From positions 124,001-188,000 of the forward strand of contig NZ_JAPFPW010000002.1 of NCBI RefSeq assembly GCF_026155325.1: a stretch of 64,000 bases of DNA, in the 5' to 3' direction. The DNA is from Desulfobotulus pelophilus. GTDB taxonomy: Bacteria; Desulfobacterota; Desulfobacteria; Desulfobacterales; ASO4-4. The notes beneath the pieces are model-generated. The model saw nothing but the letters and a program-made list of their open reading frames with translations, was not told the DNA's origin and ran no database searches. Shown piece by piece: positions 1-64,000 of this stretch. Position numbers and translations under genes: made by a program. How positions within the stretch are numbered: the stretch's first letter is position 1; each line of letters starts with the position of its first letter.

Positions 1-1
1 G

Positions 2-1138
<1,137 letters not shown>

Positions 1139-1180
1139 TGCCAGACGGCTTGTCAAAAAAAATCAGGAAGGGGACAGCTT

Positions 1181-3705
<2,525 letters not shown>

Positions 3706-3729
3706 TGGTGGGTTGGTAGAAACAAAAAA

Positions 3730-3766
3730 AGCGATCGTCCCTGATAAAGCAGTAGGGACGATCGCT
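3730..3766. terminator. Bidirectional terminator between pyrG and csp
   Basis: A 13-bp perfect stem (3730-3742 with 3754-3766) and an 11-nt loop. It is flanked by an A-rich run on the left, which gives a U-tract for the minus-strand csp transcript, and by ATTTTT on the right for the plus-strand pyrG transcript. It sits between two convergent genes, so it probably ends both. Confidence 0.9.
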
Positions 3767-3787
3767 AGAAATTTTTAGAATGTTGGA

Positions 3788-3991
3788 TTAACCCAGGGGA
3801 ACTACCTTGTCAGCGGCCGGACCTTTTTGACCGTTAACAATATCAAACTGAACCCGCTGACCTTCTTGAAGCGTTTTGAAACCGCTGGTCTGGATAGCAG
3901 AAAAATGTACGAATACGTCCTGACCGGAATCCGTAGCGATGAATCCAAAACCTTTTGTCTCATTAAACCATTTTACAGTGCCTTCTGCCAA
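3788..3991 (-). CDS. CspA-family cold-shock protein
   Basis: A 67-residue single cold-shock (OB-fold) domain that binds single-stranded RNA/DNA. RNP1 (KGFGFI) and RNP2 (VFVHF) are intact, as are the opening [14 protein letters not shown] and the closing KGPAADKV. The start is a TTG codon (3989-3991): the frame has no ATG at that end, and a good AAGGAG (3998-4003) lies 6 nt before it. Members of this family act as RNA chaperones, some induced by cold and others constitutive. The leader of about 129 nt from the predicted start site fits cold-shock-type post-transcriptional control, but this is inferred. Confidence 0.95.
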
Positions 3992-4126
3992 TTTTTTCTC
4001 CTTAACGTCTGTATGTATCTAAAGTGGTGCTCAGAATTGGCAGTTTGTGGATTCGCACACAACCCTTGGATCGTTTGCTGCCCCTTCGTTTTCCGCCAAC
4101 AGCTATTGCACCTGTTGAATAGTAAA

Positions 4127-4155
4127 ACTCTAAAGAAATGTGTATGGGCTGTCAA
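4127..4155 (-). promoter_or_regulatory. Sigma70-type promoter of the csp gene
   Basis: On the minus strand a perfect TTGACA (4150-4155) is followed after exactly 17 bp by TAGAGT (4127-4132, 4 of 6 to TATAAT). Transcription would begin near 4120, giving an untranslated leader of about 129 nt before the TTG start at 3991, as is typical for regulated cold-shock genes. Confidence 0.65.
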
Positions 4156-4199
4156 TGATTATTGTTATTTTTCTTTAAAAAAAATGACGGAGGCTTCTT

Positions 4200-4769
4200 T
4201 TACGGTGTTTTTTCTGTCTGTGCGGTGCGCAGGTTTTCAATGGGAATCCCCATATGCTGCTGATCGGAAAGGGGGATATCCATGGCTTTGTAAAGGCCCT
4301 GCTTGATTTGATCCATGGCGTTCGGCAGATCAATCGTGGTGGAATGATCCGAAAAACGAAAATCAAAGGAAAGACAGAGCATAAAGGCCTGGTCCTGTTT
4401 TTCGGGAAGAATCTGAAACTCGGCGTCTCCCTGTAGCATATCCGGTGCTTCATTAAGAAAACGGGCTGTGCTGAGCAGGCAGGAAAGGTCCGGTGGCAGG
4501 TCAGGGTCTTGGGTTATGAGCTTACGAAGGCGGACGAGTATCTGCTGAAGAAGGTCAGCCTGAAAAATTTTTTCCATGGACTGTTGGCTGATGCCGCATT
4601 CTTTGTGCAGCAGGCTGCCAATGCGGATATATTGCTGCTGCTTCCGCAGTTCCTTCTGTCTGGACAGGGCCTGATGAACCTGTCCCGGGCTTGCGAGTCC
4701 TTTTTCGATGAGCAATTCACCAAAGCGGGTTGTCAGCGGGATACGTGTCATGCCTATGTGCAGAGCCAT
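4200..4769 (-). CDS. Uncharacterised protein with MshEN-like N-terminus
   Basis: A 189-residue protein starting at ATG 4769 after AAGGGG. The N-terminal stretch (about residues 13-35, FGELLIEKGLASPGQVHQAL) resembles the helical N-terminal domain found in GspE/PilB/MshE ATPases and in stand-alone signalling proteins, where related domains can bind c-di-GMP. No ATPase or PilZ motifs follow. The rest (60-189) is helical then mixed, with a QGDAEFQILPE segment and no membrane span. The function is unknown; a link to pili or c-di-GMP is only a hint from the N-terminus. It is upstream of, but probably transcribed separately from, the csp gene, which has its own promoter. Confidence 0.75.
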   Translation of the reverse strand: MALHIGMTRIPLTTRFGELLIEKGLASPGQVHQALSRQKELRKQQQYIRIGSLLHKECGISQQSMEKIFQADLLQQILVRLRKLITQDPDLPPDLSCLLSTARFLNEAPDMLQGDAEFQILPEKQDQAFMLCLSFDFRFSDHSTTIDLPNAMDQIKQGLYKAMDIPLSDQQHMGIPIENLRTAQTEKTP

Positions 4770-4941
4770 GATTGCCCCTTTTTATGGTGCGATGCGCCGG
4801 ACGCTCTCTCTCCTGAACCTGCGTTCTGATTCCCCGTGTGTAAGGGGAACAGAAGGCTTGCCGTGTGGGCTGAGCAGATAATCAATATGAACGGATCAGC
4901 CTGATGTTACAGAAAGAAGCCGTCCATTTTGATTGTCTGTG

Positions 4942-5127
4942 TCAGGCGGAAACGGGAATGCGTTCTTCAGGATTGCCCTTGCGTCTTCGTATGACGTGGA
5001 TGCCTGAGGATGCAGGCTGGGTTGCCGCATTGTCGACGGCTTTGTGGGTTGATGTGTTTTTTTTTGAATTTTCTTTGATCATTCTTGAAAGTTGAGCTTC
5101 AATTCGTGCTTTTTTTGCTTTGTCCAT
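4942..5127 (-). CDS. Small basic hypothetical protein
   Basis: A 61-residue open frame starting at ATG 5127, rich in Lys, Arg and Glu (MDKAKKARIEAQLSRMIKEN at its start), with a predicted charged helix over residues 1-25 and a basic IRRRKG patch near the C-terminus. There is no signal peptide or membrane span. The composition is more protein-like than the opposite-strand frames, but the ribosome-binding site is weak (GAACAAGACATC), so it may not be translated. No family was recognised. It lies alone between the 189-residue gene and the kinase operon. Confidence 0.4.
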   Translation of the reverse strand: MDKAKKARIEAQLSRMIKENSKKNTSTHKAVDNAATQPASSGIHVIRRRKGNPEERIPVSA

Positions 5128-5563
5128 GATGTCTTGTTCTTGTCCGGTATCTTGATAAATAATGGAAAACGTGTCCCAAAGTATTGTTTTGGCTGCTTTG
5201 CTACGATGTCATCCGTAGAATATACACTGCGGAAATATCGCAGAAACGGATGTCACACCGCAATGTCTGTCCGGTGTGGACAAAAAACAGAAATGACAAT
5301 GGTTACGTATTCCGACGAGGGGTGGTATGTCCGGAATCGGACACACATAAAACAGAAGATAAGGAAAAAACTGATAACAGTTTAGAATATTTCCTGAAGA
5401 AGAAAATTTCTTTTGACCGCAGTCTTTTCCCGAGTGACAACAGGAAGCTATACTGTATTTTTTAAAAAGACAATATGAAAATGAATCTTTTCAAGAGTTT
5501 TTTTTGTGTACGCCGTTTTGTATCCCTTGGATTTGTTTGATGCCGGGTGTTGGGGCCTTGGAT
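5128..5563. other. Intergenic region with palindromes, no convincing gene
   Basis: This 436-bp stretch separates the small gene at 5127 from the end of the kinase operon. The short open frames here have low-complexity or cysteine/histidine-random translations and no ribosome-binding sites. It contains two GTCC-centred palindromes (see 5268-5343) and an inverted repeat of CATCCGT/ACGGATG around 5209-5254. No transcript or terminator could be assigned. Confidence 0.5.
5268..5343. promoter_or_regulatory. Two TGTCC-type palindromes, possible operators
   Basis: TGTCC-N5-GGACA at 5268-5282 and TGTCCG-GAAT-CGGACA at 5328-5343, with centres about 60 bp apart. Similar half-sites at this spacing suggest a dimeric regulator bound twice, possibly controlling the small gene starting at 5127, though no promoter could be matched to them. 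Confidence 0.3.
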
Positions 5564-8272
5564 TTAAAGCCCGTCCTTCAGACTGTCGTGTAGTGGCTGG
5601 ATGAGGGCCGTGGCACCGTCAAAATCGTAAACCCAGAGCCTTTTTTTGGCAAAAACAAGGGTTTCTTTAACGGCCGGTGGAAGATGTTTTGCCAGAAGAG
5701 TATCCATATGTTTTTCAGCCTTTTCATCATAGCGACGGAGAAGTTCCCGGAGTTCCTGCAGAAGATCAGCGAGTTCCGTTATGTCAGGTGGTTCTGTTTC
5801 CGTTCTGGCCGGCAGGCACTCATGGGGAGATGGACAGAACAGTTCCATGAGCCGGCCATAGAGCTGGTCTGGCAGGATGGGTTTGATGATGTGGCCCTGC
5901 ATACCGCTGTCCAGCGATTTTTTTCTGTCTTCTGAAAAGGCACTTGCCGTCATGGCCAGTATGGGGAGATGCTGGAATCCGGGAGACTCCCGGATTTGAC
6001 GCGTAGCTTCATAACCATCCATTATGGGCATCTGTATGTCCATGAGTACACAGTCATAATGGTCCGGTGGGTTGGCTCTGATCTGTTTCAGAGCCTCGTT
6101 ACCATTAAAGGCCATTTCCGTTTTTATCCCTACCTGTTTCAGGAGCTCACCTGCTACCATGCGGTTGATTTCGTTGTCTTCCACAAGAAGAATTCGTCTT
6201 CCCTGAAGGGGGGAAAGGGATCTGCCATCGGCAAGGGCTGTTCTTTGTTTTTTTATTTTTCGTTTCTTTTTTTCTCCCATGTTTCCCAGCAGATTTTTGA
6301 TAAACAGGCTGGGAGTTGCCGGTCGGGTTATGATTCCACTAAAGCAGCCTGCTTTTTTTATTGTGTCCGGCAGCAGATATCCGGCAGGAGCCGTCAGAAA
6401 AACGGAGGGCTTCGGTTGGAGCTGATTTCCTTCCAGAATATCCTGCATCTGACTGGTTTCGGATGTCTGGGAGAGGCTGCTATCCAGAAAAACCAGCTGA
6501 AAGGGATTGGGTAGTGCGCGCAGTCGGCGAGCGGCTTCGTTTACTGACGAAACGCATTCATTTTTGATGGAAAAAAATGTGAGGTATTTTTGTATGATTT
6601 CAATTGCTTCTGTGTTGGTGTCCACAATCAGCGCTTGAAATGTACGCCATTTTTCAGGCAGGGAAGACCGGTCCAGTACGGTATCCGGTGCTGGTTGCAG
6701 GACGCATGTGAAACCGAAGGTACTTCCTCTCCCGGGGTTGCTTTCCGCCCATATCTGACCACCCATCAGTTCCACAAGTTCCCTGCATATGCTCAGACCA
6801 AGGCCCGTGCCACCGAATTTTCGTGTGGTTTTGCTGTCTGCCTGACGGAAAGGGCGGAAAAGATTGTGCTGTTCTTTTGCATTCATACCGATGCCGGTGT
6901 CCCGGACGGTGAATTCAAGGATCAGAGAGTTCTGGTCCCGGGAGAGGATCTGGACGGACAGTATGATCTGGCCGGTTTCTGTAAACTTTACGGCATTGTT
7001 CAACAGGTTGATCAGTATCTGGCCCAGCCGCAGAGGATCACCCTCAAGCTGAGAGGGGATGGCAGGATCCCTGAAACAGAGCAGGTGCAAACCTTTGACC
7101 TTAGCGTTCTCATTTATCATATTCCAGGATTGGGCCAAAACCTCATCCAGTATAAAAGGTATGGTTTCCAGCTGAGTTTTTCCAGCCTCGATTTTAGAAA
7201 AATCCAGAATACTGTTAAGGATTTGGAGAAGAGAGTGGCTGGCATCGCCAATTTTGATAAGATAATCCTGCTGCTTTTCCGACAGGTCGGTTTGGAGACA
7301 GAGGTCTGTCAAGCCTATGATGGCGTTCATGGGAGTCCGTATCTCATGGCTCATATTGGCAAGGAATGTGCTTTTGGCGATATTGGCCATTTCTGCTTTG
7401 CTTGCAAGTCTGTTGGCGCGGTCAATGGATTTTTCAAGCAGCGTGTTGGTTTCAAGGAGATGGCGCTCGTTTTTTTTTCTTTCGGAAATGTCCGCATAGA
7501 TGGCATAGCCACCGCGGATGATGCCGTTAATCAGAACCGGCCCTCCTTTTAGCAGCACCTCAATGCCGTTGCCGTTTTTGGCATAGCGTATGACTTCCAT
7601 TTCGATGGTCTCTCCGGAAAGAATTCTGGGAGATCCGTATTCTTTTTCCCTGTTTAGCGGGTCGATAACATGATTGATATTTTTCCCCAGAATTTCTTCA
7701 AGGGTATAGCCGAACATTTCTGTAAAACGATCATTGATATTAAAAACAAGATGATGGTTGTCAAAATAAATCATGGCATCATGGGTGGTTGTGAAAATGG
7801 ATTCAAAGTGGGCTTTTTGAACAAGCAGCGCCTGTTCGCTGGTTTTCTGTTTTTCCAGTGCCGTACAGACTCTCGAAAGCATACGGGTGAGGGGCTTCAT
7901 TTCGTTGAGAAAGAAGGGATTGAAAGGCTTGGGGCGGGCAAGAAGCAGAAAACCAAAGTCGTCCAGGGGAAAAGCATAATAATGGGAGGAACCATGAATC
8001 CCTGAAGCCCATGCCGTTTGTGGGGAATCTTTCATTTGTTCATGAAGTTTGTTCATGAGCGCAAGATAGTTGGGATGTTTTGCCATGGATTTGGGCAGTA
8101 TATGGGCGGTTTGAAAGCCCTCTGGGCTTCTTTGAACCACGGCTGCCATGGTGCAGTTCAGTTTGCGCAGAAAGGTGGGCAGGCAGTTCTGAAGGAGTTT
8201 TTGTTGATCAAGCTCCCCGCTGATGGAAAAGGCAATTTCCAGCAGGGCGTCTTTATACATCGCAAGATTCAT
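5564..8272 (-). CDS. Cytoplasmic hybrid histidine kinase (GAF-like, PAS, HisKA, HATPase, 2 REC)
   Basis: A 902-residue hybrid sensor kinase with no membrane span. In order: a poorly conserved GAF-like region (about 5-140), PAS (150-265), HisKA with MSHEIRTPMNAI (about 300-365), HATPase with NNAVKF, DTGIGM and GGTGLGLSI (410-530), a degenerate receiver (540-660), a normal receiver with VEDNEINR and VLMDIQMPIMDGYEA (690-810), and a helical tail. The first receiver lacks the acidic pair (IVDTNTEA) and has Arg where the conserved Lys belongs (ITRPATP), so it is probably not phosphorylated. Start 8272 was chosen for its TTGGAG site; a start at 8353 would overlap the FIST gene by 101 bp rather than 20 bp. 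The coupling to the FIST gene suggests that protein as its sensor partner. Confidence 0.93.
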   Translation of the reverse strand: MNLAMYKDALLEIAFSISGELDQQKLLQNCLPTFLRKLNCTMAAVVQRSPEGFQTAHILPKSMAKHPNYLALMNKLHEQMKDSPQTAWASGIHGSSHYYAFPLDDFGFLLLARPKPFNPFFLNEMKPLTRMLSRVCTALEKQKTSEQALLVQKAHFESIFTTTHDAMIYFDNHHLVFNINDRFTEMFGYTLEEILGKNINHVIDPLNREKEYGSPRILSGETIEMEVIRYAKNGNGIEVLLKGGPVLINGIIRGGYAIYADISERKKNERHLLETNTLLEKSIDRANRLASKAEMANIAKSTFLANMSHEIRTPMNAIIGLTDLCLQTDLSEKQQDYLIKIGDASHSLLQILNSILDFSKIEAGKTQLETIPFILDEVLAQSWNMINENAKVKGLHLLCFRDPAIPSQLEGDPLRLGQILINLLNNAVKFTETGQIILSVQILSRDQNSLILEFTVRDTGIGMNAKEQHNLFRPFRQADSKTTRKFGGTGLGLSICRELVELMGGQIWAESNPGRGSTFGFTCVLQPAPDTVLDRSSLPEKWRTFQALIVDTNTEAIEIIQKYLTFFSIKNECVSSVNEAARRLRALPNPFQLVFLDSSLSQTSETSQMQDILEGNQLQPKPSVFLTAPAGYLLPDTIKKAGCFSGIITRPATPSLFIKNLLGNMGEKKKRKIKKQRTALADGRSLSPLQGRRILLVEDNEINRMVAGELLKQVGIKTEMAFNGNEALKQIRANPPDHYDCVLMDIQMPIMDGYEATRQIRESPGFQHLPILAMTASAFSEDRKKSLDSGMQGHIIKPILPDQLYGRLMELFCPSPHECLPARTETEPPDITELADLLQELRELLRRYDEKAEKHMDTLLAKHLPPAVKETLVFAKKRLWVYDFDGATALIQPLHDSLKDGL

Positions 8273-9392
8273 GGGACTCTCCAAGGAGGCCGGTGACAGC
8301 CGTTTTATTGTAGAATTCCAGGAAAGCGTCCCCCGTATTGGCAATTTCTCCAAGGGTCAGGGCTCCGAAGGTGAAGGAACCTTGTGTTACGGAGCGGATT
8401 TCCTCCTCAAAATGATGGCCGAGGAAAAGAACCCGGGAAATGCAGTCTATGAAAAAAAGTACGGGCTTCCTTTCTTTGCCTCTGTAATTGGCCTCTGCCA
8501 TTTTTCTTGCATGAACCGCGCCTTCAATCAGAGATTGTCTGTCTCCGTGGAGAACATGGACATAGCTCCCCCGGGGAATTTGCCCCACACAGGTCAGCAC
8601 ATTGTGGGTAACGGATATGGGGTCCCGCACAATCATCTCCGCGTCCATCCGTGCAATTCCCAGAGGATAAGCCTTGGCCATGTCAAAAAAACTGTGGTGA
8701 TCAAAGGACATGCCGGAGTGCTGTTCCACGATTTGGCGGTACAGGGTGAAAGCAGGCTGCCAGTTCAGTGAGAGAATGCGGTTGAGGGCGACTTCCGTTA
8801 CTTTCATGGCTTCGGAAATGGCATGGTAACCGTGAGCTACGCCAATGCCGCTGGGAATATCCGTAAGGGCCAGAATGGCTGCGTCAGCAATCAAACCCTC
8901 TGGAGTAATTATGCACGGGTTGCGGATGAAACTCAGCGATCCGGCACCGCCTCCAATATAGGCCGGTGCCAGTCCAAGGGTATTGAAAAGACCATCGATG
9001 AGTTCTCCGATGCGGTGGGACATGGCATCCAGAAAAATAAAAAGGGTTTTTCCGCTGTATTCCCTATGCTGGAATTCCTGCGCGAGGATATCTTCAAAAT
9101 GGTTGCCCGGTCGGCTTATTCCCCTGAGGATAAAGGGGGTGATCTTGTGAAAAAGACCAATGATGAGGGTACCCTTTTCCAGATTTTTCCCTTCGGCAAT
9201 AATCTGGGGGAAAATACCTCCAAAAACAGGAACAGGAGAGGCCAGAAGCCAGGGGTTCACCGATTCGCCTGTCCAGCCGTTGGCATCACAGGCGAGGATG
9301 AGCAGGGCTTTAACCCTTGGGTCTCCTGTGATCTGTCCTGCCGTTTCACGGGCTGTTTCCGGTTGACCCTTTGTGCATAGCCTTACAATCAT
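8253..9392 (-). CDS. FIST-domain sensory protein (NosP-like family)
   Basis: A 379-residue soluble protein with FIST_N and FIST_C domains. Typical features include LLILACDANGW near the start, the glycine-rich AYIGGGAGS, GIGVAHGYHAI, the FFDMAKAYPLGI block and the C-terminal GALTLGEIANTGDAFLEFYN. FIST domains are sensor modules usually tied to kinases, cyclases or chemoreceptors. One characterised group, NosP of Pseudomonas, binds haem and NO and controls a co-encoded hybrid kinase. Here the gene overlaps the upstream kinase by 4 bp (ATGA) and the downstream kinase by 20 bp, so all three are translationally coupled. Haem binding is not shown by the sequence; a small-molecule ligand is equally possible. 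Confidence 0.9.
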   Translation of the reverse strand: MIVRLCTKGQPETARETAGQITGDPRVKALLILACDANGWTGESVNPWLLASPVPVFGGIFPQIIAEGKNLEKGTLIIGLFHKITPFILRGISRPGNHFEDILAQEFQHREYSGKTLFIFLDAMSHRIGELIDGLFNTLGLAPAYIGGGAGSLSFIRNPCIITPEGLIADAAILALTDIPSGIGVAHGYHAISEAMKVTEVALNRILSLNWQPAFTLYRQIVEQHSGMSFDHHSFFDMAKAYPLGIARMDAEMIVRDPISVTHNVLTCVGQIPRGSYVHVLHGDRQSLIEGAVHARKMAEANYRGKERKPVLFFIDCISRVLFLGHHFEEEIRSVTQGSFTFGALTLGEIANTGDAFLEFYNKTAVTGLLGESHESCDV

Positions 9393-12283
9393 GGGGCTTC
9401 CTTTCCTTTCCTGTCGGTTGGTGCCAGCCAGGCGAGAAGTTTTTCATATTCATAGTCCTTAGCCAGAGATTCCAGTGCAAGGGCTGCCGGGCTGTTTCTG
9501 GATGCAGTTTGCCTGATCATTTCATAAAGGCGTACCGTATCTCCTTCCCGCACTGCCTGGCCGAAGTCCCTGCGCTCTTCGCAGGAGAGAAGAGAGGGAC
9601 TGGAGGGCAGGGATGCCAGGGCGGATTGGGGGCTTTCTGCTGCCTGCAGGGTGGTTGGAGTAAAGATGTACTGTAGCTGAAGACTTGAAGCCAGAATATC
9701 AAAAAGTTCCCGAGGTTGGAATGGCTTTCGAAGGAAAGCGTCTACCCCTGCGGCCATAACGGCGCCGCGCTCGTCTTCAAAAACAGTGGCCGTAAGGGCG
9801 ATAATAACCGGAGATTTTTGGGTGATGTCTGATTTAATCCGACGTGTGGCCTCATATCCATCCATGACGGGCATGCGTATATCCATAAGGATCGCGTGGG
9901 GATGCCATGAGTCGGTAATCCGGGTGGCTTCCGCACCATTTTCCGCATCTCGGATCTGGAAGCCCAGAGGTTTGAGGAGGGCGTGGAGCAGGGAACGGTT
10001 TTCCTTCACGTCATCGGCCACAAGAATGCGGATGGGATCTCTGCCCGGATCAGGTATCACAGCCTGCGGAAGGGGAGAGAGCTCTATGCTGCTGAGGCGG
10101 TCAACTACCCGGAGGGGGATTTCGAGACGAAAGGTAGCGCCATGCCCCCGCTGGCTTGAACAGGTGAGGCTTCCGTTCATCATTTCCGCAAAATTTCGGC
10201 TGATGGTCAGGCCAAGGCCTGTGCCGCCGGCCTTAAAGCCTTCCAGCGTCTGATGAAATGCTTCAAAAAGCAGAGAAGATTCATTTTCATCAAGGCCAGG
10301 TCCTGAATCAGCCACCTCGAAAATCATGTGTGCCGTGTTCGGTTCTTTTTCAGAAAAATGGTGATCAGACCGGATTCGTAAGGTAACGCCGCCTTCCTCG
10401 GTGAACTTGATGGCATTGCCCAGAAGGTTGATCAGAATTTGCCGTAACTTTGTTTCGTCCGCATGCAGATAAAGGGGCAGGGAATCACTTTTTTCCACAA
10501 GAAATTGCAGCCCCTTTTCTGTAGCGCGGGTACGGAAAATCATTTCTACATCCCGTATAAGATCCGACAGGGAGAAGTCCTGGGACACAAGATGGGTCTC
10601 GCCTGCTTCAATTCTGGACATATCCAGAATATCGTTAATCAGCTGAAGCAGGTGATGACCACTCCGGAGGATAATGGTGATGTGATCCTTTTGCTGGGGA
10701 GAAAGAAGCGTATCCCTTGCAAGAACATGGGCGAACCCCAGAATGGCATTCATCGGGGTACGGATTTCATGACTCATGTTGGCGAGAAAACGACTTTTGG
10801 CGATGTTGGCACGCCGGGCTTTTACCGCCATTTCTTCTGCAACGGCAAGAGCTTCTCCAAGAGAGATGTTGGTTTCCGTAAGGGCTAATTCCGTTTTTTT
10901 GCGCTGGGTGATGTCCGTGTGGGATCCGGCCAGTCTGTACGGTGTGCCGGACTGATCCCTCATGGCCGCTCCCCGTGCAAGAATCCAGCGGAAGGAACCG
11001 TCTTTGTGCAGCATGCGGAATTCATTCTCATATTGATGGATTTTGCAGCTAATGTACAGATTCACTTTTTCAAGCACCATCTGCCTGTCATCCGGGTGAA
11101 TGCGGCTGGTAAAAGTCGAAAAATCATTGGAAAGTTCTCCGTCTTTGTAGCCGAGCTGTTCTTTCCATTTCGGCGATAGATAGAGTGTGTTTTTTCGGAG
11201 ATCCCAGTCCCATATGCCATCGTTGGAACCTTTCGCTGCCAGTGCAAACTGTTCTCTGCTCTGTTCCAGAATCTCTGTGGAAGTGGTTGTCTGCTGCAGT
11301 GTTTCCAGCGTGCGGTTGAATGCCCTTGCCAGTTCCTGCAGTTCAAAAGGGCCATCCAGTTTTATGCGGCGGTTCAGATCCCTATGGTTGACGACACTGC
11401 CTATGGCTTGGCTGAGTTTGTTCACACTTCCGACGGCAAGGCGGGTTCCTGCTATGACGGAGCTGATGAGAGCCGCAATGCCGCAGGATGTGATGAGAAA
11501 CATATAAAATGCCAGTTTTCGTACCGGCTCCAAAGCCGCATGGCGATCCTGCCCCAGAAGAAGGCGTACGCCGGAAAGGGTGTCAATGCTTCGGCTCATA
11601 AAAATCCAGTCGGATGTGTTTTCGGGTACATGAAGTCCGAAGCGCTGGCGGTAGCTGGTGTTGGCCATGATTATGTTCTGGTTGGCATCGATAAAGGCTA
11701 TGTCCAGGTCCGTACGGTCCATGTTTTTCAACCGGGGAATGGTTTCCGCAGGCAGGGAAAAGACAAGGCCGCCTTCCGGAAAGCCGTTCACCAGAATGGG
11801 GATCATTACCTCTATGCCATGGGATGTCATATGGACGGTTTTTTTCTTGATTTTCAGTTCGTGCAGAAGGGTTTCCGGAAGATCAGGCCGGGTCTGGGGG
11901 CCGGTGGCAACGATTTCACGGCCCATGAAATCCACGAGGGCAATGCGTTCTGAAGGCATGCCCGTTATGCTGAGGGACTGGAAAAAAAGAGGAAGATAGA
12001 AATCCCGGTCCAGAGCGTGAATCAACCCGTTAATGATCAGGTCGTTACGGGCAAGGTGCTGAATCTGTTTGATCAGTGTGTCCATTCTGTCCGCTATCTG
12101 CCCCTGCTGGGTATCGGCGGCCGCCTGAAGACGGGCATGTACGGAAGAAAGAATCATGGAGTGGGCAACCCAGAGTCCGGCCAGGCCAGCCAGAAGCATA
12201 ATGACGAGGGTTGGAGGAACCACCCTCCACAGGATATAGGATGCAAAACGGGGAGGGACTTTGGGTATTCTGGAAGCAGCCAT
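9389..12283 (-). CDS. Membrane hybrid histidine kinase (HAMP-PAS-HisKA-HATPase-REC)
   Basis: A 964-residue kinase. A membrane helix (about 17-38) and a second (about 262-285) bracket a periplasmic sensor of some 220 residues with Cache-like segments (RIALVDFMGREIV, DIAFIDANQNIIMA). Then HAMP (286-335), PAS of the PAS_3 type (345-465), HisKA with MSHEIRTPMNAILGF (about 505-570), HATPase with NAIKFT and GGTGLGLTI (615-735), a receiver with VADDVKENR and ILMDIRMPVMDGYEA (760-875), and an 85-residue tail. It follows the binding-protein gene by 57 bp and overlaps the FIST gene by 4 bp. The ligand is unknown; the co-encoded binding protein is a candidate partner for the periplasmic domain. Confidence 0.94.
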   Translation of the reverse strand: MAASRIPKVPPRFASYILWRVVPPTLVIMLLAGLAGLWVAHSMILSSVHARLQAAADTQQGQIADRMDTLIKQIQHLARNDLIINGLIHALDRDFYLPLFFQSLSITGMPSERIALVDFMGREIVATGPQTRPDLPETLLHELKIKKKTVHMTSHGIEVMIPILVNGFPEGGLVFSLPAETIPRLKNMDRTDLDIAFIDANQNIIMANTSYRQRFGLHVPENTSDWIFMSRSIDTLSGVRLLLGQDRHAALEPVRKLAFYMFLITSCGIAALISSVIAGTRLAVGSVNKLSQAIGSVVNHRDLNRRIKLDGPFELQELARAFNRTLETLQQTTTSTEILEQSREQFALAAKGSNDGIWDWDLRKNTLYLSPKWKEQLGYKDGELSNDFSTFTSRIHPDDRQMVLEKVNLYISCKIHQYENEFRMLHKDGSFRWILARGAAMRDQSGTPYRLAGSHTDITQRKKTELALTETNISLGEALAVAEEMAVKARRANIAKSRFLANMSHEIRTPMNAILGFAHVLARDTLLSPQQKDHITIILRSGHHLLQLINDILDMSRIEAGETHLVSQDFSLSDLIRDVEMIFRTRATEKGLQFLVEKSDSLPLYLHADETKLRQILINLLGNAIKFTEEGGVTLRIRSDHHFSEKEPNTAHMIFEVADSGPGLDENESSLLFEAFHQTLEGFKAGGTGLGLTISRNFAEMMNGSLTCSSQRGHGATFRLEIPLRVVDRLSSIELSPLPQAVIPDPGRDPIRILVADDVKENRSLLHALLKPLGFQIRDAENGAEATRITDSWHPHAILMDIRMPVMDGYEATRRIKSDITQKSPVIIALTATVFEDERGAVMAAGVDAFLRKPFQPRELFDILASSLQLQYIFTPTTLQAAESPQSALASLPSSPSLLSCEERRDFGQAVREGDTVRLYEMIRQTASRNSPAALALESLAKDYEYEKLLAWLAPTDRKGKEAP

Positions 12284-12340
12284 GGAGATGCTCCTTTGGG
12301 GGTCTGTATGTTCAACAGACAGGGTGATTACCGTATGGTT

Positions 12341-13534
12341 TTATGGTGCCGCCGGTATGGAGCAGGGGGTAATGAAACCTCCGGACGTGAAACATGCGAT
12401 GCGGAAGTCTTCAGGATTAAGGGCGTCATGGCGCTCCGGTGTGAAAGGAGGTTTGTAGTCCCGCATGACTCCCTTATATTCATTCATGTTTTCCAGATGG
12501 TCCCGTACGATACTTCTTTCCAGTGTATTGGCCCTTGTTGCTGCTAACGCCAGCATGTGCACAAGGTCATAGGTGTGGGCCATGCCTGCGGGTGCCGGTA
12601 TGGCCTCGGGTCTGTGGTTTTCAGGAAAGGTGTTGCTGTACAGGTGATAAAGGTGGGCAGCCCGTTCAGGCAGGGCTGGCGCAAGGAAGGAAAAGGTCTG
12701 AAGAAAAAAAAGATTGTCCGTTTCCCCCGCCGTTTCGTTTTGAAAGAAATCACCGCAGGATATGCCCCAGTGGGAGATCATGGGCAGGCGCTTTTCCGTT
12801 GGCAGTGCCGCCATGGATCGGGTGGCAATGCGACCTTCTTCCATCTGGCTGACCAGAATGAGAATGTCCGCATCTTTTTTGATCAGTTGCCGGATATGGG
12901 ATGTCAGGTCGGTCGCACCCCAGTGAAACCACTGGATTCCTGCCGGTTCCACTTGTCTGCTGTTCAGGGCTTTGTAGAGGGCTGTTTCGTTGGATTGTCC
13001 CCATAGGGTTCTTTCCAGAAGAAGACCGGGTTTTTGATATCCCGCCTGAAGCAGTCTGTTGATGAGAAAACTTGCTGCATGATCATCCCGGACGGAAACC
13101 CTGAAAACATAATTGGGATTGTATCCGTTTTCGACAAGATGGGTTCCTGCAGCCCATGGAATAAGGAAGGGTATTTTTTCTTTGTGCACAATGGGCAGCT
13201 GTTCCATGGCTACCGGAGTATGGACCCCTCCGATGACGGCGAGGAGGCCGGGTTTTTCCTTAAATCTTTCCATATCTGTGCTGCCGCGTGCGGGGTTAGC
13301 CCTGTGGTCTTTGACGGAAAGTACAAGGGGGCGTCCCAGTAACCCACCTTTTTCGTTGAGTTCAGACACGGCAAGCAGAGCGCCCCGGTAAATACTCCGG
13401 CCAGCCATGGCAGACGGGCCGCTCATGTCTGCACTGATCCCGATGATGACAGGGTCGGATTCTGTCGCCATGGATGTGGCGTTTGTCAGCGCAATCAAAA
13501 TAAAAATAAGAAGAGCTATGGGAACTTTTCTCAT
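12341..13534 (-). CDS. Periplasmic ligand-binding protein, branched-chain amino acid type (Peripla_BP_6)
   Basis: A 397-residue protein. The start at 13534 (ATG, preceded by AAGGAAAATCGAT) gives a clean signal peptide (about residues 1-24), whereas the longer frame to 13621 would bury it. The mature protein begins VIIGISADMSGPSAMAGRS, the standard opening of LivJ/AmiC-type binding proteins, followed by GALLAVSELNEKGGLLGR, LLAVIGGVHTPVAMEQLP and HTYDLVHMLALA. No permease or ATPase genes lie nearby; the gene is sandwiched between two kinases. It therefore more likely presents a ligand to a sensor (as LuxP does to LuxQ) than feeds a transporter. The ligand, perhaps an amino acid, amide or related small molecule, cannot be read from the sequence. 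Confidence 0.92.
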   Translation of the reverse strand: MRKVPIALLIFILIALTNATSMATESDPVIIGISADMSGPSAMAGRSIYRGALLAVSELNEKGGLLGRPLVLSVKDHRANPARGSTDMERFKEKPGLLAVIGGVHTPVAMEQLPIVHKEKIPFLIPWAAGTHLVENGYNPNYVFRVSVRDDHAASFLINRLLQAGYQKPGLLLERTLWGQSNETALYKALNSRQVEPAGIQWFHWGATDLTSHIRQLIKKDADILILVSQMEEGRIATRSMAALPTEKRLPMISHWGISCGDFFQNETAGETDNLFFLQTFSFLAPALPERAAHLYHLYSNTFPENHRPEAIPAPAGMAHTYDLVHMLALAATRANTLERSIVRDHLENMNEYKGVMRDYKPPFTPERHDALNPEDFRIACFTSGGFITPCSIPAAP

Positions 13535-13613
13535 ATCGATTTTCCTTGCAGAATATTCTGCTGGCAAAGTGTTTGTCCGGCTGGCGTGAGGATGGCAGGG
13601 GAGGAGCGGTGTT

Positions 13614-15140
13614 TTATTCATGCTGGGACGAAAGGGAGAGGTTAAAAGGTAAGAGCAGAAATACTTCCGTTCCTTTTCCCTGTATACTGTCTATGGAAAG
13701 GGTTCCTCCCATGGTGAGAACATGTTTCCGTATAAGGGCCAGTCCAAGGCCGGCGCCCTCATAGCAGCGGGTGGATGAATTTTCTGCCTGCCTGAAGGGT
13801 TCCCATATCTGTTCCATCAGATCCTGAGATATGCCTATGCCCGTATCGGCTATGACAAAAAGAATCCGTACCGTGTGAGGGGCAACCGGTAATGGAATCA
13901 GGGGAATGATTTCCAGATGGACCGTTCCCTGTTTGGTAAACTTCAAGGCGTTTCCTACCAGATGAAAGAGAATCTGCCGGAGCCGGGCAGCATCTCCCAT
14001 CAGGGGACCGGGAAGAGGTTCTTCTTTGGTTATGGTGAAAGTTACTTTTTTTTCCATGGCTGTTAAAGCGAAGAGTCCATGGATGGACTCACAGACTCTT
14101 TGCAGGTCAAAGTCTTCCATGGCAACATGGGGCTTTCCGGATTTCAGGTTGGCAAAGTCAATGATGTCTGTGAGCAGATGGGCCAGCCTGTTGGCCGAGT
14201 TGATTCCAAGCCGGATAATTTCCGCATTTTCCGTATCCGGTGATGTGTTCTGAAGCAGGTACATGACCCCGAGAATACCATTCAGCGGCGTACGGAGTTC
14301 GTGGCTCATATTGGCCAGAAATTCGGATTTGACGAGATTCGCTGCCTCGGCGGCCTCTTTTGCCTGAAGCATGGCTTTTTCCGCTTTTTTCTGGGGAGTG
14401 ATGTCTCGGCTTACAGCCAGAGCAGAAACGATTCCGCCGGAGAGACTGTATTCCGGAATAATTTTTATATGATGGATCATCGGTTTTTCTCTGCCGCTGA
14501 AGGTATATTCTGTTTCCAGCGATGCAGCTGTTCTGAAAACTGTTTCCAGAGCGTTTTCCCAGAATTGGCAGATAGCCGGGTCAAAATTCAGATCGCGATG
14601 GGTTTTTCCTATGTAATCAGATGGTTGAATGTTGTTGATTTCTTTGATGTTGCTGGAAATGAACAGATGGCGGCCCTGCCTGTCATACCGCATGACAAGA
14701 TCCGGTAGTTCCTGAATCAATACCTCCTGTCTTTGTTCACTTTCACGCAGAAGCCGCTGGAGCCGGAGGTGGGTTTTTACACGCGCATGGATTTCTTCCG
14801 GCTGAAAGGGTTTGCTTACATAGTCTACGCCGCCTGCTGCAAACGCTTTGAGCTTATCTTCTGTTTCGTTGAGGGCACTGATAAAAATGACGGGTATATT
14901 ATGGGATAGAGGATGCTGTTTCAGATGTCGGCAAACTTCAAATCCATCCATTTCAGGCATACGGATGTCAAGAAGAATGAGGTCGGGTGGGTTTTCGTTG
15001 ACAGCAGCGAGTGCCATGGTGCCATTGGGAAAGGCTACGGTCCGGTATCCATGGGTTTGAAGAATTTCCTGCATCAGGGTGAGATTGGCAGGTGTGTCAT
15101 CAATGATCATGATCCGGGGAGGTGGCGCTTGTACTGTCAT
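13614..15140 (-). CDS. REC-PAS-HisKA-HATPase kinase
   Basis: A 508-residue soluble protein whose receiver is N-terminal: REC (about 8-125; IIDDTPAN, LILLDIRMPEMDGFEV, YVSKPFQ), PAS (135-250), HisKA with MSHELRTPLNGILG (265-330) and HATPase (375-495; DTGIGIS, GAGLGLAL). This order lets phosphorylation by another kinase tune its own kinase activity. The PAS domain (HLFISSNIKEI, YIGKTHRDLNF) closely resembles the first PAS of the kinase at 24716-26731, suggesting duplication. It is the first gene of the minus-strand operon, 79 bp before the binding-protein gene. No DNA-binding output domain is present in this operon. Confidence 0.93.
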   Translation of the reverse strand: MTVQAPPPRIMIIDDTPANLTLMQEILQTHGYRTVAFPNGTMALAAVNENPPDLILLDIRMPEMDGFEVCRHLKQHPLSHNIPVIFISALNETEDKLKAFAAGGVDYVSKPFQPEEIHARVKTHLRLQRLLRESEQRQEVLIQELPDLVMRYDRQGRHLFISSNIKEINNIQPSDYIGKTHRDLNFDPAICQFWENALETVFRTAASLETEYTFSGREKPMIHHIKIIPEYSLSGGIVSALAVSRDITPQKKAEKAMLQAKEAAEAANLVKSEFLANMSHELRTPLNGILGVMYLLQNTSPDTENAEIIRLGINSANRLAHLLTDIIDFANLKSGKPHVAMEDFDLQRVCESIHGLFALTAMEKKVTFTITKEEPLPGPLMGDAARLRQILFHLVGNALKFTKQGTVHLEIIPLIPLPVAPHTVRILFVIADTGIGISQDLMEQIWEPFRQAENSSTRCYEGAGLGLALIRKHVLTMGGTLSIDSIQGKGTEVFLLLPFNLSLSSQHE

Positions 15141-15763
15141 GGCTGATCTCCGTGATTCTGCGGGGCAAGGGACAAAGAACCCGTTCTGGTGGTCTCCGGA
15201 GGCTTATGGTCCGATACTTCTGGTATGAGTATAGAATAGGAACGGTGTTTATCATAGCATGGAGAATCTCCGGATGACAAGAAAAGGCCGTGTGTACGGT
15301 TTGTTCCCTCCGGGCTTTTTTTGTCATAATGGTGGAACTGTCCTGATGGCTGATTTTTTTCTTGAGTGCGGGGGTGTCATGTGTCATTTTATCGCTATCT
15401 TTTCTTCCTATTCTGGTAGTCATGCCCTTCCTTGTTCTCTTTTTTCTGGCCGGTGGCTATGGGGTGTTCTCCGTGCTGCAGGGACAAAAAAAGCCTCTAT
15501 TTCTGTAGAACCATAGATTATGATAAGAAGCTGATAATCAGATATACAATTTGATAAGCATGTAAGGCTTTGGTTTTAAAATAAAAAAACTTTTTTGTGC
15601 CAGGCCTCAGAAGGTGCCGGCTTGCTATGCGGGTTGCTGTCTTCTGCCAAGGCAGCCCTCCGGTAAGCGGCGGCAACGAAGCTGCATCGCCGGGTTTCCG
15701 GTTGGACAGCAGCAGGAGGGTGGAGAGGGTGTTGATCTGATCAATCCGGAGGGAAGGTGAAAG
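15141..15763. other. Divergent intergenic region between kinase operons
   Basis: This 623-bp stretch separates the minus-strand kinase operon (start 15140) from the plus-strand kinase (start 15764) and must hold both promoters. No convincing -35/-10 pair was found on either strand, only an isolated TATACT on the minus strand near 15230. The right part (15635-15711) can fold into a branched RNA structure, listed separately. Translations of the open frames here do not look like proteins. Confidence 0.5.
15635..15711 (+). ncRNA. Candidate structured leader RNA before a kinase gene
   Basis: The closing stem TGCTGTC (15635-15641) pairs perfectly with GACAGCA (15705-15711). Inside are a hairpin CTGC-CAAG-GCAG (15644-15655) and a longer arm formed by CCGG (15660-15663) with CCGG (15698-15701) and CGGCG (15668-15672) with CGCCG (15688-15692). 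The three-way-junction layout, 50 bp before the start codon, suggests a riboswitch-like leader. I could not match it to a known class: GEMM (c-di-GMP-I) has a loosely similar GCCGGGTT segment, but its other conserved parts are missing. Confidence 0.3.
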
Positions 15764-18334
15764 ATGAGCCATTTCCCGCATGTCAGCATACTGTTCAAAC
15801 CGTATTTTTTCTGGATACTGCTGCTTTGTCTTCCGTTTTTGTGCGGGCGTATGCCGCTGTATGCCGGTGAAAAGGGCTGGGGGCAGCGTTCGGATGATAC
15901 GCGGACCGGGCAGATACTGGATACGATCTTAAAAAGTGCTCCCACGGGTATTGGTATGGTCGAGTATCGTATGATTACGGAAGTGAATGACTATATCCTT
16001 CATCTGACAGGTTACGCCAGAGAAGAGCTCATCGGACAAAATGCCCGCCTACTCTATCCTTCCCAAAACGATTTTGATTATGTGGGCCGGGAAAAATACC
16101 GGCAGATCAGTGAGAGAGGAACCGGTTCCGTTGAAACCCGATGGCTGCGTAAGGACGGAGAAATCCGCCATGTCATTCTTTCTTCAACCCCCCTTGATCG
16201 TGAGAATCTGGGTGCCGGTGTCACCTTTACGGTTGTGGATATTACGGAACGGAAAAGGGCGGAGGAGAGGCTTGCGGAAAGTGAAGAACGTTTCAGAAGC
16301 CTTTTTGAGGGAAATTCGGCGGTTATGCTGCTCATTGACCCGGAAACAGGGAGTCTTCTTGAAGCCAACCCTGCTGCTGTTGCTTATTACGGATGGACCG
16401 GTAAGGAGCTGACCCGCAGGCGTATTCAGGACATCAATACCTTTTCATCCGATGAGGTGGAACAGGAAATGGAGAAGGCAGCGGCCCATGCCCGTAACCA
16501 TTTTGAATTCCGGCACCGCAGGGCAGATGGTTCCGTCCGCGATGTGGCCGTATTCAGCAGCGGTGTTCAGGCAGGTTCCGGAGAACTTCTTTTTTCTATT
16601 ATCCACGATATTACAGACCGTAAAGAGGCGGAAGCCTCCCTCCTGTCCCGGACCCGCTGGTTTTTTTGGGGTCTTGCTGTTTGTGTCCTCATGCTGACGG
16701 GTCTGGTGGCAGGCCTGATTCTGAGCCTCAGGCAGTACAGAAGGGCGGAGAAGGCCCTCAAGATAAGTGAGACTTCCCTGAAACGCCAGAATGATATGGT
16801 CGGTGCCCTGCTGAACAATCTTCCCAGTGGGGTGTTTATGGTCAATGTTCCGGATGGCAGTCCTCTCGTTGTCAATCCCATGGCACAGAAACTGTTGGGC
16901 TGTGGTGCTTTGCCGGATGCTGACCGGTTGAGCCTTTCGGAAGTATACCGGGCACGCAGGCAGGGCAGCCAAGAGCCTTATCCTGTGGAAGAAATGCCCA
17001 TTGTAAGGGGGATGAAGGGAGAGAAGAGCCACATTGATGACATGATTGTGATGCGTCCGGATGGAAGTGAAGTCTGGCTGGAAGTTTTTGGTGCTCCCAT
17101 ACGCAATGAACAGGGAGAGATCTGGGCCAGTCTGGCTCATTTTCAGGATATTACAGAGCGTAAGGAGGCGGAATCGGAGCGTGAGAAGCTTCATGCCCAG
17201 CTGGCTCAGGTGCAGAAAATGGAGTCCATTGGGAGGCTTGCAGGAGGCGTGGCCCATGATTTCAATAACATGCTGGGTGTGATTATGGGGCATGCGGATC
17301 TGGCCTTGTCGCAGATGGAACCGGAGGATGCCCTGCATGCGGATCTGGAAGAAATCCGGAAAGCGGCCCTGCGGTCTGCCGGTCTGACCCGTCAGCTTCT
17401 GGGGTTTGCCCGCAGGCAGACCATAGCCCCGACAGTTCTTGATCTGAATGCTATTGTGGGAGAAATACTGAAAATGCTTCGCCGTCTGATCGGTGAGGAT
17501 ATCGAGCTGGTCTGGAAGCCGGCCGATAGCTTGTGGGCTGTGAAGCTTGATTCCACGCAGGTGGACCAGATACTGGCCAATCTTTGCGTGAATGCCAGAG
17601 ATGCCATTGACGGGGCGGGAAGGATCATCATAGAGACGGCGAACGTTTTCTTTGACAGGGACTACTGCCTCCGCCATGCCGGTTTTATGGAAGGAAACTA
17701 TGTACTGCTTGCGGTGAGTGATAACGGTTGTGGCATGGATTCGGATACCCTTTCCCATATTTTTGAACCCTTTTTCACCACAAAGGGTGTGGGCAGGGGT
17801 ACGGGTCTGGGTCTGTCCACCGTCTATGGTATTATCAAGCAGAACAAGGGTTTTGTGAATATTTACAGTGAGCCCGGCCATGGAACCAGCATGAAAATCT
17901 ATTTTCCAAGGCACTGGGCAGAAGCAGAGCAGAGGTCAGAGCCCTGTGCTGTAACTCCGGGAGCAAAACACTCAGAAACCATTCTTCTGGTGGAGGATGA
18001 ACCCATGTTGCTGAATGTGACCGGGTCCATGCTGGCACAACTCGGTTATACCGTTTTGGCGGCCAATACACCGTTGGAAGCTGTGCGTCTGGCCGGGGAA
18101 TATGGCGCTGGTATTGATCTTCTTCTTACGGATGTGGTGATGCCGGAAATGAATGGCTATGAACTGGCGAATACGCTTATGTCCATGTATCCGGCCATGG
18201 GAAGGCTTTTCATGTCCGGTTACACGGCTCATGCTATAGAAAAGCAGATGGAGCCGGAGGAGAGGGGGCTTTTTATTCAAAAACCTTTTTCCATTAATGA
18301 TCTGGCCACAGGAATCCGCAAAGCCATGCCATGA
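15764..18334 (+). CDS. Hybrid histidine kinase with three PAS domains and C-terminal REC
   Basis: An 856-residue kinase starting at ATG 15764 after GGAGGGAAGG. An N-terminal hydrophobic segment (about 13-30) looks like a signal peptide or anchor. It is followed by PAS/PAC (45-165), PAS/PAC (170-290), a membrane helix (about 299-322), a third PAS (345-465), a HisKA-type helix pair with [14 protein letters not shown] (485-550), HATPase with [17 protein letters not shown] and GTGLGLST (590-715), and a receiver with VEDEPMLL and [16 protein letters not shown] (735-855). The GGVAHDFNN kinases often run phosphate to their own receiver. If both hydrophobic segments span the membrane, the first two PAS domains are periplasmic, which is unusual for PAS domains with the ERKRAEE linker. 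It is transcribed alone, convergent with the kinase ending at 18484. Confidence 0.93.
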
Positions 18335-18483
18335 TGTCTGGATGGCTTCCCCTGCCCTTTCAGGCTTATCCGGAATCATTGGCCTCCCGTGAAGGGCTGT
18401 CCTTTTGTCCGTTTTTTTCTATGGGGCAGGAAGGCTTTCCATACCGTTTCGATATGGCTGATCCGGTCTGTCTGGTTGTCCTG

Positions 18484-21400
18484 TCAGGGAGCCGGGCCGG
18501 ATTTTTTTTGGAAAAAAGGCAGCCATTGCATCAGTGAGCCTCGGAGATGGGAGCCGGATACGGGTTTGGAAAGATAGCCATTCATGCCGGCCGCAAGGCA
18601 GGCTCTGCGGTCCATTTCCTGGGCATGGGCAGTCATGGCAATAATGGGGATGGTTGGTTCACCGGCTTCTCCGTTTCGAATGCGGCGGGTGGCTTCAAGG
18701 CCATCCATACCCGGCATCTGAATATCCATGAGAACAAGGTCATAGTTTTTTTCTTTTAGGGCCTGCAGAGCACTCAGGGCATCAGAAGCCACGGCAGACC
18801 GTACTCCAAGCTTGGCAAGGAGGCCCGTGGCAACAATCTGGTTGGTGAAATTGTCTTCCACAATCAGTATGGTGGGAACGGCATCGGCCTCTGCGGCGGG
18901 AGCTGATGCCGGGGCCACCTCTGGCGGAATGGGCTGAGACGTCCGGCTCACCGGTTCAAGGTTCAGCTGAAACCAGAATCGGGAGCCCTGGCCCTTCAGG
19001 CTTTCCGCTCCGATGCTGCCTCCCATGAGAACAATGAGTTCGCGACAGATGGCAAGGCCCAGTCCTGTTCCGCCATAGCGCCGGGATATGCTGATGTCTG
19101 CCTGACTGAATTTTTCGAACAGGAGACTGATTTTTTCCTGATCAATACCTATGCCCGTATCCGTAACGGAGAAGAGAAGTGTCTGTTGATCCGGGGCAGC
19201 AGCCTTATTTTCCACCGCAATGCGAACCTGTCCTTTTTCCGTGAATTTGATGGCATTGCTCACAAGATTTTCCAGTACCTGCCGAATACGGTTGCGGTCT
19301 CCCATGACCCTTTCCGGACTTCGTTCATCAAGGGACCATGAAAGGGCAATTTTTTTCTTTGCCGTTTCAAGAGCAAACGAGAGTGCAAGGTCCTTCAGTA
19401 GCTCCCGAAGGTTGAATTCACGGAGATAAAGCGTAAGATTGCCTGCCTCCAGTCGGGAAAAATCAAGTATATCCGTAATGATACTAAATAGATGCCCGCT
19501 ATTTTTTTCAATGAGTTCCGCATATTTCTGCTGGTCTGGTGTCAGGGGTGTTTCTCGGATGAGCTCCGTTATTCCCATGATGGCATTGAGGGGGGTACGG
19601 AGTTCATGGCTCATGTTGGCAAGGAACTGACTTTTGGTCACGTTGGCGGTATGGGCTTCCCTGGCCATGGCTCGGGCATGCCCCATGGCTTCTTGTAGCA
19701 GCACGTTGGTACGGAGAAGTTTTTCTTCGGCCTGTCGGCGAGAGGTGATGTCAATCCAGGTAACGAGAATCTGTTTTTTGCCCTCAAGAAGGATAGGGGT
19801 AAGGGTGACATTGGCCCAGATTGTTTCCCCTGAAACGTTTCTGCAGCACCACTCGAAGGGAGGTAAGGGGCCTGTGCCAGCCTTGTGGATCAGGTGCAGG
19901 GCATCCTGGAAGGAATAGGGGGTATCCAGCCAGAAATCCCCTTCCTGCAGTTCTTCCAGACTGGAAAAGCCATAGGCTTTGTAGCCTGCTGGGTTGGCTT
20001 CAAGAATAGAGCCTTTGTCTTTATCATGGATCAGCATGGGAACTGGGGACTGGATAAAGAGGGTCTTGAAACGTTCTTCACTTTCCGTAAGATCGGCGGT
20101 TCGTTGTCCTACAAGCCGTTCCAGCTTTTCTTTGTGGCGAACGGAGAGAAAAAAACGAAGGCTGGCAAAAAGGGTGATGACAAGCCCTGCCATTGCTGTA
20201 TATCTGCCGGAACGTTCGGGATAGAGACTGTCAAAGAAAGGGCCTTCATGATTCACAATGATAAAACTCTGTCCGAAAATAAAAAGAGGGCGGATATGCC
20301 AGTGATGATAGGGCTTGCGATTTTTCAGATGGGTATCGGCCGTGGCTTCGTGTCCGGCCAGGGTCGAGGTCAGAAGAACGGGGGCTGCATCCGTATGCAG
20401 ATAAAAGAGATCGGTGATAACGGCAGGGCCTCCTTCCTTTTGCTGAAATGAGTTCAGATCGGGAAGGGCCTGGTCCAGATTTATGACGCCTGTCACCATG
20501 CCTTCCAGCAGGCGTTCCTGTCCTTTGGAAAAAACTGGCCGGAAGATGAAAAGACTTTTTCCGGCCTCAGGAGCAGGTCCGAAAGTAAGGGGGGGGGATG
20601 CCGTGCTTATCTGGTATGTTTCGGCATCTGCGAGGGCTTCATGGAGAAGGGGGATGGATACCAGATCAAAACCTCTGAGATCAGAAGACATTTCCCTGCA
20701 GCAGGTCCCGTGGGTGATGGGCAGGTACCCTGTTCGTTCTGATACGGGAGTGAGGTGTCCATCCGTACTGTTTTCCCAGAAGAAAAAGGGGGAGTCGCTT
20801 TCCCGGCTCATCCTGCTTTCCACGTCGTTTTTTTCATGATTGGCTACCGGTCGGGCAAAATACCAGCCTCGTATGATGGTGTTTTTCATGAGGGGCTGGG
20901 TGAAATGAAGGAACTCTTCCTGACTTACTTCCTGAGAAGCTTCCAAAAAACGCCCGATACTTTCCAGTTTGATGTTTTTCAGCTGATTAAAATGGTCGGC
21001 AACTTTGAGGGTTTGCATTTCCGCAATTTGCAGAAAGCGTTCATGAAAACGTCTGCTTTCCATGTTGTGGGCTACCCATGCCATGGCCGTAGTTACTATG
21101 GTTCCGCAGAGAAAGGTTGCCAAAAAAGGACCATAGCGAAAAACAAAAGGTACCTTTTCAGCAAAAGGATGGAAAAGAAGAAGCCAGCAGATAAGGGTTG
21201 CCATAGCCAGAAGGGTAATTACCATGGGAGGGCTTCCCATGATGGTTTGTCTTGTCTCTCCGTTAAGAGGCCTTTCAAGTATCAAGACGGCAATGAGCCC
21301 CAGTTCGTCCTTAATGGGGTACAGGGCATGGAGTTGTTTTTTGTCCGGGCTCAGGGAAAAAAGGCTTTCCTGTTCCAGAAATACCTGTTCCAGTCCCGGT

Positions 21401-21840
21401 GGGGTGTTTTCCAGCGTACGTCCGGGAACAGGGTCGCTGTCAGGCCTGCCGTCCATGTAGAGAAAGGGCTGCCCCTCTGCGTTTTTTCCTACCAGATAGG
21501 CGTGGGCCGTATACGGATAAACGTTGTGAATGGTACGGAGGTGGTTTTGGATGCCGATATACAGTGGATTTCTGATATCCTGTTCGGTTGCGGTGAAAGA
21601 ACGGATGGTTGGAACGGGCAGGTTCCGGGCCAGCATGCGGGTTTCCTGCATCAGTTCCCGGGAAAGCCTGCCTTCGGTGATACGGGTATGGAGCATGGTA
21701 AAAAGAATACCCATACAGAAAATGGATGGAATGAGAATTCCCGCAACCAGCCTGCGGGAAAGCCGTATGGTGTTTCCGTGGGTTCCTTTTGTCCGGGAGT
21801 CTGGAGGGCTGTCCGGATGCTTGTGGGTTCTGTTCCCCAT
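18484..21840 (-). CDS. Large membrane hybrid histidine kinase with CHASE domain
   Basis: An 1118-residue kinase. A membrane helix (about 28-50), an extracytoplasmic region (50-205), two more helices (about 207-226 and 236-258), a CHASE-like domain (265-490; FLHFTQPLMKNTIIRGWYFA, PVFSKGQERLLEGMVTGVIN), a helix (about 548-566), PAS (590-705), HisKA with MSHELRTPLNAIMG (735-800), HATPase with NAIKFTEKG, DTGIGID and GGTGLGLAI (845-960), and a receiver with VEDNFTNQ and LVLMDIQMPGMDGLEA (985-1105). Two separate sensor regions in one protein are notable. The start codon follows directly on the stop of the aldehyde oxidoreductase gene (TGA ATG), so its expression depends on that gene. Confidence 0.93.
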   Translation of the reverse strand: MGNRTHKHPDSPPDSRTKGTHGNTIRLSRRLVAGILIPSIFCMGILFTMLHTRITEGRLSRELMQETRMLARNLPVPTIRSFTATEQDIRNPLYIGIQNHLRTIHNVYPYTAHAYLVGKNAEGQPFLYMDGRPDSDPVPGRTLENTPPGLEQVFLEQESLFSLSPDKKQLHALYPIKDELGLIAVLILERPLNGETRQTIMGSPPMVITLLAMATLICWLLLFHPFAEKVPFVFRYGPFLATFLCGTIVTTAMAWVAHNMESRRFHERFLQIAEMQTLKVADHFNQLKNIKLESIGRFLEASQEVSQEEFLHFTQPLMKNTIIRGWYFARPVANHEKNDVESRMSRESDSPFFFWENSTDGHLTPVSERTGYLPITHGTCCREMSSDLRGFDLVSIPLLHEALADAETYQISTASPPLTFGPAPEAGKSLFIFRPVFSKGQERLLEGMVTGVINLDQALPDLNSFQQKEGGPAVITDLFYLHTDAAPVLLTSTLAGHEATADTHLKNRKPYHHWHIRPLFIFGQSFIIVNHEGPFFDSLYPERSGRYTAMAGLVITLFASLRFFLSVRHKEKLERLVGQRTADLTESEERFKTLFIQSPVPMLIHDKDKGSILEANPAGYKAYGFSSLEELQEGDFWLDTPYSFQDALHLIHKAGTGPLPPFEWCCRNVSGETIWANVTLTPILLEGKKQILVTWIDITSRRQAEEKLLRTNVLLQEAMGHARAMAREAHTANVTKSQFLANMSHELRTPLNAIMGITELIRETPLTPDQQKYAELIEKNSGHLFSIITDILDFSRLEAGNLTLYLREFNLRELLKDLALSFALETAKKKIALSWSLDERSPERVMGDRNRIRQVLENLVSNAIKFTEKGQVRIAVENKAAAPDQQTLLFSVTDTGIGIDQEKISLLFEKFSQADISISRRYGGTGLGLAICRELIVLMGGSIGAESLKGQGSRFWFQLNLEPVSRTSQPIPPEVAPASAPAAEADAVPTILIVEDNFTNQIVATGLLAKLGVRSAVASDALSALQALKEKNYDLVLMDIQMPGMDGLEATRRIRNGEAGEPTIPIIAMTAHAQEMDRRACLAAGMNGYLSKPVSGSHLRGSLMQWLPFFQKKSGPAP

Positions 21841-23706
21841 TCAGCTGTCCCGGCGGCGTGGGGTGCCCAGTGAATCCCATCCTCTGACCCTGTAATAGGC
21901 TTGCAGGGCGGTGTGGATATTTTCTTCGTCAAGGGGCGTTTTACCATGGCAGGGAAGGAAAAAACGATGCGGAAAACGGGCTGCATCCGGAGTATCTCCG
22001 TGGCTGAGGTTGAAACGGCGAATGGTATCCCAGCTTGTTGCGGCTGTCATCATGAGTTGTTCGGGGGGTAGGAATATTCCCGTAAAGCTGTTCAGTGCCC
22101 GGGAAAGGAGAGTCGGACCAAGGGAGTTCAGTATGGGCGGACGGATGCAGATACCCAGAGTGTTGAAAAGGGTGATGAGGTCTTCTGACCACCGTACCAT
22201 GAGGGGAAGGTATACCCGGCTCTGTTCAAGATCGAACATGTCTGCCCGTAAGGTTTCAGGGACAATGTCGGCTTTGTGATATTCTTCTTCCGGGAGCAGG
22301 AAGGCCTCCCACAGTCCATCCCCGGTTCTGATGTTTTCTTTGAGGTTTTCAAAAGGATTTCTGCACCGGAGGTGGTCTCCGCCGCGGATGTTGGTAAGCA
22401 TGCCGAAGCTGTAGCTGGACCAGCGTCCTCTGGGGTCAATCATGGGCATTTCAAGTTTTCTGACATGCATGGCGTATTCCGGATACCCGAGGGCAGCCGC
22501 TGCACGGGCCGTTCCATCGGCCAGAATCCGGCCGATTCCCCTGCGCAGGGCCATATCTTCCAGAAGACGGCAGAAGGCATGGACGTCACCCCATGGCAGG
22601 GGATATCCTGTATCCTTCACCGTGAGTTTTTTTTCTTCATAAAGCTGAAAAGCCATGGCTGCACAGGATCCGGCACTGAGCATGTCCATACCGAAGCGCT
22701 GACAAAATTCCGTGGCCCTGAAGCTGTCTGTTGCGGTGAGGCCGCACTGGGCGCAGAAAGTGATGGTCGGGCTGATTTCCAGAGCTTTCAGTGCCTGACC
22801 CGCATAAATCCCTTCCGCAATACGAACCATGTGGCCGCAGGCAATCCAGCAGCTTTCACAGGCCATTCTGGCTGTAACATGGGTTTTGAGAAGGTTTTGT
22901 CCGAATTTTTTTGACCAGTCCGGGATATGGGCACCGGAAAAATTGCGTGTGGGCAGGGCGTTGAACTTTCCATAGGCAGGTGAAGCCCCCAGAGTTCCAT
23001 ATTTTTTGAAAGGATCGTAATACCGTGATGCCCGTATGGCTCTGGTTGCCTCCTGTCGGATTTCATGGAACGAATCTTTGTCATGGGCCCTTACTTTGCC
23101 GGACCCCTTAATCACAACAGCTTTGACATTTTTGGATCCCATGACGGCACCCAGCCCCGTTCGCCCCCAGGCATCGTGACGATGGTTCTGGATGGAGGCA
23201 AAGCGAACCTGATTCTCTCCGGCTGTTCCGATAAGAGCAAGGGATGCCTTTGGATAACGGCCTTCCAGCCAGGTAATGGCTTCCCAGGAATCTTTGCCCC
23301 AGAGTTCATGGGCTGGATGGATACTGACCTCCCGGTCGAGGATGGTGATGTAAACCGGATGGGGTGCACGCTCTCGCAGAATGAGGCTGTCAAATCCCGC
23401 CCGCTTGAGATCACCGCCAAAAAAAAGGCCGGAGTTGGAAGTGCCGAAAAGACCCGTAAGGGGGGAAAGGGCGGAAACTTCGGTCCGGGCTGCGGTGGGA
23501 AAGCCGGAGCCCGTAAGAACTCCTGGTGAAAACACAAGAATGTTATCAGGGGAGAGTGCATCCATGCGACTGGAATGGAGATCCTGATGGAGGGTGGCGG
23601 CGTTGAGCCCCATTCCTCCTAAGCCGGAGGGGGCTTCTTGTTTGGACATGGTTACGTGTATTCTGCCTGAGCCAAGGTAAATATCGAGAATGGCAAGGGG
23701 TTTCAT
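21841..23706 (-). CDS. Aldehyde:ferredoxin oxidoreductase family (tungsten enzyme)
   Basis: A 621-residue member of the AOR family, which oxidises aldehydes to acids (or reduces acids) using a tungsten bis-pterin cofactor and a [4Fe-4S] cluster, exchanging electrons with ferredoxin. The cluster ligands are visible as CESC...C at residues 283, 286 and 290, with a fourth Cys in NTLGICI near the C-terminal third, matching the classic CX2CX3C...C layout. TGAENQVRFASI, GRTGLGAVMGSKNVKAV and SGAHIPDW are also family-typical. The start at 23706 has AGGAAAC before it. The gene lies between a response regulator (55 bp upstream) and a kinase (0 bp downstream), so it appears wired into a signalling operon. 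The substrate is not readable from sequence. Confidence 0.93.
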   Translation of the reverse strand: MKPLAILDIYLGSGRIHVTMSKQEAPSGLGGMGLNAATLHQDLHSSRMDALSPDNILVFSPGVLTGSGFPTAARTEVSALSPLTGLFGTSNSGLFFGGDLKRAGFDSLILRERAPHPVYITILDREVSIHPAHELWGKDSWEAITWLEGRYPKASLALIGTAGENQVRFASIQNHRHDAWGRTGLGAVMGSKNVKAVVIKGSGKVRAHDKDSFHEIRQEATRAIRASRYYDPFKKYGTLGASPAYGKFNALPTRNFSGAHIPDWSKKFGQNLLKTHVTARMACESCWIACGHMVRIAEGIYAGQALKALEISPTITFCAQCGLTATDSFRATEFCQRFGMDMLSAGSCAAMAFQLYEEKKLTVKDTGYPLPWGDVHAFCRLLEDMALRRGIGRILADGTARAAAALGYPEYAMHVRKLEMPMIDPRGRWSSYSFGMLTNIRGGDHLRCRNPFENLKENIRTGDGLWEAFLLPEEEYHKADIVPETLRADMFDLEQSRVYLPLMVRWSEDLITLFNTLGICIRPPILNSLGPTLLSRALNSFTGIFLPPEQLMMTAATSWDTIRRFNLSHGDTPDAARFPHRFFLPCHGKTPLDEENIHTALQAYYRVRGWDSLGTPRRRDS

Positions 23707-23761
23707 TTTGTTTCCTGCCCTTTAGTGAGGTTCCCTGTTGGATGGGATGCCGGTTTCAGGT

Positions 23762-24382
23762 TCAGAAATCTTCTTCCTGAAATTCGGGATAATGGGCTTT
23801 CAGGCAGTCCGGACATATTCCGTGGGAGAACTGTGTGCCGGAGTGCCGGGAGATATAGGCTTCCACCTGATCCCAGTACCCTTTGTCGTTACGGATCTTT
23901 TTGCAGAAGCTGCAGATGGGAAGAATGCCCTGAAGGGCACGGATGTGCTCCATGGCGTTGTTCAGCTCACTGATTCTTGCTTCCAGCCGTTCCTGCAGAT
24001 CCAGTACGCGAAAACCTACCTGGACCCTTGCCCGCAGTTCACCCGGGTCAAAGGGCTTGGTAAGATAGTCATCGGCTCCTGCATCCAGCCCCTGAATAAT
24101 ATCCGCCTTGCTGTCCCGGGTGGTGAGCATGAGTACATAAAAAGGGATGGTCTGTTTAATGCTGCGGATGCGGTGCAGCACATCAATGCCGTTGAGCCTT
24201 GGCATCATCCAGTCCAGAATCAGCATACGCGGACTGTCCGGCTGCTGCAGAATCTGCCATGCGATCTCTCCGTTTTCCGCCATAACAGGAGAATATCCCC
24301 ATTTTGTAAGGGTCAGATCCAGAATGGTGCATGATGTCAGATCGTCTTCGGCCACAAGGATACGCCGGTGCAGGGCTGTCAT
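23762..24382 (-). CDS. Response regulator with C-terminal cysteine motif
   Basis: A 206-residue protein: a receiver domain (about 7-122; VAEDDLTS, MLILDWMMPRLNGIDV, LTKPFDPGEL), then a coiled linker (125-150) and the conserved ICSFCKKIRNDKGYW block (155-170) ending with GICPDCLK (about 190). The four cysteines (CxxC and CxxC) could bind zinc or another metal. This tail is common on PAS and REC proteins of delta-type bacteria, but its function is not known. There is no DNA-binding or enzymatic output domain, so output is probably by protein contact. It overlaps the Hpt gene by 4 bp (ATGA) and is the likely phosphate acceptor. Confidence 0.92.
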   Translation of the reverse strand: MTALHRRILVAEDDLTSCTILDLTLTKWGYSPVMAENGEIAWQILQQPDSPRMLILDWMMPRLNGIDVLHRIRSIKQTIPFYVLMLTTRDSKADIIQGLDAGADDYLTKPFDPGELRARVQVGFRVLDLQERLEARISELNNAMEHIRALQGILPICSFCKKIRNDKGYWDQVEAYISRHSGTQFSHGICPDCLKAHYPEFQEEDF

Positions 24383-24729
24383 GGAATGTCCTTTATGGAA
24401 AAGGCCTGAATCAGGGCCTGTCTGAGTTTTTGGAAAGCAAGATCTATGGCTGGCATGTGGGCCTGAACGGCACCGAGAATTCCCCTGCGCGCGTCTTTTT
24501 CCGCTGCGGTTGCAATGTTTGCCAGTTCATTCCCCTCTACGTTAACGGAGGCCCCTTTGATGCTGTGGATAATCCTGCAGGCCGTATCGGCATCTCCGGA
24601 ATCAAGATGTTTCTGAAGCAGGTCCAGTTGCCTGGGAAGGTCATCTAGAAAAACCTGTACCACTTTGATGGCCAGTTCTTCATCATTCATGAAGCGGGCC
24701 ATCATGGCCTTTTTGTCAAAAACAGGCAT
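24379..24729 (-). CDS. Stand-alone Hpt phosphotransfer protein
   Basis: A 116-residue helical protein with the Hpt signature IIHSIKGAS; the phosphorylated residue would be His55. Hpt proteins carry phosphate from the receiver of a hybrid kinase to a separate response regulator in the cytosol. The gene overlaps the kinase gene upstream by 14 bp and the response regulator downstream by 4 bp. Kinase-REC, Hpt and REC are thus expressed together and make a complete three-part relay on paper. Length is normal for single-domain Hpt proteins. Confidence 0.94.
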   Translation of the reverse strand: MPVFDKKAMMARFMNDEELAIKVVQVFLDDLPRQLDLLQKHLDSGDADTACRIIHSIKGASVNVEGNELANIATAAEKDARRGILGAVQAHMPAIDLAFQKLRQALIQAFSIKDIP

Positions 24730-26731
24730 GGGTGCTGTTTCCTTCCCTGTCCAGAATTTCTCGTACCTTACGGGCCAGCTCCTGAAATGAAAAGGGTTTC
24801 TGGAGAAAATGGATATCTTCTGTTACCAGGCCCTGCTGGCAGAGCATGTTTTTTGTGTATCCTGATACGAAAAGAACGTGAAGGCCCGGAAAGTGTTCCG
24901 TCATGGTTCGGGCCAGCGTTGGCCCGTTCATTTCCGGCATGATCACATCGGTGATGAGCATGGTGAGGGTACCTGCACTGGCCTCGGCCATCCGAAGGGC
25001 ATCTCCGGGAAGGGTGGCGGGGAGCACCGTATAGCCCAGCCGTTCCAGCATGGCCTGATTGAGGGCGAGGAGGGCCGGGTCATCTTCCACAAGGATAAGA
25101 GTCTCTCTGCCGATACGGGTTGCAGGATCAGGGATTTCCCTGTCCGGCTCATGGTATTTTCCCTGATGCGCTGGCAGAAAGATGCTGAAGACGGTTCCTA
25201 CGTCTGTTTCACTGTATACTCTGATGACTCCCTTGTACCGATGGATAATACCATAAACCGTTGCCAGCCCCAGACCCGTACCTTCTCCTTTTTTTTTGGT
25301 GGTGAAAAAGGGCTCAAATACCTGCTCCATTACCTCCCTCGACATGCCGCAGCCGTCGTCGGTGATGCTGATCTGTACATATTCTCCCGAACTCAGGTCC
25401 GGAATTTCGCAGCTTTCCGCAGGGCTGATATGGCTGTTACGGGTTTCGATTATGATGCGGCCTTCCTGTCCGACAGCATCTCTGGCGTTGATGCAGAGAT
25501 TGACCAGAACCTGATCCAGGTGAGAAGGATCCATGCAGAGGGGGCGCAGATTTTCGCCGGGCCTCCAGACAAGCCGGACGTTTTCACCGATCAGGCGCTG
25601 CAGCATGTTCAGCATGTTCTGGATCACAGCATTGACCTGAATGATAGCGGGGCAGGCATCTTCTTCCTTGCGGGCAAACGTCAGCAGCTGCCGGGTCAGC
25701 TCCGTGGCGGAACGGGAAGCCTTCAGAATTTCATCAAGGTCCTGATGGGCAGGATGGGAGGGTTCCAGCAAACCCTGTGCAAATTCCGCATAGCCGGAAA
25801 TGATATTCAGCTTGTTGTTGAAATCATGGGCTACGCCTCCCGCAAGACGGCCTACGGCCTGCATTTTCTGGGAGTGGGACAGTTGGGCCAGAAGTTTTTT
25901 TCGTTCGCTTATGTCATGGAAGAGGGTGACAAAAGTTTCAGACGAAAGGGCATAGGCGGTTACTTCATAGTGTTTGGCCATGGCAGCGCTGAAGGACTCA
26001 AAATGCATGGGAGAATCCCCGGCAAGAACTCTGCCATAACGTTCGATCCATTCCGGTTCCGTATCCGGAAGGATTTCAAGAACCCTTTTGCCGGTAATAC
26101 GCTTTTGGGGCAGCCCTGTGAGTCTTTCAAAGGCCGGATTGACCGTAAGGAAACGGTAGTCCACAGCCTCTCCTTGTTCATTCCGAATGATTTCATGGAG
26201 GGCAAAGCCATAGGGCATGGTGGCAAAAAGGGCGGCATAGCTTTTTTCCGCAGTCCTCTGTGCGGTGATATCTCTTGCCAGGCATAGTACGGTATCCACC
26301 TTGCCGGAAGATCCGTATTCCGGTATCAGCCGCCAGTTAAAAATTCTTTGTCCATAGATACCACGAAAGGGGATTTCTCCTTCCATGGGTTCCCCGGAAA
26401 AAAAAGCTTTTTGCAGAATGTGTTCACAGAATTGACACTCCTCATGGCTGAATCCCAGTTCGCCATGGGTTTTCCCGATATACTCTGCTGCCGCCATGGG
26501 GTATACTTTTTCAATGGCCCGGCTGATGAAAAGATGGCGGAAGTTTTGGTCAAAACGCATGATGATATCAGGAGAGTGCTCAATGATGGCCTTAAGATGT
26601 GCCTTGTCCTGACGCAGGCGAGCCAGGTCGGCATCTTTTTCCGCCAGCGTTTTGCTAAGCCTTGTCATTTCCTCCTCCTGAGACAGGGAAGGTGAGGACT
26701 GGGCGGGTGGATTGGCATCATGAGGCTTCAT
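24716..26731 (-). CDS. Cytoplasmic hybrid kinase (PAS-PAS-HisKA-HATPase-REC)
   Basis: A 671-residue soluble hybrid kinase. An N-terminal coiled coil (about 15-45) is followed by PAS (48-165; HLFISRAIEKV, YIGKTHGELGF), a second PAS (170-280), a HisKA-type region with [14 protein letters not shown] (295-360), HATPase with NLCINARDAV, DDGCGMS and GTGLGLATV (400-520), and a receiver with VEDDPALL and MLITDVIMPEMNG (545-660). It is the first gene of the operon that continues through Hpt, a response regulator, an aldehyde oxidoreductase and another kinase. No membrane span is present, so the signal is intracellular, possibly redox or a small ligand in the PAS pocket. Confidence 0.93.
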   Translation of the reverse strand: MKPHDANPPAQSSPSLSQEEEMTRLSKTLAEKDADLARLRQDKAHLKAIIEHSPDIIMRFDQNFRHLFISRAIEKVYPMAAAEYIGKTHGELGFSHEECQFCEHILQKAFFSGEPMEGEIPFRGIYGQRIFNWRLIPEYGSSGKVDTVLCLARDITAQRTAEKSYAALFATMPYGFALHEIIRNEQGEAVDYRFLTVNPAFERLTGLPQKRITGKRVLEILPDTEPEWIERYGRVLAGDSPMHFESFSAAMAKHYEVTAYALSSETFVTLFHDISERKKLLAQLSHSQKMQAVGRLAGGVAHDFNNKLNIISGYAEFAQGLLEPSHPAHQDLDEILKASRSATELTRQLLTFARKEEDACPAIIQVNAVIQNMLNMLQRLIGENVRLVWRPGENLRPLCMDPSHLDQVLVNLCINARDAVGQEGRIIIETRNSHISPAESCEIPDLSSGEYVQISITDDGCGMSREVMEQVFEPFFTTKKKGEGTGLGLATVYGIIHRYKGVIRVYSETDVGTVFSIFLPAHQGKYHEPDREIPDPATRIGRETLILVEDDPALLALNQAMLERLGYTVLPATLPGDALRMAEASAGTLTMLITDVIMPEMNGPTLARTMTEHFPGLHVLFVSGYTKNMLCQQGLVTEDIHFLQKPFSFQELARKVREILDREGNSTHACF

Positions 26732-26887
26732 GGCAGTGTCTCCCGGAGACGGAAGGGAGGCAGCGGCTTTTTCCTGTGATTATGGAAAAAACCGCTGTGT
26801 CCTGTATGCAGAGGGCTGTGTGAAGAGGATGGCCGAATCGTACCGTAGGCGGCGGGTACCGATGGCAGCTTCCGGTAAGATTTGGAA

Positions 26888-28918
26888 TCAGAAACGGGTA
26901 AAATCCTCATCATCATCCATGGGAATGACCTGTCTGGGATTGATTTCCCTTCCCTTCGGCGTGCCCGGCCTCTGTAGCCCTTTCGGCTGGCTCTGGTGAG
27001 AGGTGGCTTTGGGCCTGGGCAGGGGCGGAGCAGCGTTCATTTCCCTATACCGGTCGGATGCATGGTCCTGATACCGGTTCTTTGTATTTTTCCGGGAAGA
27101 GCCTCCCACCATGGCCATAAGATCCTGCACCATCCCCTTGACCTGTTCAGCCTGTGCATTCATTTCCTCGGCGGCGGATGCCGATTCTTCGGCATTGGCC
27201 GCATTCTGCTGGGTGACCTTATCCATTTCCGCCGTGGCTTTATTGATCTGTTCAATACCCTGTGCCTGTTCCTTGGATGCGGCGGCGATTTCCGCAACGA
27301 GCTGTCCCACCTGAATATTGCGGCTGGCCACTTCCCTGAAAGCTTCATTGGTCCGCGTGACAAGACCTGACCCTTCCTTGACCTTTTTTACCGTGCCTTC
27401 AATGAGTGTGGCTGTGTTTCTGGCCGCCTCCGCTGCCCGCATGGCAAGGTTTCTTACTTCATCCGCCACTACGGCAAAACCGGCACCCGCCTCGCCCGCA
27501 CGGGCTGCCTCCACAGCGGCATTCAGGGCCAGAAGATTGGTCTGGAAGGCTATCTCGTCAATGGTTTTTATGATTTTAAAGGTTTCTTCACTGGCTTTGG
27601 ATATGTCATGCATGGAGCCTGTCAGTTCCTGCATGGACTGGTTGGCCGTTTCCACAACCTGCCGGGTCTGCCCCATGAGGGCGTTGGCTTCTCCGGCATT
27701 GTCCGCATTCTGTTTGATCATGGAAGACATTTCCTCCATGGAGGAAGATGTCTCTTCAATGGAAGCGGCCTGCTCACTGGCTCCTTCGGCAAGGGAAATA
27801 CTGGCAGAAGACACCTGGCCGGAGGCGGAGGAAACCTGATCCGCACCTTCATTCAAACCGGCGATGACACGGCTGAGATTGGCGTTGATACTGCGGGTGA
27901 TGGTAAAGCCGAGCACCAGGGCGAGCAGGACTCCTATCAGGGAGGCAGCAATAACAAGAACCTCAATAAATACAGCCTCATTTTGAGCGCTGCTGGTTTC
28001 CGTCCGGGCCTGTTCACGGTTTATTTCGAGAATCTGGGCAAGAATGCCCAGAGCATCTCTCTCCCTCTGTGCTGTCACGGTAAGCGTTTGATCTTTCATT
28101 TGGTTGAACAGGGCAACGGACTCATCGGCAATGGACTGCATGGCTGCAAAACCGGAAAAAACGGCTCCCATGGCGGGGGAAAGATCATTGTGGAAAAGCT
28201 GGCTGGCAGCCTCTGTTCTTCCCTCATCCACAAGCTGTTTGATGCGTGCCACGGCCTCGTGGAAACGGCGGTGGGGATTTTCCACATCCCGGATGGCTGC
28301 AAGAAGTTTTGGATTTTCGGTGCGAAAAGTCTGAAAAAAACGACCGGCATTGCAGGCGGTGTGGCTGTCTCCCCCATCAAACCGGGCTTGGGGATTCTCC
28401 ATGAGCTCCCGAATCTGGAGGACCACGATGTAGTGATCCTTTGTGAAGGCCTCCAGATTTCTGGAGAGAGCCATGGGGTCACTGACACCATTGGCATCAA
28501 TGGAACGTGACATTTCCATGGTGCGGTCGTTTTCGCGGGCAAGGGCCGTTATGGCCGTACGGAAGTCGTTCCAGAGGCGTTCTTCTTCCGGGGCTTTGGG
28601 AAGGGGGGCATAGGCCTGGGATGCGGTCTGGTAATTCGCTCTGGCTCTTGCAAATCCGTCATACTGGCGCTGGCGCTGATCCTGTGGCAGTCCCGGTATG
28701 GCCAGGGTACGGATGTTGCCCCGTGCCCTCTGAAGATTGCTTTCCATCATCAGCAGGCTGTCAACGGATGGGAGGTAGATGGTGCCGATGTCCGTAATGG
28801 CTTTCTGGCCCCTGTCTGCCCCGTAGAAACCCGCCATACCCACAAAAAGGGTGATAAGGGCAACACCGGTAAAGGCTGTGATAAGTTTTTTACCAATGGT
28901 CCATGAGCGCTGTGTCAT
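26888..28918 (-). CDS. Methyl-accepting chemotaxis protein with CZB-like sensor
   Basis: A 676-residue chemoreceptor. Membrane helices at about 12-32 and 316-340 enclose a helical sensor domain (35-315). The cytoplasmic part (350-600) has the hairpin tip [19 protein letters not shown]. The tail (600-676) is Pro/Gln-rich and ends DEDFTRF, like tethering pentapeptides that recruit CheR. Inside the sensor, H162, C189 (CNAGRF), H216 and H220 (HRRFH) match the chemoreceptor zinc-binding (CZB) pattern, which is normally cytoplasmic. The start has AAGGAGGGATCA before it. Its chemoeffector is unknown; zinc, or something acting on the zinc site such as hypochlorite, is a guess based on known CZB proteins. 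Confidence 0.95.
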
Positions 28919-28995
28919 TGATCCCTCCTTGCGAGCTGAGTAAAAAAAGGAAAAACGCGTGGCTGTATGGGTAACTGTGTTTTTTTGGGGCGAAA

Positions 28996-29015
28996 GCCCT
29001 GCCGGGAGGCAGGGC
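28996..29015 (-). terminator. Hairpin after the dCache chemoreceptor gene
   Basis: A perfect 8-bp GC-rich stem (28996-29003 with 29008-29015) with a 4-nt loop, 10 bp after the chemoreceptor stop codon. On the minus strand only three U residues follow, so termination may be partial or it may be a transcript-stabilising hairpin between the two receptor genes. Confidence 0.4.
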
Positions 29016-29024
29016 GGCGTGGGT

Positions 29025-31028
29025 TTATATTTTGAACTGGTCTACCATGGTTTTCAGGGATTCGGAAAGACGGGAAAGATCCCTTGCGCTTTCATTGACC
29101 TGATTGCCGCGGTTTGTCATCTGGCCCATGGCATGGCTGATACTGGCAATGTCTTTGGTCACTTCGCCAACCACCGTGGCATTCTGGTTGGCATTTTCAT
29201 GGACCAGCTCAATGCCGCGGGAAACCTGAGACACGTTCCCCGCAATTTCACTGGCTGCGGTGGACTGTTCTTCTACGGCGGCGGCAATATTGCCGACCAC
29301 TTCACTGACATCATTGATCACGGTTGTGATTTCACCGACCTCCCGAATGGTGGTGGATGTGGTGCTTTGAATATCTTCAATTTTTTCCCGTATATCCTGG
29401 CTGGCTGCAGCGGTCTGTCGGGCCAGCTCTTTGATCTCATTGGCTACCACGGCAAAGCCTTTGCCCGCTTCGCCCGCCCGGGCGGCTTCTATGGTGGCGT
29501 TCAGTGCCAAAAGATTGACCTGTTCTGATATTTCTGTGATTGTTTCAATGACTTTCCCTATGGCGTCAGCTGCTTTTTTGAGCCTTTCCATATGGCTGGA
29601 CATCCGGGTAGCCTTGCCTGAGGCATCGTCGCTGATCTGTCTGGCCCGGCCGGCATTCTGGGCAATTTCACTGATGGTGGCTGACATTTCCTCTGAGGCG
29701 GTTGCCAGAAGGTTGGTGTTACTGGAAGACTGTTCCAGAGCGGATGCGGACTGGGTCATGTTGGTGGATATTTCCTCAGAAGCGGCGGCTACGGTTTCCG
29801 CACGTCCGGATACATCCTGCACACCCTGCTGCATGTCTTCTGCAATGGAAGACAGCTGAGTAGAGGAGGAGGCCAGTGTATTGACGCCCCCGCCGATATC
29901 CCGGATAATACCTTGGAGTTTTTCCACAAAAACATTGAACCATCGTGCCAGTTCACCCACCTCATCCCGGGAGTTCATCCGCAGGCGCATGGTGAGATCC
30001 CCTTCGCCTTCGGCAATGTCCCGCAGACCAGCCACGGCCGCATTGATGGGGTTCACGATGGAACGGACTAGAAGGCTCACAATGATGCCCACAAGAATCA
30101 GGGAAATGACAATGACGAAAATAACGGCGTTGCGCACATCTCTGGAACTTTCCAGGAATTCAGCATGATCCTGGGTGGCGGACATGAGCCATCCCGTACT
30201 CTTGATGGGGGCAAAGCCCGCCATTTTCCGTACTCCCCGGAACACATACTCATCGGCACCAGCCCGGCCACCCAACATTTCCCGGACAATGTGACTCATT
30301 TCAGGGATGTTGTTGATGTCGGTTTTCAGAATAGTGTCTGGCACGGGATGGGCCAGAACCACCCCTTTTTCATTGAGCATGTAGCCATAACCGGTACGCC
30401 CCAGGGTTCGGGTGGATACGATATTTGTCAGGTATTCCGCGTTGATAACCGTGGCAAAAACACCAAGGAACTCTCCTTTTTCTGAAAGAATGGGAGAGTT
30501 GATGGGCAGCACCAGTTTTTTTGTGGCCTGGGAGTACAGCACATTGCCGATGACGGTTTTTCTGGAGGCAAGGGCTTTTTTGAATTCATCATTTCCCGCT
30601 ATGTTATGCCCGATATATTCCGAGCCATTGGACAGTATACCGGTAAGAAGCTGGCCTGTGGCGTTGGCCACAAAAACTCCCTGATAATTACCTCCCAGTT
30701 TGGGAAACTGAACCGCAAGATTGTCAAAAACACGGAGGGCTTCCGTACGGGAGCCTTCCACGCCTTTTTCCCTGGCCGCACGGGCCAGAGCCCGGATACT
30801 TTCTTCGTGGGCAAAGGCATCGGCCAGCCGGACTTCTGCCATGAGAAGATTGTCCATTAAGGTGGCCAGGTCCTGGGCGATACCCTGAGTGTTTTCCGCA
30901 GCTGTCTGGGTGAGTGCTGTGGTAGAGCGGGTCGTGGCAATGAAACCTACGGCCAGCAGGGGAATCAGGACGGAAAGAAGGCTGGTGCTGAGCAGCCGGA
31001 AACCAATGGAGCGGACATTGACGGCCAT
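29025..31028 (-). CDS. Methyl-accepting chemotaxis protein with dCache sensor
   Basis: A 667-residue chemoreceptor: membrane helix (about 13-31), periplasmic double-Cache sensor (35-300; [48 protein letters not shown]), membrane helix (about 303-325), HAMP (326-380) and a methyl-accepting signalling domain whose tip carries [19 protein letters not shown]. dCache receptors usually bind amino acids, carboxylates or other small metabolites. It has no CheR-tethering tail (it ends MVDQFKI), so it may rely on the neighbouring receptor for adaptation. The start is preceded by AAGGAGTCC. The two receptors lie 106 bp apart in the same direction. Confidence 0.96.
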
Positions 31029-31474
31029 GGGCAGGACTCCTTGTTACTGGGGTAAGATGATTGTATGTTCTGGAGGATAGGGAATTACCATAAAAAAGTC
31101 CAATGGGTTTGATGACTTTTTTGAAGGCCGGGCATGCAGGGTAAAAGAGAAAGACCGCAGGTTACCTTGTTACGCAGACCGAAAAGACCTCCGTGTCGCC
31201 AGAGGACATTATGGAAAGAGATAATATCGGATTATTCCCTATTTTTATGAAGAGGTCCAGAGCTTTTGGTCTTTCAGGCCATTCGGAGAGCGTATTTTTT
31301 CATGGAAAAGCAGACTTTTGAGTCCATGAAACGGACATGGGGATATGGGACAGGTCAGGTTAGGGGAGCTATTTTTTTCAGGGTTTGCCGCGGGCTGTCT
31401 TCCAACCTTGTGGTCATGGATGGAGGGCCGGCAGCGGGATTTTCTTGAGCCCGCTGCTTGTACCGGCACCGGCT
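31029..31474. other. Intergenic region upstream of the dCache receptor
   Basis: A 446-bp region between the start of the chemoreceptor gene and the end of the HPP gene, both on the minus strand. The receptor ribosome-binding site is at its left end. A minus-strand TCCGATAT near 31222-31229 vaguely recalls the sigma28 -10 element, but the TAAA partner is at the wrong distance, so no promoter is called. There is no convincing open frame. Confidence 0.5.
31431..31457 (-). terminator. Hairpin after the HPP gene
   Basis: An 8-bp stem GCAGCGGG (31431-31438) with CCCGCTGC (31450-31457) and an 11-nt loop, 18 bp after the HPP stop codon on the minus strand. There is no U-run, so it may only stabilise the 3' end or need Rho. 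Confidence 0.4.
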
Positions 31475-32011
31475 TCACCACCAGAATTCAGGATAGCGCC
31501 TGTATGAAGGCAGGTTGTTGAGGATGAGGGCAATCAACAGCATGATCAGAGCACCGAGGCCTGTTGGTATGAGGACATACAGATACCCCAGATTGTGAAT
31601 GCCATCGCCTCCAATAACAGCAATGAGAGCCGTAGCCCCACCGGGCGGGTGCAGGGTCCGGGTGAGGTGCATCAGGGCAATGGAAGTGGAAACCGCAAGG
31701 GCTGCTGCGAACCAGGGTTCCGTTCCCGCAATTCGGAAAGCCGTTACTCCCACAAAGGCGGAAAGCATGTGCCCGCCCATAAGATTTCTGGGTTGAGCCA
31801 GGGGGCTTCGTATGGCTCCGTAAATCAGCACTGCTGACGCTCCGAAAGACCCCAGAATCAGAATCATTCCATGGGGTTCTAAAAAACGATAGTGGGTGAA
31901 CCCTACGGCAGCCAACCCGGCGAAGCTGGAGAACCATGACCAGAAAATTTCGCGGATACCTACCCTTGGAGGACTCTGGGTCCGGCCTTTGAGTTTTTGC
32001 CAGAAAATCAT
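31475..32011 (-). CDS. HPP-family integral membrane protein
   Basis: A 178-residue protein with four predicted membrane helices (about 22-42, 48-68, 98-118, 143-163) and the family hallmark HPPGGATALIA; the SFGASAVLIYGA and PRNLMGGHMLSA blocks are also typical. HPP proteins of cyanobacteria and chloroplasts have been shown to carry nitrite. That role is attractive here because nitrite reductase (nrfHA) and hcp lie within 6 kb, but bacterial members are mostly uncharacterised. The start has GAGGAAAAAA before it and sits 9 bp after the CBS gene. HPP and CBS domains are often fused in other bacteria, so the two products probably work together. Confidence 0.9.
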   Translation of the reverse strand: MIFWQKLKGRTQSPPRVGIREIFWSWFSSFAGLAAVGFTHYRFLEPHGMILILGSFGASAVLIYGAIRSPLAQPRNLMGGHMLSAFVGVTAFRIAGTEPWFAAALAVSTSIALMHLTRTLHPPGGATALIAVIGGDGIHNLGYLYVLIPTGLGALIMLLIALILNNLPSYRRYPEFWW

Positions 32012-32020
32012 TTTTTTCCT

Positions 32021-32629
32021 CTATGGTTTGAGTGCGGCAATGGCATGGGTCAGATCCCCGCGGGTGACTATGCCAATGGCTTTTCCTCCATAATCCACAA
32101 TGGGAATCCGGTTGATACGGTTTTCGCTCATCAGCCCGGACAGAAGGGACAGCGATGCATCCGGACCAGCGGTGATGGCGGGTCGGCTGATGATGGCAGA
32201 TACGGTATCCTTGCCTGTAGACGGCTGGAAACATTCCTGACTGAGGAGGCAATGCCGGATGATCTGCATAAAGGAAGCGGAGGGGTCAAGTCCGAAGGCC
32301 GTGAGGAAATCTTTTTCGGATACAACACCTGTCACACGGAATACGGGATCCACAACAGGGGCTCCGGATATCCTGGCACGGGCAAGGATGCCTGCCGCTT
32401 CCATCAGGTTCATATCCATGGGAATGACATGGGGATCGGGTGTCATGATCTGTCGGGCAGAGGCTGTATGGAGCACCCGGTCTATGGCGTGACGAAAAGC
32501 CAGTCTGTATATTTCCCTGAAGTCAGAGGGGGTTATGTCGATGTAGCCCTCAATGGCTTTCATGGCATCCATAACGTCCCTGTCGGAAAGAGCCGGTTGG
32601 AAGCAGATGGGCGATTGTCTGACAGTCAT
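32021..32629 (-). CDS. CBS-domain pair protein
   Basis: A 202-residue protein: an N-terminal helical region (1-50) and two CBS motifs forming a Bateman module (about 58-115, ARQIMTPDPHVIPMD; 140-200, VSAIISRPAITAGPD ending GIVTRGDLTHAIA). CBS pairs bind adenine nucleotides and regulate attached or partner proteins. It is co-transcribed with the HPP membrane gene 9 bp downstream and likely gates it. A perfect FNR-type operator lies 58 bp before the start codon with a -10-like TACAGT at the expected distance, pointing to anaerobic or NO-dependent induction. The ribosome-binding site is AAGGAAA. Confidence 0.9.
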   Translation of the reverse strand: MTVRQSPICFQPALSDRDVMDAMKAIEGYIDITPSDFREIYRLAFRHAIDRVLHTASARQIMTPDPHVIPMDMNLMEAAGILARARISGAPVVDPVFRVTGVVSEKDFLTAFGLDPSASFMQIIRHCLLSQECFQPSTGKDTVSAIISRPAITAGPDASLSLLSGLMSENRINRIPIVDYGGKAIGIVTRGDLTHAIAALKP

Positions 32630-32662
32630 AGGATTTCCTTTCAGGGTCTGATACCGGATTGC

Positions 32663-32710
32663 ACTGTAGCAGGATGGAGGAAAGGCTGTCCTTGATCCAG
32701 ATCAAGGACA
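32663..32710 (-). promoter_or_regulatory. FNR/CRP-family operator and class II promoter for CBS-HPP
   Basis: A 24-bp palindrome with perfect 11-bp arms (32687-32697 and 32700-32710) contains TTGATCCAGATCAA (32692-32705), an exact match to the FNR consensus TTGAT-N4-ATCAA, also used by NO-responsive DNR/NnrR proteins. On the minus strand TACAGT (32663-32668) lies where a -10 element would fall if the site is centred near -41.5. Transcription would start near 32657, about 28 nt before the CBS start. Confidence 0.75.
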
Positions 32711-32872
32711 GAACAGAGCAGGGATGATAGGGAGTTCTGTGGATGAGACAGGAAACAGGTTCCGGCCTGTATCCTGCGGGTGGTGAGAAGGAGCTGGCTC
32801 AACCGTTTTTAGACAGGGCATAACAAGTAAGTCGTGCCATGTTGATGGCGGATCTTCAAATTTTAAAAATCG

Positions 32873-32901
32873 TTGAACTTTTATGGCTTGGTCTGTACAG
32901 T
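32873..32901 (+). promoter_or_regulatory. Possible sigma70 promoter for hcp
   Basis: TTGAAC (32873-32878), 17 bp, then TACAGT (32896-32901); each hexamer matches consensus at 4 of 6 positions. A start near 32908 would give a leader of about 300 nt containing the tandem repeat. A closer promoter cannot be excluded. Confidence 0.4.
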
Positions 32902-33010
32902 AAACAGGGTAAAATCAAGATTTTCATTGTTTCAAAAGCATCTGCCGATCAATACGGGCAGGTGGAGTGAAGTCTCTTGTTGAGTTTCAGGCAGTAGAAG
33001 AGCAGGGTTG

Positions 33011-33086
33011 TCGTTCTCTGTCGTTCTCTGTCGTTCTCTGTCGTTCTCTGTCGTTCTCTGTCGTTCTCTGTCGTTCTCTGTCGTTC
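33011..33086. repeat. 10-bp tandem repeat (TCGTTCTCTG), 7.6 copies
   Basis: Seven perfect copies of TCGTTCTCTG (33011-33080) followed by six bases of an eighth. It ends 123 bp before the hcp start codon. Perfect identity suggests recent expansion or active slippage. As it lies in the hcp leader, a change in copy number could alter promoter spacing or leader folding rather than a protein frame. Confidence 0.97.
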
Positions 33087-33209
33087 CTGATGGAGAGAGT
33101 TTCCTTTGAGTCGCGGCTAAACACGGTTTTTGTTCGTGCCTGTTTTCCCATGACGATAGCGCAGGGCTTGCAGGGCACTACCTAACAACATCCGGAATGG
33201 AGGTATGGC

Positions 33210-34871
33210 ATGTTCTGTTTTCAGTGTCAGGAAACCATGAAAAATACGGGTTGCACCGTAAAAGGTTTTTGCGGAAAACCCGAAAAAACCGCCAATCTGC
33301 AGGACCTTTTGATTTTTGTGCTGAAAGGAATTGCCGTTTATGGAGAAAAACTCAACAAAATGGGTGTTGCCGACCGAAGCCATGATGATTTTATTCTGAA
33401 AAGTCTGTTTGCCACCATTACCAATGCCAACTGGGATAACGCCCGCTTTACCTCCATGATAGAGGAAGGCCTGCGGCGCAGAGAAACGATCGCCAGAAAA
33501 TTCAGCGATCTTTACCGTGAAAAAAACGGAAAGGATTGTGCGGATTCTCTTCCGGAAGCAGCTGTCTGGACGGCTTCGGCGGTTGCTTTTGAGGAAAAGG
33601 CAAAAAAGGTGGGCGTTTTACTAACGGACAACGAGGACGTCCGTTCCCTGAGAGAACTTCTGACCATAGGCCTTAAGGGCATTGCGGCTTATGCGGAGCA
33701 TGCGGCTGTTCTGGGATTCCATAAGGAAGCAATTGGTGATTTCATGATGGAAGCCCTGGCGTCCACCACAAAGGAGCTGTCCGTAGATGCCATGATTGGC
33801 CTTGTGATGAAGGCCGGAGAAATGGCCGTCAGCACCATGGCCCTTCTGGATGAGGCCAACACGAAAACCTACGGTCACCCTGAAGTGAGTGAGGTGAATA
33901 TCGGTGTGGGCAGCAATCCGGGAATTCTGATCTCCGGCCATGATCTTAAGGACATGGAAGAGCTTCTCCGTCAGACCGAAGGTACGGGCATAGACGTGTA
34001 TACCCATGGAGAAATGCTGCCCGCCAATTACTATCCGGCTTTTAAAAAGTATACGCACTTTGTGGGAAATTACGGCGGTTCATGGTGGCACCAGAATGAT
34101 GAGTTTGAATCCTTTAACGGTCCCGTGCTTCTCACCACCAACTGTCTTGTGCCTTTAAAAAAAGACAATACCTATCTGGACCGTCTGTTTACAACGGGTG
34201 TGGTGGGCTATGAAGGGGCTATGCACATTGCCGACCGGGCCGAAGGCGGAGTCAGGGATTTCTCTCCCCTCATTGAGAAAGCCAGAAGCTGTGCACCACC
34301 GGTCAGCCTTGAAGAGGGAAGCATTGTGGGGGGCTTTGCGCACAATCAGGTCCTGGCACTGGCGGATAAGGTGGTGGAGGCCGTAAAGAGCGGTGCCATC
34401 CGCCGTTTTGTGGTCATGGCTGGTTGCGACGGAAGGCACAAAAGCCGCAGCTATTATACGGAGGTGGCGAAAAGTCTTCCCCCGGATACGGTCATCCTTA
34501 CGGCGGGGTGTGCCAAATACCGTTACAATAAACTGGCTCTGGGAGACATCGGAGGAATTCCAAGGGTGCTGGATGCGGGCCAGTGCAATGACTCTTACTC
34601 CCTTGCCGTGATTGCCCTGAAACTGAAAGAAGTATTCGGTTTAGAAGATATTAATGAGTTGCCCATTTCCTATGATATCGCCTGGTATGAGCAGAAGGCC
34701 GTAGCCGTTCTTCTGGCCCTCCTTTTCCTCGGGGTTAAGGGAATCCGCCTTGGTCCCACACTGCCGGCGTTTTTGTCTCCGGCTGTGGCTAAGGTGCTTG
34801 TGGAAAAATTTGACATCAAACCCATTGCCTCTGTGGAAGAAGATGTGGCCGCCATGATGGCGGGCCGTTAA
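33210..34871 (+). CDS. hcp: Hydroxylamine reductase / hybrid cluster protein, class I
   Basis: A 553-residue Hcp, a cytosolic protein with a cubane and a hybrid Fe-S-O cluster that reduces NO to N2O (physiological role proposed in enterobacteria) and hydroxylamine in vitro. The N-terminal cysteines C3, C6, C15 and C21 show the class I spacing known from Desulfovibrio. Hybrid-cluster ligand regions are visible: [35 protein letters not shown] and [12 protein letters not shown]. The start is ATG 33210 with GGAGG 6 bp before it. Its position between the CBS-HPP genes and nrfHA places it in a nitrogen-oxide detoxification group. No hcr reductase gene is adjacent, as is usual in strict anaerobes. 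Confidence 0.98.
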
Positions 34872-34880
34872 TGTCTGAAC

Positions 34881-34906
34881 GGATGCGGAGGTTTTTCTCT
34901 GCATCC
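34881..34906 (+). terminator. Hairpin downstream of hcp
   Basis: A 10-bp stem with one G-U pair (34881-34890 with 34897-34906) and a U-rich 6-nt loop, 9 bp after the hcp stop codon. There is no U-tract after it, so it is a weak or Rho-assisted terminator that separates hcp from nrfH. Confidence 0.4.
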
Positions 34907-35048
34907 TGACTTTGATGCTCTCTCAAAAAGTCAAAAACAGCCTTTTTTATGTCTGCAAAATACTGATATTGTTAACACACAAATTCTGAAACAAGAGTTT
35001 TTGCGAGTGCATCAACTTTTATGGACTTGTTTGAAACAGGAGGTTTTT

Positions 35049-35516
35049 ATGAAGGCACCTCCCGGCGGCATGAAAACCCTGCTTCTGGCCCTTGGTCTGC
35101 TGATTGTGGGTGCCGGTATGTATGCGGCAGCGGATTTTTCCATGAAAGCCACGGATGAGCCCGCATTTTGCGGATCCTGTCACATCATGTATGAGGTGGT
35201 GCGCACCCAGCAGAATTCGGTGCATGCCTCCCTTTCCTGCAATGACTGCCATGCACCTCAGGGTGGTATCCGGAAAATCATGTTCAAGGCAAGGGCAGGG
35301 GCCAAGGATGTGTACCAGAATACTTTTGGCGATGTTCTGGATGTGATTCACACGACGCAGGCCACAAAGGATGTGGTCAATGAAAACTGCATGGCCTGCC
35401 ACACCATGACCAACATCAACGTGGCGGATGCTAAGGAATCCTGTACGGACTGCCACCGTCAGGTACCTCATTTTTCCAAGTCGCCCATTGCGGAAAGGAG
35501 GGTAGCCAATGAATAG
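35049..35516 (+). CDS. nrfH: NrfH, membrane tetrahaem quinol dehydrogenase
   Basis: A 155-residue NapC/NirT-family cytochrome that takes electrons from menaquinol and passes them to NrfA on the outer face of the membrane. One N-terminal membrane anchor (about 10-28) is followed by four haem c motifs: CGSCH (41-45), CNDCH (64-68), CMACH (114-118) and CTDCH (132-136). I chose ATG 35049 because of the CAGGAGG at 35038-35044; an upstream TTG at 35001 has no such site. It overlaps nrfA by 8 bp. The order nrfH-nrfA is the standard one in epsilon- and delta-type bacteria. Confidence 0.97.
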   Translation: MKAPPGGMKTLLLALGLLIVGAGMYAAADFSMKATDEPAFCGSCHIMYEVVRTQQNSVHASLSCNDCHAPQGGIRKIMFKARAGAKDVYQNTFGDVLDVIHTTQATKDVVNENCMACHTMTNINVADAKESCTDCHRQVPHFSKSPIAERRVANE

Positions 35517-37083
35517 GAGTGCTGGCCGGAAGATCCGGCTGCTTGTGGTATGCTGTCTTCTGACAGCGGGATTGGTTTTGGGGGGCTGTACCCAGGTGCC
35601 GGATCCTGAAACACCCTCTTACAAAACGAAACTGGCGGCGGATGAAATCCGCAATTCTGCCTTTAAAAAACAGTTTCCTCTGCACTACGAAACCTTCCTT
35701 GCCAACAATGATGACACACAGATGACCGAATATGCGGGCTCCGTTCCCCATGAAAAACACCTCTGCGGTGATCTGCCAAGGGCCTATAAATACTGCCAGC
35801 CCTATCTGAAAAACCTCTGGATGGGTTATCCTTTCAGTTTTGAGTATAACCGGGCCAGAGGCCACACCTATGCCCTTTATGATGTGCTGCACATTGATCG
35901 CATCAACCGCTACAGCGAAGAGGCGGGGCTGCCCTCCACCTGCTATACCTGCAAAACGCCCAAGATGATCGAATGGGTGGATACATATGACGATGAATTC
36001 TGGGCCATGGAATTTCATTCCTTCAGGGAAGAGCTGGATCTGGATGACCATACCATCGGTTGCGCCACCTGCCATGATCCCCAGGGTATGGATTTGAGAA
36101 TTACCAGTGTGCCGCTGGATGAGGCTTTGAAACGCATGGGCCAGGACTGGCGGGAGGCTTCCAGAAATGAAATGCGCTCTTTAGTCTGTGCCCAGTGTCA
36201 TGTGGAATACTATTTTCAGGATAAAAAGTTTGGACCTGCTGCCAAGCCCGTCTTTCCGTGGGATTTGGGTAGAAATCCAGAAAATGTCTACGAATATTAC
36301 AAAGATAAAGGCTCTACGGAACGGGAGGGTTTTGAGGGAAATTTTGTGGACTGGACCCATGCGGTTTCCGATACACCCATGATCAAAATTCAGCATCCGG
36401 AATTTGAAACCTGGTATGATGGTCCCCACGGGGCCGCCGGTGTCTCCTGTTCCGATTGTCATATGCCCTATCGCCGCATGGACGGCAAAAAGAAAATATC
36501 TTCCCACCACTGGACTTCGCCCCTGAAAAGTGCTGAAAGCATCAGCCGGACCTGTGGGCAGTGTCACAGTGATAAATCTCCAGAATATCTTAAGGACCGG
36601 GTTCTGTATACCCAGCAACGCACCTGGGAGCAGCTGATGGTGGCTCAGGATCTTTCCGTGAAGGCCCATGAAGCCGTGCGCCTTGCCCGTGAGTTTGAGG
36701 GGAAAAAACCGGATAATTACGATTCTCTGATCATGGCGGCTCAGGAGAGAATCCGTAAGGGACAGATGTTCTGGGACTGGGTATCAGCGGAAAACAGCGC
36801 AGGATTCCATAATCCGGGCAAAGCACTGGAAACTCTGGCCCGTTCCCAGCAGTACAGTCAGGATGCTGTGAATTATGCCATGCAGGCCACCGGCTATGCT
36901 ACGGCACCAAAGCTTGAGGGCAATATCAAAGACATTGTTCCTCCCATTGAAGAACACAGTCGCAAGTTGCAGCAGAGTCAGGACCATCTGGATTCCCATC
37001 CATGGCTGGGGTATCTGCCCCTGCTTCCGGAAGCGGATCTGGTCTGGGATCTGAACCGGAGAGTAGCCCCTGTTACAGACTGA
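35509..37083 (+). CDS. nrfA: NrfA, cytochrome c nitrite reductase
   Basis: A 524-residue pentahaem enzyme reducing nitrite to ammonium with six electrons (also NO and hydroxylamine). The active-site haem motif CYTCK (145-149) carries the characteristic lysine; four regular haems follow at CATCH (185-189), CAQCH (227-231), CSDCH (314-318) and CGQCH (349-353). Calcium-site residues are conserved: E233-Y234, K293 and Q295. The signal sequence ends LGGC (C27), so it is probably a lipoprotein, as in Desulfovibrio. It forms a membrane complex with NrfH. The start overlaps nrfH. A 14-bp-stem hairpin ends the operon. Confidence 0.98.
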   Translation: MNRSAGRKIRLLVVCCLLTAGLVLGGCTQVPDPETPSYKTKLAADEIRNSAFKKQFPLHYETFLANNDDTQMTEYAGSVPHEKHLCGDLPRAYKYCQPYLKNLWMGYPFSFEYNRARGHTYALYDVLHIDRINRYSEEAGLPSTCYTCKTPKMIEWVDTYDDEFWAMEFHSFREELDLDDHTIGCATCHDPQGMDLRITSVPLDEALKRMGQDWREASRNEMRSLVCAQCHVEYYFQDKKFGPAAKPVFPWDLGRNPENVYEYYKDKGSTEREGFEGNFVDWTHAVSDTPMIKIQHPEFETWYDGPHGAAGVSCSDCHMPYRRMDGKKKISSHHWTSPLKSAESISRTCGQCHSDKSPEYLKDRVLYTQQRTWEQLMVAQDLSVKAHEAVRLAREFEGKKPDNYDSLIMAAQERIRKGQMFWDWVSAENSAGFHNPGKALETLARSQQYSQDAVNYAMQATGYATAPKLEGNIKDIVPPIEEHSRKLQQSQDHLDSHPWLGYLPLLPEADLVWDLNRRVAPVTD

Positions 37084-37106
37084 AATAGAGCTGTTTCTTA
37101 TTAACA

Positions 37107-37144
37107 CAGTACCCCTGGCTTTTGTATAGCAGCCAGGGGTACTG
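37107..37144 (+). terminator. Terminator after nrfHA
   Basis: A perfect 14-bp stem (37107-37120 with 37131-37144) and a 10-nt loop, followed by TTGTCT. The stem is strong and the U-tract short. It separates nrfHA from the padR-chrA unit. Confidence 0.65.
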
Positions 37145-37236
37145 TTGTCTGGTTCTGGGCCAGACTGGCAGGCCTGTACGGTTTATTTCCAGCAGGGATT
37201 CCATCCCTTGCCTGCCATCATCAAAGCAGCTGAGAC

Positions 37237-37290
37237 TTGACGGGTTCTGATTTGACTTTTATTACGGATTTCGATATTGAAATTCGTAAT
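37237..37290 (+). promoter_or_regulatory. padR promoter with overlapping palindromic operator
   Basis: TTGACG (37237-37242), 17 bp, TATTAC (37260-37265). A 30-bp imperfect palindrome (37261-37290), with matching ATTACG/CGTAAT ends and ATTTC/GAAAT inner arms, covers the -10 element and transcription start and stops just before the ribosome-binding site GGAGAAG. The layout is that of an autorepressor binding its own promoter. Confidence 0.7.
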
Positions 37291-37301
37291 GGAGAAGAGC
37301 G

Positions 37302-37610
37302 ATGAAATTTCAAGATCTTTTGTCTGGTTTTATCCGTCTGCATGTGCTGCACCATGCGGCTCAGCATGAGGTTTGCGGCCAGTGGATCATGGATGAGCTG
37401 GCCCGCCATGGGTACAGGCTGAGCCCGGGTACCCTGTATCCCATGCTCCATGCCATGGAAAAAAAAGGATACCTTGTGTCCCGTCAGGATCAGGAAGGGA
37501 AAACCCGGCGCAGGCTGTACCGGATTACAGAACAGGGCCGGGAAGGGCTTGGGACTGCCATTGTTCAGATGCGAGAATTTGCCGGAGAGGCTGCAGGAGA
37601 AGATTCTTAA
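37302..37610 (+). CDS. PadR-family transcriptional regulator
   Basis: A 102-residue winged-helix protein. LHVLHHAAQHEVCGQWIMDEL, shortened here, leads into SPGTLYPMLHAMEKKGYLV, the signature recognition helix and wing of PadR regulators, followed by RRLYRITEQGRE. It is of the short subfamily (about 100 residues, dimerising through the C-terminal helix). PadR proteins repress nearby genes and release DNA on binding a ligand or metal. A 30-bp palindrome overlaps its promoter, and the next gene, a ChrA-family transporter 14 bp downstream, is the probable target. The inducer could be chromate or another oxyanion, by analogy with PadR-type regulators next to chrA; not shown here. Confidence 0.94.
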   Translation: MKFQDLLSGFIRLHVLHHAAQHEVCGQWIMDELARHGYRLSPGTLYPMLHAMEKKGYLVSRQDQEGKTRRRLYRITEQGREGLGTAIVQMREFAGEAAGEDS

Positions 37611-37624
37611 AAATGGAGGGGGAA

Positions 37625-38827
37625 ATGAAAGAAAAAAAGGGTTGGGCTGCAGGTGTGGGAGAAGTGCTGAAGGCCTTTGGTGTGCTGGGCGTTACCTCCT
37701 TTGGCGGTCCCATTGCCCATCTGGGCTATTTTCGTAATGAGTTCGTGGATCGGAGAAAGTGGCTCAGCGATAAGGACTATGCGGATCTTGTGGCCGTCTG
37801 CCAGTTCCTGCCCGGTCCTGCCAGCAGTCAGGTGGGCTTTGGTCTCGGGCTGATGCGGGCAGGGTTCATGGGAGGCTTTGCCGCATGGCTGGCCTTTACC
37901 CTGCCATCGGCCCTTCTTCTGGTTCTGTTTGCTCTGGGGGGTGTTTTTCTGGAAGGCCCTGTGGGCACGGGTCTGATTACGGGATTGAAAATTGTGGCCG
38001 TGGCCATTGTGGCCCATGCGGTCTGGGGTATGGCCCGGACCCTCTGTCCGGACAGGGAGAGGGCAACCATTGCCCTTGGAGCCGTACTGCTGGTGATTGC
38101 CATGGGAGGAGCCATGGGTCAGGTTATGGCCATAGCAGGCGGTGCCCTGGCCGGTTTATGGCTGTGCCGGGGAGAGGGAGAGGCCTCTCCGGGCGATCTT
38201 AAGGTACCCGTATCCCGCCGTGGAGGACTGTTCTGTCTGGTGCTCTTTGTGCTGCTGCTGGCAGGATTGCCTCTGGCGGCACAGGTTTGGCCCGTACAGG
38301 GGCTTCTTTTGGTGGATGCTTTTTACCGTGCGGGAGCCCTTGTTTTTGGTGGGGGACATGTGGTGCTCCCTCTTCTGGAGGCGGAAGTGGTGCAGTCCGG
38401 CTGGGTGAGCCCGGATGCTTTTCTGGCCGGATACGGAGCTGCTCAGGCGGTTCCCGGTCCTTTGTTTACCTTTGCCGCCTATCTGGGCATGGTGGGCAGT
38501 GGGGATCTGCCTGCTCTGATGGCGGCAGGTCTGGCCCTTGTCTGTATTTTTGTTCCGGGCTTCCTGCTTCTGCTGGCGGTTCTGCCCTTCTGGAACCATT
38601 TCCGGCAGATGGCTGCGGCCCGATCCCTGATGCAGGGTGCCAATGCTGCCGTGGTGGGTATTCTGGGGGCGGCCCTGTACCATCCCGTATGGACCAGTGC
38701 CATAGGGGGACCCCATGAGTTTGCACTGGCCCTTGCAGCCTTTGTGTTTCTCTCCATATGGAAATTTCCATCCTGGCTGGTGGTGCTGCTGACAGCGCTG
38801 GGAGGTCTTCTGCTCACTTTTATCTGA
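37625..38827 (+). CDS. chrA: ChrA-family chromate transporter
   Basis: A 400-residue long-chain CHR protein made of two homologous halves. The N-terminal half has TSFGGPIAHLGYF and the signature FLPGPASSQVGFGLG; the C-terminal half repeats it as FGGGHVVLPLLE and AVPGPLFTFAAYLG. About ten membrane helices are predicted. ChrA proteins export chromate across the inner membrane; some relatives may move other anions such as sulfate. I chose ATG 37625, which has GGAGGGGG just before it, over the in-frame ATG at 37613. It is co-transcribed with the PadR gene. Confidence 0.93.
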   Translation: MKEKKGWAAGVGEVLKAFGVLGVTSFGGPIAHLGYFRNEFVDRRKWLSDKDYADLVAVCQFLPGPASSQVGFGLGLMRAGFMGGFAAWLAFTLPSALLLVLFALGGVFLEGPVGTGLITGLKIVAVAIVAHAVWGMARTLCPDRERATIALGAVLLVIAMGGAMGQVMAIAGGALAGLWLCRGEGEASPGDLKVPVSRRGGLFCLVLFVLLLAGLPLAAQVWPVQGLLLVDAFYRAGALVFGGGHVVLPLLEAEVVQSGWVSPDAFLAGYGAAQAVPGPLFTFAAYLGMVGSGDLPALMAAGLALVCIFVPGFLLLLAVLPFWNHFRQMAAARSLMQGANAAVVGILGAALYHPVWTSAIGGPHEFALALAAFVFLSIWKFPSWLVVLLTALGGLLLTFI

Positions 38828-38839
38828 GCGTCTTATTTT

Positions 38840-38855
38840 ATTGATTTACATCAAT
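38840..38855 (+). promoter_or_regulatory. FNR/CRP-family operator before the cupin gene
   Basis: ATTGATTTACATCAAT contains an exact TTGAT-N4-ATCAA (38841-38854). A TATGGT at 38878-38883 is placed as a -10 element would be if the operator is centred near -41.5, giving a start near 38889 and a leader of about 70 nt. The half-sites are identical to those at 32692-32705, so the same regulator probably binds both. Confidence 0.75.
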
Positions 38856-38957
38856 GACATGGCCTGCGGACAGGCTCTATGGTGGTATCAGGCAGAAGGA
38901 AATTTATCTGCCGTTATTTTGTAAATTATAATTTTTAACAGTATAAGGAGGTTAACC

Positions 38958-39305
38958 ATGGAAAAAGAGACCCTGATCAAAAATATCGCCTTTTCGGAAG
39001 CCCTTCCCCTTACGGCGCTGGTGGACTATGAGGAAGGGCGTGTGGTCAGCCGGACCCTTGCCCAGAAAAAGGGTGTCGGCATGACGCTTTTTGCCTTTGC
39101 CAAGGGGGAGGGCATCAGCGCCCATGCTTCCACGGGTGATGCTTTTGTCTATATTCTGGATGGTGAGCATGCCGTGATCACCATTGATGAAAAGGTGCTC
39201 ACCCTTAAGGCCGGGGAGAGTGTGGTCATGCCTGCCGGTATCCCCCATGCGCTGGATGCGGAAGAGCCTTTCAAAATGCTACTGGTTGTGGTGAAACCGG
39301 AGTAA
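38958..39305 (+). CDS. Small single-domain cupin
   Basis: A 115-residue beta-barrel protein with a strong TAAGGAGG site before ATG 38958. The two cupin motifs are visible: GEGISAHASTGDAFVYILDG (residues about 50-69) and AGESVVMPAGIPHALDAEE (about 87-105), with metal-ligand His, Asp/Glu and His positions, though motif 1 has HAS-TGDAF in place of the usual HxHxxxxE. Such small cupins can be metal-binding enzymes or sensors. In many anaerobes a similar cupin sits in the regulon of FNR/HcpR-type regulators. The perfect FNR-type site upstream links this gene to the nitrite/Hcp group. The enzymatic role is unknown. Confidence 0.92.
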   Translation: MEKETLIKNIAFSEALPLTALVDYEEGRVVSRTLAQKKGVGMTLFAFAKGEGISAHASTGDAFVYILDGEHAVITIDEKVLTLKAGESVVMPAGIPHALDAEEPFKMLLVVVKPE

Positions 39306-39311
39306 GTTTTC

Positions 39312-40076
39312 ATGAGCATGAATCCCTTTTCATGGCTTGGCTTACTGGGTCGGGGCCTTTTGCCCCATGCCTGTCAGCTTTGCCGGGCACCTCTGGACTG
39401 GCCCGATGCCGGGGTGGAAAGATTCTGTCTGGCCGGATTTTTCTGTCCTGTCTGCGCAAAGGATCTTTCCATCCTTGTCCCTCCTTTTTGCGGTATCTGT
39501 GGCCTTCCCTTTGAAGCGGGTGAAGGAGAGCATGTCTGCGGACACTGCCTCGCCCATCCTCCGGCCTTTCAAATGGCCAGAGCTGCCTGTCATTTTGAGG
39601 GCAATCTTATGGACATCATCCATCGTTTGAAGTACCAGGGCCGGACGGAGCTGGCAGCTCCCCTGGGCCGGATGATGGCCATAACCTTTGAACAGTATTT
39701 TCCAGTAATTCCCCATCGTGTCCTGCCCGTTCCGATGACAGATAAAGCTCTTCGAAAAAGGGGCTTCAATCAGGCCATACTTCTGGCAAAGGCCTTCATG
39801 GATGCCATGGGCTGGCAATCCGGATCCGGTCCCGTCCTTGATGTAAAGAGCCTCGTTCGTTTGCGTGATGGCCTGTCCCAGACAGGGCTTGGAAGAACCG
39901 GAAGGCGGGCCAATGTGAGGGGGGCTTTTGGCCTGAGGGCTTCCGTGACGGGTGAGAATATTGTACTTGTGGATGATGTCTTTACCACGGGTGCTACAGT
40001 AGATGCATGTTCACGGGCGCTTGTGAGAGCTGGTGCGCTTTCCGTCAGCGTTCTCACAGCGGGTCACCGACCCTAA
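39312..40076 (+). CDS. comF: ComF-family phosphoribosyltransferase-like protein
   Basis: A 254-residue protein. The N-terminal third has zinc-finger-like pairs (CQLC, CPVC, CGIC, CGHC), followed by RLKYQGRTELA, PVPMTDKALRKRGFNQA, shortened from the family block, and the PRPP-binding loop IVLVDDVFTTGAT. ComF proteins are needed for DNA uptake during natural transformation in some bacteria; in others (GntX) the role is unclear. It starts 6 bp after the cupin gene and may share its transcript. Together with dprA at 58.2-59.3 kb it suggests a remnant or functional DNA-uptake capability. Confidence 0.94.
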   Translation: MSMNPFSWLGLLGRGLLPHACQLCRAPLDWPDAGVERFCLAGFFCPVCAKDLSILVPPFCGICGLPFEAGEGEHVCGHCLAHPPAFQMARAACHFEGNLMDIIHRLKYQGRTELAAPLGRMMAITFEQYFPVIPHRVLPVPMTDKALRKRGFNQAILLAKAFMDAMGWQSGSGPVLDVKSLVRLRDGLSQTGLGRTGRRANVRGAFGLRASVTGENIVLVDDVFTTGATVDACSRALVRAGALSVSVLTAGHRP

Positions 40077-40148
40077 AACCTTTCCTGTTCATAATGCCTG
40101 TGTGAGAATGGAACAGGATACCGGATCATCAGAAGAAAAGGATTACCC

Positions 40149-40481
40149 ATGCCCTGGATTTTTTTGTCCATTGCCATTGTTGCTGAAGTTTGTGGTACAA
40201 TGGCACTGAAGGCAAGTGATGGTTTTACAAAACTCTATCCTTCCATTTCTGTATTGTTTAGCTATACCCTTGCGTTTTATTGCCTGTCCATCACTTTGCG
40301 AAGCATTCCCGTTGGCATTGCCTATGCTGTATGGGCGGGTGCCGGGGTGGCACTGATTGCTCTTCTGGCCTGGATTTTTTTTGGACAGAAGCTGGACGGG
40401 GCTGCTATTCTGGGTTTATCTCTTATTGTGGCCGGTGTGGTGGTGCTGAATGTTTTTTCCGATACGGTTTCCCACGGCTGA
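40149..40481 (+). CDS. SMR-family small multidrug exporter
   Basis: A 110-residue protein with four membrane helices (about 2-21, 33-51, 57-78, 85-104). The essential Glu is present at residue 13 (IVAEVCGT), equivalent to E14 of EmrE, and the SMR signature GIAYAVWAGAG is intact. Members work as antiparallel or paired dimers exchanging protons for cationic drugs, quaternary ammonium compounds or guanidinium. There is no second SMR gene next to it, so it is probably a homodimer. The substrate cannot be separated between the Qac and Gdx types with confidence. Confidence 0.95.
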   Translation: MPWIFLSIAIVAEVCGTMALKASDGFTKLYPSISVLFSYTLAFYCLSITLRSIPVGIAYAVWAGAGVALIALLAWIFFGQKLDGAAILGLSLIVAGVVVLNVFSDTVSHG

Positions 40482-40524
40482 TGCAAAGTGCATTGCCGTG
40501 CAGATGGGATAAAAGGAAACTACC

Positions 40525-41301
40525 ATGGAACGTGTAAACGCTAGTGTTGTACAGTTTGACGTACAGAGGGACAACAGAGCCGGAAACCGGGCCTTTGTCA
40601 TGGATGCGCTGGAGCAGTGCCTGCCGGGGCTTGCGGTGCTGCCGGAGATGTGGGCCTGCGGTTTTGATTATAAGAATCTGGCAGCCCATGCCCTTGCAAC
40701 GGAAGAAATTCTTGCGGATCTTTCGGCTGTGGCCCGTCGCCGCAACCTTGTGATTGTGGGCAGCCTGCCTGTGCTTGAGGGGAGTAGGGTGTATAATGTC
40801 GCCCATGTCGTGGATGCGGATGGCAGGGTTGCTGGCAGTTACAAAAAAATTCATCTTTTTACCGCTGGAGGCGAAGGCAAAGGTTTTGCAGCCGGAGACC
40901 GTGCCGACGTTTGTGAAACCTCACTGGGACCCCTTGGGGTGATGATCTGCTATGACCTGCGTTTTCCGGAACTTGCCAGAACCCTCATGGGTAAAGGTGC
41001 GCGCATTCTGGCCGTTCCTGCCCAGTGGCCGACTGCCCGGAGGACCCATTGGCGGACCCTCGTCCGGGCCAGAGCCATCGAGAATCAGCTGTTTGTGGTG
41101 GGCGCTAACCGATGTGGAGAGGATGGGGAACTCCGTTATCCGGGCGGTTCTCTCATTGTGTCTCCCACGGATCAGATTCTGGCAGATCCCGGTGAAAAGG
41201 CTGGTGTTTTTACAGCAGAATTGGATTTTTCCCTGATGAATGACTATCGAAATACCATTCCCTGTCTGAAGGAGCGCAGGCCGGAGGTTTATGCCAGATG
41301 A
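40525..41301 (+). CDS. Nitrilase-superfamily amidohydrolase (omega-amidase-like)
   Basis: A 258-residue carbon-nitrogen hydrolase. The catalytic triad is visible: E41 (LPEMWACGF), K108 (YKKIHLF) and C142 (ICYDLRFPE). The sequence resembles omega-amidase/YafV and Nit-type enzymes that hydrolyse alpha-ketoglutaramate or deaminated glutathione, that is, metabolite-repair enzymes; PAQWPTARRTHWRTLVRARA supports that branch. It starts at ATG 40525 after AAAAGGAAA. It overlaps pgeF by 4 bp (ATGA), so the two are translationally coupled. The exact substrate is unproven. Confidence 0.94.
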   Translation: MERVNASVVQFDVQRDNRAGNRAFVMDALEQCLPGLAVLPEMWACGFDYKNLAAHALATEEILADLSAVARRRNLVIVGSLPVLEGSRVYNVAHVVDADGRVAGSYKKIHLFTAGGEGKGFAAGDRADVCETSLGPLGVMICYDLRFPELARTLMGKGARILAVPAQWPTARRTHWRTLVRARAIENQLFVVGANRCGEDGELRYPGGSLIVSPTDQILADPGEKAGVFTAELDFSLMNDYRNTIPCLKERRPEVYAR

Positions 41302-42047
41302 TCAGGCCTGATACCCTTGAGCACCTTGCGATTCCCGGTGTTGTGCATGGCTTTTTCGACCGTAACGGCGGCGTCAGTCTGCCACCGGCAGACAGTCTCA
41401 ACCTTGCTCATGGTGAGGGTGAGGAGGAAGGTGTGGCGGAAAACCGGCGGCGGGTACTGGCCTTTTTCGGCCGTGACATGGACCTTGTCACCCTGCGGCA
41501 GGTGCATGGTGACCGTGTATTTATTGTCGGAAAAAGGGATGGACGCAGAGATGGGCTTGCCGATCACCAGACACCGGAAGGTGATGCTCTTTGTTCGGAT
41601 ATTCCGGGCAAACTCCTCATGATTCTTACGGCAGACTGCCAGCCCATTCTTTTTGCTGACCCGGTTAAAAAGGTAGTCGCCGCCGCCCATGCCGGATGGC
41701 GGGGTAGTGTGCAGAATATTGCAGCCGCCACAGTGAAGGCGATGGCTGGGAATTATGGCTGCAGGCCTGAAGATATCCGTGCGGGTATCGGCCCTTCCCT
41801 TGGACCCTGCTGTGCGGAATTTGTTAACTGGAAAAAGGAGCTGCCTCCTGCCTTTGAACCTTTTCGCAGTAATGGCAATCTTTTTGATTTCTGGGCTATT
41901 ACGGAAAAACAGTTGACGGATGCGGGGCTGCAGCCGGATCATATAGCCAGTCTGAATGTCTGTACCCGCTGTAATGATGGATGGTTTTCCTATCGCAGGG
42001 AAAAAAATACGGGAAGACTCGGGGCTGTGATTGGTCTTCTGCCGTAA
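41298..42047 (+). CDS. pgeF: PgeF / laccase-domain (YfiH, DUF152) protein
   Basis: A 249-residue member of the YfiH/LACC1 family. Metal-ligand motifs are present: LRQVHGDRV (His), LTADCQPILF (Cys) and AAAHAGWRG (His), plus GIGPSLGPCC. In E. coli the protein removes wrongly inserted L-Ser from UDP-MurNAc; relatives have purine nucleoside phosphorylase/deaminase activity. The old polyphenol oxidase label is less well supported. It overlaps the amidohydrolase gene, another likely metabolite-repair enzyme, by 4 bp. Length is typical. Confidence 0.95.
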   Translation: MIRPDTLEHLAIPGVVHGFFDRNGGVSLPPADSLNLAHGEGEEEGVAENRRRVLAFFGRDMDLVTLRQVHGDRVFIVGKRDGRRDGLADHQTPEGDALCSDIPGKLLMILTADCQPILFADPVKKVVAAAHAGWRGSVQNIAAATVKAMAGNYGCRPEDIRAGIGPSLGPCCAEFVNWKKELPPAFEPFRSNGNLFDFWAITEKQLTDAGLQPDHIASLNVCTRCNDGWFSYRREKNTGRLGAVIGLLP

Positions 42048-42473
42048 CGGCGGATACAGTATTCAGGTATTATCAATGCCGTACTCTTTCGTATGGTAAG
42101 GGCCGGACCTCTCAGGAAGATGCATAGCGGCCAGCTTGTGCCACGAATCTTATTCGTAGAGCTTTTTGGCCTTTGTGGAATTGGCAAAAACTCTCCGGCC
42201 CTCCAGTCTGAAAAAGCTAAGGGTTTTTATGGTGGCTCATGGTTTGAGTGCCGGATCAAGCCGTTTGCCGCCTTTCTTGTACAGGCCTTCCAATCTTCGA
42301 TCCGAAAGGATTGCAATGCTTTGTACAAACAGCCAGAAAACTTTGCATCGGACCCGGAATATGTGCTGAAGAGGTATGGCGTACAGGGCGTCTTGTCCTG
42401 AACTGATTTGTCGTTAGTCAGAAACCATGAATTGTTGAATGATGTAGCATGATAACTTTTAGGGAACAGCATC
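42048..42473. other. Intergenic region with possible toxin-gene relic
   Basis: A 426-bp gap between pgeF and the small gene upstream of selD. No intact gene is convincing. The minus strand shows a broken frame resembling a HigB-type toxin (listed separately). No terminator was recognised after pgeF. Confidence 0.5.
42063..42316 (-). pseudogene. Possible decayed HigB/RelE-type toxin gene
   Basis: Read on the minus strand, one frame gives SDRRLEGLYKKGGKRLDPAL, then a stop, then a stretch ending NSTKAKKLYE, a second stop, and SWHKLAAMHL. These resemble the N-terminal helix, the middle helix and the HKL strand of HigB-family toxins, but the two in-frame stops and the lack of an adjacent antitoxin mean it is at best a relic. 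Chance similarity is possible. Confidence 0.25.
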
Positions 42474-42788
42474 ATGAGCATACAAAAATACAAAAAAAGG
42501 CTGGAAGATCTTTTTTTTCGTCTGCATTATCTTGGAAAAAACTGGCGTCAGATTCTTCATCTGTCACTGGGCACTGCCCATTTTGGCGTTAATAATCAGA
42601 GTTTTTCACCGGAACACTCCCTGTTCCGGGTAAAGGGTCTGAAAAAAATAACGGGCCTTCCCGTACGGATCCGTATGATGAGGGCAAGGGCTTTTATGGG
42701 CTTTATTCCCCTGAAGGATGCGGTACGGATTTTTCCGGGATATGCAAAGCGCCATGGCTATATCAATAAGGATGAAGGGAATGAATGA
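42474..42788 (+). CDS. Hypothetical protein coupled to selD
   Basis: A 104-residue basic protein (MSIQKYKKRLEDLFFRLHYL at its start) with no signal peptide or membrane span and no family that I recognise. Its stop codon overlaps the selD start region by 8 bp, which argues that it is translated and couples to selD. The ribosome-binding site is weak (TAGGGAACAGC). Residues about 60-100 (RIRMMRARAFMGFIPLKDAV) are strongly basic. The similarity of the C-terminal half to a real protein fold is unknown; it could also be a spurious frame in the selD leader. Confidence 0.5.
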   Translation: MSIQKYKKRLEDLFFRLHYLGKNWRQILHLSLGTAHFGVNNQSFSPEHSLFRVKGLKKITGLPVRIRMMRARAFMGFIPLKDAVRIFPGYAKRHGYINKDEGNE

Positions 42789-43833
42789 AAAAATGTTCCG
42801 ACCGGCACTGACGGAAAAAGTCAGGGCCGCAGGCTGAGCGGCCAAGCTGGCTCCAGGGGTTCTGGAGCGTGTGATGGCAGGTCTGAATCCCCATTGTCCA
42901 CCGGATGTTCTGGCTGGAATAAAACACAGTGAAGATGCGGGCGTTTATCGGCTTTCTGAGGTTATGGCACTGGTCCAGACCCTTGATTTCCTTACTCCCA
43001 TGGTGGATGACCCCAGAAATTTTGGCCGTATCGCAGCTGCGAATGCCTTGAGCGATGTCTATGCCATGGGTGCCAAGCCCCTTACGGCCATGAATATTGT
43101 CTGTTTTCCTGCACAGGATCTGCCGGAAGAGGTACTGAAAGAGGTGCTGGCCGGAGGGCTGGAAAAGATTGAAGAGGCCGGTGCCGTTCTTCTCGGAGGA
43201 CATAGTGTGGAGGATCCTGAGTTTAAGTACGGGCTTTCCGTGACGGGTCTCGTGCATCCTGATAAGGTGGTCATCAATGGCGGGGCAAAACCCGGAGATG
43301 CGCTGATTCTCACCAAGGTGATCGGAACCGGCGTGCTGACAACAGCTATGAAGGGAAAACTCGTTCCCGAAGAAACTGTTTCCTTCATGATCCGGTCCAT
43401 GGCCTGCCTGAATGGCACGGCAGCGGAAATATTCTGTGGTTTTTCCGTCCATGCCATGACAGATATAACCGGCTTCGGGCTGGCGGGACATGCATTGGAG
43501 ATGGCAAGGGCCAGCAGCTGTGATTTGGAAATCACAGCCGGCCATATTCCCCTTCTGCCAGGGGTGGAAGAGTATGCAGCCATGGGGTTGATTCCGGGTG
43601 GGGCATACCGCAATCGTGAGTTTTGTGGCCGTCAGCTTGTTTTTGCAAAGGGGCTTTCCCGTGCGTTACAGGATCTTACGGTTGATCCCCAGACTTCGGG
43701 TGGGCTTCTGGCTGCCGTGGACGAAGGGTCGGCGGAAGCCTGTCTGGATGCTTTGCACAATTCCGGAGTCCCAGCTGTCCTCATCGGACGTGTGGGGCAG
43801 GGAGGGGGGTGCGGAGAGGTCTTTTTCAGATGA
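42781..43833 (+). CDS. selD: Selenophosphate synthetase, selenocysteine-containing
   Basis: Makes selenophosphate from selenide and ATP, the Se donor for selenocysteine and selenouridine synthesis. The gene reads through an in-frame TGA at 42835-42837, decoded as Sec19 in the context RAAG-U-AAKLAPG, exactly where other SelD proteins have catalytic Cys or Sec (E. coli C17), with the essential Lys at 22. Automated callers would start it at 42871 and lose 30 residues. With ATG 42781 (AAGG 9 nt upstream) the protein has 350 residues, the normal length. MVDDPRNFGRIAAANALSDV and LLGGHSVEDPEFKYGLSVTG, partly quoted, identify the family. A SECIS hairpin follows the TGA. Confidence 0.95.
42841..42878 (+). 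promoter_or_regulatory. Bacterial SECIS element in selD
   Basis: Starting 3 nt after the UGA codon. The apical stem GCTCCAG (42850-42856) and CTGGAGC (42862-42868) is perfect, with loop GGGTT beginning with G as SelB requires; GCCA (42841-42844) and TGGC (42875-42878) close a lower stem. The loop begins 19 nt after the UGA, within the known range. Confidence 0.8.
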
Positions 43834-43949
43834 AAAGGTCTGAACAGGGTAAATTCCATTGACCTTGTCCCAGAGCTTGTGGTATCTGAACCCAATTCCG
43901 CTATAGGGGGATTTTGCCGCATAATAGATCGGAACTGGTACCTAAGATT

Positions 43950-44168
43950 ATGCAAAAAGAAACAATGAAAACAATGCGGGAGCTGGCAACCTACGGCAGT
44001 CTGGGCATGAGCGTGGCTTTTTCCGTTTTCATTGGGGTCTTTGCCGGTGTGTTTGTCGACAGATGGCTGGATATCCAGCCAGTTGGAGTTTTGATCGGGC
44101 TCTGCCTGGGTATTGCGGCCGCATTCCGGCATCTTCTGTGGATGATCCGCAGAATGGGAAAGGTCTGA
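43950..44168 (+). CDS. atpZ: AtpZ/AtpI-family F0 accessory protein
   Basis: A small protein with two membrane helices (ATYGSLGMSVAFSVFIGVFA and the GVLIGLCLGIAAAF region) and the DRWL motif of AtpZ, which with AtpI is proposed to help c-ring assembly or Mg uptake. The start is uncertain: ATG 43950 gives 72 residues, ATG 43965 gives 67, and a TTG at 43914 behind AGGGGGA gives 84. It overlaps atpI by 1 bp (TGATG), so the two are coupled. It is the first gene of the F0 operon. Confidence 0.88.
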   Translation: MQKETMKTMRELATYGSLGMSVAFSVFIGVFAGVFVDRWLDIQPVGVLIGLCLGIAAAFRHLLWMIRRMGKV

Positions 44169-44557
44169 TGGATATTCAGCAAGGTCTGGTACGGTTTGTG
44201 TCCCGGGGTAACTGGGTGGTCTTGGCGGTTTTTTGTGCCGCATCATTATGGGTGGAAGACCCAGCCTTTTTCAGAGGTGTTTTTTTGGGCGGTCTTATCG
44301 TTACGGTCAATTTTCACATGCTGGGCAGGACTCTGAGAAAATCGTTGAAACCACCCCATACGGCAGCGGTGCATAGTATTATTGCCAAGTATTACCTTCG
44401 GTTTATTGTCAGTGGTATTATCATTTTTATTTTGATACTCGGGCGCTTTGTGGCACCCTTAGGTTTGATTCTGGGACTTTCGGTCGTTGTCGTCACCCTG
44501 TTTTGTGCGGCGATCGTGGCATTGATGAAAATTCTCTCCAGTAAGGAGGCGGCGTAA
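44168..44557 (+). CDS. atpI: ATP synthase subunit I (AtpI-like)
   Basis: A 129-residue protein with four membrane helices (about 15-30, 35-55, 72-92, 97-118). It is the usual short hydrophobic protein between AtpZ and subunit a, and YYLRFIVSGIIIFILILGRF is typical of the family. AtpI is not part of the mature enzyme but assists c-ring assembly. I chose ATG 44168, coupled to the atpZ stop, over the frame start at 44063. The atpB start (GTG) follows 1 bp after its stop codon. Confidence 0.92.
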   Translation: MDIQQGLVRFVSRGNWVVLAVFCAASLWVEDPAFFRGVFLGGLIVTVNFHMLGRTLRKSLKPPHTAAVHSIIAKYYLRFIVSGIIIFILILGRFVAPLGLILGLSVVVVTLFCAAIVALMKILSSKEAA

Positions 44558-44558
44558 C

Positions 44559-45248
44559 GTGGAGCATCCCTTTCTTATTTTCGGCTGGATTTTTGAAAAG
44601 ATCGGGCTGGGACATTTTGCCCATGCCTATCCCCATGTCATCTACTCCTGGGTAGTAATGGCCATGCTCATTGGTGTCGGTTTTCTCGCAACCCGCACCA
44701 TCACCATGATTCCGGGAAAGCTGCAGAACTTTTTTGAGCTGCTCATTTCCAGTATTGAAGAATTCATGGTGGAAAATACCGGTGAGGAAGGCCGCTGGTT
44801 TTTTCCCATTGTGGGTACGATTTTCATTTATATCTTCGTGAGCAACCTTGTAGGGCTTGTTCCGGGTTTCTTCCCGCCCACGGCCAGCCTCAACACCACC
44901 GCATCCTGTGCGCTGGTAGTTTTTTTCATGACCCATTTTATTGGTATCAAATATCACGGGGTTCATTATATTCATCATTTTACAGGCCCTGTCTGGTGGA
45001 TGATACCCATTATACTCCCCATTGAGATTATTGGCCATCTTGCCCGTGTTCTTTCACTCTCTTTCCGTCTTTTCGGAAACATGATGGGGCATGAACTGGT
45101 ACTGATCATTCTCTTTGTTCTTGCGGGTGCGTTTTTTGCCCCTCTGCCCATTATGGCCATGGGGATTTTTGTGGCCCTGGTCCAGGCCTTTGTCTTTTTC
45201 CTTCTGTCTGTGATGTACTTCACAGGCTCTATGGAGCATGCGCATTAA
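44559..45248 (+). CDS. atpB: ATP synthase F0 subunit a
   Basis: A 229-residue membrane protein forming the ion half-channels next to the c-ring. It starts at GTG 44559 with AAGGAGG upstream inside atpI. The essential Arg is in LSLSFRLFGNMMGHEL. Five to six membrane helices are predicted. It has TASLNTTASCALVVFF and the closing VQAFVFFLLSVMYF. An intercistronic hairpin lies between it and atpE. Confidence 0.97.
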   Translation: MEHPFLIFGWIFEKIGLGHFAHAYPHVIYSWVVMAMLIGVGFLATRTITMIPGKLQNFFELLISSIEEFMVENTGEEGRWFFPIVGTIFIYIFVSNLVGLVPGFFPPTASLNTTASCALVVFFMTHFIGIKYHGVHYIHHFTGPVWWMIPIILPIEIIGHLARVLSLSFRLFGNMMGHELVLIILFVLAGAFFAPLPIMAMGIFVALVQAFVFFLLSVMYFTGSMEHAH

Positions 45249-45263
45249 AAAGTCAGGGCTGGA

Positions 45264-45297
45264 ATGACCGGAGAGCCATATGCCTGTTTTCGGTCAT
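45264..45297 (+). other. Hairpin between atpB and atpE
   Basis: A 7-bp perfect inverted repeat ATGACCG (45264-45270) with CGGTCAT (45291-45297) and a 20-nt loop, within the 160-bp atpB-atpE spacer. It might protect or process the message so that subunit c is made in excess, as in other atp operons. No promoter was identified. Confidence 0.35.
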
Positions 45298-45408
45298 AGT
45301 TGATTCTTGCGAATAACAGGCAATACTTGGGGGCCTGTTTTTTCGATACTTTCTACTTACTGTTTTTAATCTGGGGTTCACTGAAAGAAGTCGTAAGGAG
45401 GATTTACA

Positions 45409-45693
45409 ATGGAAGCAAATGCACTGCAGTTTTTTATCGCCTGTGTTACCGCCGCTGGTTTCGGTCTGGCCATTGCTGCATCACTCTGTGGTCTGGCCCA
45501 GGGTATTGGCCTTAAGGCTGCCGTTGAAGGCGTTGCCCGGAATCCTGAATCTTCCGGTAAGGTAACCGTTACCATGCTGATTGGTCTGGCTATGATCGAA
45601 TCCCTGTGTATTTATGCACTGGTTGTTTCACTGATTCTGATTTATGCTCATCCTCAGGCAGAAGTGATTGCTTCTCTGCTGGGCGCTAAGTAA
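45409..45693 (+). CDS. atpE: ATP synthase F0 subunit c with Na+-type residues
   Basis: A 94-residue two-helix proteolipid that forms the rotor ring. The ion-binding Glu is E64 in helix 2. Residues Q31, E64, S65 and Y69 coincide with the Na+-binding set of Ilyobacter tartaricus (Q32, E65, S66, Y70), while T67 is replaced by L66. The start is preceded by TAAGGAGG. A strong terminator follows, and no subunit b, delta or F1 genes are adjacent, so F0 and F1 genes are in separate operons, as in several other bacterial groups. Confidence 0.97.
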
Positions 45694-45744
45694 GTAGCAG
45701 CTTGCTGTAGTCTGTAAGCCCTACAGGGCAGCTTGGACAATCAG

Positions 45745-45785
45745 AAAGGACCGTTTTTCCCTGAGAGGAAAGACGGTCCTTTTTT
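45745..45785 (+). terminator. Terminator of the atp operon
   Basis: A long hairpin (stem AAAGGACCGT...TTTCC with GGAAA...ACGGTCCTTT, one wobble) and a 6-nt loop, followed by a run of U residues. It is the clearest intrinsic terminator in the window and could also stop uvrA transcripts from the other side, though the U-tract there is poor. Confidence 0.92.
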
Positions 45786-45852
45786 ATGGAGGGACGAGAC
45801 ACCTGCCTGCTTTGACCGATGCCTACAGAAACCTGATGTTTCTGTTATGATC

Positions 45853-48678
45853 TCAATTGGATATTCCGAGCAGGGGTTTCAGGAACCGTCCTGTGTGGGA
45901 ACTGTCTACACCGGCAACTTCTTCAGGTGTGCCTGATGCCAGGATGCATCCGCCGCCGCTTCCGCCTTCCGGTCCGATATCGATCAGATAATCCGCATAT
46001 TTTATGACGTCCAGATTATGCTCTATAACAATGACGGTATTGCCGTTGTCCAATAATCGGTCCAGGACGGAGAGCAGTCTGGCCACATCTTCCAGGTGGA
46101 GGCCTGTGGTGGGTTCATCCAGAATATATATGGTTTTTCCTGTGCCCCGTTTGCTCAATTCCCGTGATAGCTTGATACGCTGAGCTTCACCGCCGGAAAG
46201 GGTTGTGGCGGACTGCCCGATGCGTACATAACCAAGCCCCACGTCGGAAAGGGTAACCAGTTTGTTTCGGATGGGTGGGATATTTTCAAAGAACTGAAGA
46301 GCCTGATTGACAGTCATATTCAGAACTTCCGCAATATTCCTGTCTTTATAGCGTACCTCAAGGGTTTCTTTGTTATAGCGCTGCCCCTGGCAGACATCAC
46401 AGGCCACGTATACATCCGGTAGAAAATGCATCTCAATTTTGAGAATGCCGTCGCCGGTGCAGGCTTCGCAACGGCCGCCTTTTACGTTAAAACTGAAACG
46501 GCCCGGCTTGTAGCCTCTGGCCCTTGCCTCCGGAGTCTGGGCAAAAAGCTCGCGGATGTGGGTGAACAGACCTGTATAGGTTCCGGGATTGGAACGGGGC
46601 GTACGTCCGATGGGAGCCTGGTCAATATTGATAACCTTGTCCACCTGATCCAGGCCTTCGATGTGATCATGCTTTCCGGGTACCACCCGTGATCGGTAGA
46701 AACGTCGTGCCAGAGCCTTGTAAAGGGTTTCCAGTACAAGGGTGGATTTACCCGAACCGGAAACGCCGGTGACACAGGTGAAACATCCGAAAGGAAAGGA
46801 GGCTGTGATATTCTGAAGGTTATTGGCAGAAGCCCCCACTACCCTGAGAAAGCCCCGGGGCTCTCTTCTTTTGGGTGGAACAGCGATACTGCGTTTTCCT
46901 GAGAGGAACTGTCCTGTCAGGGAAGGTGCACAGTTCATCATGGCCTTAGGAGTCCCCGCAAACACGACTTCGCCGCCATGAATACCCGCACCAGGCCCCA
47001 TATCCACCACAAAGTCAGCAGCCCGGATGGTTTCTTCATCGTGTTCCACTACCAGGACGCTGTTTCCCAGATCCCTCATCTGCATGAGAGTGGAAAGCAA
47101 CTTCAGGTTGTCCCTTTGGTGCAGGCCGATACTGGGTTCGTCCAGCACATAGAGGACCCCCGTGAGCTTCGAGCCTACCTGAGTGGCCAGTCTGATGCGC
47201 TGGCTTTCACCACCGGAAAGGGTGGTGGCCGTGCGGTTCAGTGTCAGATAGCCCAGCCCCACATCCGTAAGAAAGCGGATCCGGTCGCTGATTTCTTTTA
47301 GAATGGGGGCGGCAATGAGGGCTTTGCTGCCCGCAAGGTGGATGCTGTTGTTGAAAGTCAGGGCCTCATCCACGGAAATGGCTGTGAATTCAGCAATGGT
47401 TTTGCCCGCTACCCTGACGGACCGGCTGAAGGGATTGAGCCTTGTCCCCCCGCAGTCAGGGCAGGGCTGGAAAGTCATGTACTGCTGAATTTCTTCCCGC
47501 ATCTCAGGCGAATCGGTTTCCATGTAGCGACGCTGAAGATTGGGAATGATGCCTTCCACGCTTTTTCGGTAGATTTTTTTGCGCCCGTTACGCTCGTAGG
47601 AAAAGGGGAACTCCACCTTGCCGGTTCCGTACAGAATGGCCTTACGGCAGTCTTCTGGCAGTTTTTCAAAGGGTGTATAGATATCGGTCCCGAAATGAGC
47701 GGTGAAGGATTCAAGGAATTCGGAAAATGTAACGGAGTTTTTTCCTGCCCATGGGAGCGCAGCCCCCTCTCTCAGAGAAAGGGAGGGCTCGGGTATGATC
47801 AGTTCCGGATCAAAGGTTGTGGTGCTTCCCAGGCCGTCACAGGTGCTGCAGGCACCCTGGGGAGAGTTGAAGGAAAAACTGGCCGGGGATAATTCCGGAA
47901 AACTGATGCCGCATTGAAGGCAGGCCGCTTTTTCGCTGAAAAGCATTTCTTCTTTTGAATCCGTGAGGTAAACGGAGACCACGCCGTTGCCTTCCTTCAT
48001 GCCCAGCTCAATGGCGTCCGCCATGCGGGTTTCAATGCCTTCTTTGATAACGAGCCGGTCAATCACCACAGAGATGGTGTGCTTTTTGGTTTTGGCAAGG
48101 GGCGGAACTTCTTCAATTTCATGAATCTGCCCATTGATGCGGACCCGTGCGAAGCCGTCTTTTTGTAAACGGGCAAACAGTTTTTCATGGCTTCCTTTCT
48201 GGCCGTTTACCAGCGGGGCCAGAATGAGAATCCGGCTGCCATCCTTCAGTTCCCCCAGCTGCATCATGATCTGATCAAGACTCTGGGCGGAAATGGGCTT
48301 ATGGCACTGAGGGCAGTGGGGGATGCCTGTTCTCGCATACAGCAGGCGGAGATAATCGTAGATTTCCGTTACCGTTCCAACTGTGGATCTGGGGTTGTGG
48401 CTGGCGGTTTTCTGCTCAATGGCAATGGCAGGTGAGAGGCCCTCTATGGTGTCAACATCGGGCTTGTCCATGCGCCCGAGAAATTGCCTTGCGTAGGTGG
48501 ATAAAGACTCCACATAACGGCGCTGGCCCTCTGCATACAGGGTGTCAAAGGCAAGGGTGGATTTCCCGGATCCGGAAAGACCTGTAATAACAACAAGCCT
48601 GTTTCTTGGAAGATCCACGTCAATATTTTTCAGGTTATGCTGGCGGGCACCCCGTATACGGATTTGATCCATTTTCAT
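45853..48678 (-). CDS. uvrA: Excinuclease ABC subunit UvrA
   Basis: A 941-residue damage-recognition ATPase of nucleotide excision repair. There are two ABC modules, with Walker A at [15 protein letters not shown] (about 34-48) and [15 protein letters not shown] (about 640-655) and signatures [13 protein letters not shown] and [13 protein letters not shown]. Zinc motifs are present: CLQC...CSTC (about 250-280) and CEAC...CDVC (about 735-765). It acts with UvrB and UvrC, not in the window. ATG 48678 was kept; ATG 48672 is equally possible. A small hairpin (45825-45845) follows the stop codon. Confidence 0.98.
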
Positions 48679-48802
48679 TGGAAAAGATATCTTTCTGGCA
48701 AAACCGGTTTGCGTTGCCGTCGTGCCTGTCGGCGGACGTCATCCGATATGGCAGTCCGGGTAGCAGCGTTTCTTTAGGGAAGAGACCTGCAGGAAGGTGA
48801 AA

Positions 48803-49810
48803 CTACAAGGGCACAGCCATTGTATTTCTGGCATGAATGGCAGCCATGTGTATGGCTGCAAGAAGGCTTCTGTGGTCTGCCCGGCCCCTTCCCGCAAGAT
48901 CATAGGCTGTGCCGTGATCCACGGATGTCCGGATAATGGGCAGGCCAAGGGTAGTGTTTACGCCGTCTTCGAAATGGCGCATCTTAAAGGGAATCAGGCC
49001 CTGATCATGATACATGGCCACCACGGCATCAAAACGTCCCTGATCTACGTGATAAAAAAGGGTATCCGGGGGAAAGGGTCCCTGGGCGTCAATTCCCTCA
49101 CTGCGAGCCTGTTCGAGGGCAGGCTGCAGAATACGTTCTTCCTCATCTCCGAACATGCCTGATTCACCCGCATGGGGGTTAAGTCCTGCCACGGCAATGG
49201 AGGGTGCCGGGATGGCAAAGCGTTCTACCAGAGCCCTGTGGGTGACGCGCAGGGTGGTACGGATTTTTTCCGGAGTAATCAGATCAGGGACATTACGAAG
49301 CGCCGTATGGATGGTGACAAGACTGACACGGATGCGGTCTCCGGCCAGCATCATTACATAGTCTCTGGTCCCCGTTCGCTCCGCCAGAAGCTCCGTGTGT
49401 CCGCTGTAGGCATAGCCGGACAGATTCATGGCGTATTTGTTAATGGGGCCTGTCACAATGGCAGCGACTTCTCCTGCCAGGGCCATGTCTATGGCTCGCA
49501 GAATGTAATGAACCATGGCTTGTCCCGTTTCTCTATCCGGCCGCCCCCATGCCGGAGAGCTGGGCAGAGAGCTGAGGGGAATCAGATTGAGTGTGCCTGG
49601 CTGAAAGTGTGCTTCGCTGGCACAGGAAACCTCACGGATGTGAAGATGTTGCCCCGTAAGGGCCATAGCTGAATGAAGAACGGAAGAATCGCCAAGAACA
49701 AGGGGGCGGCATAGGGCATGTACGGCCGGATCGGAGAGTGCCTTGACGGTAATCTCCGGACCTATTCCCACGGGATCTCCCATGGTGACAGCAATAAGGG
49801 GTTGTATCAT
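48803..49810 (-). CDS. pdxA: 4-hydroxythreonine-4-phosphate dehydrogenase
   Basis: A 335-residue enzyme of the DXP-dependent pyridoxal phosphate pathway, oxidising 4-phosphohydroxy-L-threonine with NAD. Motifs: MGDPVGIGPEI near the N-terminus, GPINKYAMNLSG, YSGHTELLAERTG, GLNPHAGESGMFGDEE and FYHVDQGRFDAVVAMYHDQG (metal-ligand His and Asp). ATG 49810 was chosen over 49834 because homologues start at this point and AAGGAG lies 9 nt upstream. It sits 124 bp before uvrA on the same strand. Confidence 0.97.
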   Translation of the reverse strand: MIQPLIAVTMGDPVGIGPEITVKALSDPAVHALCRPLVLGDSSVLHSAMALTGQHLHIREVSCASEAHFQPGTLNLIPLSSLPSSPAWGRPDRETGQAMVHYILRAIDMALAGEVAAIVTGPINKYAMNLSGYAYSGHTELLAERTGTRDYVMMLAGDRIRVSLVTIHTALRNVPDLITPEKIRTTLRVTHRALVERFAIPAPSIAVAGLNPHAGESGMFGDEEERILQPALEQARSEGIDAQGPFPPDTLFYHVDQGRFDAVVAMYHDQGLIPFKMRHFEDGVNTTLGLPIIRTSVDHGTAYDLAGRGRADHRSLLAAIHMAAIHARNTMAVPL

Positions 49811-50748
49811 TGTACGCGGCTCCTTGGTAGTCATGGCTGACCCTTAAGGGATCAGACAGATCAGTAATATATGACTTTAGGATTCCATGGCAAGGACGAC
49901 AGAAAAAATATATTGGCAGGGACCTTTTTCTCGTCAGCTTCCTTGCAGGCAAAGAGTCTTTTATGAAAACGCATGAATTCCAGCCCTAACTAACTAAAAA
50001 CACATCTTAAGGCCTGGTTTCATTCTTAATGGTGTACTGGATTGCCAGTTGATGTAAGGACCTTCTGATTGCAATGCGTAGAAACACCGAGACTTTTTTG
50101 ATTCTGCTTTGTTTGCATTTTTATATTTAATATCAAATATTTGTACTATTATTTTTTGTTTGGCCTGCGGGTGCTTACAATAGAAAACACTCCGATTCTA
50201 CCTGTGGATACGGGAGTGAATGGATTTTATTTCCTGGTCAGAAAGGGCGGAATAAACAGGAGCTTGTCTGTGCCATCAGGTAAAAAACGTCAAAAAACAA
50301 AGCAAATGACAGAAAAAAGGAGATTTTAAATTTAGTCGGAAGGGTGTGACCGCGGGATCATGTTAAAATTCTTATAAAAAGGGTGCAGGTTTAAAAAATG
50401 CAGTAATATTGAAGGCATTGGTCTTTTATTAAAAAATATAGCAGTTATTTCAATTGCTTGTGAGATTAGGTTTTTGCGGAGAAAGAAGCCGCTGGCAGTC
50501 CGGATTCGGGTTTGACGGAAAAAGAGGGGTGCACTATGTACAGTGTGACTTTTCACGGACCACAGACAGACTCCATGGAGTATGATCTGTCGGCAGCCTA
50601 TTTTTCTTATATTCATATCAGCAGCTCTTCGTGAGGAATAATCCTTTCCTTGTCATCGGTCAGGGGAAGACAAGAACTTTTTTTGTTTTTTTTACCTTTA
50701 CACGGAACAATCTTTACAGAGAAACGGGAAAGCAGGAAACAGAGGAAT
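49811..50748. other. Large intergenic region upstream of dnaA
   Basis: This 938-bp stretch is AT-rich between about 50093 and 50160. It is a natural place for an origin, but I found only one near-match to the canonical DnaA box (TGTGGATAC at 50203-50211, 8 of 9) and no clustered boxes, so oriC is not called. A 32-codon open frame (50536-50634) is listed separately. No RNA gene was recognised. Confidence 0.5.
50536..50634 (+). CDS. Possible 32-residue peptide before dnaA
   Basis: ATG 50536 follows AGAGGGG at a good distance and opens a 32-codon frame (MYSVTFHGPQTDSMEYDLSA at its start) rich in Ser, Tyr and acidic residues, ending 114 bp before dnaA. There is no homology that I recognise. The ribosome-binding site is the only positive evidence, so it may be a leader peptide or chance. 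Confidence 0.3.
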   Translation: MYSVTFHGPQTDSMEYDLSAAYFSYIHISSSS

Positions 50749-52125
50749 ATGGACGCGATTATCTGGGACAGTATTAAAGCTCGCATTAAAGAACATGTGC
50801 CGGCGCACAGTTACCGCATGTGGATAGAGCCCATAGGCCTTGGTTTCTGTAAAGATGATACGGTGGAATTGACCTGTGCTAATTCTTTCTCCCAGAAACG
50901 TATCCGGGATCACTATGGAAGCCTGATCCGGAATGAAGTGGAACAGCATCTGGGAAAACCCCTTGAGCTCTCCTTTGCCGTTGCAGAGAAGGCAGAAGCC
51001 TTTTCATCCGTGACCCGGACAAGATCTGCCAAAACGGTGAAGGCCGCCGCTGCTGAAAAACAGATGGAATTACCCCAGATTTCTTCCCGTTTGCACAGTG
51101 GCCGCATGCTGCGCAGAGATTTTACCTTTGATCGTTTTGTGGTTGGTCAGAATTGTGACCTTGCCTATTCAGCGGCCCTTTCTCTGGCGGCCAGGCGTGG
51201 AGGCCACCTGAAGACACTGTTTCTTTCTTCTCACACGGGCATGGGTAAAAGTCATCTGTCCCAGGCTGTTGGCCATCACATTCTGAATACATCCCCTACG
51301 GAGCGTATTTACTATGTGACGGCAGAAGATTTTACCAATGAAATGGTGGGAGCTCTCCGTTCCGGCAGTATGGACCTGTTCAAGGAAAAATACCGGACCC
51401 AGTGCGATGTACTGCTTATGGAGGATGTTCATTTTCTGACGGGAAAAGACAGGACGCAGCAGGAACTGGCCATGACGCTGGATTATCTTTTTGAGGCGGA
51501 TAAAAAAATTATTTTTTCCGGATCCGCACTACCAGCGGATATCCCGAAACTGAATGATCAGTTGCGTTCCCGCCTTTCGTCCGGTCTGGTCTCTCCCATA
51601 GAGAAACCGGATTTTCAGACAAGAGTCCGTATACTAAAAACAAAATGCCGTGAACATTCCATGGACATGCCCATGCGGGTTATGGAGTATCTGGCCGGAG
51701 AACTGGAAGACAACGTCCGTCAGCTGGAATCCGGTCTTATCGGTGTGGCAGCAAAACATTCCCTGCTGGGGAGCAGCATCGATCTTTCATTGGCAGAGAG
51801 TGTTGTAAAAAATATCGTTTGTCACAAAAGACAAATTACGGTGGAGGGAATCAAGGGGCTTGTGTGCAGGGAGTTTGGCGTTTCACCGGAAGAGATTATG
51901 TCCAAATCCCGTAAGCAGAATATTGTGCGCAGCCGGCAGATGGGAATGTATCTTTCAAGAAAATATACGGATCAGTCCATTCAGGCCATCGGCAGGAGCT
52001 TTAACCGTTATCATGCTACAGCCATACATTCCATTAATATGGTGGAAAAGGCCCTTCGGGAAAAAACGGCCGTGGCCAGACAGTTTGAAGTTTTGTGTAA
52101 GAGAATAGAAGCCGGAGATTTGTAA
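50749..52125 (+). CDS. dnaA: Chromosomal replication initiator DnaA, variant signature
   Basis: A 458-residue DnaA: domain I (1-75; WDSIKARIKEHVPAHSYRMW), a short linker (76-115), AAA+ domain III (about 116-345; Walker A TGMGKSHL, Walker B VLLMEDVHF, sensor region NVRQLESGL), and DNA-binding domain IV (350-458). The DnaA signature, usually FGGRDHTTV, reads FNRYHATAIHS (418-428): one residue shorter, with Asp433 replaced by Tyr and Thr435 by Ala (E. coli numbering). It starts at ATG 50749 with GAGG upstream. No dnaN or gyrase genes adjoin it, so the locus is not the classic rpmH-dnaA-dnaN arrangement. Confidence 0.95.
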   Translation: MDAIIWDSIKARIKEHVPAHSYRMWIEPIGLGFCKDDTVELTCANSFSQKRIRDHYGSLIRNEVEQHLGKPLELSFAVAEKAEAFSSVTRTRSAKTVKAAAAEKQMELPQISSRLHSGRMLRRDFTFDRFVVGQNCDLAYSAALSLAARRGGHLKTLFLSSHTGMGKSHLSQAVGHHILNTSPTERIYYVTAEDFTNEMVGALRSGSMDLFKEKYRTQCDVLLMEDVHFLTGKDRTQQELAMTLDYLFEADKKIIFSGSALPADIPKLNDQLRSRLSSGLVSPIEKPDFQTRVRILKTKCREHSMDMPMRVMEYLAGELEDNVRQLESGLIGVAAKHSLLGSSIDLSLAESVVKNIVCHKRQITVEGIKGLVCREFGVSPEEIMSKSRKQNIVRSRQMGMYLSRKYTDQSIQAIGRSFNRYHATAIHSINMVEKALREKTAVARQFEVLCKRIEAGDL

Positions 52126-52633
52126 ACCGTGTTTCATGGGCTTTGCCACCAGCATATCAGAGAGCTCTCCTGCCTTCCTTTTTTTCTTACCCCCCATAAC
52201 GTTCCGGTAGTATTATCCCCTGTCCGGTTAGGTATGCGGAAGGGCTGCAGCTGGCAGGGATACGGTGTAAACATATCTTTTTATCTGTCATTTTGATGGC
52301 ACACTCTCCGCCATCTGCCTGTTAATCTGTGACGGTTTTCACATTAATTGTCCCTACCTTCCTTTTTTATGCTGTCTTGCTGGTGGCGTTCAGCCCGTCT
52401 CTGTCTCCCCCTGTCCGTATCAATCTGTCGTAGGCTGTTTTTTTTGTATGGTCCTTGCCTCCCTCGTCTTATACGGGAAGAATCTGCATGGGGCAGAAAA
52501 ATACAGTTCGTGATTTTCCTTTTCACGGAAATCCATCATAATAGGAAGGTTCGTTTTGTTACGGATTCGGTGACAACAGAAGTGGGTGTTGATCCCAATA
52601 AGAAGCAGGGGGCGTGGCGTGGGCAGGAACAGG
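52126..52633. other. Intergenic region after dnaA
   Basis: 508 bp, pyrimidine-rich on the plus strand, with no convincing open frame, terminator hairpin or DnaA box cluster. TTATCCCCT at 52214 is only 7 of 9 to a DnaA box. The right end holds the ribosome-binding site of the FAD-linked oxidase gene. Confidence 0.5.
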
Positions 52634-54001
52634 ATGGATTGGCGTTTGCGTGAAACAGTGCAGAGGGCTGTTGGCAGAGACTGCTTTTTTGATGGTGAAG
52701 CGGAGTGTCTTTTGTACAGCTATGACTCCACAGCCAGGAAAGCGATGCCGGACGCTGTGGTGCGGGCAAAGGATGCGGATCAGATTGCTTCTCTTCTGCG
52801 GCTGGCCACCCGCCATGGGATTCCCGTAACACCGCGGGGAGGAGGTTCCGGTGCTACGGGAGGTTCCGTTCCGGTGGATGGCGGTATTGTTCTCGTGATG
52901 TCGGATATGAACCGTATTGTATCTCTTGACATGGATAACCTGATTGCCTGCGCAGAGCCAGGTGTTATAACAGGAGATTTTCATAAGGAAGTGGAATCCA
53001 GAGGATTGTTTTATCCTCCGGATCCTGCCAGCTCAGCTTTCTGTACTCTGGGAGGGAATCTTGCTGAGTGTGCAGGGGGGCCTAGGGCCGTTAAATATGG
53101 CGTTACCCGCGACTATGTTCTGGGTCTGGAAGCTGTACTGCCCACGGGTGAAAAAATCCGTACCGGCGTTGAGACAGCGAAGGGCGTTGTCGGCTATGAT
53201 CTGACCCGACTGATTGTGGGCTCGGAAGGTACTCTGGCGGTGATTACATCCATGACCCTGAGACTTCTTCCCCTTCCAGAGTCTGTTCGTACCCTGACGG
53301 TGGTTTTTGACCGGATGGATCAAGCGGCAAAAACTGTCTCAGAGATTATCCGCAAAGGGTTGATTCCACGGACAATTGAGTACATGGATCAGGCGGCCAT
53401 AGTCTGCGCTGCCACCCGCCTGGAAGGATTGCCAGTGGATGCCGGTGCCATGTTGATCATTGAAGTGGATGGCCGGGAAACAGAGACCCTTGCCATGGCA
53501 GAAGATGTGGCAGGGCTCTGCCGGAGCATGGGAGCAAGGCAGGTCCGGGTGGCCCTGTCAGCCGAAGAGGCTGCTGGAATTTGGGCGGCGCGGAAGGCCA
53601 TATCTCCGGCTCTGTTCCGGTACGGGCCGGATAAAATCAATGAGGATATCGTGGTTCCGCGGTCAAAAATTCCCGAAGTGGTTCAGAAAATACAGGAGCT
53701 TAAAGAAAAAACTCGTTTGACAATGGTCAGTTTCGGCCATGCCGGAGACGGAAATATACACTTTAACATCATGCTGGACAAAAAAGATGCCAAGGCTTTA
53801 AAACGGGCGAACTGGGCAGTGGAAGAACTTTTTCGTTACACTCTGTCCATTGGTGGAACCCTTTCGGGCGAGCATGGTGTGGGTCTTTCCAAACAGGCTT
53901 ATTTTAATATGGAAATCGGACCTGCGGAGAAAGCACTGATGCTGCGGTTGAAACATGCCTTTGATCCTGCGGGTATCCTGAATCCACATAAAATCTTTTG
54001 A
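52634..54001 (+). CDS. FAD-linked oxidase, GlcD/D-lactate dehydrogenase family
   Basis: A 455-residue flavoprotein of the FAD_binding_4 / FAD-oxidase C family. The PRGGGSGATGGSVPVDGG loop (FAD pyrophosphate), GGNLAECAGGPRAVKYGVT, the substrate-side FGHAGDGNIHFNIM and the C-terminal GTLSGEHGVGLSK are all typical of glycolate oxidase subunit D and D-lactate dehydrogenases. There is no Fe-S partner (GlcF) beside it. In sulfate reducers, related proteins oxidise lactate and feed electrons to the membrane. Start ATG 52634 has CAGGAACAGG upstream; the frame extends earlier but without a site. Substrate (D-lactate or glycolate) unproven. Confidence 0.93.
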   Translation: MDWRLRETVQRAVGRDCFFDGEAECLLYSYDSTARKAMPDAVVRAKDADQIASLLRLATRHGIPVTPRGGGSGATGGSVPVDGGIVLVMSDMNRIVSLDMDNLIACAEPGVITGDFHKEVESRGLFYPPDPASSAFCTLGGNLAECAGGPRAVKYGVTRDYVLGLEAVLPTGEKIRTGVETAKGVVGYDLTRLIVGSEGTLAVITSMTLRLLPLPESVRTLTVVFDRMDQAAKTVSEIIRKGLIPRTIEYMDQAAIVCAATRLEGLPVDAGAMLIIEVDGRETETLAMAEDVAGLCRSMGARQVRVALSAEEAAGIWAARKAISPALFRYGPDKINEDIVVPRSKIPEVVQKIQELKEKTRLTMVSFGHAGDGNIHFNIMLDKKDAKALKRANWAVEELFRYTLSIGGTLSGEHGVGLSKQAYFNMEIGPAEKALMLRLKHAFDPAGILNPHKIF

Positions 54002-54125
54002 GTATTTATCTGAAAAGGCGTAAACTTTCGCCACGTTTTTTGTGCCGGCGGAAATTTTTTTTATATCTGCCCGGGGCTGCCTGTATAAGAAACTTTCTGT
54101 TGCTCACTTACTATAAGGAGAACCT

Positions 54126-54887
54126 ATGAGAAAGCTGCTGGTGGTGCTGATGTTTATGGGTGTTGCAGGGATTGCTTCGGCAGACCTTGCCATGACCCTT
54201 GTTCTTGAAGATCATGAGAGCGGTGAAAAAGAAAATATGGCTCTGTACCTGTCGAAAGATAGAATGAGGTCGGAAAACACCATGGATGGCATGAAATTTA
54301 TCAGTATCGGACGCATGGACAGGGATGTGATATGGATGCTGCGGCCGGATAAAAAGGCGTATGCGGAACTTTCCATGCAGGATATGCGTCGGATGCATGA
54401 AGATGCCAAGGCCCATGAAGCTGCCGGTCGGGCCATACTGGAAGGTCATATGCAGGGTATGAGTGAAGAGGAACAGCAGCAGTATCGCAGCTACCTTGGC
54501 ATGGACGATGATGATATTCCTCTGACCTATGTGAAAAAAGGACAGGATCGTGCGGGTAAGTGGACATGCACCCTGTATGAGGGCATGCGTAAGGGGGAGA
54601 AGGTCGAGGAGATCTGTACCGTCCCTCTGAAGAGTCTCGGGCTTGCGGAAAATGATTTTGATGTTCTTCATAAAATGGCCATGGAAGAGGACCAGAAACT
54701 TGGAAGCCGGGATTGGAAGGAAATGGAAGCACGGGGGTTTCCTGTCCGAACGGTTATTTTTGAAGAGGGTGAGCGGGTGACAACCGAATTGTTTGTCAGC
54801 ATTGAAAAAAAACCGTTAGCCTCCGGTCTTTTTGAGGTTCCCGGTGATTTTACGCCAGTTTCCATGATGGGACTTTATGGCGAATAA
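54126..54887 (+). CDS. Secreted DUF4412-like protein
   Basis: A 253-residue protein with a clear signal peptide (residues 1-19, ending IASA-D) and an upstream TAAGGAG. The middle (about 25-110) has beta-strand patterns ending in DVIWMLRPDKKAYAELSMQD, as in DUF4412/LolA-like periplasmic proteins, then an acidic, Met- and Gln-rich helical segment. The function is unknown. It is a single-gene unit, bounded by a strong terminator. The similarity to the protein at 1181-2008 is only in general layout. Confidence 0.85.
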   Translation: MRKLLVVLMFMGVAGIASADLAMTLVLEDHESGEKENMALYLSKDRMRSENTMDGMKFISIGRMDRDVIWMLRPDKKAYAELSMQDMRRMHEDAKAHEAAGRAILEGHMQGMSEEEQQQYRSYLGMDDDDIPLTYVKKGQDRAGKWTCTLYEGMRKGEKVEEICTVPLKSLGLAENDFDVLHKMAMEEDQKLGSRDWKEMEARGFPVRTVIFEEGERVTTELFVSIEKKPLASGLFEVPGDFTPVSMMGLYGE

Positions 54888-54909
54888 ACAATCATCTTCA
54901 TGTTGATAG

Positions 54910-54944
54910 AACTCCGGTGCGGTTTGTCCGCACGGAGTTTTTTT
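54910..54944 (+). terminator. Intrinsic terminator after the DUF4412-like gene
   Basis: Stem AACTCCG-G-TGCGG with CCGCA-CGGAGTT (54910-54922, 54928-54939; one bulge), 5-nt loop, followed by seven U residues. Confidence 0.92.
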
Positions 54945-54960
54945 ATTTTGGAGGGTGTTT

Positions 54961-55740
54961 TTGGAAATACTGCATTCCGTCTGTCCCGGTATGGATGAAG
55001 AGGTGGAGATGGCCCTGACCGTGCTTTATCGGGATGCCCATATCGTGGTCGTACATAAACCATCGGGCATGCCGGTCCACCGGGGAGGAAGGGAAAACAC
55101 TTTCTGTACCGCTGTGGTGCAGTCCCTGAGGGACAGGCTGGGCCAGCATGTTTATCCCGTCCACCGTTTGGACAGACCCACATCCGGTGTGCTGGTTTTA
55201 GGGCTTCATCCTGAAGCTGCTTCCAGGATGAGTGTTCAGTTCCGGTGCCATGAGGTGCAAAAGGATTATCTGGCACTGGTAAGGGGGCGGGTTCCGCCGG
55301 GTGGAGTTATTACGCGCCTGCTGAGGCCGGAGGAGAACAGGCATGGCAGGGCCCGGTTCAGTATCACAAAGTTTCATCGGGTGGACTGCCTGGAAATTCC
55401 CGTTCCCATGGGAAAGACGCCGACCCGTTGTTACAGTCTGGTGGAGCTGCACCCGGAAACGGGGCGTTCCCGTCAGATACGCCGTCATCTTCGATCCATC
55501 TCCCATCCTATTATCGGTGATACGGCTTTTGGCGATGGGCGGCACACCCGGTTTTTCCGAGAACAGTTTGGCTGTACACGGCTGATGCTGGCAGCGGTCC
55601 GCCTGTCTTTGCGGCATCCCGTATCCGGTGGGCGTTTAACGGTGGCGGCACCCCTGGCTTCTGATTTTATGGCCGTACTGGCAAGGCTGGGTATGGATAG
55701 GGGGCTTCCTTCTGTCTGGGTGCATGAAAGAAGCATGTAA
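54961..55740 (+). CDS. RluA-family pseudouridine synthase (TruC-like)
   Basis: A protein of about 259 residues. The catalytic Asp lies in VHRLDRPTSGVLVL, with the DRPTSG form typical of TruC (tRNA psi65); HKPSGMPVHRG and PETGRSRQIRRHLRSISHPI are the other conserved blocks. There is no S4 RNA-binding domain. TTG 54961 has GGAGG with 6-nt spacing; ATG 55009, which makes the N-terminus match E. coli TruC better, is the alternative. Its RNA target could be tRNA or rRNA. Confidence 0.92.
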   Translation: MEILHSVCPGMDEEVEMALTVLYRDAHIVVVHKPSGMPVHRGGRENTFCTAVVQSLRDRLGQHVYPVHRLDRPTSGVLVLGLHPEAASRMSVQFRCHEVQKDYLALVRGRVPPGGVITRLLRPEENRHGRARFSITKFHRVDCLEIPVPMGKTPTRCYSLVELHPETGRSRQIRRHLRSISHPIIGDTAFGDGRHTRFFREQFGCTRLMLAAVRLSLRHPVSGGRLTVAAPLASDFMAVLARLGMDRGLPSVWVHERSM

Positions 55741-55801
55741 AGATGGGGTCGCACAACCCGGAGGACAGGTTTTTTTCCCGGCAACAGGTTATGCGATGGT
55801 C

Positions 55802-55855
55802 AACGCTTATTCGGTCTGTCCGTGGGGCCTGACCAGATAAGCGTTTCCATTTTTT
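55802..55855 (+). terminator. Terminator after the pseudouridine synthase gene
   Basis: Stem AACGCTTAT (55802-55810) with ATAAGCGTT (55837-55845), inner GGTC/GACC pairs, then six U residues at 55850-55855. It lies between this gene and the convergent topA. Confidence 0.7.
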
Positions 55856-55925
55856 AACAAAGGCAGAAGCAAGCAGTTCAGAATGGTACAGCCATGGTCC
55901 CGGCAGGAGCAGGCTTTTTTGTGCT

Positions 55926-58223
55926 TTATTCCTTTTCTTCCTCCGCTGCCCGTGTATAGCCGCATTCTCCCGAAGGACATTTGAGGTGCAGACCCAGCTT
56001 TTTTGTCGTTTTTTCAACAAGGAATGGGTGCCCGCAGTCCGGACATTTTTCCGGAATCGGTTTATCCCAGAGGGCAAATGTGCAGTCCGGATACCGCTTG
56101 CATCCATAGAACACTTTGCCTCTGCGGGATTTCCTTTCCACGAGTTCGCCGTTACAGTTTTTTTCCGGACAGGCAACCCCCGTACCCTGGCCGGATGGTG
56201 CTGCGGCAGCATGGATACTTGTGGTGTTTTTGCATTCAGGATAGCCGCTGCAGGCCAGGAAAGTTCCAAATTTTCCCTGTTTGACAACCATAGGTCTTTG
56301 ACATTTTTCGCAGACCTGACCTTCCGCCACATCGCTCTCAATTTCCACCAGGTGGATGTGCCCTTTTTCATCCCGCTCATAATTTCTGGAAAAATGACAG
56401 TCAGGGTAGGCACTGCACGCAATGAAAGGACCATTTTTGCCTACTTTGACATGGAGCTTTCCCTTTTGGCATTCAGGACAGGTGATATCCGTGGGTATGC
56501 CAACACCCTTGATGCTCTGCATCTCTGTTTTAGCCGTTTCCAGCTTTATGCTGAAGGGAGCATAAAAATCCTGTAACAGTTTCTGGGAGGCTACTTCGGA
56601 GCTTTCAATACGGTCCAGATCATTTTCCAGTTTTGCCGTAAATTCCACATCCAGCACTTCGGGGAAACTTGCCACCAGAAGATCGTTCACAATGAATCCC
56701 AGTTCACTGGGACGAAAATAGCGGTTTACCATCTCCACATACCCTTTGTTACGGATGGTGGAAAGTATGGTGGCATAGGTGCTGGGTCGTCCGATTCCGT
56801 TTTCTTCGAGTTCTTTGACCAGAGATGCCTCCGAAAAGCGGGGGGGGGGCTGGGTGAAGTGCTGTCTGGGAATAAGGGAACGGCACTCCAGGAGATCGCC
56901 TTCCGTCAGGTCGGGAAGAGTTTGTTTTTTTTCATCCTTGTCGCTTTTATCCTCGGCCGCCGTGTACAGCTGCATGAAACCGGGGAAGGCAACGGTTGAT
57001 CCGGAAACGGTAAAGGAGCAGTCTCCGGCACGGATGCTGACATTAACCTGATGAATGCGAGCTTCGGTCATCTGAGAAGCAACAAAGCGTTTCCAGACCA
57101 GTTCATAGAGGGCAAACTGATCTTTATCCAGAAAACGGCGGACCATTTCGGGTGTATGGGCTACGGAAGTGGGACGGATAGCCTCATGGGCATCCTGTGC
57201 CTTGTTCCGGTTCTGAAAAGATCTGGGAGTCTTGGCGGCAAAATCCGGTCCCAGGGTATGCTGGATGTGGCTGATGGCTTCGTTGGCTGCTTCAGCGGCA
57301 ATGCGTGTGGAGTCAGTACGCATGTAGGTGATCAGGCCCACGGGCTCACCCGGGCCGAGATCCAGGCCCTCATAGAGCTGCTGGGCAACAATCATGGTTT
57401 TTTGAGCAGAAAAACGTAGTTTGCGGATGGCTTCCTGCTGTAACTTGGATGTTGTGAAAGGCGGCTGTGGGTTGCGCTTTGTTGTCTTTTTAACCACCTT
57501 GTCCACAACATAAGAGGTTCCTTCCAGGCCTTTCAGGAGAGAGGAGGCCTGCCCTTCGTTGGAAATGGTAAGCTTATCATCGTTTTTCCTGCTGAGTTTG
57601 GCCTCAAAGCTGATGGCTTCCGGTGTTTTGGCCAGTTCTGCCGTAATACTCCAGTATTCTGTCGGTTCAAAGGCCTGAATCTGGCGTTCACGATCACAGA
57701 TGATGCGCACGGCCACAGACTGAACCCTGCCGGCTGACAGTCCCCCCTGAACTTTTTTCCAGAGCAGGGGAGAAATCTGGTATCCGACCAGCCGGTCCAG
57801 AATACGACGGGCCTGCTGGGCGTCATAGCGGTGGCTGTTGAGTTCTCGGGGATTCTGCAGGGCTTCTTCTATGCCATTACGGGTGAGTTCATGGAAAAGA
57901 ACCCTGTGGAAGCGTCTTCCTTTTTTCTTCAGAACTTCCGCCGTATGAAAAGCAATGGCTTCCCCCTCACGGTCCGGGTCGGGAGCGAGATAAATGTCTG
58001 TGGCATTTTCTGCGGCTGCCTTGAGGGACTTGATGATGTTCTGTTTGCCTTTGATAGTCTGGTACTGGGGCGTGAAGCCATTCTCAATATCAATGCCTAT
58101 CTCCCGTGGAGGAAGATCCCGGATATGACCGGAGGTAGCAGTAACATTGTAGGCATCTCCGATATATTTTTGCAGGGTTCTGACTTTTGTGGGCGATTCG
58201 ACAATGACAAGAGGTTTACTCAC
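55926..58223 (-). CDS. topA: DNA topoisomerase I
   Basis: A 765-residue type IA topoisomerase that relaxes negative supercoils. Toprim domain at the N-terminus (VIVESPTKVRTL; DPDREGEAIAFH), active-site Tyr in GLITYMRTDSTR, and GIGRPSTYATILSTI. Four C-terminal zinc-ribbon repeats are visible from about 595 onward (CPEC...C, CEKC...C, CPEKNC...C, CPDC...C). The start is GTG 58223 with AAGGATG upstream; the longer frame to 58349 would run into dprA. It begins 10 bp after the dprA stop codon. Confidence 0.97.
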   Translation of the reverse strand: MSKPLVIVESPTKVRTLQKYIGDAYNVTATSGHIRDLPPREIGIDIENGFTPQYQTIKGKQNIIKSLKAAAENATDIYLAPDPDREGEAIAFHTAEVLKKKGRRFHRVLFHELTRNGIEEALQNPRELNSHRYDAQQARRILDRLVGYQISPLLWKKVQGGLSAGRVQSVAVRIICDRERQIQAFEPTEYWSITAELAKTPEAISFEAKLSRKNDDKLTISNEGQASSLLKGLEGTSYVVDKVVKKTTKRNPQPPFTTSKLQQEAIRKLRFSAQKTMIVAQQLYEGLDLGPGEPVGLITYMRTDSTRIAAEAANEAISHIQHTLGPDFAAKTPRSFQNRNKAQDAHEAIRPTSVAHTPEMVRRFLDKDQFALYELVWKRFVASQMTEARIHQVNVSIRAGDCSFTVSGSTVAFPGFMQLYTAAEDKSDKDEKKQTLPDLTEGDLLECRSLIPRQHFTQPPPRFSEASLVKELEENGIGRPSTYATILSTIRNKGYVEMVNRYFRPSELGFIVNDLLVASFPEVLDVEFTAKLENDLDRIESSEVASQKLLQDFYAPFSIKLETAKTEMQSIKGVGIPTDITCPECQKGKLHVKVGKNGPFIACSAYPDCHFSRNYERDEKGHIHLVEIESDVAEGQVCEKCQRPMVVKQGKFGTFLACSGYPECKNTTSIHAAAAPSGQGTGVACPEKNCNGELVERKSRRGKVFYGCKRYPDCTFALWDKPIPEKCPDCGHPFLVEKTTKKLGLHLKCPSGECGYTRAAEEEKE

Positions 58224-58233
58224 GATGCATCCT

Positions 58234-59349
58234 TCATGATTTTGCGAAATATTTACCAGGATACTGCAGGACTTTTCCCTGGAGTTCAAGTGTAAAAAGA
58301 AGGGCGGAAAGTGCCCCGGCTGCCATCCCGGTTCTCCGTACCAGTTCATCGATATGAACGGGGCAGGTATCCAGAGCTTTAAACACGCTTATTTCATCCA
58401 AAGCAAGAAAATTTTCTTCTTCCGGCTTCCGTCTGTCTGGCGGTATGACAGGTAATAGCCCAAGTTCATTGATAATATCGTCTGCATTTTCTATAAGGCA
58501 GGCTCCTTCACGAAGCAGTCTGTGGGTACCTGCACTTTTGACGGACCTGACATTGCCGGGCAGGGCAAACACCTCCCGTCCCTGCTCAGCGGACAATCGG
58601 GCCGTGATGAGGGAGCCGCTGCGTTCGGCCGCCTCAATGACGGCTGTTCCCAGACAAAGCCCTGAAATAATCCGGTTGCGCGCAGGAAAGTTGGGGGCAT
58701 CCGGCAGGGTATCCATGGAAAAAGGGGATACAAGGGCACCCGATTTTTCGATACGGAGGGCCAGATGACGGTGTTCCGGCGGATAGAGGTGCCTCAGGCC
58801 GCAACCCATGACAGCGAGTGTTATGCCTCCTGCGGAAAGAGCCCCTTCGTGGGCCGCGGCATCAACACCCCGGGCCAGACCACTCACCACAACAATTCCT
58901 GAGGCGGCAAGGTCGGAAGCCATGCGGAAGGCATGATCCTGACCATAGCGGGTCGCGTTCCGCGAACCCACAATGGCAACCGCCGCCCCATCCCAGGGCA
59001 ACATGCCGCGGAAATAGAGGACGGGGGGAGGGTCGGGTATTTCGGTCAGCAGCTTCGGATAGGTATCCATGCCCAGCCCCACCATCGTAACCCCTTCACT
59101 CTGTGCTGTGGTAATTTCCTGAATGAAGGGTGTATCAGCCTGATTCCTGAGGTGTTGGATGGCTCCTGCTATCCGGGGCGATATGCCCGGAGTACGGGCC
59201 AGTTCTTCTCTGGATGCGAGGATCACCCTGTCCGCATCGCCAAAGGTTGCCATGAGGCGGGCAAAACGCAGGGGGCCGATGCCTGGAACTGCCTGCAGTT
59301 TCAGCCATGGAAGAATCCGGAAAGGGTCTGAAGGCAGTGCCGAGGTCAT
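58234..59349 (-). CDS. dprA: DNA-processing protein DprA
   Basis: A 371-residue protein that binds incoming single-stranded DNA and loads RecA during natural transformation. The Rossmann-fold core (about 100-300) has VAIVGSRNATRYG, VVSGLARGVDAAAHEGAL and FALPGNVRS; an N-terminal helix-hairpin-like region (VPGIGPLRFARL) and a C-terminal winged-helix domain (DEISVFKALDTCPVHIDELV, partly quoted) flank it. Its start overlaps the upstream gene by 1 bp. The dprA-topA order is common in Proteobacteria. Confidence 0.97.
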   Translation of the reverse strand: MTSALPSDPFRILPWLKLQAVPGIGPLRFARLMATFGDADRVILASREELARTPGISPRIAGAIQHLRNQADTPFIQEITTAQSEGVTMVGLGMDTYPKLLTEIPDPPPVLYFRGMLPWDGAAVAIVGSRNATRYGQDHAFRMASDLAASGIVVVSGLARGVDAAAHEGALSAGGITLAVMGCGLRHLYPPEHRHLALRIEKSGALVSPFSMDTLPDAPNFPARNRIISGLCLGTAVIEAAERSGSLITARLSAEQGREVFALPGNVRSVKSAGTHRLLREGACLIENADDIINELGLLPVIPPDRRKPEEENFLALDEISVFKALDTCPVHIDELVRRTGMAAGALSALLFTLELQGKVLQYPGKYFAKS

Positions 59350-60050
59350 CAGAAAAGGGTCTTCAACCGGGCTTCTGCCTTGGACGCGGCATCGGTAAAC
59401 GGATAGTCACGGATCAGCTGGCGGAGAATATCGCGCGCATTTTCCTTATCGCCAATATGAATCCGGGAGTAGGCATTTTTGAGGAGGGCATCGGGTACCT
59501 TGCCCCCCTTGGGGTATTGTTTCGGCACTTCTTCAAACACGTCAATGGCCTGCCTGTAGTCCCTGCGTGCATAATGACATTCTCCCAGCCAGTAGAGAGC
59601 ATTATCTGCAAGGCTGTGATCCGGAAAGGAATCCGCCAGTTGCCGGAACAGGTGAGCTGCCTTTTCAAATTCCCGCTGCTGCATTGTAGAAAAGGCTTTT
59701 TCATAAAGAGCATTGGGTTCCAATTGCGTTTGGCCTGGAGATGGGACAGGAGTTGGCTGTGATGAAGCTGCCTCCCTGTCCTTTTTCCCCGCGTCTGCCG
59801 GAAATACGGGACTGAGGGAGGGGGTACTCCGCAGCATTCTTTCATGTCCGTCCACCATAAATTGCATTACCGATAGTCTCTGTGAGAGATCGGAGAGCAT
59901 CTCTTCGTTACGGGCTATCTGTTTTTCCATGGTGGCGATGCGCACCATTTCACTGTCGGTCTGATGGGTGGCACATGCACAGAGAAGGCCTGCCGTGAGA
60001 AGAAGGGCAGACAGGCTTCGGATGCTTATGGATCCAGGCTGGGCGCACAT
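59349..60050 (-). CDS. CpoB/YbgF-like TPR lipoprotein
   Basis: A 233-residue protein. The signal sequence ends LLCAC, a plausible lipobox; then a coiled coil (about 35-75; VRIATMEKQIARNEEMLSDL), a Pro/Ser linker and three TPR repeats (about 115-230; LYEKAFSTMQQREFEKAAHL, ADNALYWLGECHYARRDY). This is the architecture of CpoB/YbgF, which links the Tol-Pal system to cell-wall synthesis at division, but no tol genes are in the window. ATG 60050 has AGGAGG 5 nt upstream. It overlaps dprA by 1 bp. Confidence 0.9.
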   Translation of the reverse strand: MCAQPGSISIRSLSALLLTAGLLCACATHQTDSEMVRIATMEKQIARNEEMLSDLSQRLSVMQFMVDGHERMLRSTPSLSPVFPADAGKKDREAASSQPTPVPSPGQTQLEPNALYEKAFSTMQQREFEKAAHLFRQLADSFPDHSLADNALYWLGECHYARRDYRQAIDVFEEVPKQYPKGGKVPDALLKNAYSRIHIGDKENARDILRQLIRDYPFTDAASKAEARLKTLF

Positions 60051-60073
60051 GGAAGACCTCCTGGTGGAAATGG

Positions 60074-60103
60074 AACCGCCGGATATGCTCCCGGCGGTTT
60101 TTT
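60074..60103 (+). terminator. Terminator-like hairpin facing the plus strand
   Basis: Stem AACCGCCGG (60074-60082) with CCGGCGGTT (60091-60099), 8-nt loop, followed by Ts through 60103 on the plus strand. No plus-strand gene lies before it; on the minus strand it falls between secF and the CpoB-like gene but lacks a U-tract. It may block antisense transcription or act weakly on secF read-through. Confidence 0.4.
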
Positions 60104-60120
60104 CATGCATAGGTTATTTT

Positions 60121-61179
60121 TCAGAGCCCCTGCTTTTTGTGCCACAGCAGCAGAAGAGGACAGGCCACAAAGATGGAAGAGTAGGTTCCCACGACAACGC
60201 CCACAAGCAGAGCTCTGGAAAAATCGTGTATAATTCCTCCCCCCAGAACAAAGAGGGTGATGAGAACAAGAATTGTTGTCCCTGAGGTTAGCAGGGTACG
60301 GCTCAGGGTTTCATTGATGCTTTGGTTGAGAATGGCCGCAAAGGTTTTTTTACCCCTGGATGCCAGGTTTTCGCGCACCCTGTCAAATATAATGATGGTA
60401 TCATTCAGAGAGTAACCGATAATGGTCAGAATGGCTGCAATAATGGGCAGATTAAACTCAATATCCAGTACGGAAAAAAGGCCTACCGTGATAAAAATGT
60501 CATGCAGAAGGGCGATGCTGGCACCCAGAGCATAAGCCAGCCCCAGTTTCCAAAAGGCAGCCAGGGTGAGAACCAGCGCCACAAGGATCAGCATGGGTAT
60601 GGGCATGGATATATGGAAAACATTCTGCATGATCTGGGGAAAAAGGTAAACAACGGAAATAAAGACACCTGCTACGGCGGCACTCAGCATCCATTTCATT
60701 TCAAAACGTCCGGATATATAGACCATAATGAAAAGAAGGGCATAGAAGAGAGCGTAGAGTGCTTGAGAGCGTAAATCCTGACTGACCTGGGGGCCAACCA
60801 TGTCTATGCTGAGAATTTCCGCAGGAAACCCCGTGGTTTCGTAGAGAAGCCTGGGCAGGCTCGTCAGAATACCGGATTCGCTGTCAAAGGTTTGAATGGT
60901 ACGGATCTGAACGAGATAGGACTGGCCTTCCCTGGATTCCTGAACGGTGGCATTGTCAATCCCGGTCTGATCCAGGGCTGCCCGTATCTGTCCCGCATCG
61001 GCTTCATTCTGAAAGGCAACCAGAATCTGTGTGCCACCGGCAAAGTCAACGCCATATCTTGGCCCTTTGTGCAGAATAAGGGAGAAGAGGCTGAAAAGGA
61101 TCATGGCGGCAGAAAGGATGAAAGCGGCTTTCCGCCTGCCAATAAAATCTATATTGGTTCCGGGTTTGATGATCTGCAT
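60121..61179 (-). CDS. secF: Protein translocase subunit SecF
   Basis: A 352-residue inner-membrane protein with six membrane helices. The first helix (about 17-36) is followed by a periplasmic domain (40-155) with GVDFAGGTQILV; the remaining helices carry the family motifs MVYISGRFEMKW and SLNDTIIIFDRVREN. With SecD it uses the proton gradient to pull proteins out of SecYEG. AGGAG lies 10 nt before the start. A 107-bp gap separates it from secD, more than usual. Confidence 0.97.
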   Translation of the reverse strand: MQIIKPGTNIDFIGRRKAAFILSAAMILFSLFSLILHKGPRYGVDFAGGTQILVAFQNEADAGQIRAALDQTGIDNATVQESREGQSYLVQIRTIQTFDSESGILTSLPRLLYETTGFPAEILSIDMVGPQVSQDLRSQALYALFYALLFIMVYISGRFEMKWMLSAAVAGVFISVVYLFPQIMQNVFHISMPIPMLILVALVLTLAAFWKLGLAYALGASIALLHDIFITVGLFSVLDIEFNLPIIAAILTIIGYSLNDTIIIFDRVRENLASRGKKTFAAILNQSINETLSRTLLTSGTTILVLITLFVLGGGIIHDFSRALLVGVVVGTYSSIFVACPLLLLWHKKQGL

Positions 61180-61286
61180 GAAAATGCCGTCTCCTGTCTT
61201 GTGGTGGAACGGGAAAAAACTTTTGGCTGGGGCGGGCGTTCTTTTCCGCTCCGTCTGGGTAACAAAAGAATTTTTCCGCTCAGGCG

Positions 61287-62867
61287 CTAGATGCTGATTT
61301 GGGTCACCGGTTTGTGTTTGCCATCATAAAGGAAGTCAAAGATCAGGCGCACCATGACAAGTGCCGTAAACATACTGGACAGCACGCCGAGGCAGAGAGT
61401 AACGGCAAAGCCTTTGACCGGCCCTGTACCAAACTGGAACAGAACCAGTGCGGCGATCAGGGTGGTGACATTGGCATCCAGAATGGTGAGGGTGGCCCGG
61501 TCAAAGCCCGCATGGATGGCAGCTATGGGCGACCGGCCCAGCCGCAGCTCTTCCCGTATGCGTTCAAAGATCAGTACATTGGCGTCTACGGCCATGCCCA
61601 GAGTGAGTACCATGCCTGCGATACCCGGCAGGGTCAGGGTGGCACCGAAGGCGGCAAGGGCAGATGCGATAAAAAGAATGTTCAGCACAAGGGCAAGGTT
61701 GGCCATGAGACCAGCCCCTTTGTAATAAATGGCCATGAACAGAAGAACCAGACCGCCGCCGACCATCATGGAGAGCAGCCCTTTCTGGATGGATTCTGCT
61801 CCAAGGGTAGGCCCAACGGTCCGCTCTTCGATGATCCGGACGGGTGCAGGGAGGGCGCCTGCCCGGAGAACAATGGCAAGGTCTCTGGCGCTTTCCATGT
61901 TGAAGCTGCCGGTGATGCGGGCACTGCCGCCGGATATGCGGTCCTGGATTACGGGCGCGGAATAGACATTGTTATCCAGCACAATGGCCATACGTTTATG
62001 AATGTTTTCTCCGGTAATGCGTTCAAACTGGCGGGCACCCTGCCTGTCAAAGCTGATGGATACGTAGGCTTCATTAAACTGGGAGTCCACCTGTACTCTT
62101 GCATCGGTTAGGGACGCTCCGGTGAGAACGGCTCTTCTCTTCACAAGATAGGGGATTCTTCCCGTTTCCTGACCAAAGGCATCCCGACGTATTTCATAGA
62201 GAAGTTCGGTCCCCGGTGGTATCCGGCCATCCAGGGCATCCTGAACATCATAGCTGTCGTCCACAATTTTGAATTCCAGAAGGGCGGTTTTACCGATCAG
62301 ATCCTTTGCCCGTTCCGGGTCTTCGATACCGGGAAGCTGGATGGTTATTCTGCGCTCTCCCTGTATGCGGATATCCGGTTCATTGACTCCGAACTCATCA
62401 ATGCGGTTCCGGATGGTTTCCAGTGCCTGTTCCGTGGCCATTTTTTCTATATGCGCTTTTTCTTCCGCGGAAATGGAAAAGCGGAACTCAATATCCTGAT
62501 CCACGGTATGTCTGCGCATGGTCATATCCGGAAATTCTTTCCGGTGAAATTCGGAGAATGCGTTGGCATCGGCGGTATCGGCCAGCCGGACGGCAATACT
62601 TCCATCCGGCAGCTGGCGGACAGAGGTGTAGCGGATACGCTCCTTCCTGAGCTGATCCCGGAGTTCATAGGTTCGGCGCTCCATGGTGCTTTCCAGAGCT
62701 TTTTCGACCTCAACATCCAGCACAAGGTGCATGCCGCCCTGAAGGTCCAGTCCCAGGTTGATGGTTTTGTATGGCCACAGACCGGGTTGGAATGACGGTA
62801 AAATATAGATAATGGCCAGGATCAGTGCCACGCAAACGGCATAGAATCTCCAGGAACGTACTTTCAA
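61287..62867 (-). CDS. secD: Protein translocase subunit SecD
   Basis: A 526-residue partner of SecF. N-terminal helix (about 8-25), GLDLQGGMHLVLDV, a large periplasmic region (50-350) with GARQFERITGENIHKRMAIV, and five C-terminal helices with TLPGIAGMVLTLGMAVDANV, shortened, and IRIEL-type loops. The start codon is TTG (62865-62867) with GGAAAGG upstream; the frame has no other suitable start near the N-terminus. yajC precedes it by 95 bp, giving the standard yajC-secD-secF order. Confidence 0.97.
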   Translation of the reverse strand: MKVRSWRFYAVCVALILAIIYILPSFQPGLWPYKTINLGLDLQGGMHLVLDVEVEKALESTMERRTYELRDQLRKERIRYTSVRQLPDGSIAVRLADTADANAFSEFHRKEFPDMTMRRHTVDQDIEFRFSISAEEKAHIEKMATEQALETIRNRIDEFGVNEPDIRIQGERRITIQLPGIEDPERAKDLIGKTALLEFKIVDDSYDVQDALDGRIPPGTELLYEIRRDAFGQETGRIPYLVKRRAVLTGASLTDARVQVDSQFNEAYVSISFDRQGARQFERITGENIHKRMAIVLDNNVYSAPVIQDRISGGSARITGSFNMESARDLAIVLRAGALPAPVRIIEERTVGPTLGAESIQKGLLSMMVGGGLVLLFMAIYYKGAGLMANLALVLNILFIASALAAFGATLTLPGIAGMVLTLGMAVDANVLIFERIREELRLGRSPIAAIHAGFDRATLTILDANVTTLIAALVLFQFGTGPVKGFAVTLCLGVLSSMFTALVMVRLIFDFLYDGKHKPVTQISI

Positions 62868-62962
62868 GGCCCAAATCCTTTCCAGTGGCAGAAAAAAGTG
62901 GGCGGCACCACGCTCTGCTGCGGTGCCACCGTCAGGTTGTGGGTAGGGGGCTTGGGGCTTTG

Positions 62963-63292
62963 TTACTCTTTTTCCCCGCCGGCTTTTCCCGGAACTCCTG
63001 CAACATTGGCGCGAACCATTTTAACCCGGACTTTTTCGGCAATTTCAACGGTAAGGGTATTGTCGTCAATACCGGTAACCGTGCCGTAAATTCCTCCGGA
63101 TGTGATGATTCGGTCACCTTTTTTCAGGCTGTTCACCATTTCCCGGTGCTCTTTGGCTTTTTTCTGCTGGGGGCGGATAAGAAGAAAATAGAAAATCACA
63201 AACATTAAAATCAGGGGCACAAGCTGTATGAAGCCGCCGCCCTGTCCTCCCTGGGATCCGGCTTCTCCCATTGCGTAAGCAACTCCGATCAA
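62963..63292 (-). CDS. yajC: Preprotein translocase accessory subunit YajC
   Basis: A 109-residue single-span protein associated with SecDF. A membrane helix (about 21-41; FIQLVPLILMFVIFYFLLIR) precedes PQQKKAKEH and a soluble domain with LKKGDRIITSGGIYGTVTGI. The start is TTG 63292 behind AGGAGG; an internal ATG at residue 8 is the alternative. It heads the yajC-secD-secF operon. Confidence 0.95.
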   Translation of the reverse strand: MIGVAYAMGEAGSQGGQGGGFIQLVPLILMFVIFYFLLIRPQQKKAKEHREMVNSLKKGDRIITSGGIYGTVTGIDDNTLTVEIAEKVRVKMVRANVAGVPGKAGGEKE

Positions 63293-63534
63293 GGGTTCCT
63301 CCTTAACGTAATACGTTCTTTATTATATTTTAGAATACGTGACCGGCATGGATACAGATTTCTCATGCCTTCATGGGGCTTTCTGATGCAGGCACCTGTA
63401 AACATCCCAGCAGCGGATCAGCACAAAGCATATAAAAGAAATCAGGGCCTGCGTCAATTCATTCCGGGTCTTTCCTTCCACACCCGCTCCCGGCAGAAGA
63501 ACCGTTGCAAGGCTTGCGGGGAAGCAGGGGTGAA

Positions 63535-64000
63535 TCATGGGGCTGCAATCCATAGGTTTTCCCCGTCAAAGCGGATGCTGTTTACGTTTTCACCATTGAG
63601 AGAGTCCAGCAGGCCGCTGATTTCTTTCATGTTATAGATAATAATTTTTTCAAAGGGCTGGATAATGTGAATATCTTCTGCAAAATTTTTTTCTTTCATG
63701 TTGTAGATGCGAACCATGCGTTCAGAGAATTTCAGCACCCTGCCAACACCGGAGCTGTATCCTGAAGGGGTCGGCCTGTCCGCACCGGGAGGCAGTTCGA
63801 TTCCCCGTGAACCCAGGTATTCTTTCAGCAGCCGGAAGTGGATATTCCAGATGTTGTCTCCGGGACGAACCACGTGGATACCGTAATCCTGCACAGGACT
63901 CTGGTCCAATCCCCCATCCAGGGGCCGGGCGACAATCTTCCCTTTGCTCAAGGCGTCTTTTTCTTCAAAATCTCTCATGGACAGGGTTGTGTCTCCAACA
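63535..64000 (-). CDS. LysM-like protein, truncated by the right window edge
   Basis: The frame is open to the right edge (V-G-D-T-T-L-S precedes the first Met at 63978), so the true start lies outside. The visible 155 residues contain a LysM-like segment (YGIHVVRPGDNIWNIHFRLL) of the type that binds peptidoglycan, then a C-terminal domain with FSERMVRIYNMKEKNFAEDI and repeated IYNMKE motifs. The protein is otherwise unrecognised and, if secreted, its signal peptide is not in the window. Confidence 0.75.
   Translation of the reverse strand, partial: VGDTTLSMRDFEEKDALSKGKIVARPLDGGLDQSPVQDYGIHVVRPGDNIWNIHFRLLKEYLGSRGIELPPGADRPTPSGYSSGVGRVLKFSERMVRIYNMKEKNFAEDIHIIQPFEKIIIYNMKEISGLLDSLNGENVNSIRFDGENLWIAAP

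Follow-up and report, generated by a model that had tools for sequence, protein, structure and literature searches.

Does the in-frame TGA near the 5' end of a selD-like frame in Desulfobotulus pelophilus end a broken or miscalled gene, or does it encode selenocysteine (Sec)? We addressed this question in a 64,000-nucleotide stretch of contig NZ_JAPFPW010000002.1 (positions 124,001 to 188,000; hereafter, the window), for which a preliminary description had proposed a selenoprotein gene with a start lost to standard callers. We conclude that the locus is a standard Sec-type bacterial selD whose UGA at 42835-42837 is read as Sec, and we put the probability of this reading at about 0.97. It rests on the protein context of the codon, on its conservation among related loci, and on the genome's Sec machinery.

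The selD frame, its internal UGA, and its start

The frame opening at ATG 42781 runs for 350 residues to the TGA ending at 43833, and its single internal UGA is codon 19 (Table 1). With the UGA included, the product matched the selD model TIGR00476 with 381.5 bits (cut-off, 125) over profile positions 2 to 308 of 311. The codon lies in the active-site motif G-U-A-A-K (SelD residues 18 to 22) and was aligned with a Cys, followed by a conserved Lys, in the best solved chains, 3u0o and 2yye. We take 3u0o to be E. coli SelD, and the aligned Cys is presumably the catalytic residue. The UGA is thus present in the frame of ATG 42781 and at the Cys/Sec position of the active site, as the preliminary description had stated.

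That description had also warned that a standard caller would begin at 42871 and lose the active site. Indeed, the first in-frame ATG, GTG, or TTG after the UGA is GTG 42871, and a mechanical caller gives from there an ORF of 320 amino acids (42871-43833). This UGA-less ORF matched TIGR00476 with 356.2 bits, and its match begins only at profile position 36, which means that the mechanical ORF is devoid of the SelD active site.

Table 1. Features of the selD region in the window and of related loci elsewhere in the genome (coordinates with a locus prefix are those of the fetched locus)
Feature	Coordinates	Strand	Remarks
102-aa ORF between pgeF and the small conserved gene	42093-42401	+	
Small conserved gene, ~100 aa	42474-42788	+	No known family; 8-nt overlap with the selD start
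selD, selenide, water dikinase	42781-43833	+	TIGR00476; AIRS and AIRS_C domains; best solved chains 3u0o, 2yye
selD start codon ATG (likely)	42781-42783	+	Conserved in genus
UGA codon, very probably read as Sec19	42835-42837	+	Cys-aligned in 3u0o/2yye; TGA in relatives examined
SECIS-like apical hairpin	42850-42868	+	Arms 42850-42856 and 42862-42868; loop GGGUU 42857-42861
GTG, false start for mechanical caller	42871-42873	+	
selD terminating TGA	43831-43833	+	
tRNA-SeC	L010:1497-1594	-	ARAGORN
Phage-type integrase gene	L010:52-1281	-	Pfam arm-binding, central, and catalytic domains
FlpD/FrhD, selenoprotein candidate	L135:1483-1914	+	PF02662; one in-frame TGA, 1678-1680

Translation likely starts at ATG 42781, the codon proposed earlier. 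An in-frame ATG at 42793 (Met5) could serve instead and would leave the Sec reading unchanged. Judging from the aligned relatives, however, Met1 is matched by Met in loci L018/L102 and L107, whereas Met5 is matched by Ile in the same loci, and a Shine-Dalgarno-like AAGGA (42768-42772, identified by eye) stands 8 nt upstream of ATG 42781. Thus, we regard initiation at Met5 as unlikely. Locus L018 belongs to Desulfobotulus alkaliphilus, the nearest named relative (80% identity in the SelD protein), and L102, from the same-genus genome G001, is identical to L018 in the DNA around the site.

Conservation of the UGA and of the hairpin behind it

We searched 40 genomes, namely, the organism's own, 2 of its genus, and 37 of its order, and found 42 SelD matches over the family cut-off in 35 of them; the other five (G009, G021, G033, G035, and G037) gave SelD matches below the cut-off only. 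All 41 matches covering the N-terminal end contained exactly one internal stop, and it was TGA in every case, the 42nd being a partial match (profile positions 130 to 310) that does not extend to the site. Loci were fetched for 30 of the 41, and in each of these, the stop stood at the aligned position. These 30, together with the best 80 of 426 matches, made up 110 loci that were chosen by similarity rather than at random and that include the window's own copy (L112) and some duplicates; TGA occupied the aligned Sec site in 110/110, including the loci from both congeneric genomes. The site was read by motif in 107 loci and by tblastn with codon reading in the remaining three (L071, L099, and L125).

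These observations bear on the possibility that the UGA is a true stop, produced by a nonsense mutation or by a sequencing error in a Cys codon, so that the gene is broken or starts at GTG 42871. The mechanical ORF from that GTG does exist. Nevertheless, a SelD truncated in this way would be left with neither the active-site residue nor the conserved Lys, the genus conserves the reading frame ahead of the UGA, and the same codon is TGA in every locus examined, all of which makes a true stop highly improbable.

The preliminary description had further noted a perfect apical hairpin at the right distance from the UGA, and we found 7 Watson-Crick pairs and a spacing of 19 nt from UGA to loop. As set out in the cited part of a published bacterial SECIS model, the element has a small apical loop with a G in the first two positions and lies 16 to 37 nt from the UGA (PMC13188914). 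The selD hairpin fits both the loop Gs and the distance range, and it departs in nothing from the model as that part describes it.

How often such a hairpin arises by chance was estimated in two ways. Under the same distance and loop rule, a perfect stem of at least 7 bp followed 20 of the 2,277 TGA trinucleotides on both strands of the window (~0.9%), and 178 of 20,000 synonymous recodings of the same peptide met the hairpin rule (~0.9%). The hairpin alone is therefore roughly a 1-in-100 event, unusual but insufficient to settle the matter. Taken over its full 52 nt, the fold did not stand out from shuffled sequences (z = -0.96; 35 of 200 shuffles at least as good), and Rfam at the gathering threshold returned no match, and so no SECIS, in the whole window. 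Permissive Rfam filters applied to 42700-43000 yielded only sR17 and PK-BYV, far below their gathering scores, and we treated both as chance.

We also aligned the hairpin across relatives. Identical 45-nt segments were merged, and L022 was left out, being too near a contig end for the 60-nt flank; in this way, 106 loci gave 100 segments, the window's own copy included. The alignment consists of the window and 99 locus segments (99 of the 100 rows distinct) and does not contain L071, L099, and L125. Among the 99 distinct sequences, 81.5% of the hairpin cells could pair (shuffled mean, 77.2; 0 of 500 shuffles as high), and 33 cells carried changes on both sides (shuffled mean, 15.9; 0 of 500), these shuffle statistics ignoring the relatedness of the sequences. 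Changes on both sides occurred in 4 of the 7 pairs, which 13 of 500 shuffles also reached. The clearest covarying pair, columns 17 and 33, was G-C in 31 sequences, A-U in 14, C-G in 9, G-U in 8, and unpaired in 37, and the two outermost pairs formed in only 38 and 62 of the 99. When the partners were slid by 1 to 3 columns, pairing fell to 14 to 55%, although after slides of +1 and +2, 4 pairs were still changed on both sides (in 14 and 24 cells, respectively). In this alignment, compensatory changes lend support to the hairpin, most of it coming from one pair.

Sec decoding in the genome and a second candidate selenoprotein

The preliminary description had implied a SelA/SelB/SelC system and had named the absence of selB and selC as the finding that would contradict it. 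We looked for these genes in the window's genome, and all three components are there: selB matched with 379.3 bits over positions 1 to 580 of 581, selA with 620.6 bits, and tRNA-Sec with 75.4 bits (gathering score, 47). ARAGORN called a tRNA-SeC with the anticodon tca at the same locus as the tRNA-Sec match. A phage-type integrase gene lies just downstream of this tRNA gene (Table 1), and their adjacency suggests that an element was integrated at selC. Besides, the genome encodes a match to the selenouridine enzyme MnmH/YbbB (256.7 bits; cut-off, 219.75).

The machinery also bears on whether UGA might be reassigned throughout this genome, for example, to Trp or Gly, in which case the SelD site would not be Sec. 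Nothing that we found favors such a reassignment. Against it stand the presence of selA, selB, and a tRNA-Sec with the anticodon tca, the single internal TGA in the SelD of relatives, and the apparent use of a TGA as the stop codon of selD itself, shortly past the conserved domain. We consider reassignment to be exceedingly improbable.

We thus favor decoding of the codon as Sec, and the following course of events is envisaged. Translation would begin at ATG 42781, and the hairpin at 42850-42868 would recruit the SelB-GTP-Sec-tRNA complex, which would insert selenocysteine at UGA 42835-42837 before translation ends at the TGA at 43831-43833. The resulting SelD would supply SelA with selenophosphate for Sec-tRNA; in this genome, MnmH/YbbB is probably a second recipient, using it to form 2-selenouridine. 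From the gene and its context, we infer both the actual insertion of Sec into SelD and the activity of the enzyme.

The search for other UGA-containing genes that the preliminary description had suggested covered three families, formate dehydrogenase, NiFeSe hydrogenase, and FlpD (PF02662), and brought up one candidate. It encodes an FlpD/FrhD protein, of a family already known for selenoproteins, and its TGA was aligned with the Cys just before the sequence HPGDCHY in a paralogue (L134) of the same genome, the two proteins being identical at 87 of 141 positions. On account of this gene with its in-frame TGA, we rejected the idea that SelD is the sole selenoprotein. The candidate has a weaker apical hairpin than selD does (-5.1 kcal/mol, versus -13.7 kcal/mol for a comparably long piece of selD). 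The Cys paralogue is located elsewhere on the same contig, and, to judge from the two genes, Sec and Cys forms of FlpD/FrhD seem to coexist in one genome. An HdrA-like gene (L135:26-1417) adjoins the candidate; its HdrA model matches are far below the cut-offs. For formate dehydrogenase (TIGR01591 and TIGR01553), the genome gave sub-threshold matches only, with no internal stops, and for NiFeSe hydrogenase (PF00374), it gave no match.

Neighboring genes and comparison with known systems

The small conserved gene that overlaps the selD start encodes a protein with 84 to 85% identity within the genus and 51% identity to the homologue in L126. In the four aligned sequences of this family, HFGVNN is invariant, MMRARAFMGFIPLKDAVRIFPGYA is nearly invariant, and no Cys is invariant. 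A profile search found the family in 8 of 291 genomes of the order. In five of these eight (G000, G001, G002, G011, and G022), a tblastn neighbor check of the respective loci (L138, L140, L139, L141, and L144) placed it between a pgeF homologue and selD; the window's own pgeF matches TIGR00726 over the cut-off. In the other three (G036, G048, and G175; loci L143, L142, and L145), neither pgeF nor selD occurs within the loci of ~3.3 kb, and in G036, selD is on a different contig from the family member. The product had no match in NCBIfam or Pfam, among solved structures, or among plasmids, and its single PHROG match (E = 0.23) was at chance level. One might picture a so far unnamed factor that assists selenium metabolism and whose translation is coupled to that of selD; since the four aligned sequences share no invariant Cys and no family match was obtained, a selenium role is a weak guess, and we hold it to be unlikely. 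The 102-amino-acid ORF farther upstream had no match in Pfam or NCBIfam and may not be a gene.

As for its significance, an annotation that ignores recoding would drop the SelD active site in this genome, and the locus points to the standard Sec-decoding trait in a sulfate reducer. The selD case changes no open question, and the small conserved gene at its start is the only loosely new item. In the literature searched, no paper combined Desulfobotulus with selenocysteine, and the Sec-SelD of this genus may not be described there.

The family itself is well known. Sec-type SelD was described for Deltaproteobacteria in 2006 at the latest (Zhang et al., PMC1794560), another report states that SelD itself contains Sec and counts it with the selenoproteins of one Desulfobacterales genome (PMC8318568), and Sec- and Cys-SelD are treated across life in a further study (PMC4561486). 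So far as the deltaproteobacterial account goes (PMC1794560), Sec-type SelD/SPS2 shares with the window's gene the same family model and a G-U-A-A-K-type active site. The 110 SelD loci examined have the UGA and the hairpin in the same position as the window's selD, and we found nothing material that sets it apart from Sec-type bacterial SelD. The Cys-type enzyme 3u0o belongs to the same family and has the same motif, its GCGCK being aligned with GUAAK of the window; there, Cys replaces Sec, and hence, no recoding is needed. Thus, the window's selD is a correct but ordinary case of a well-known selenoprotein family.
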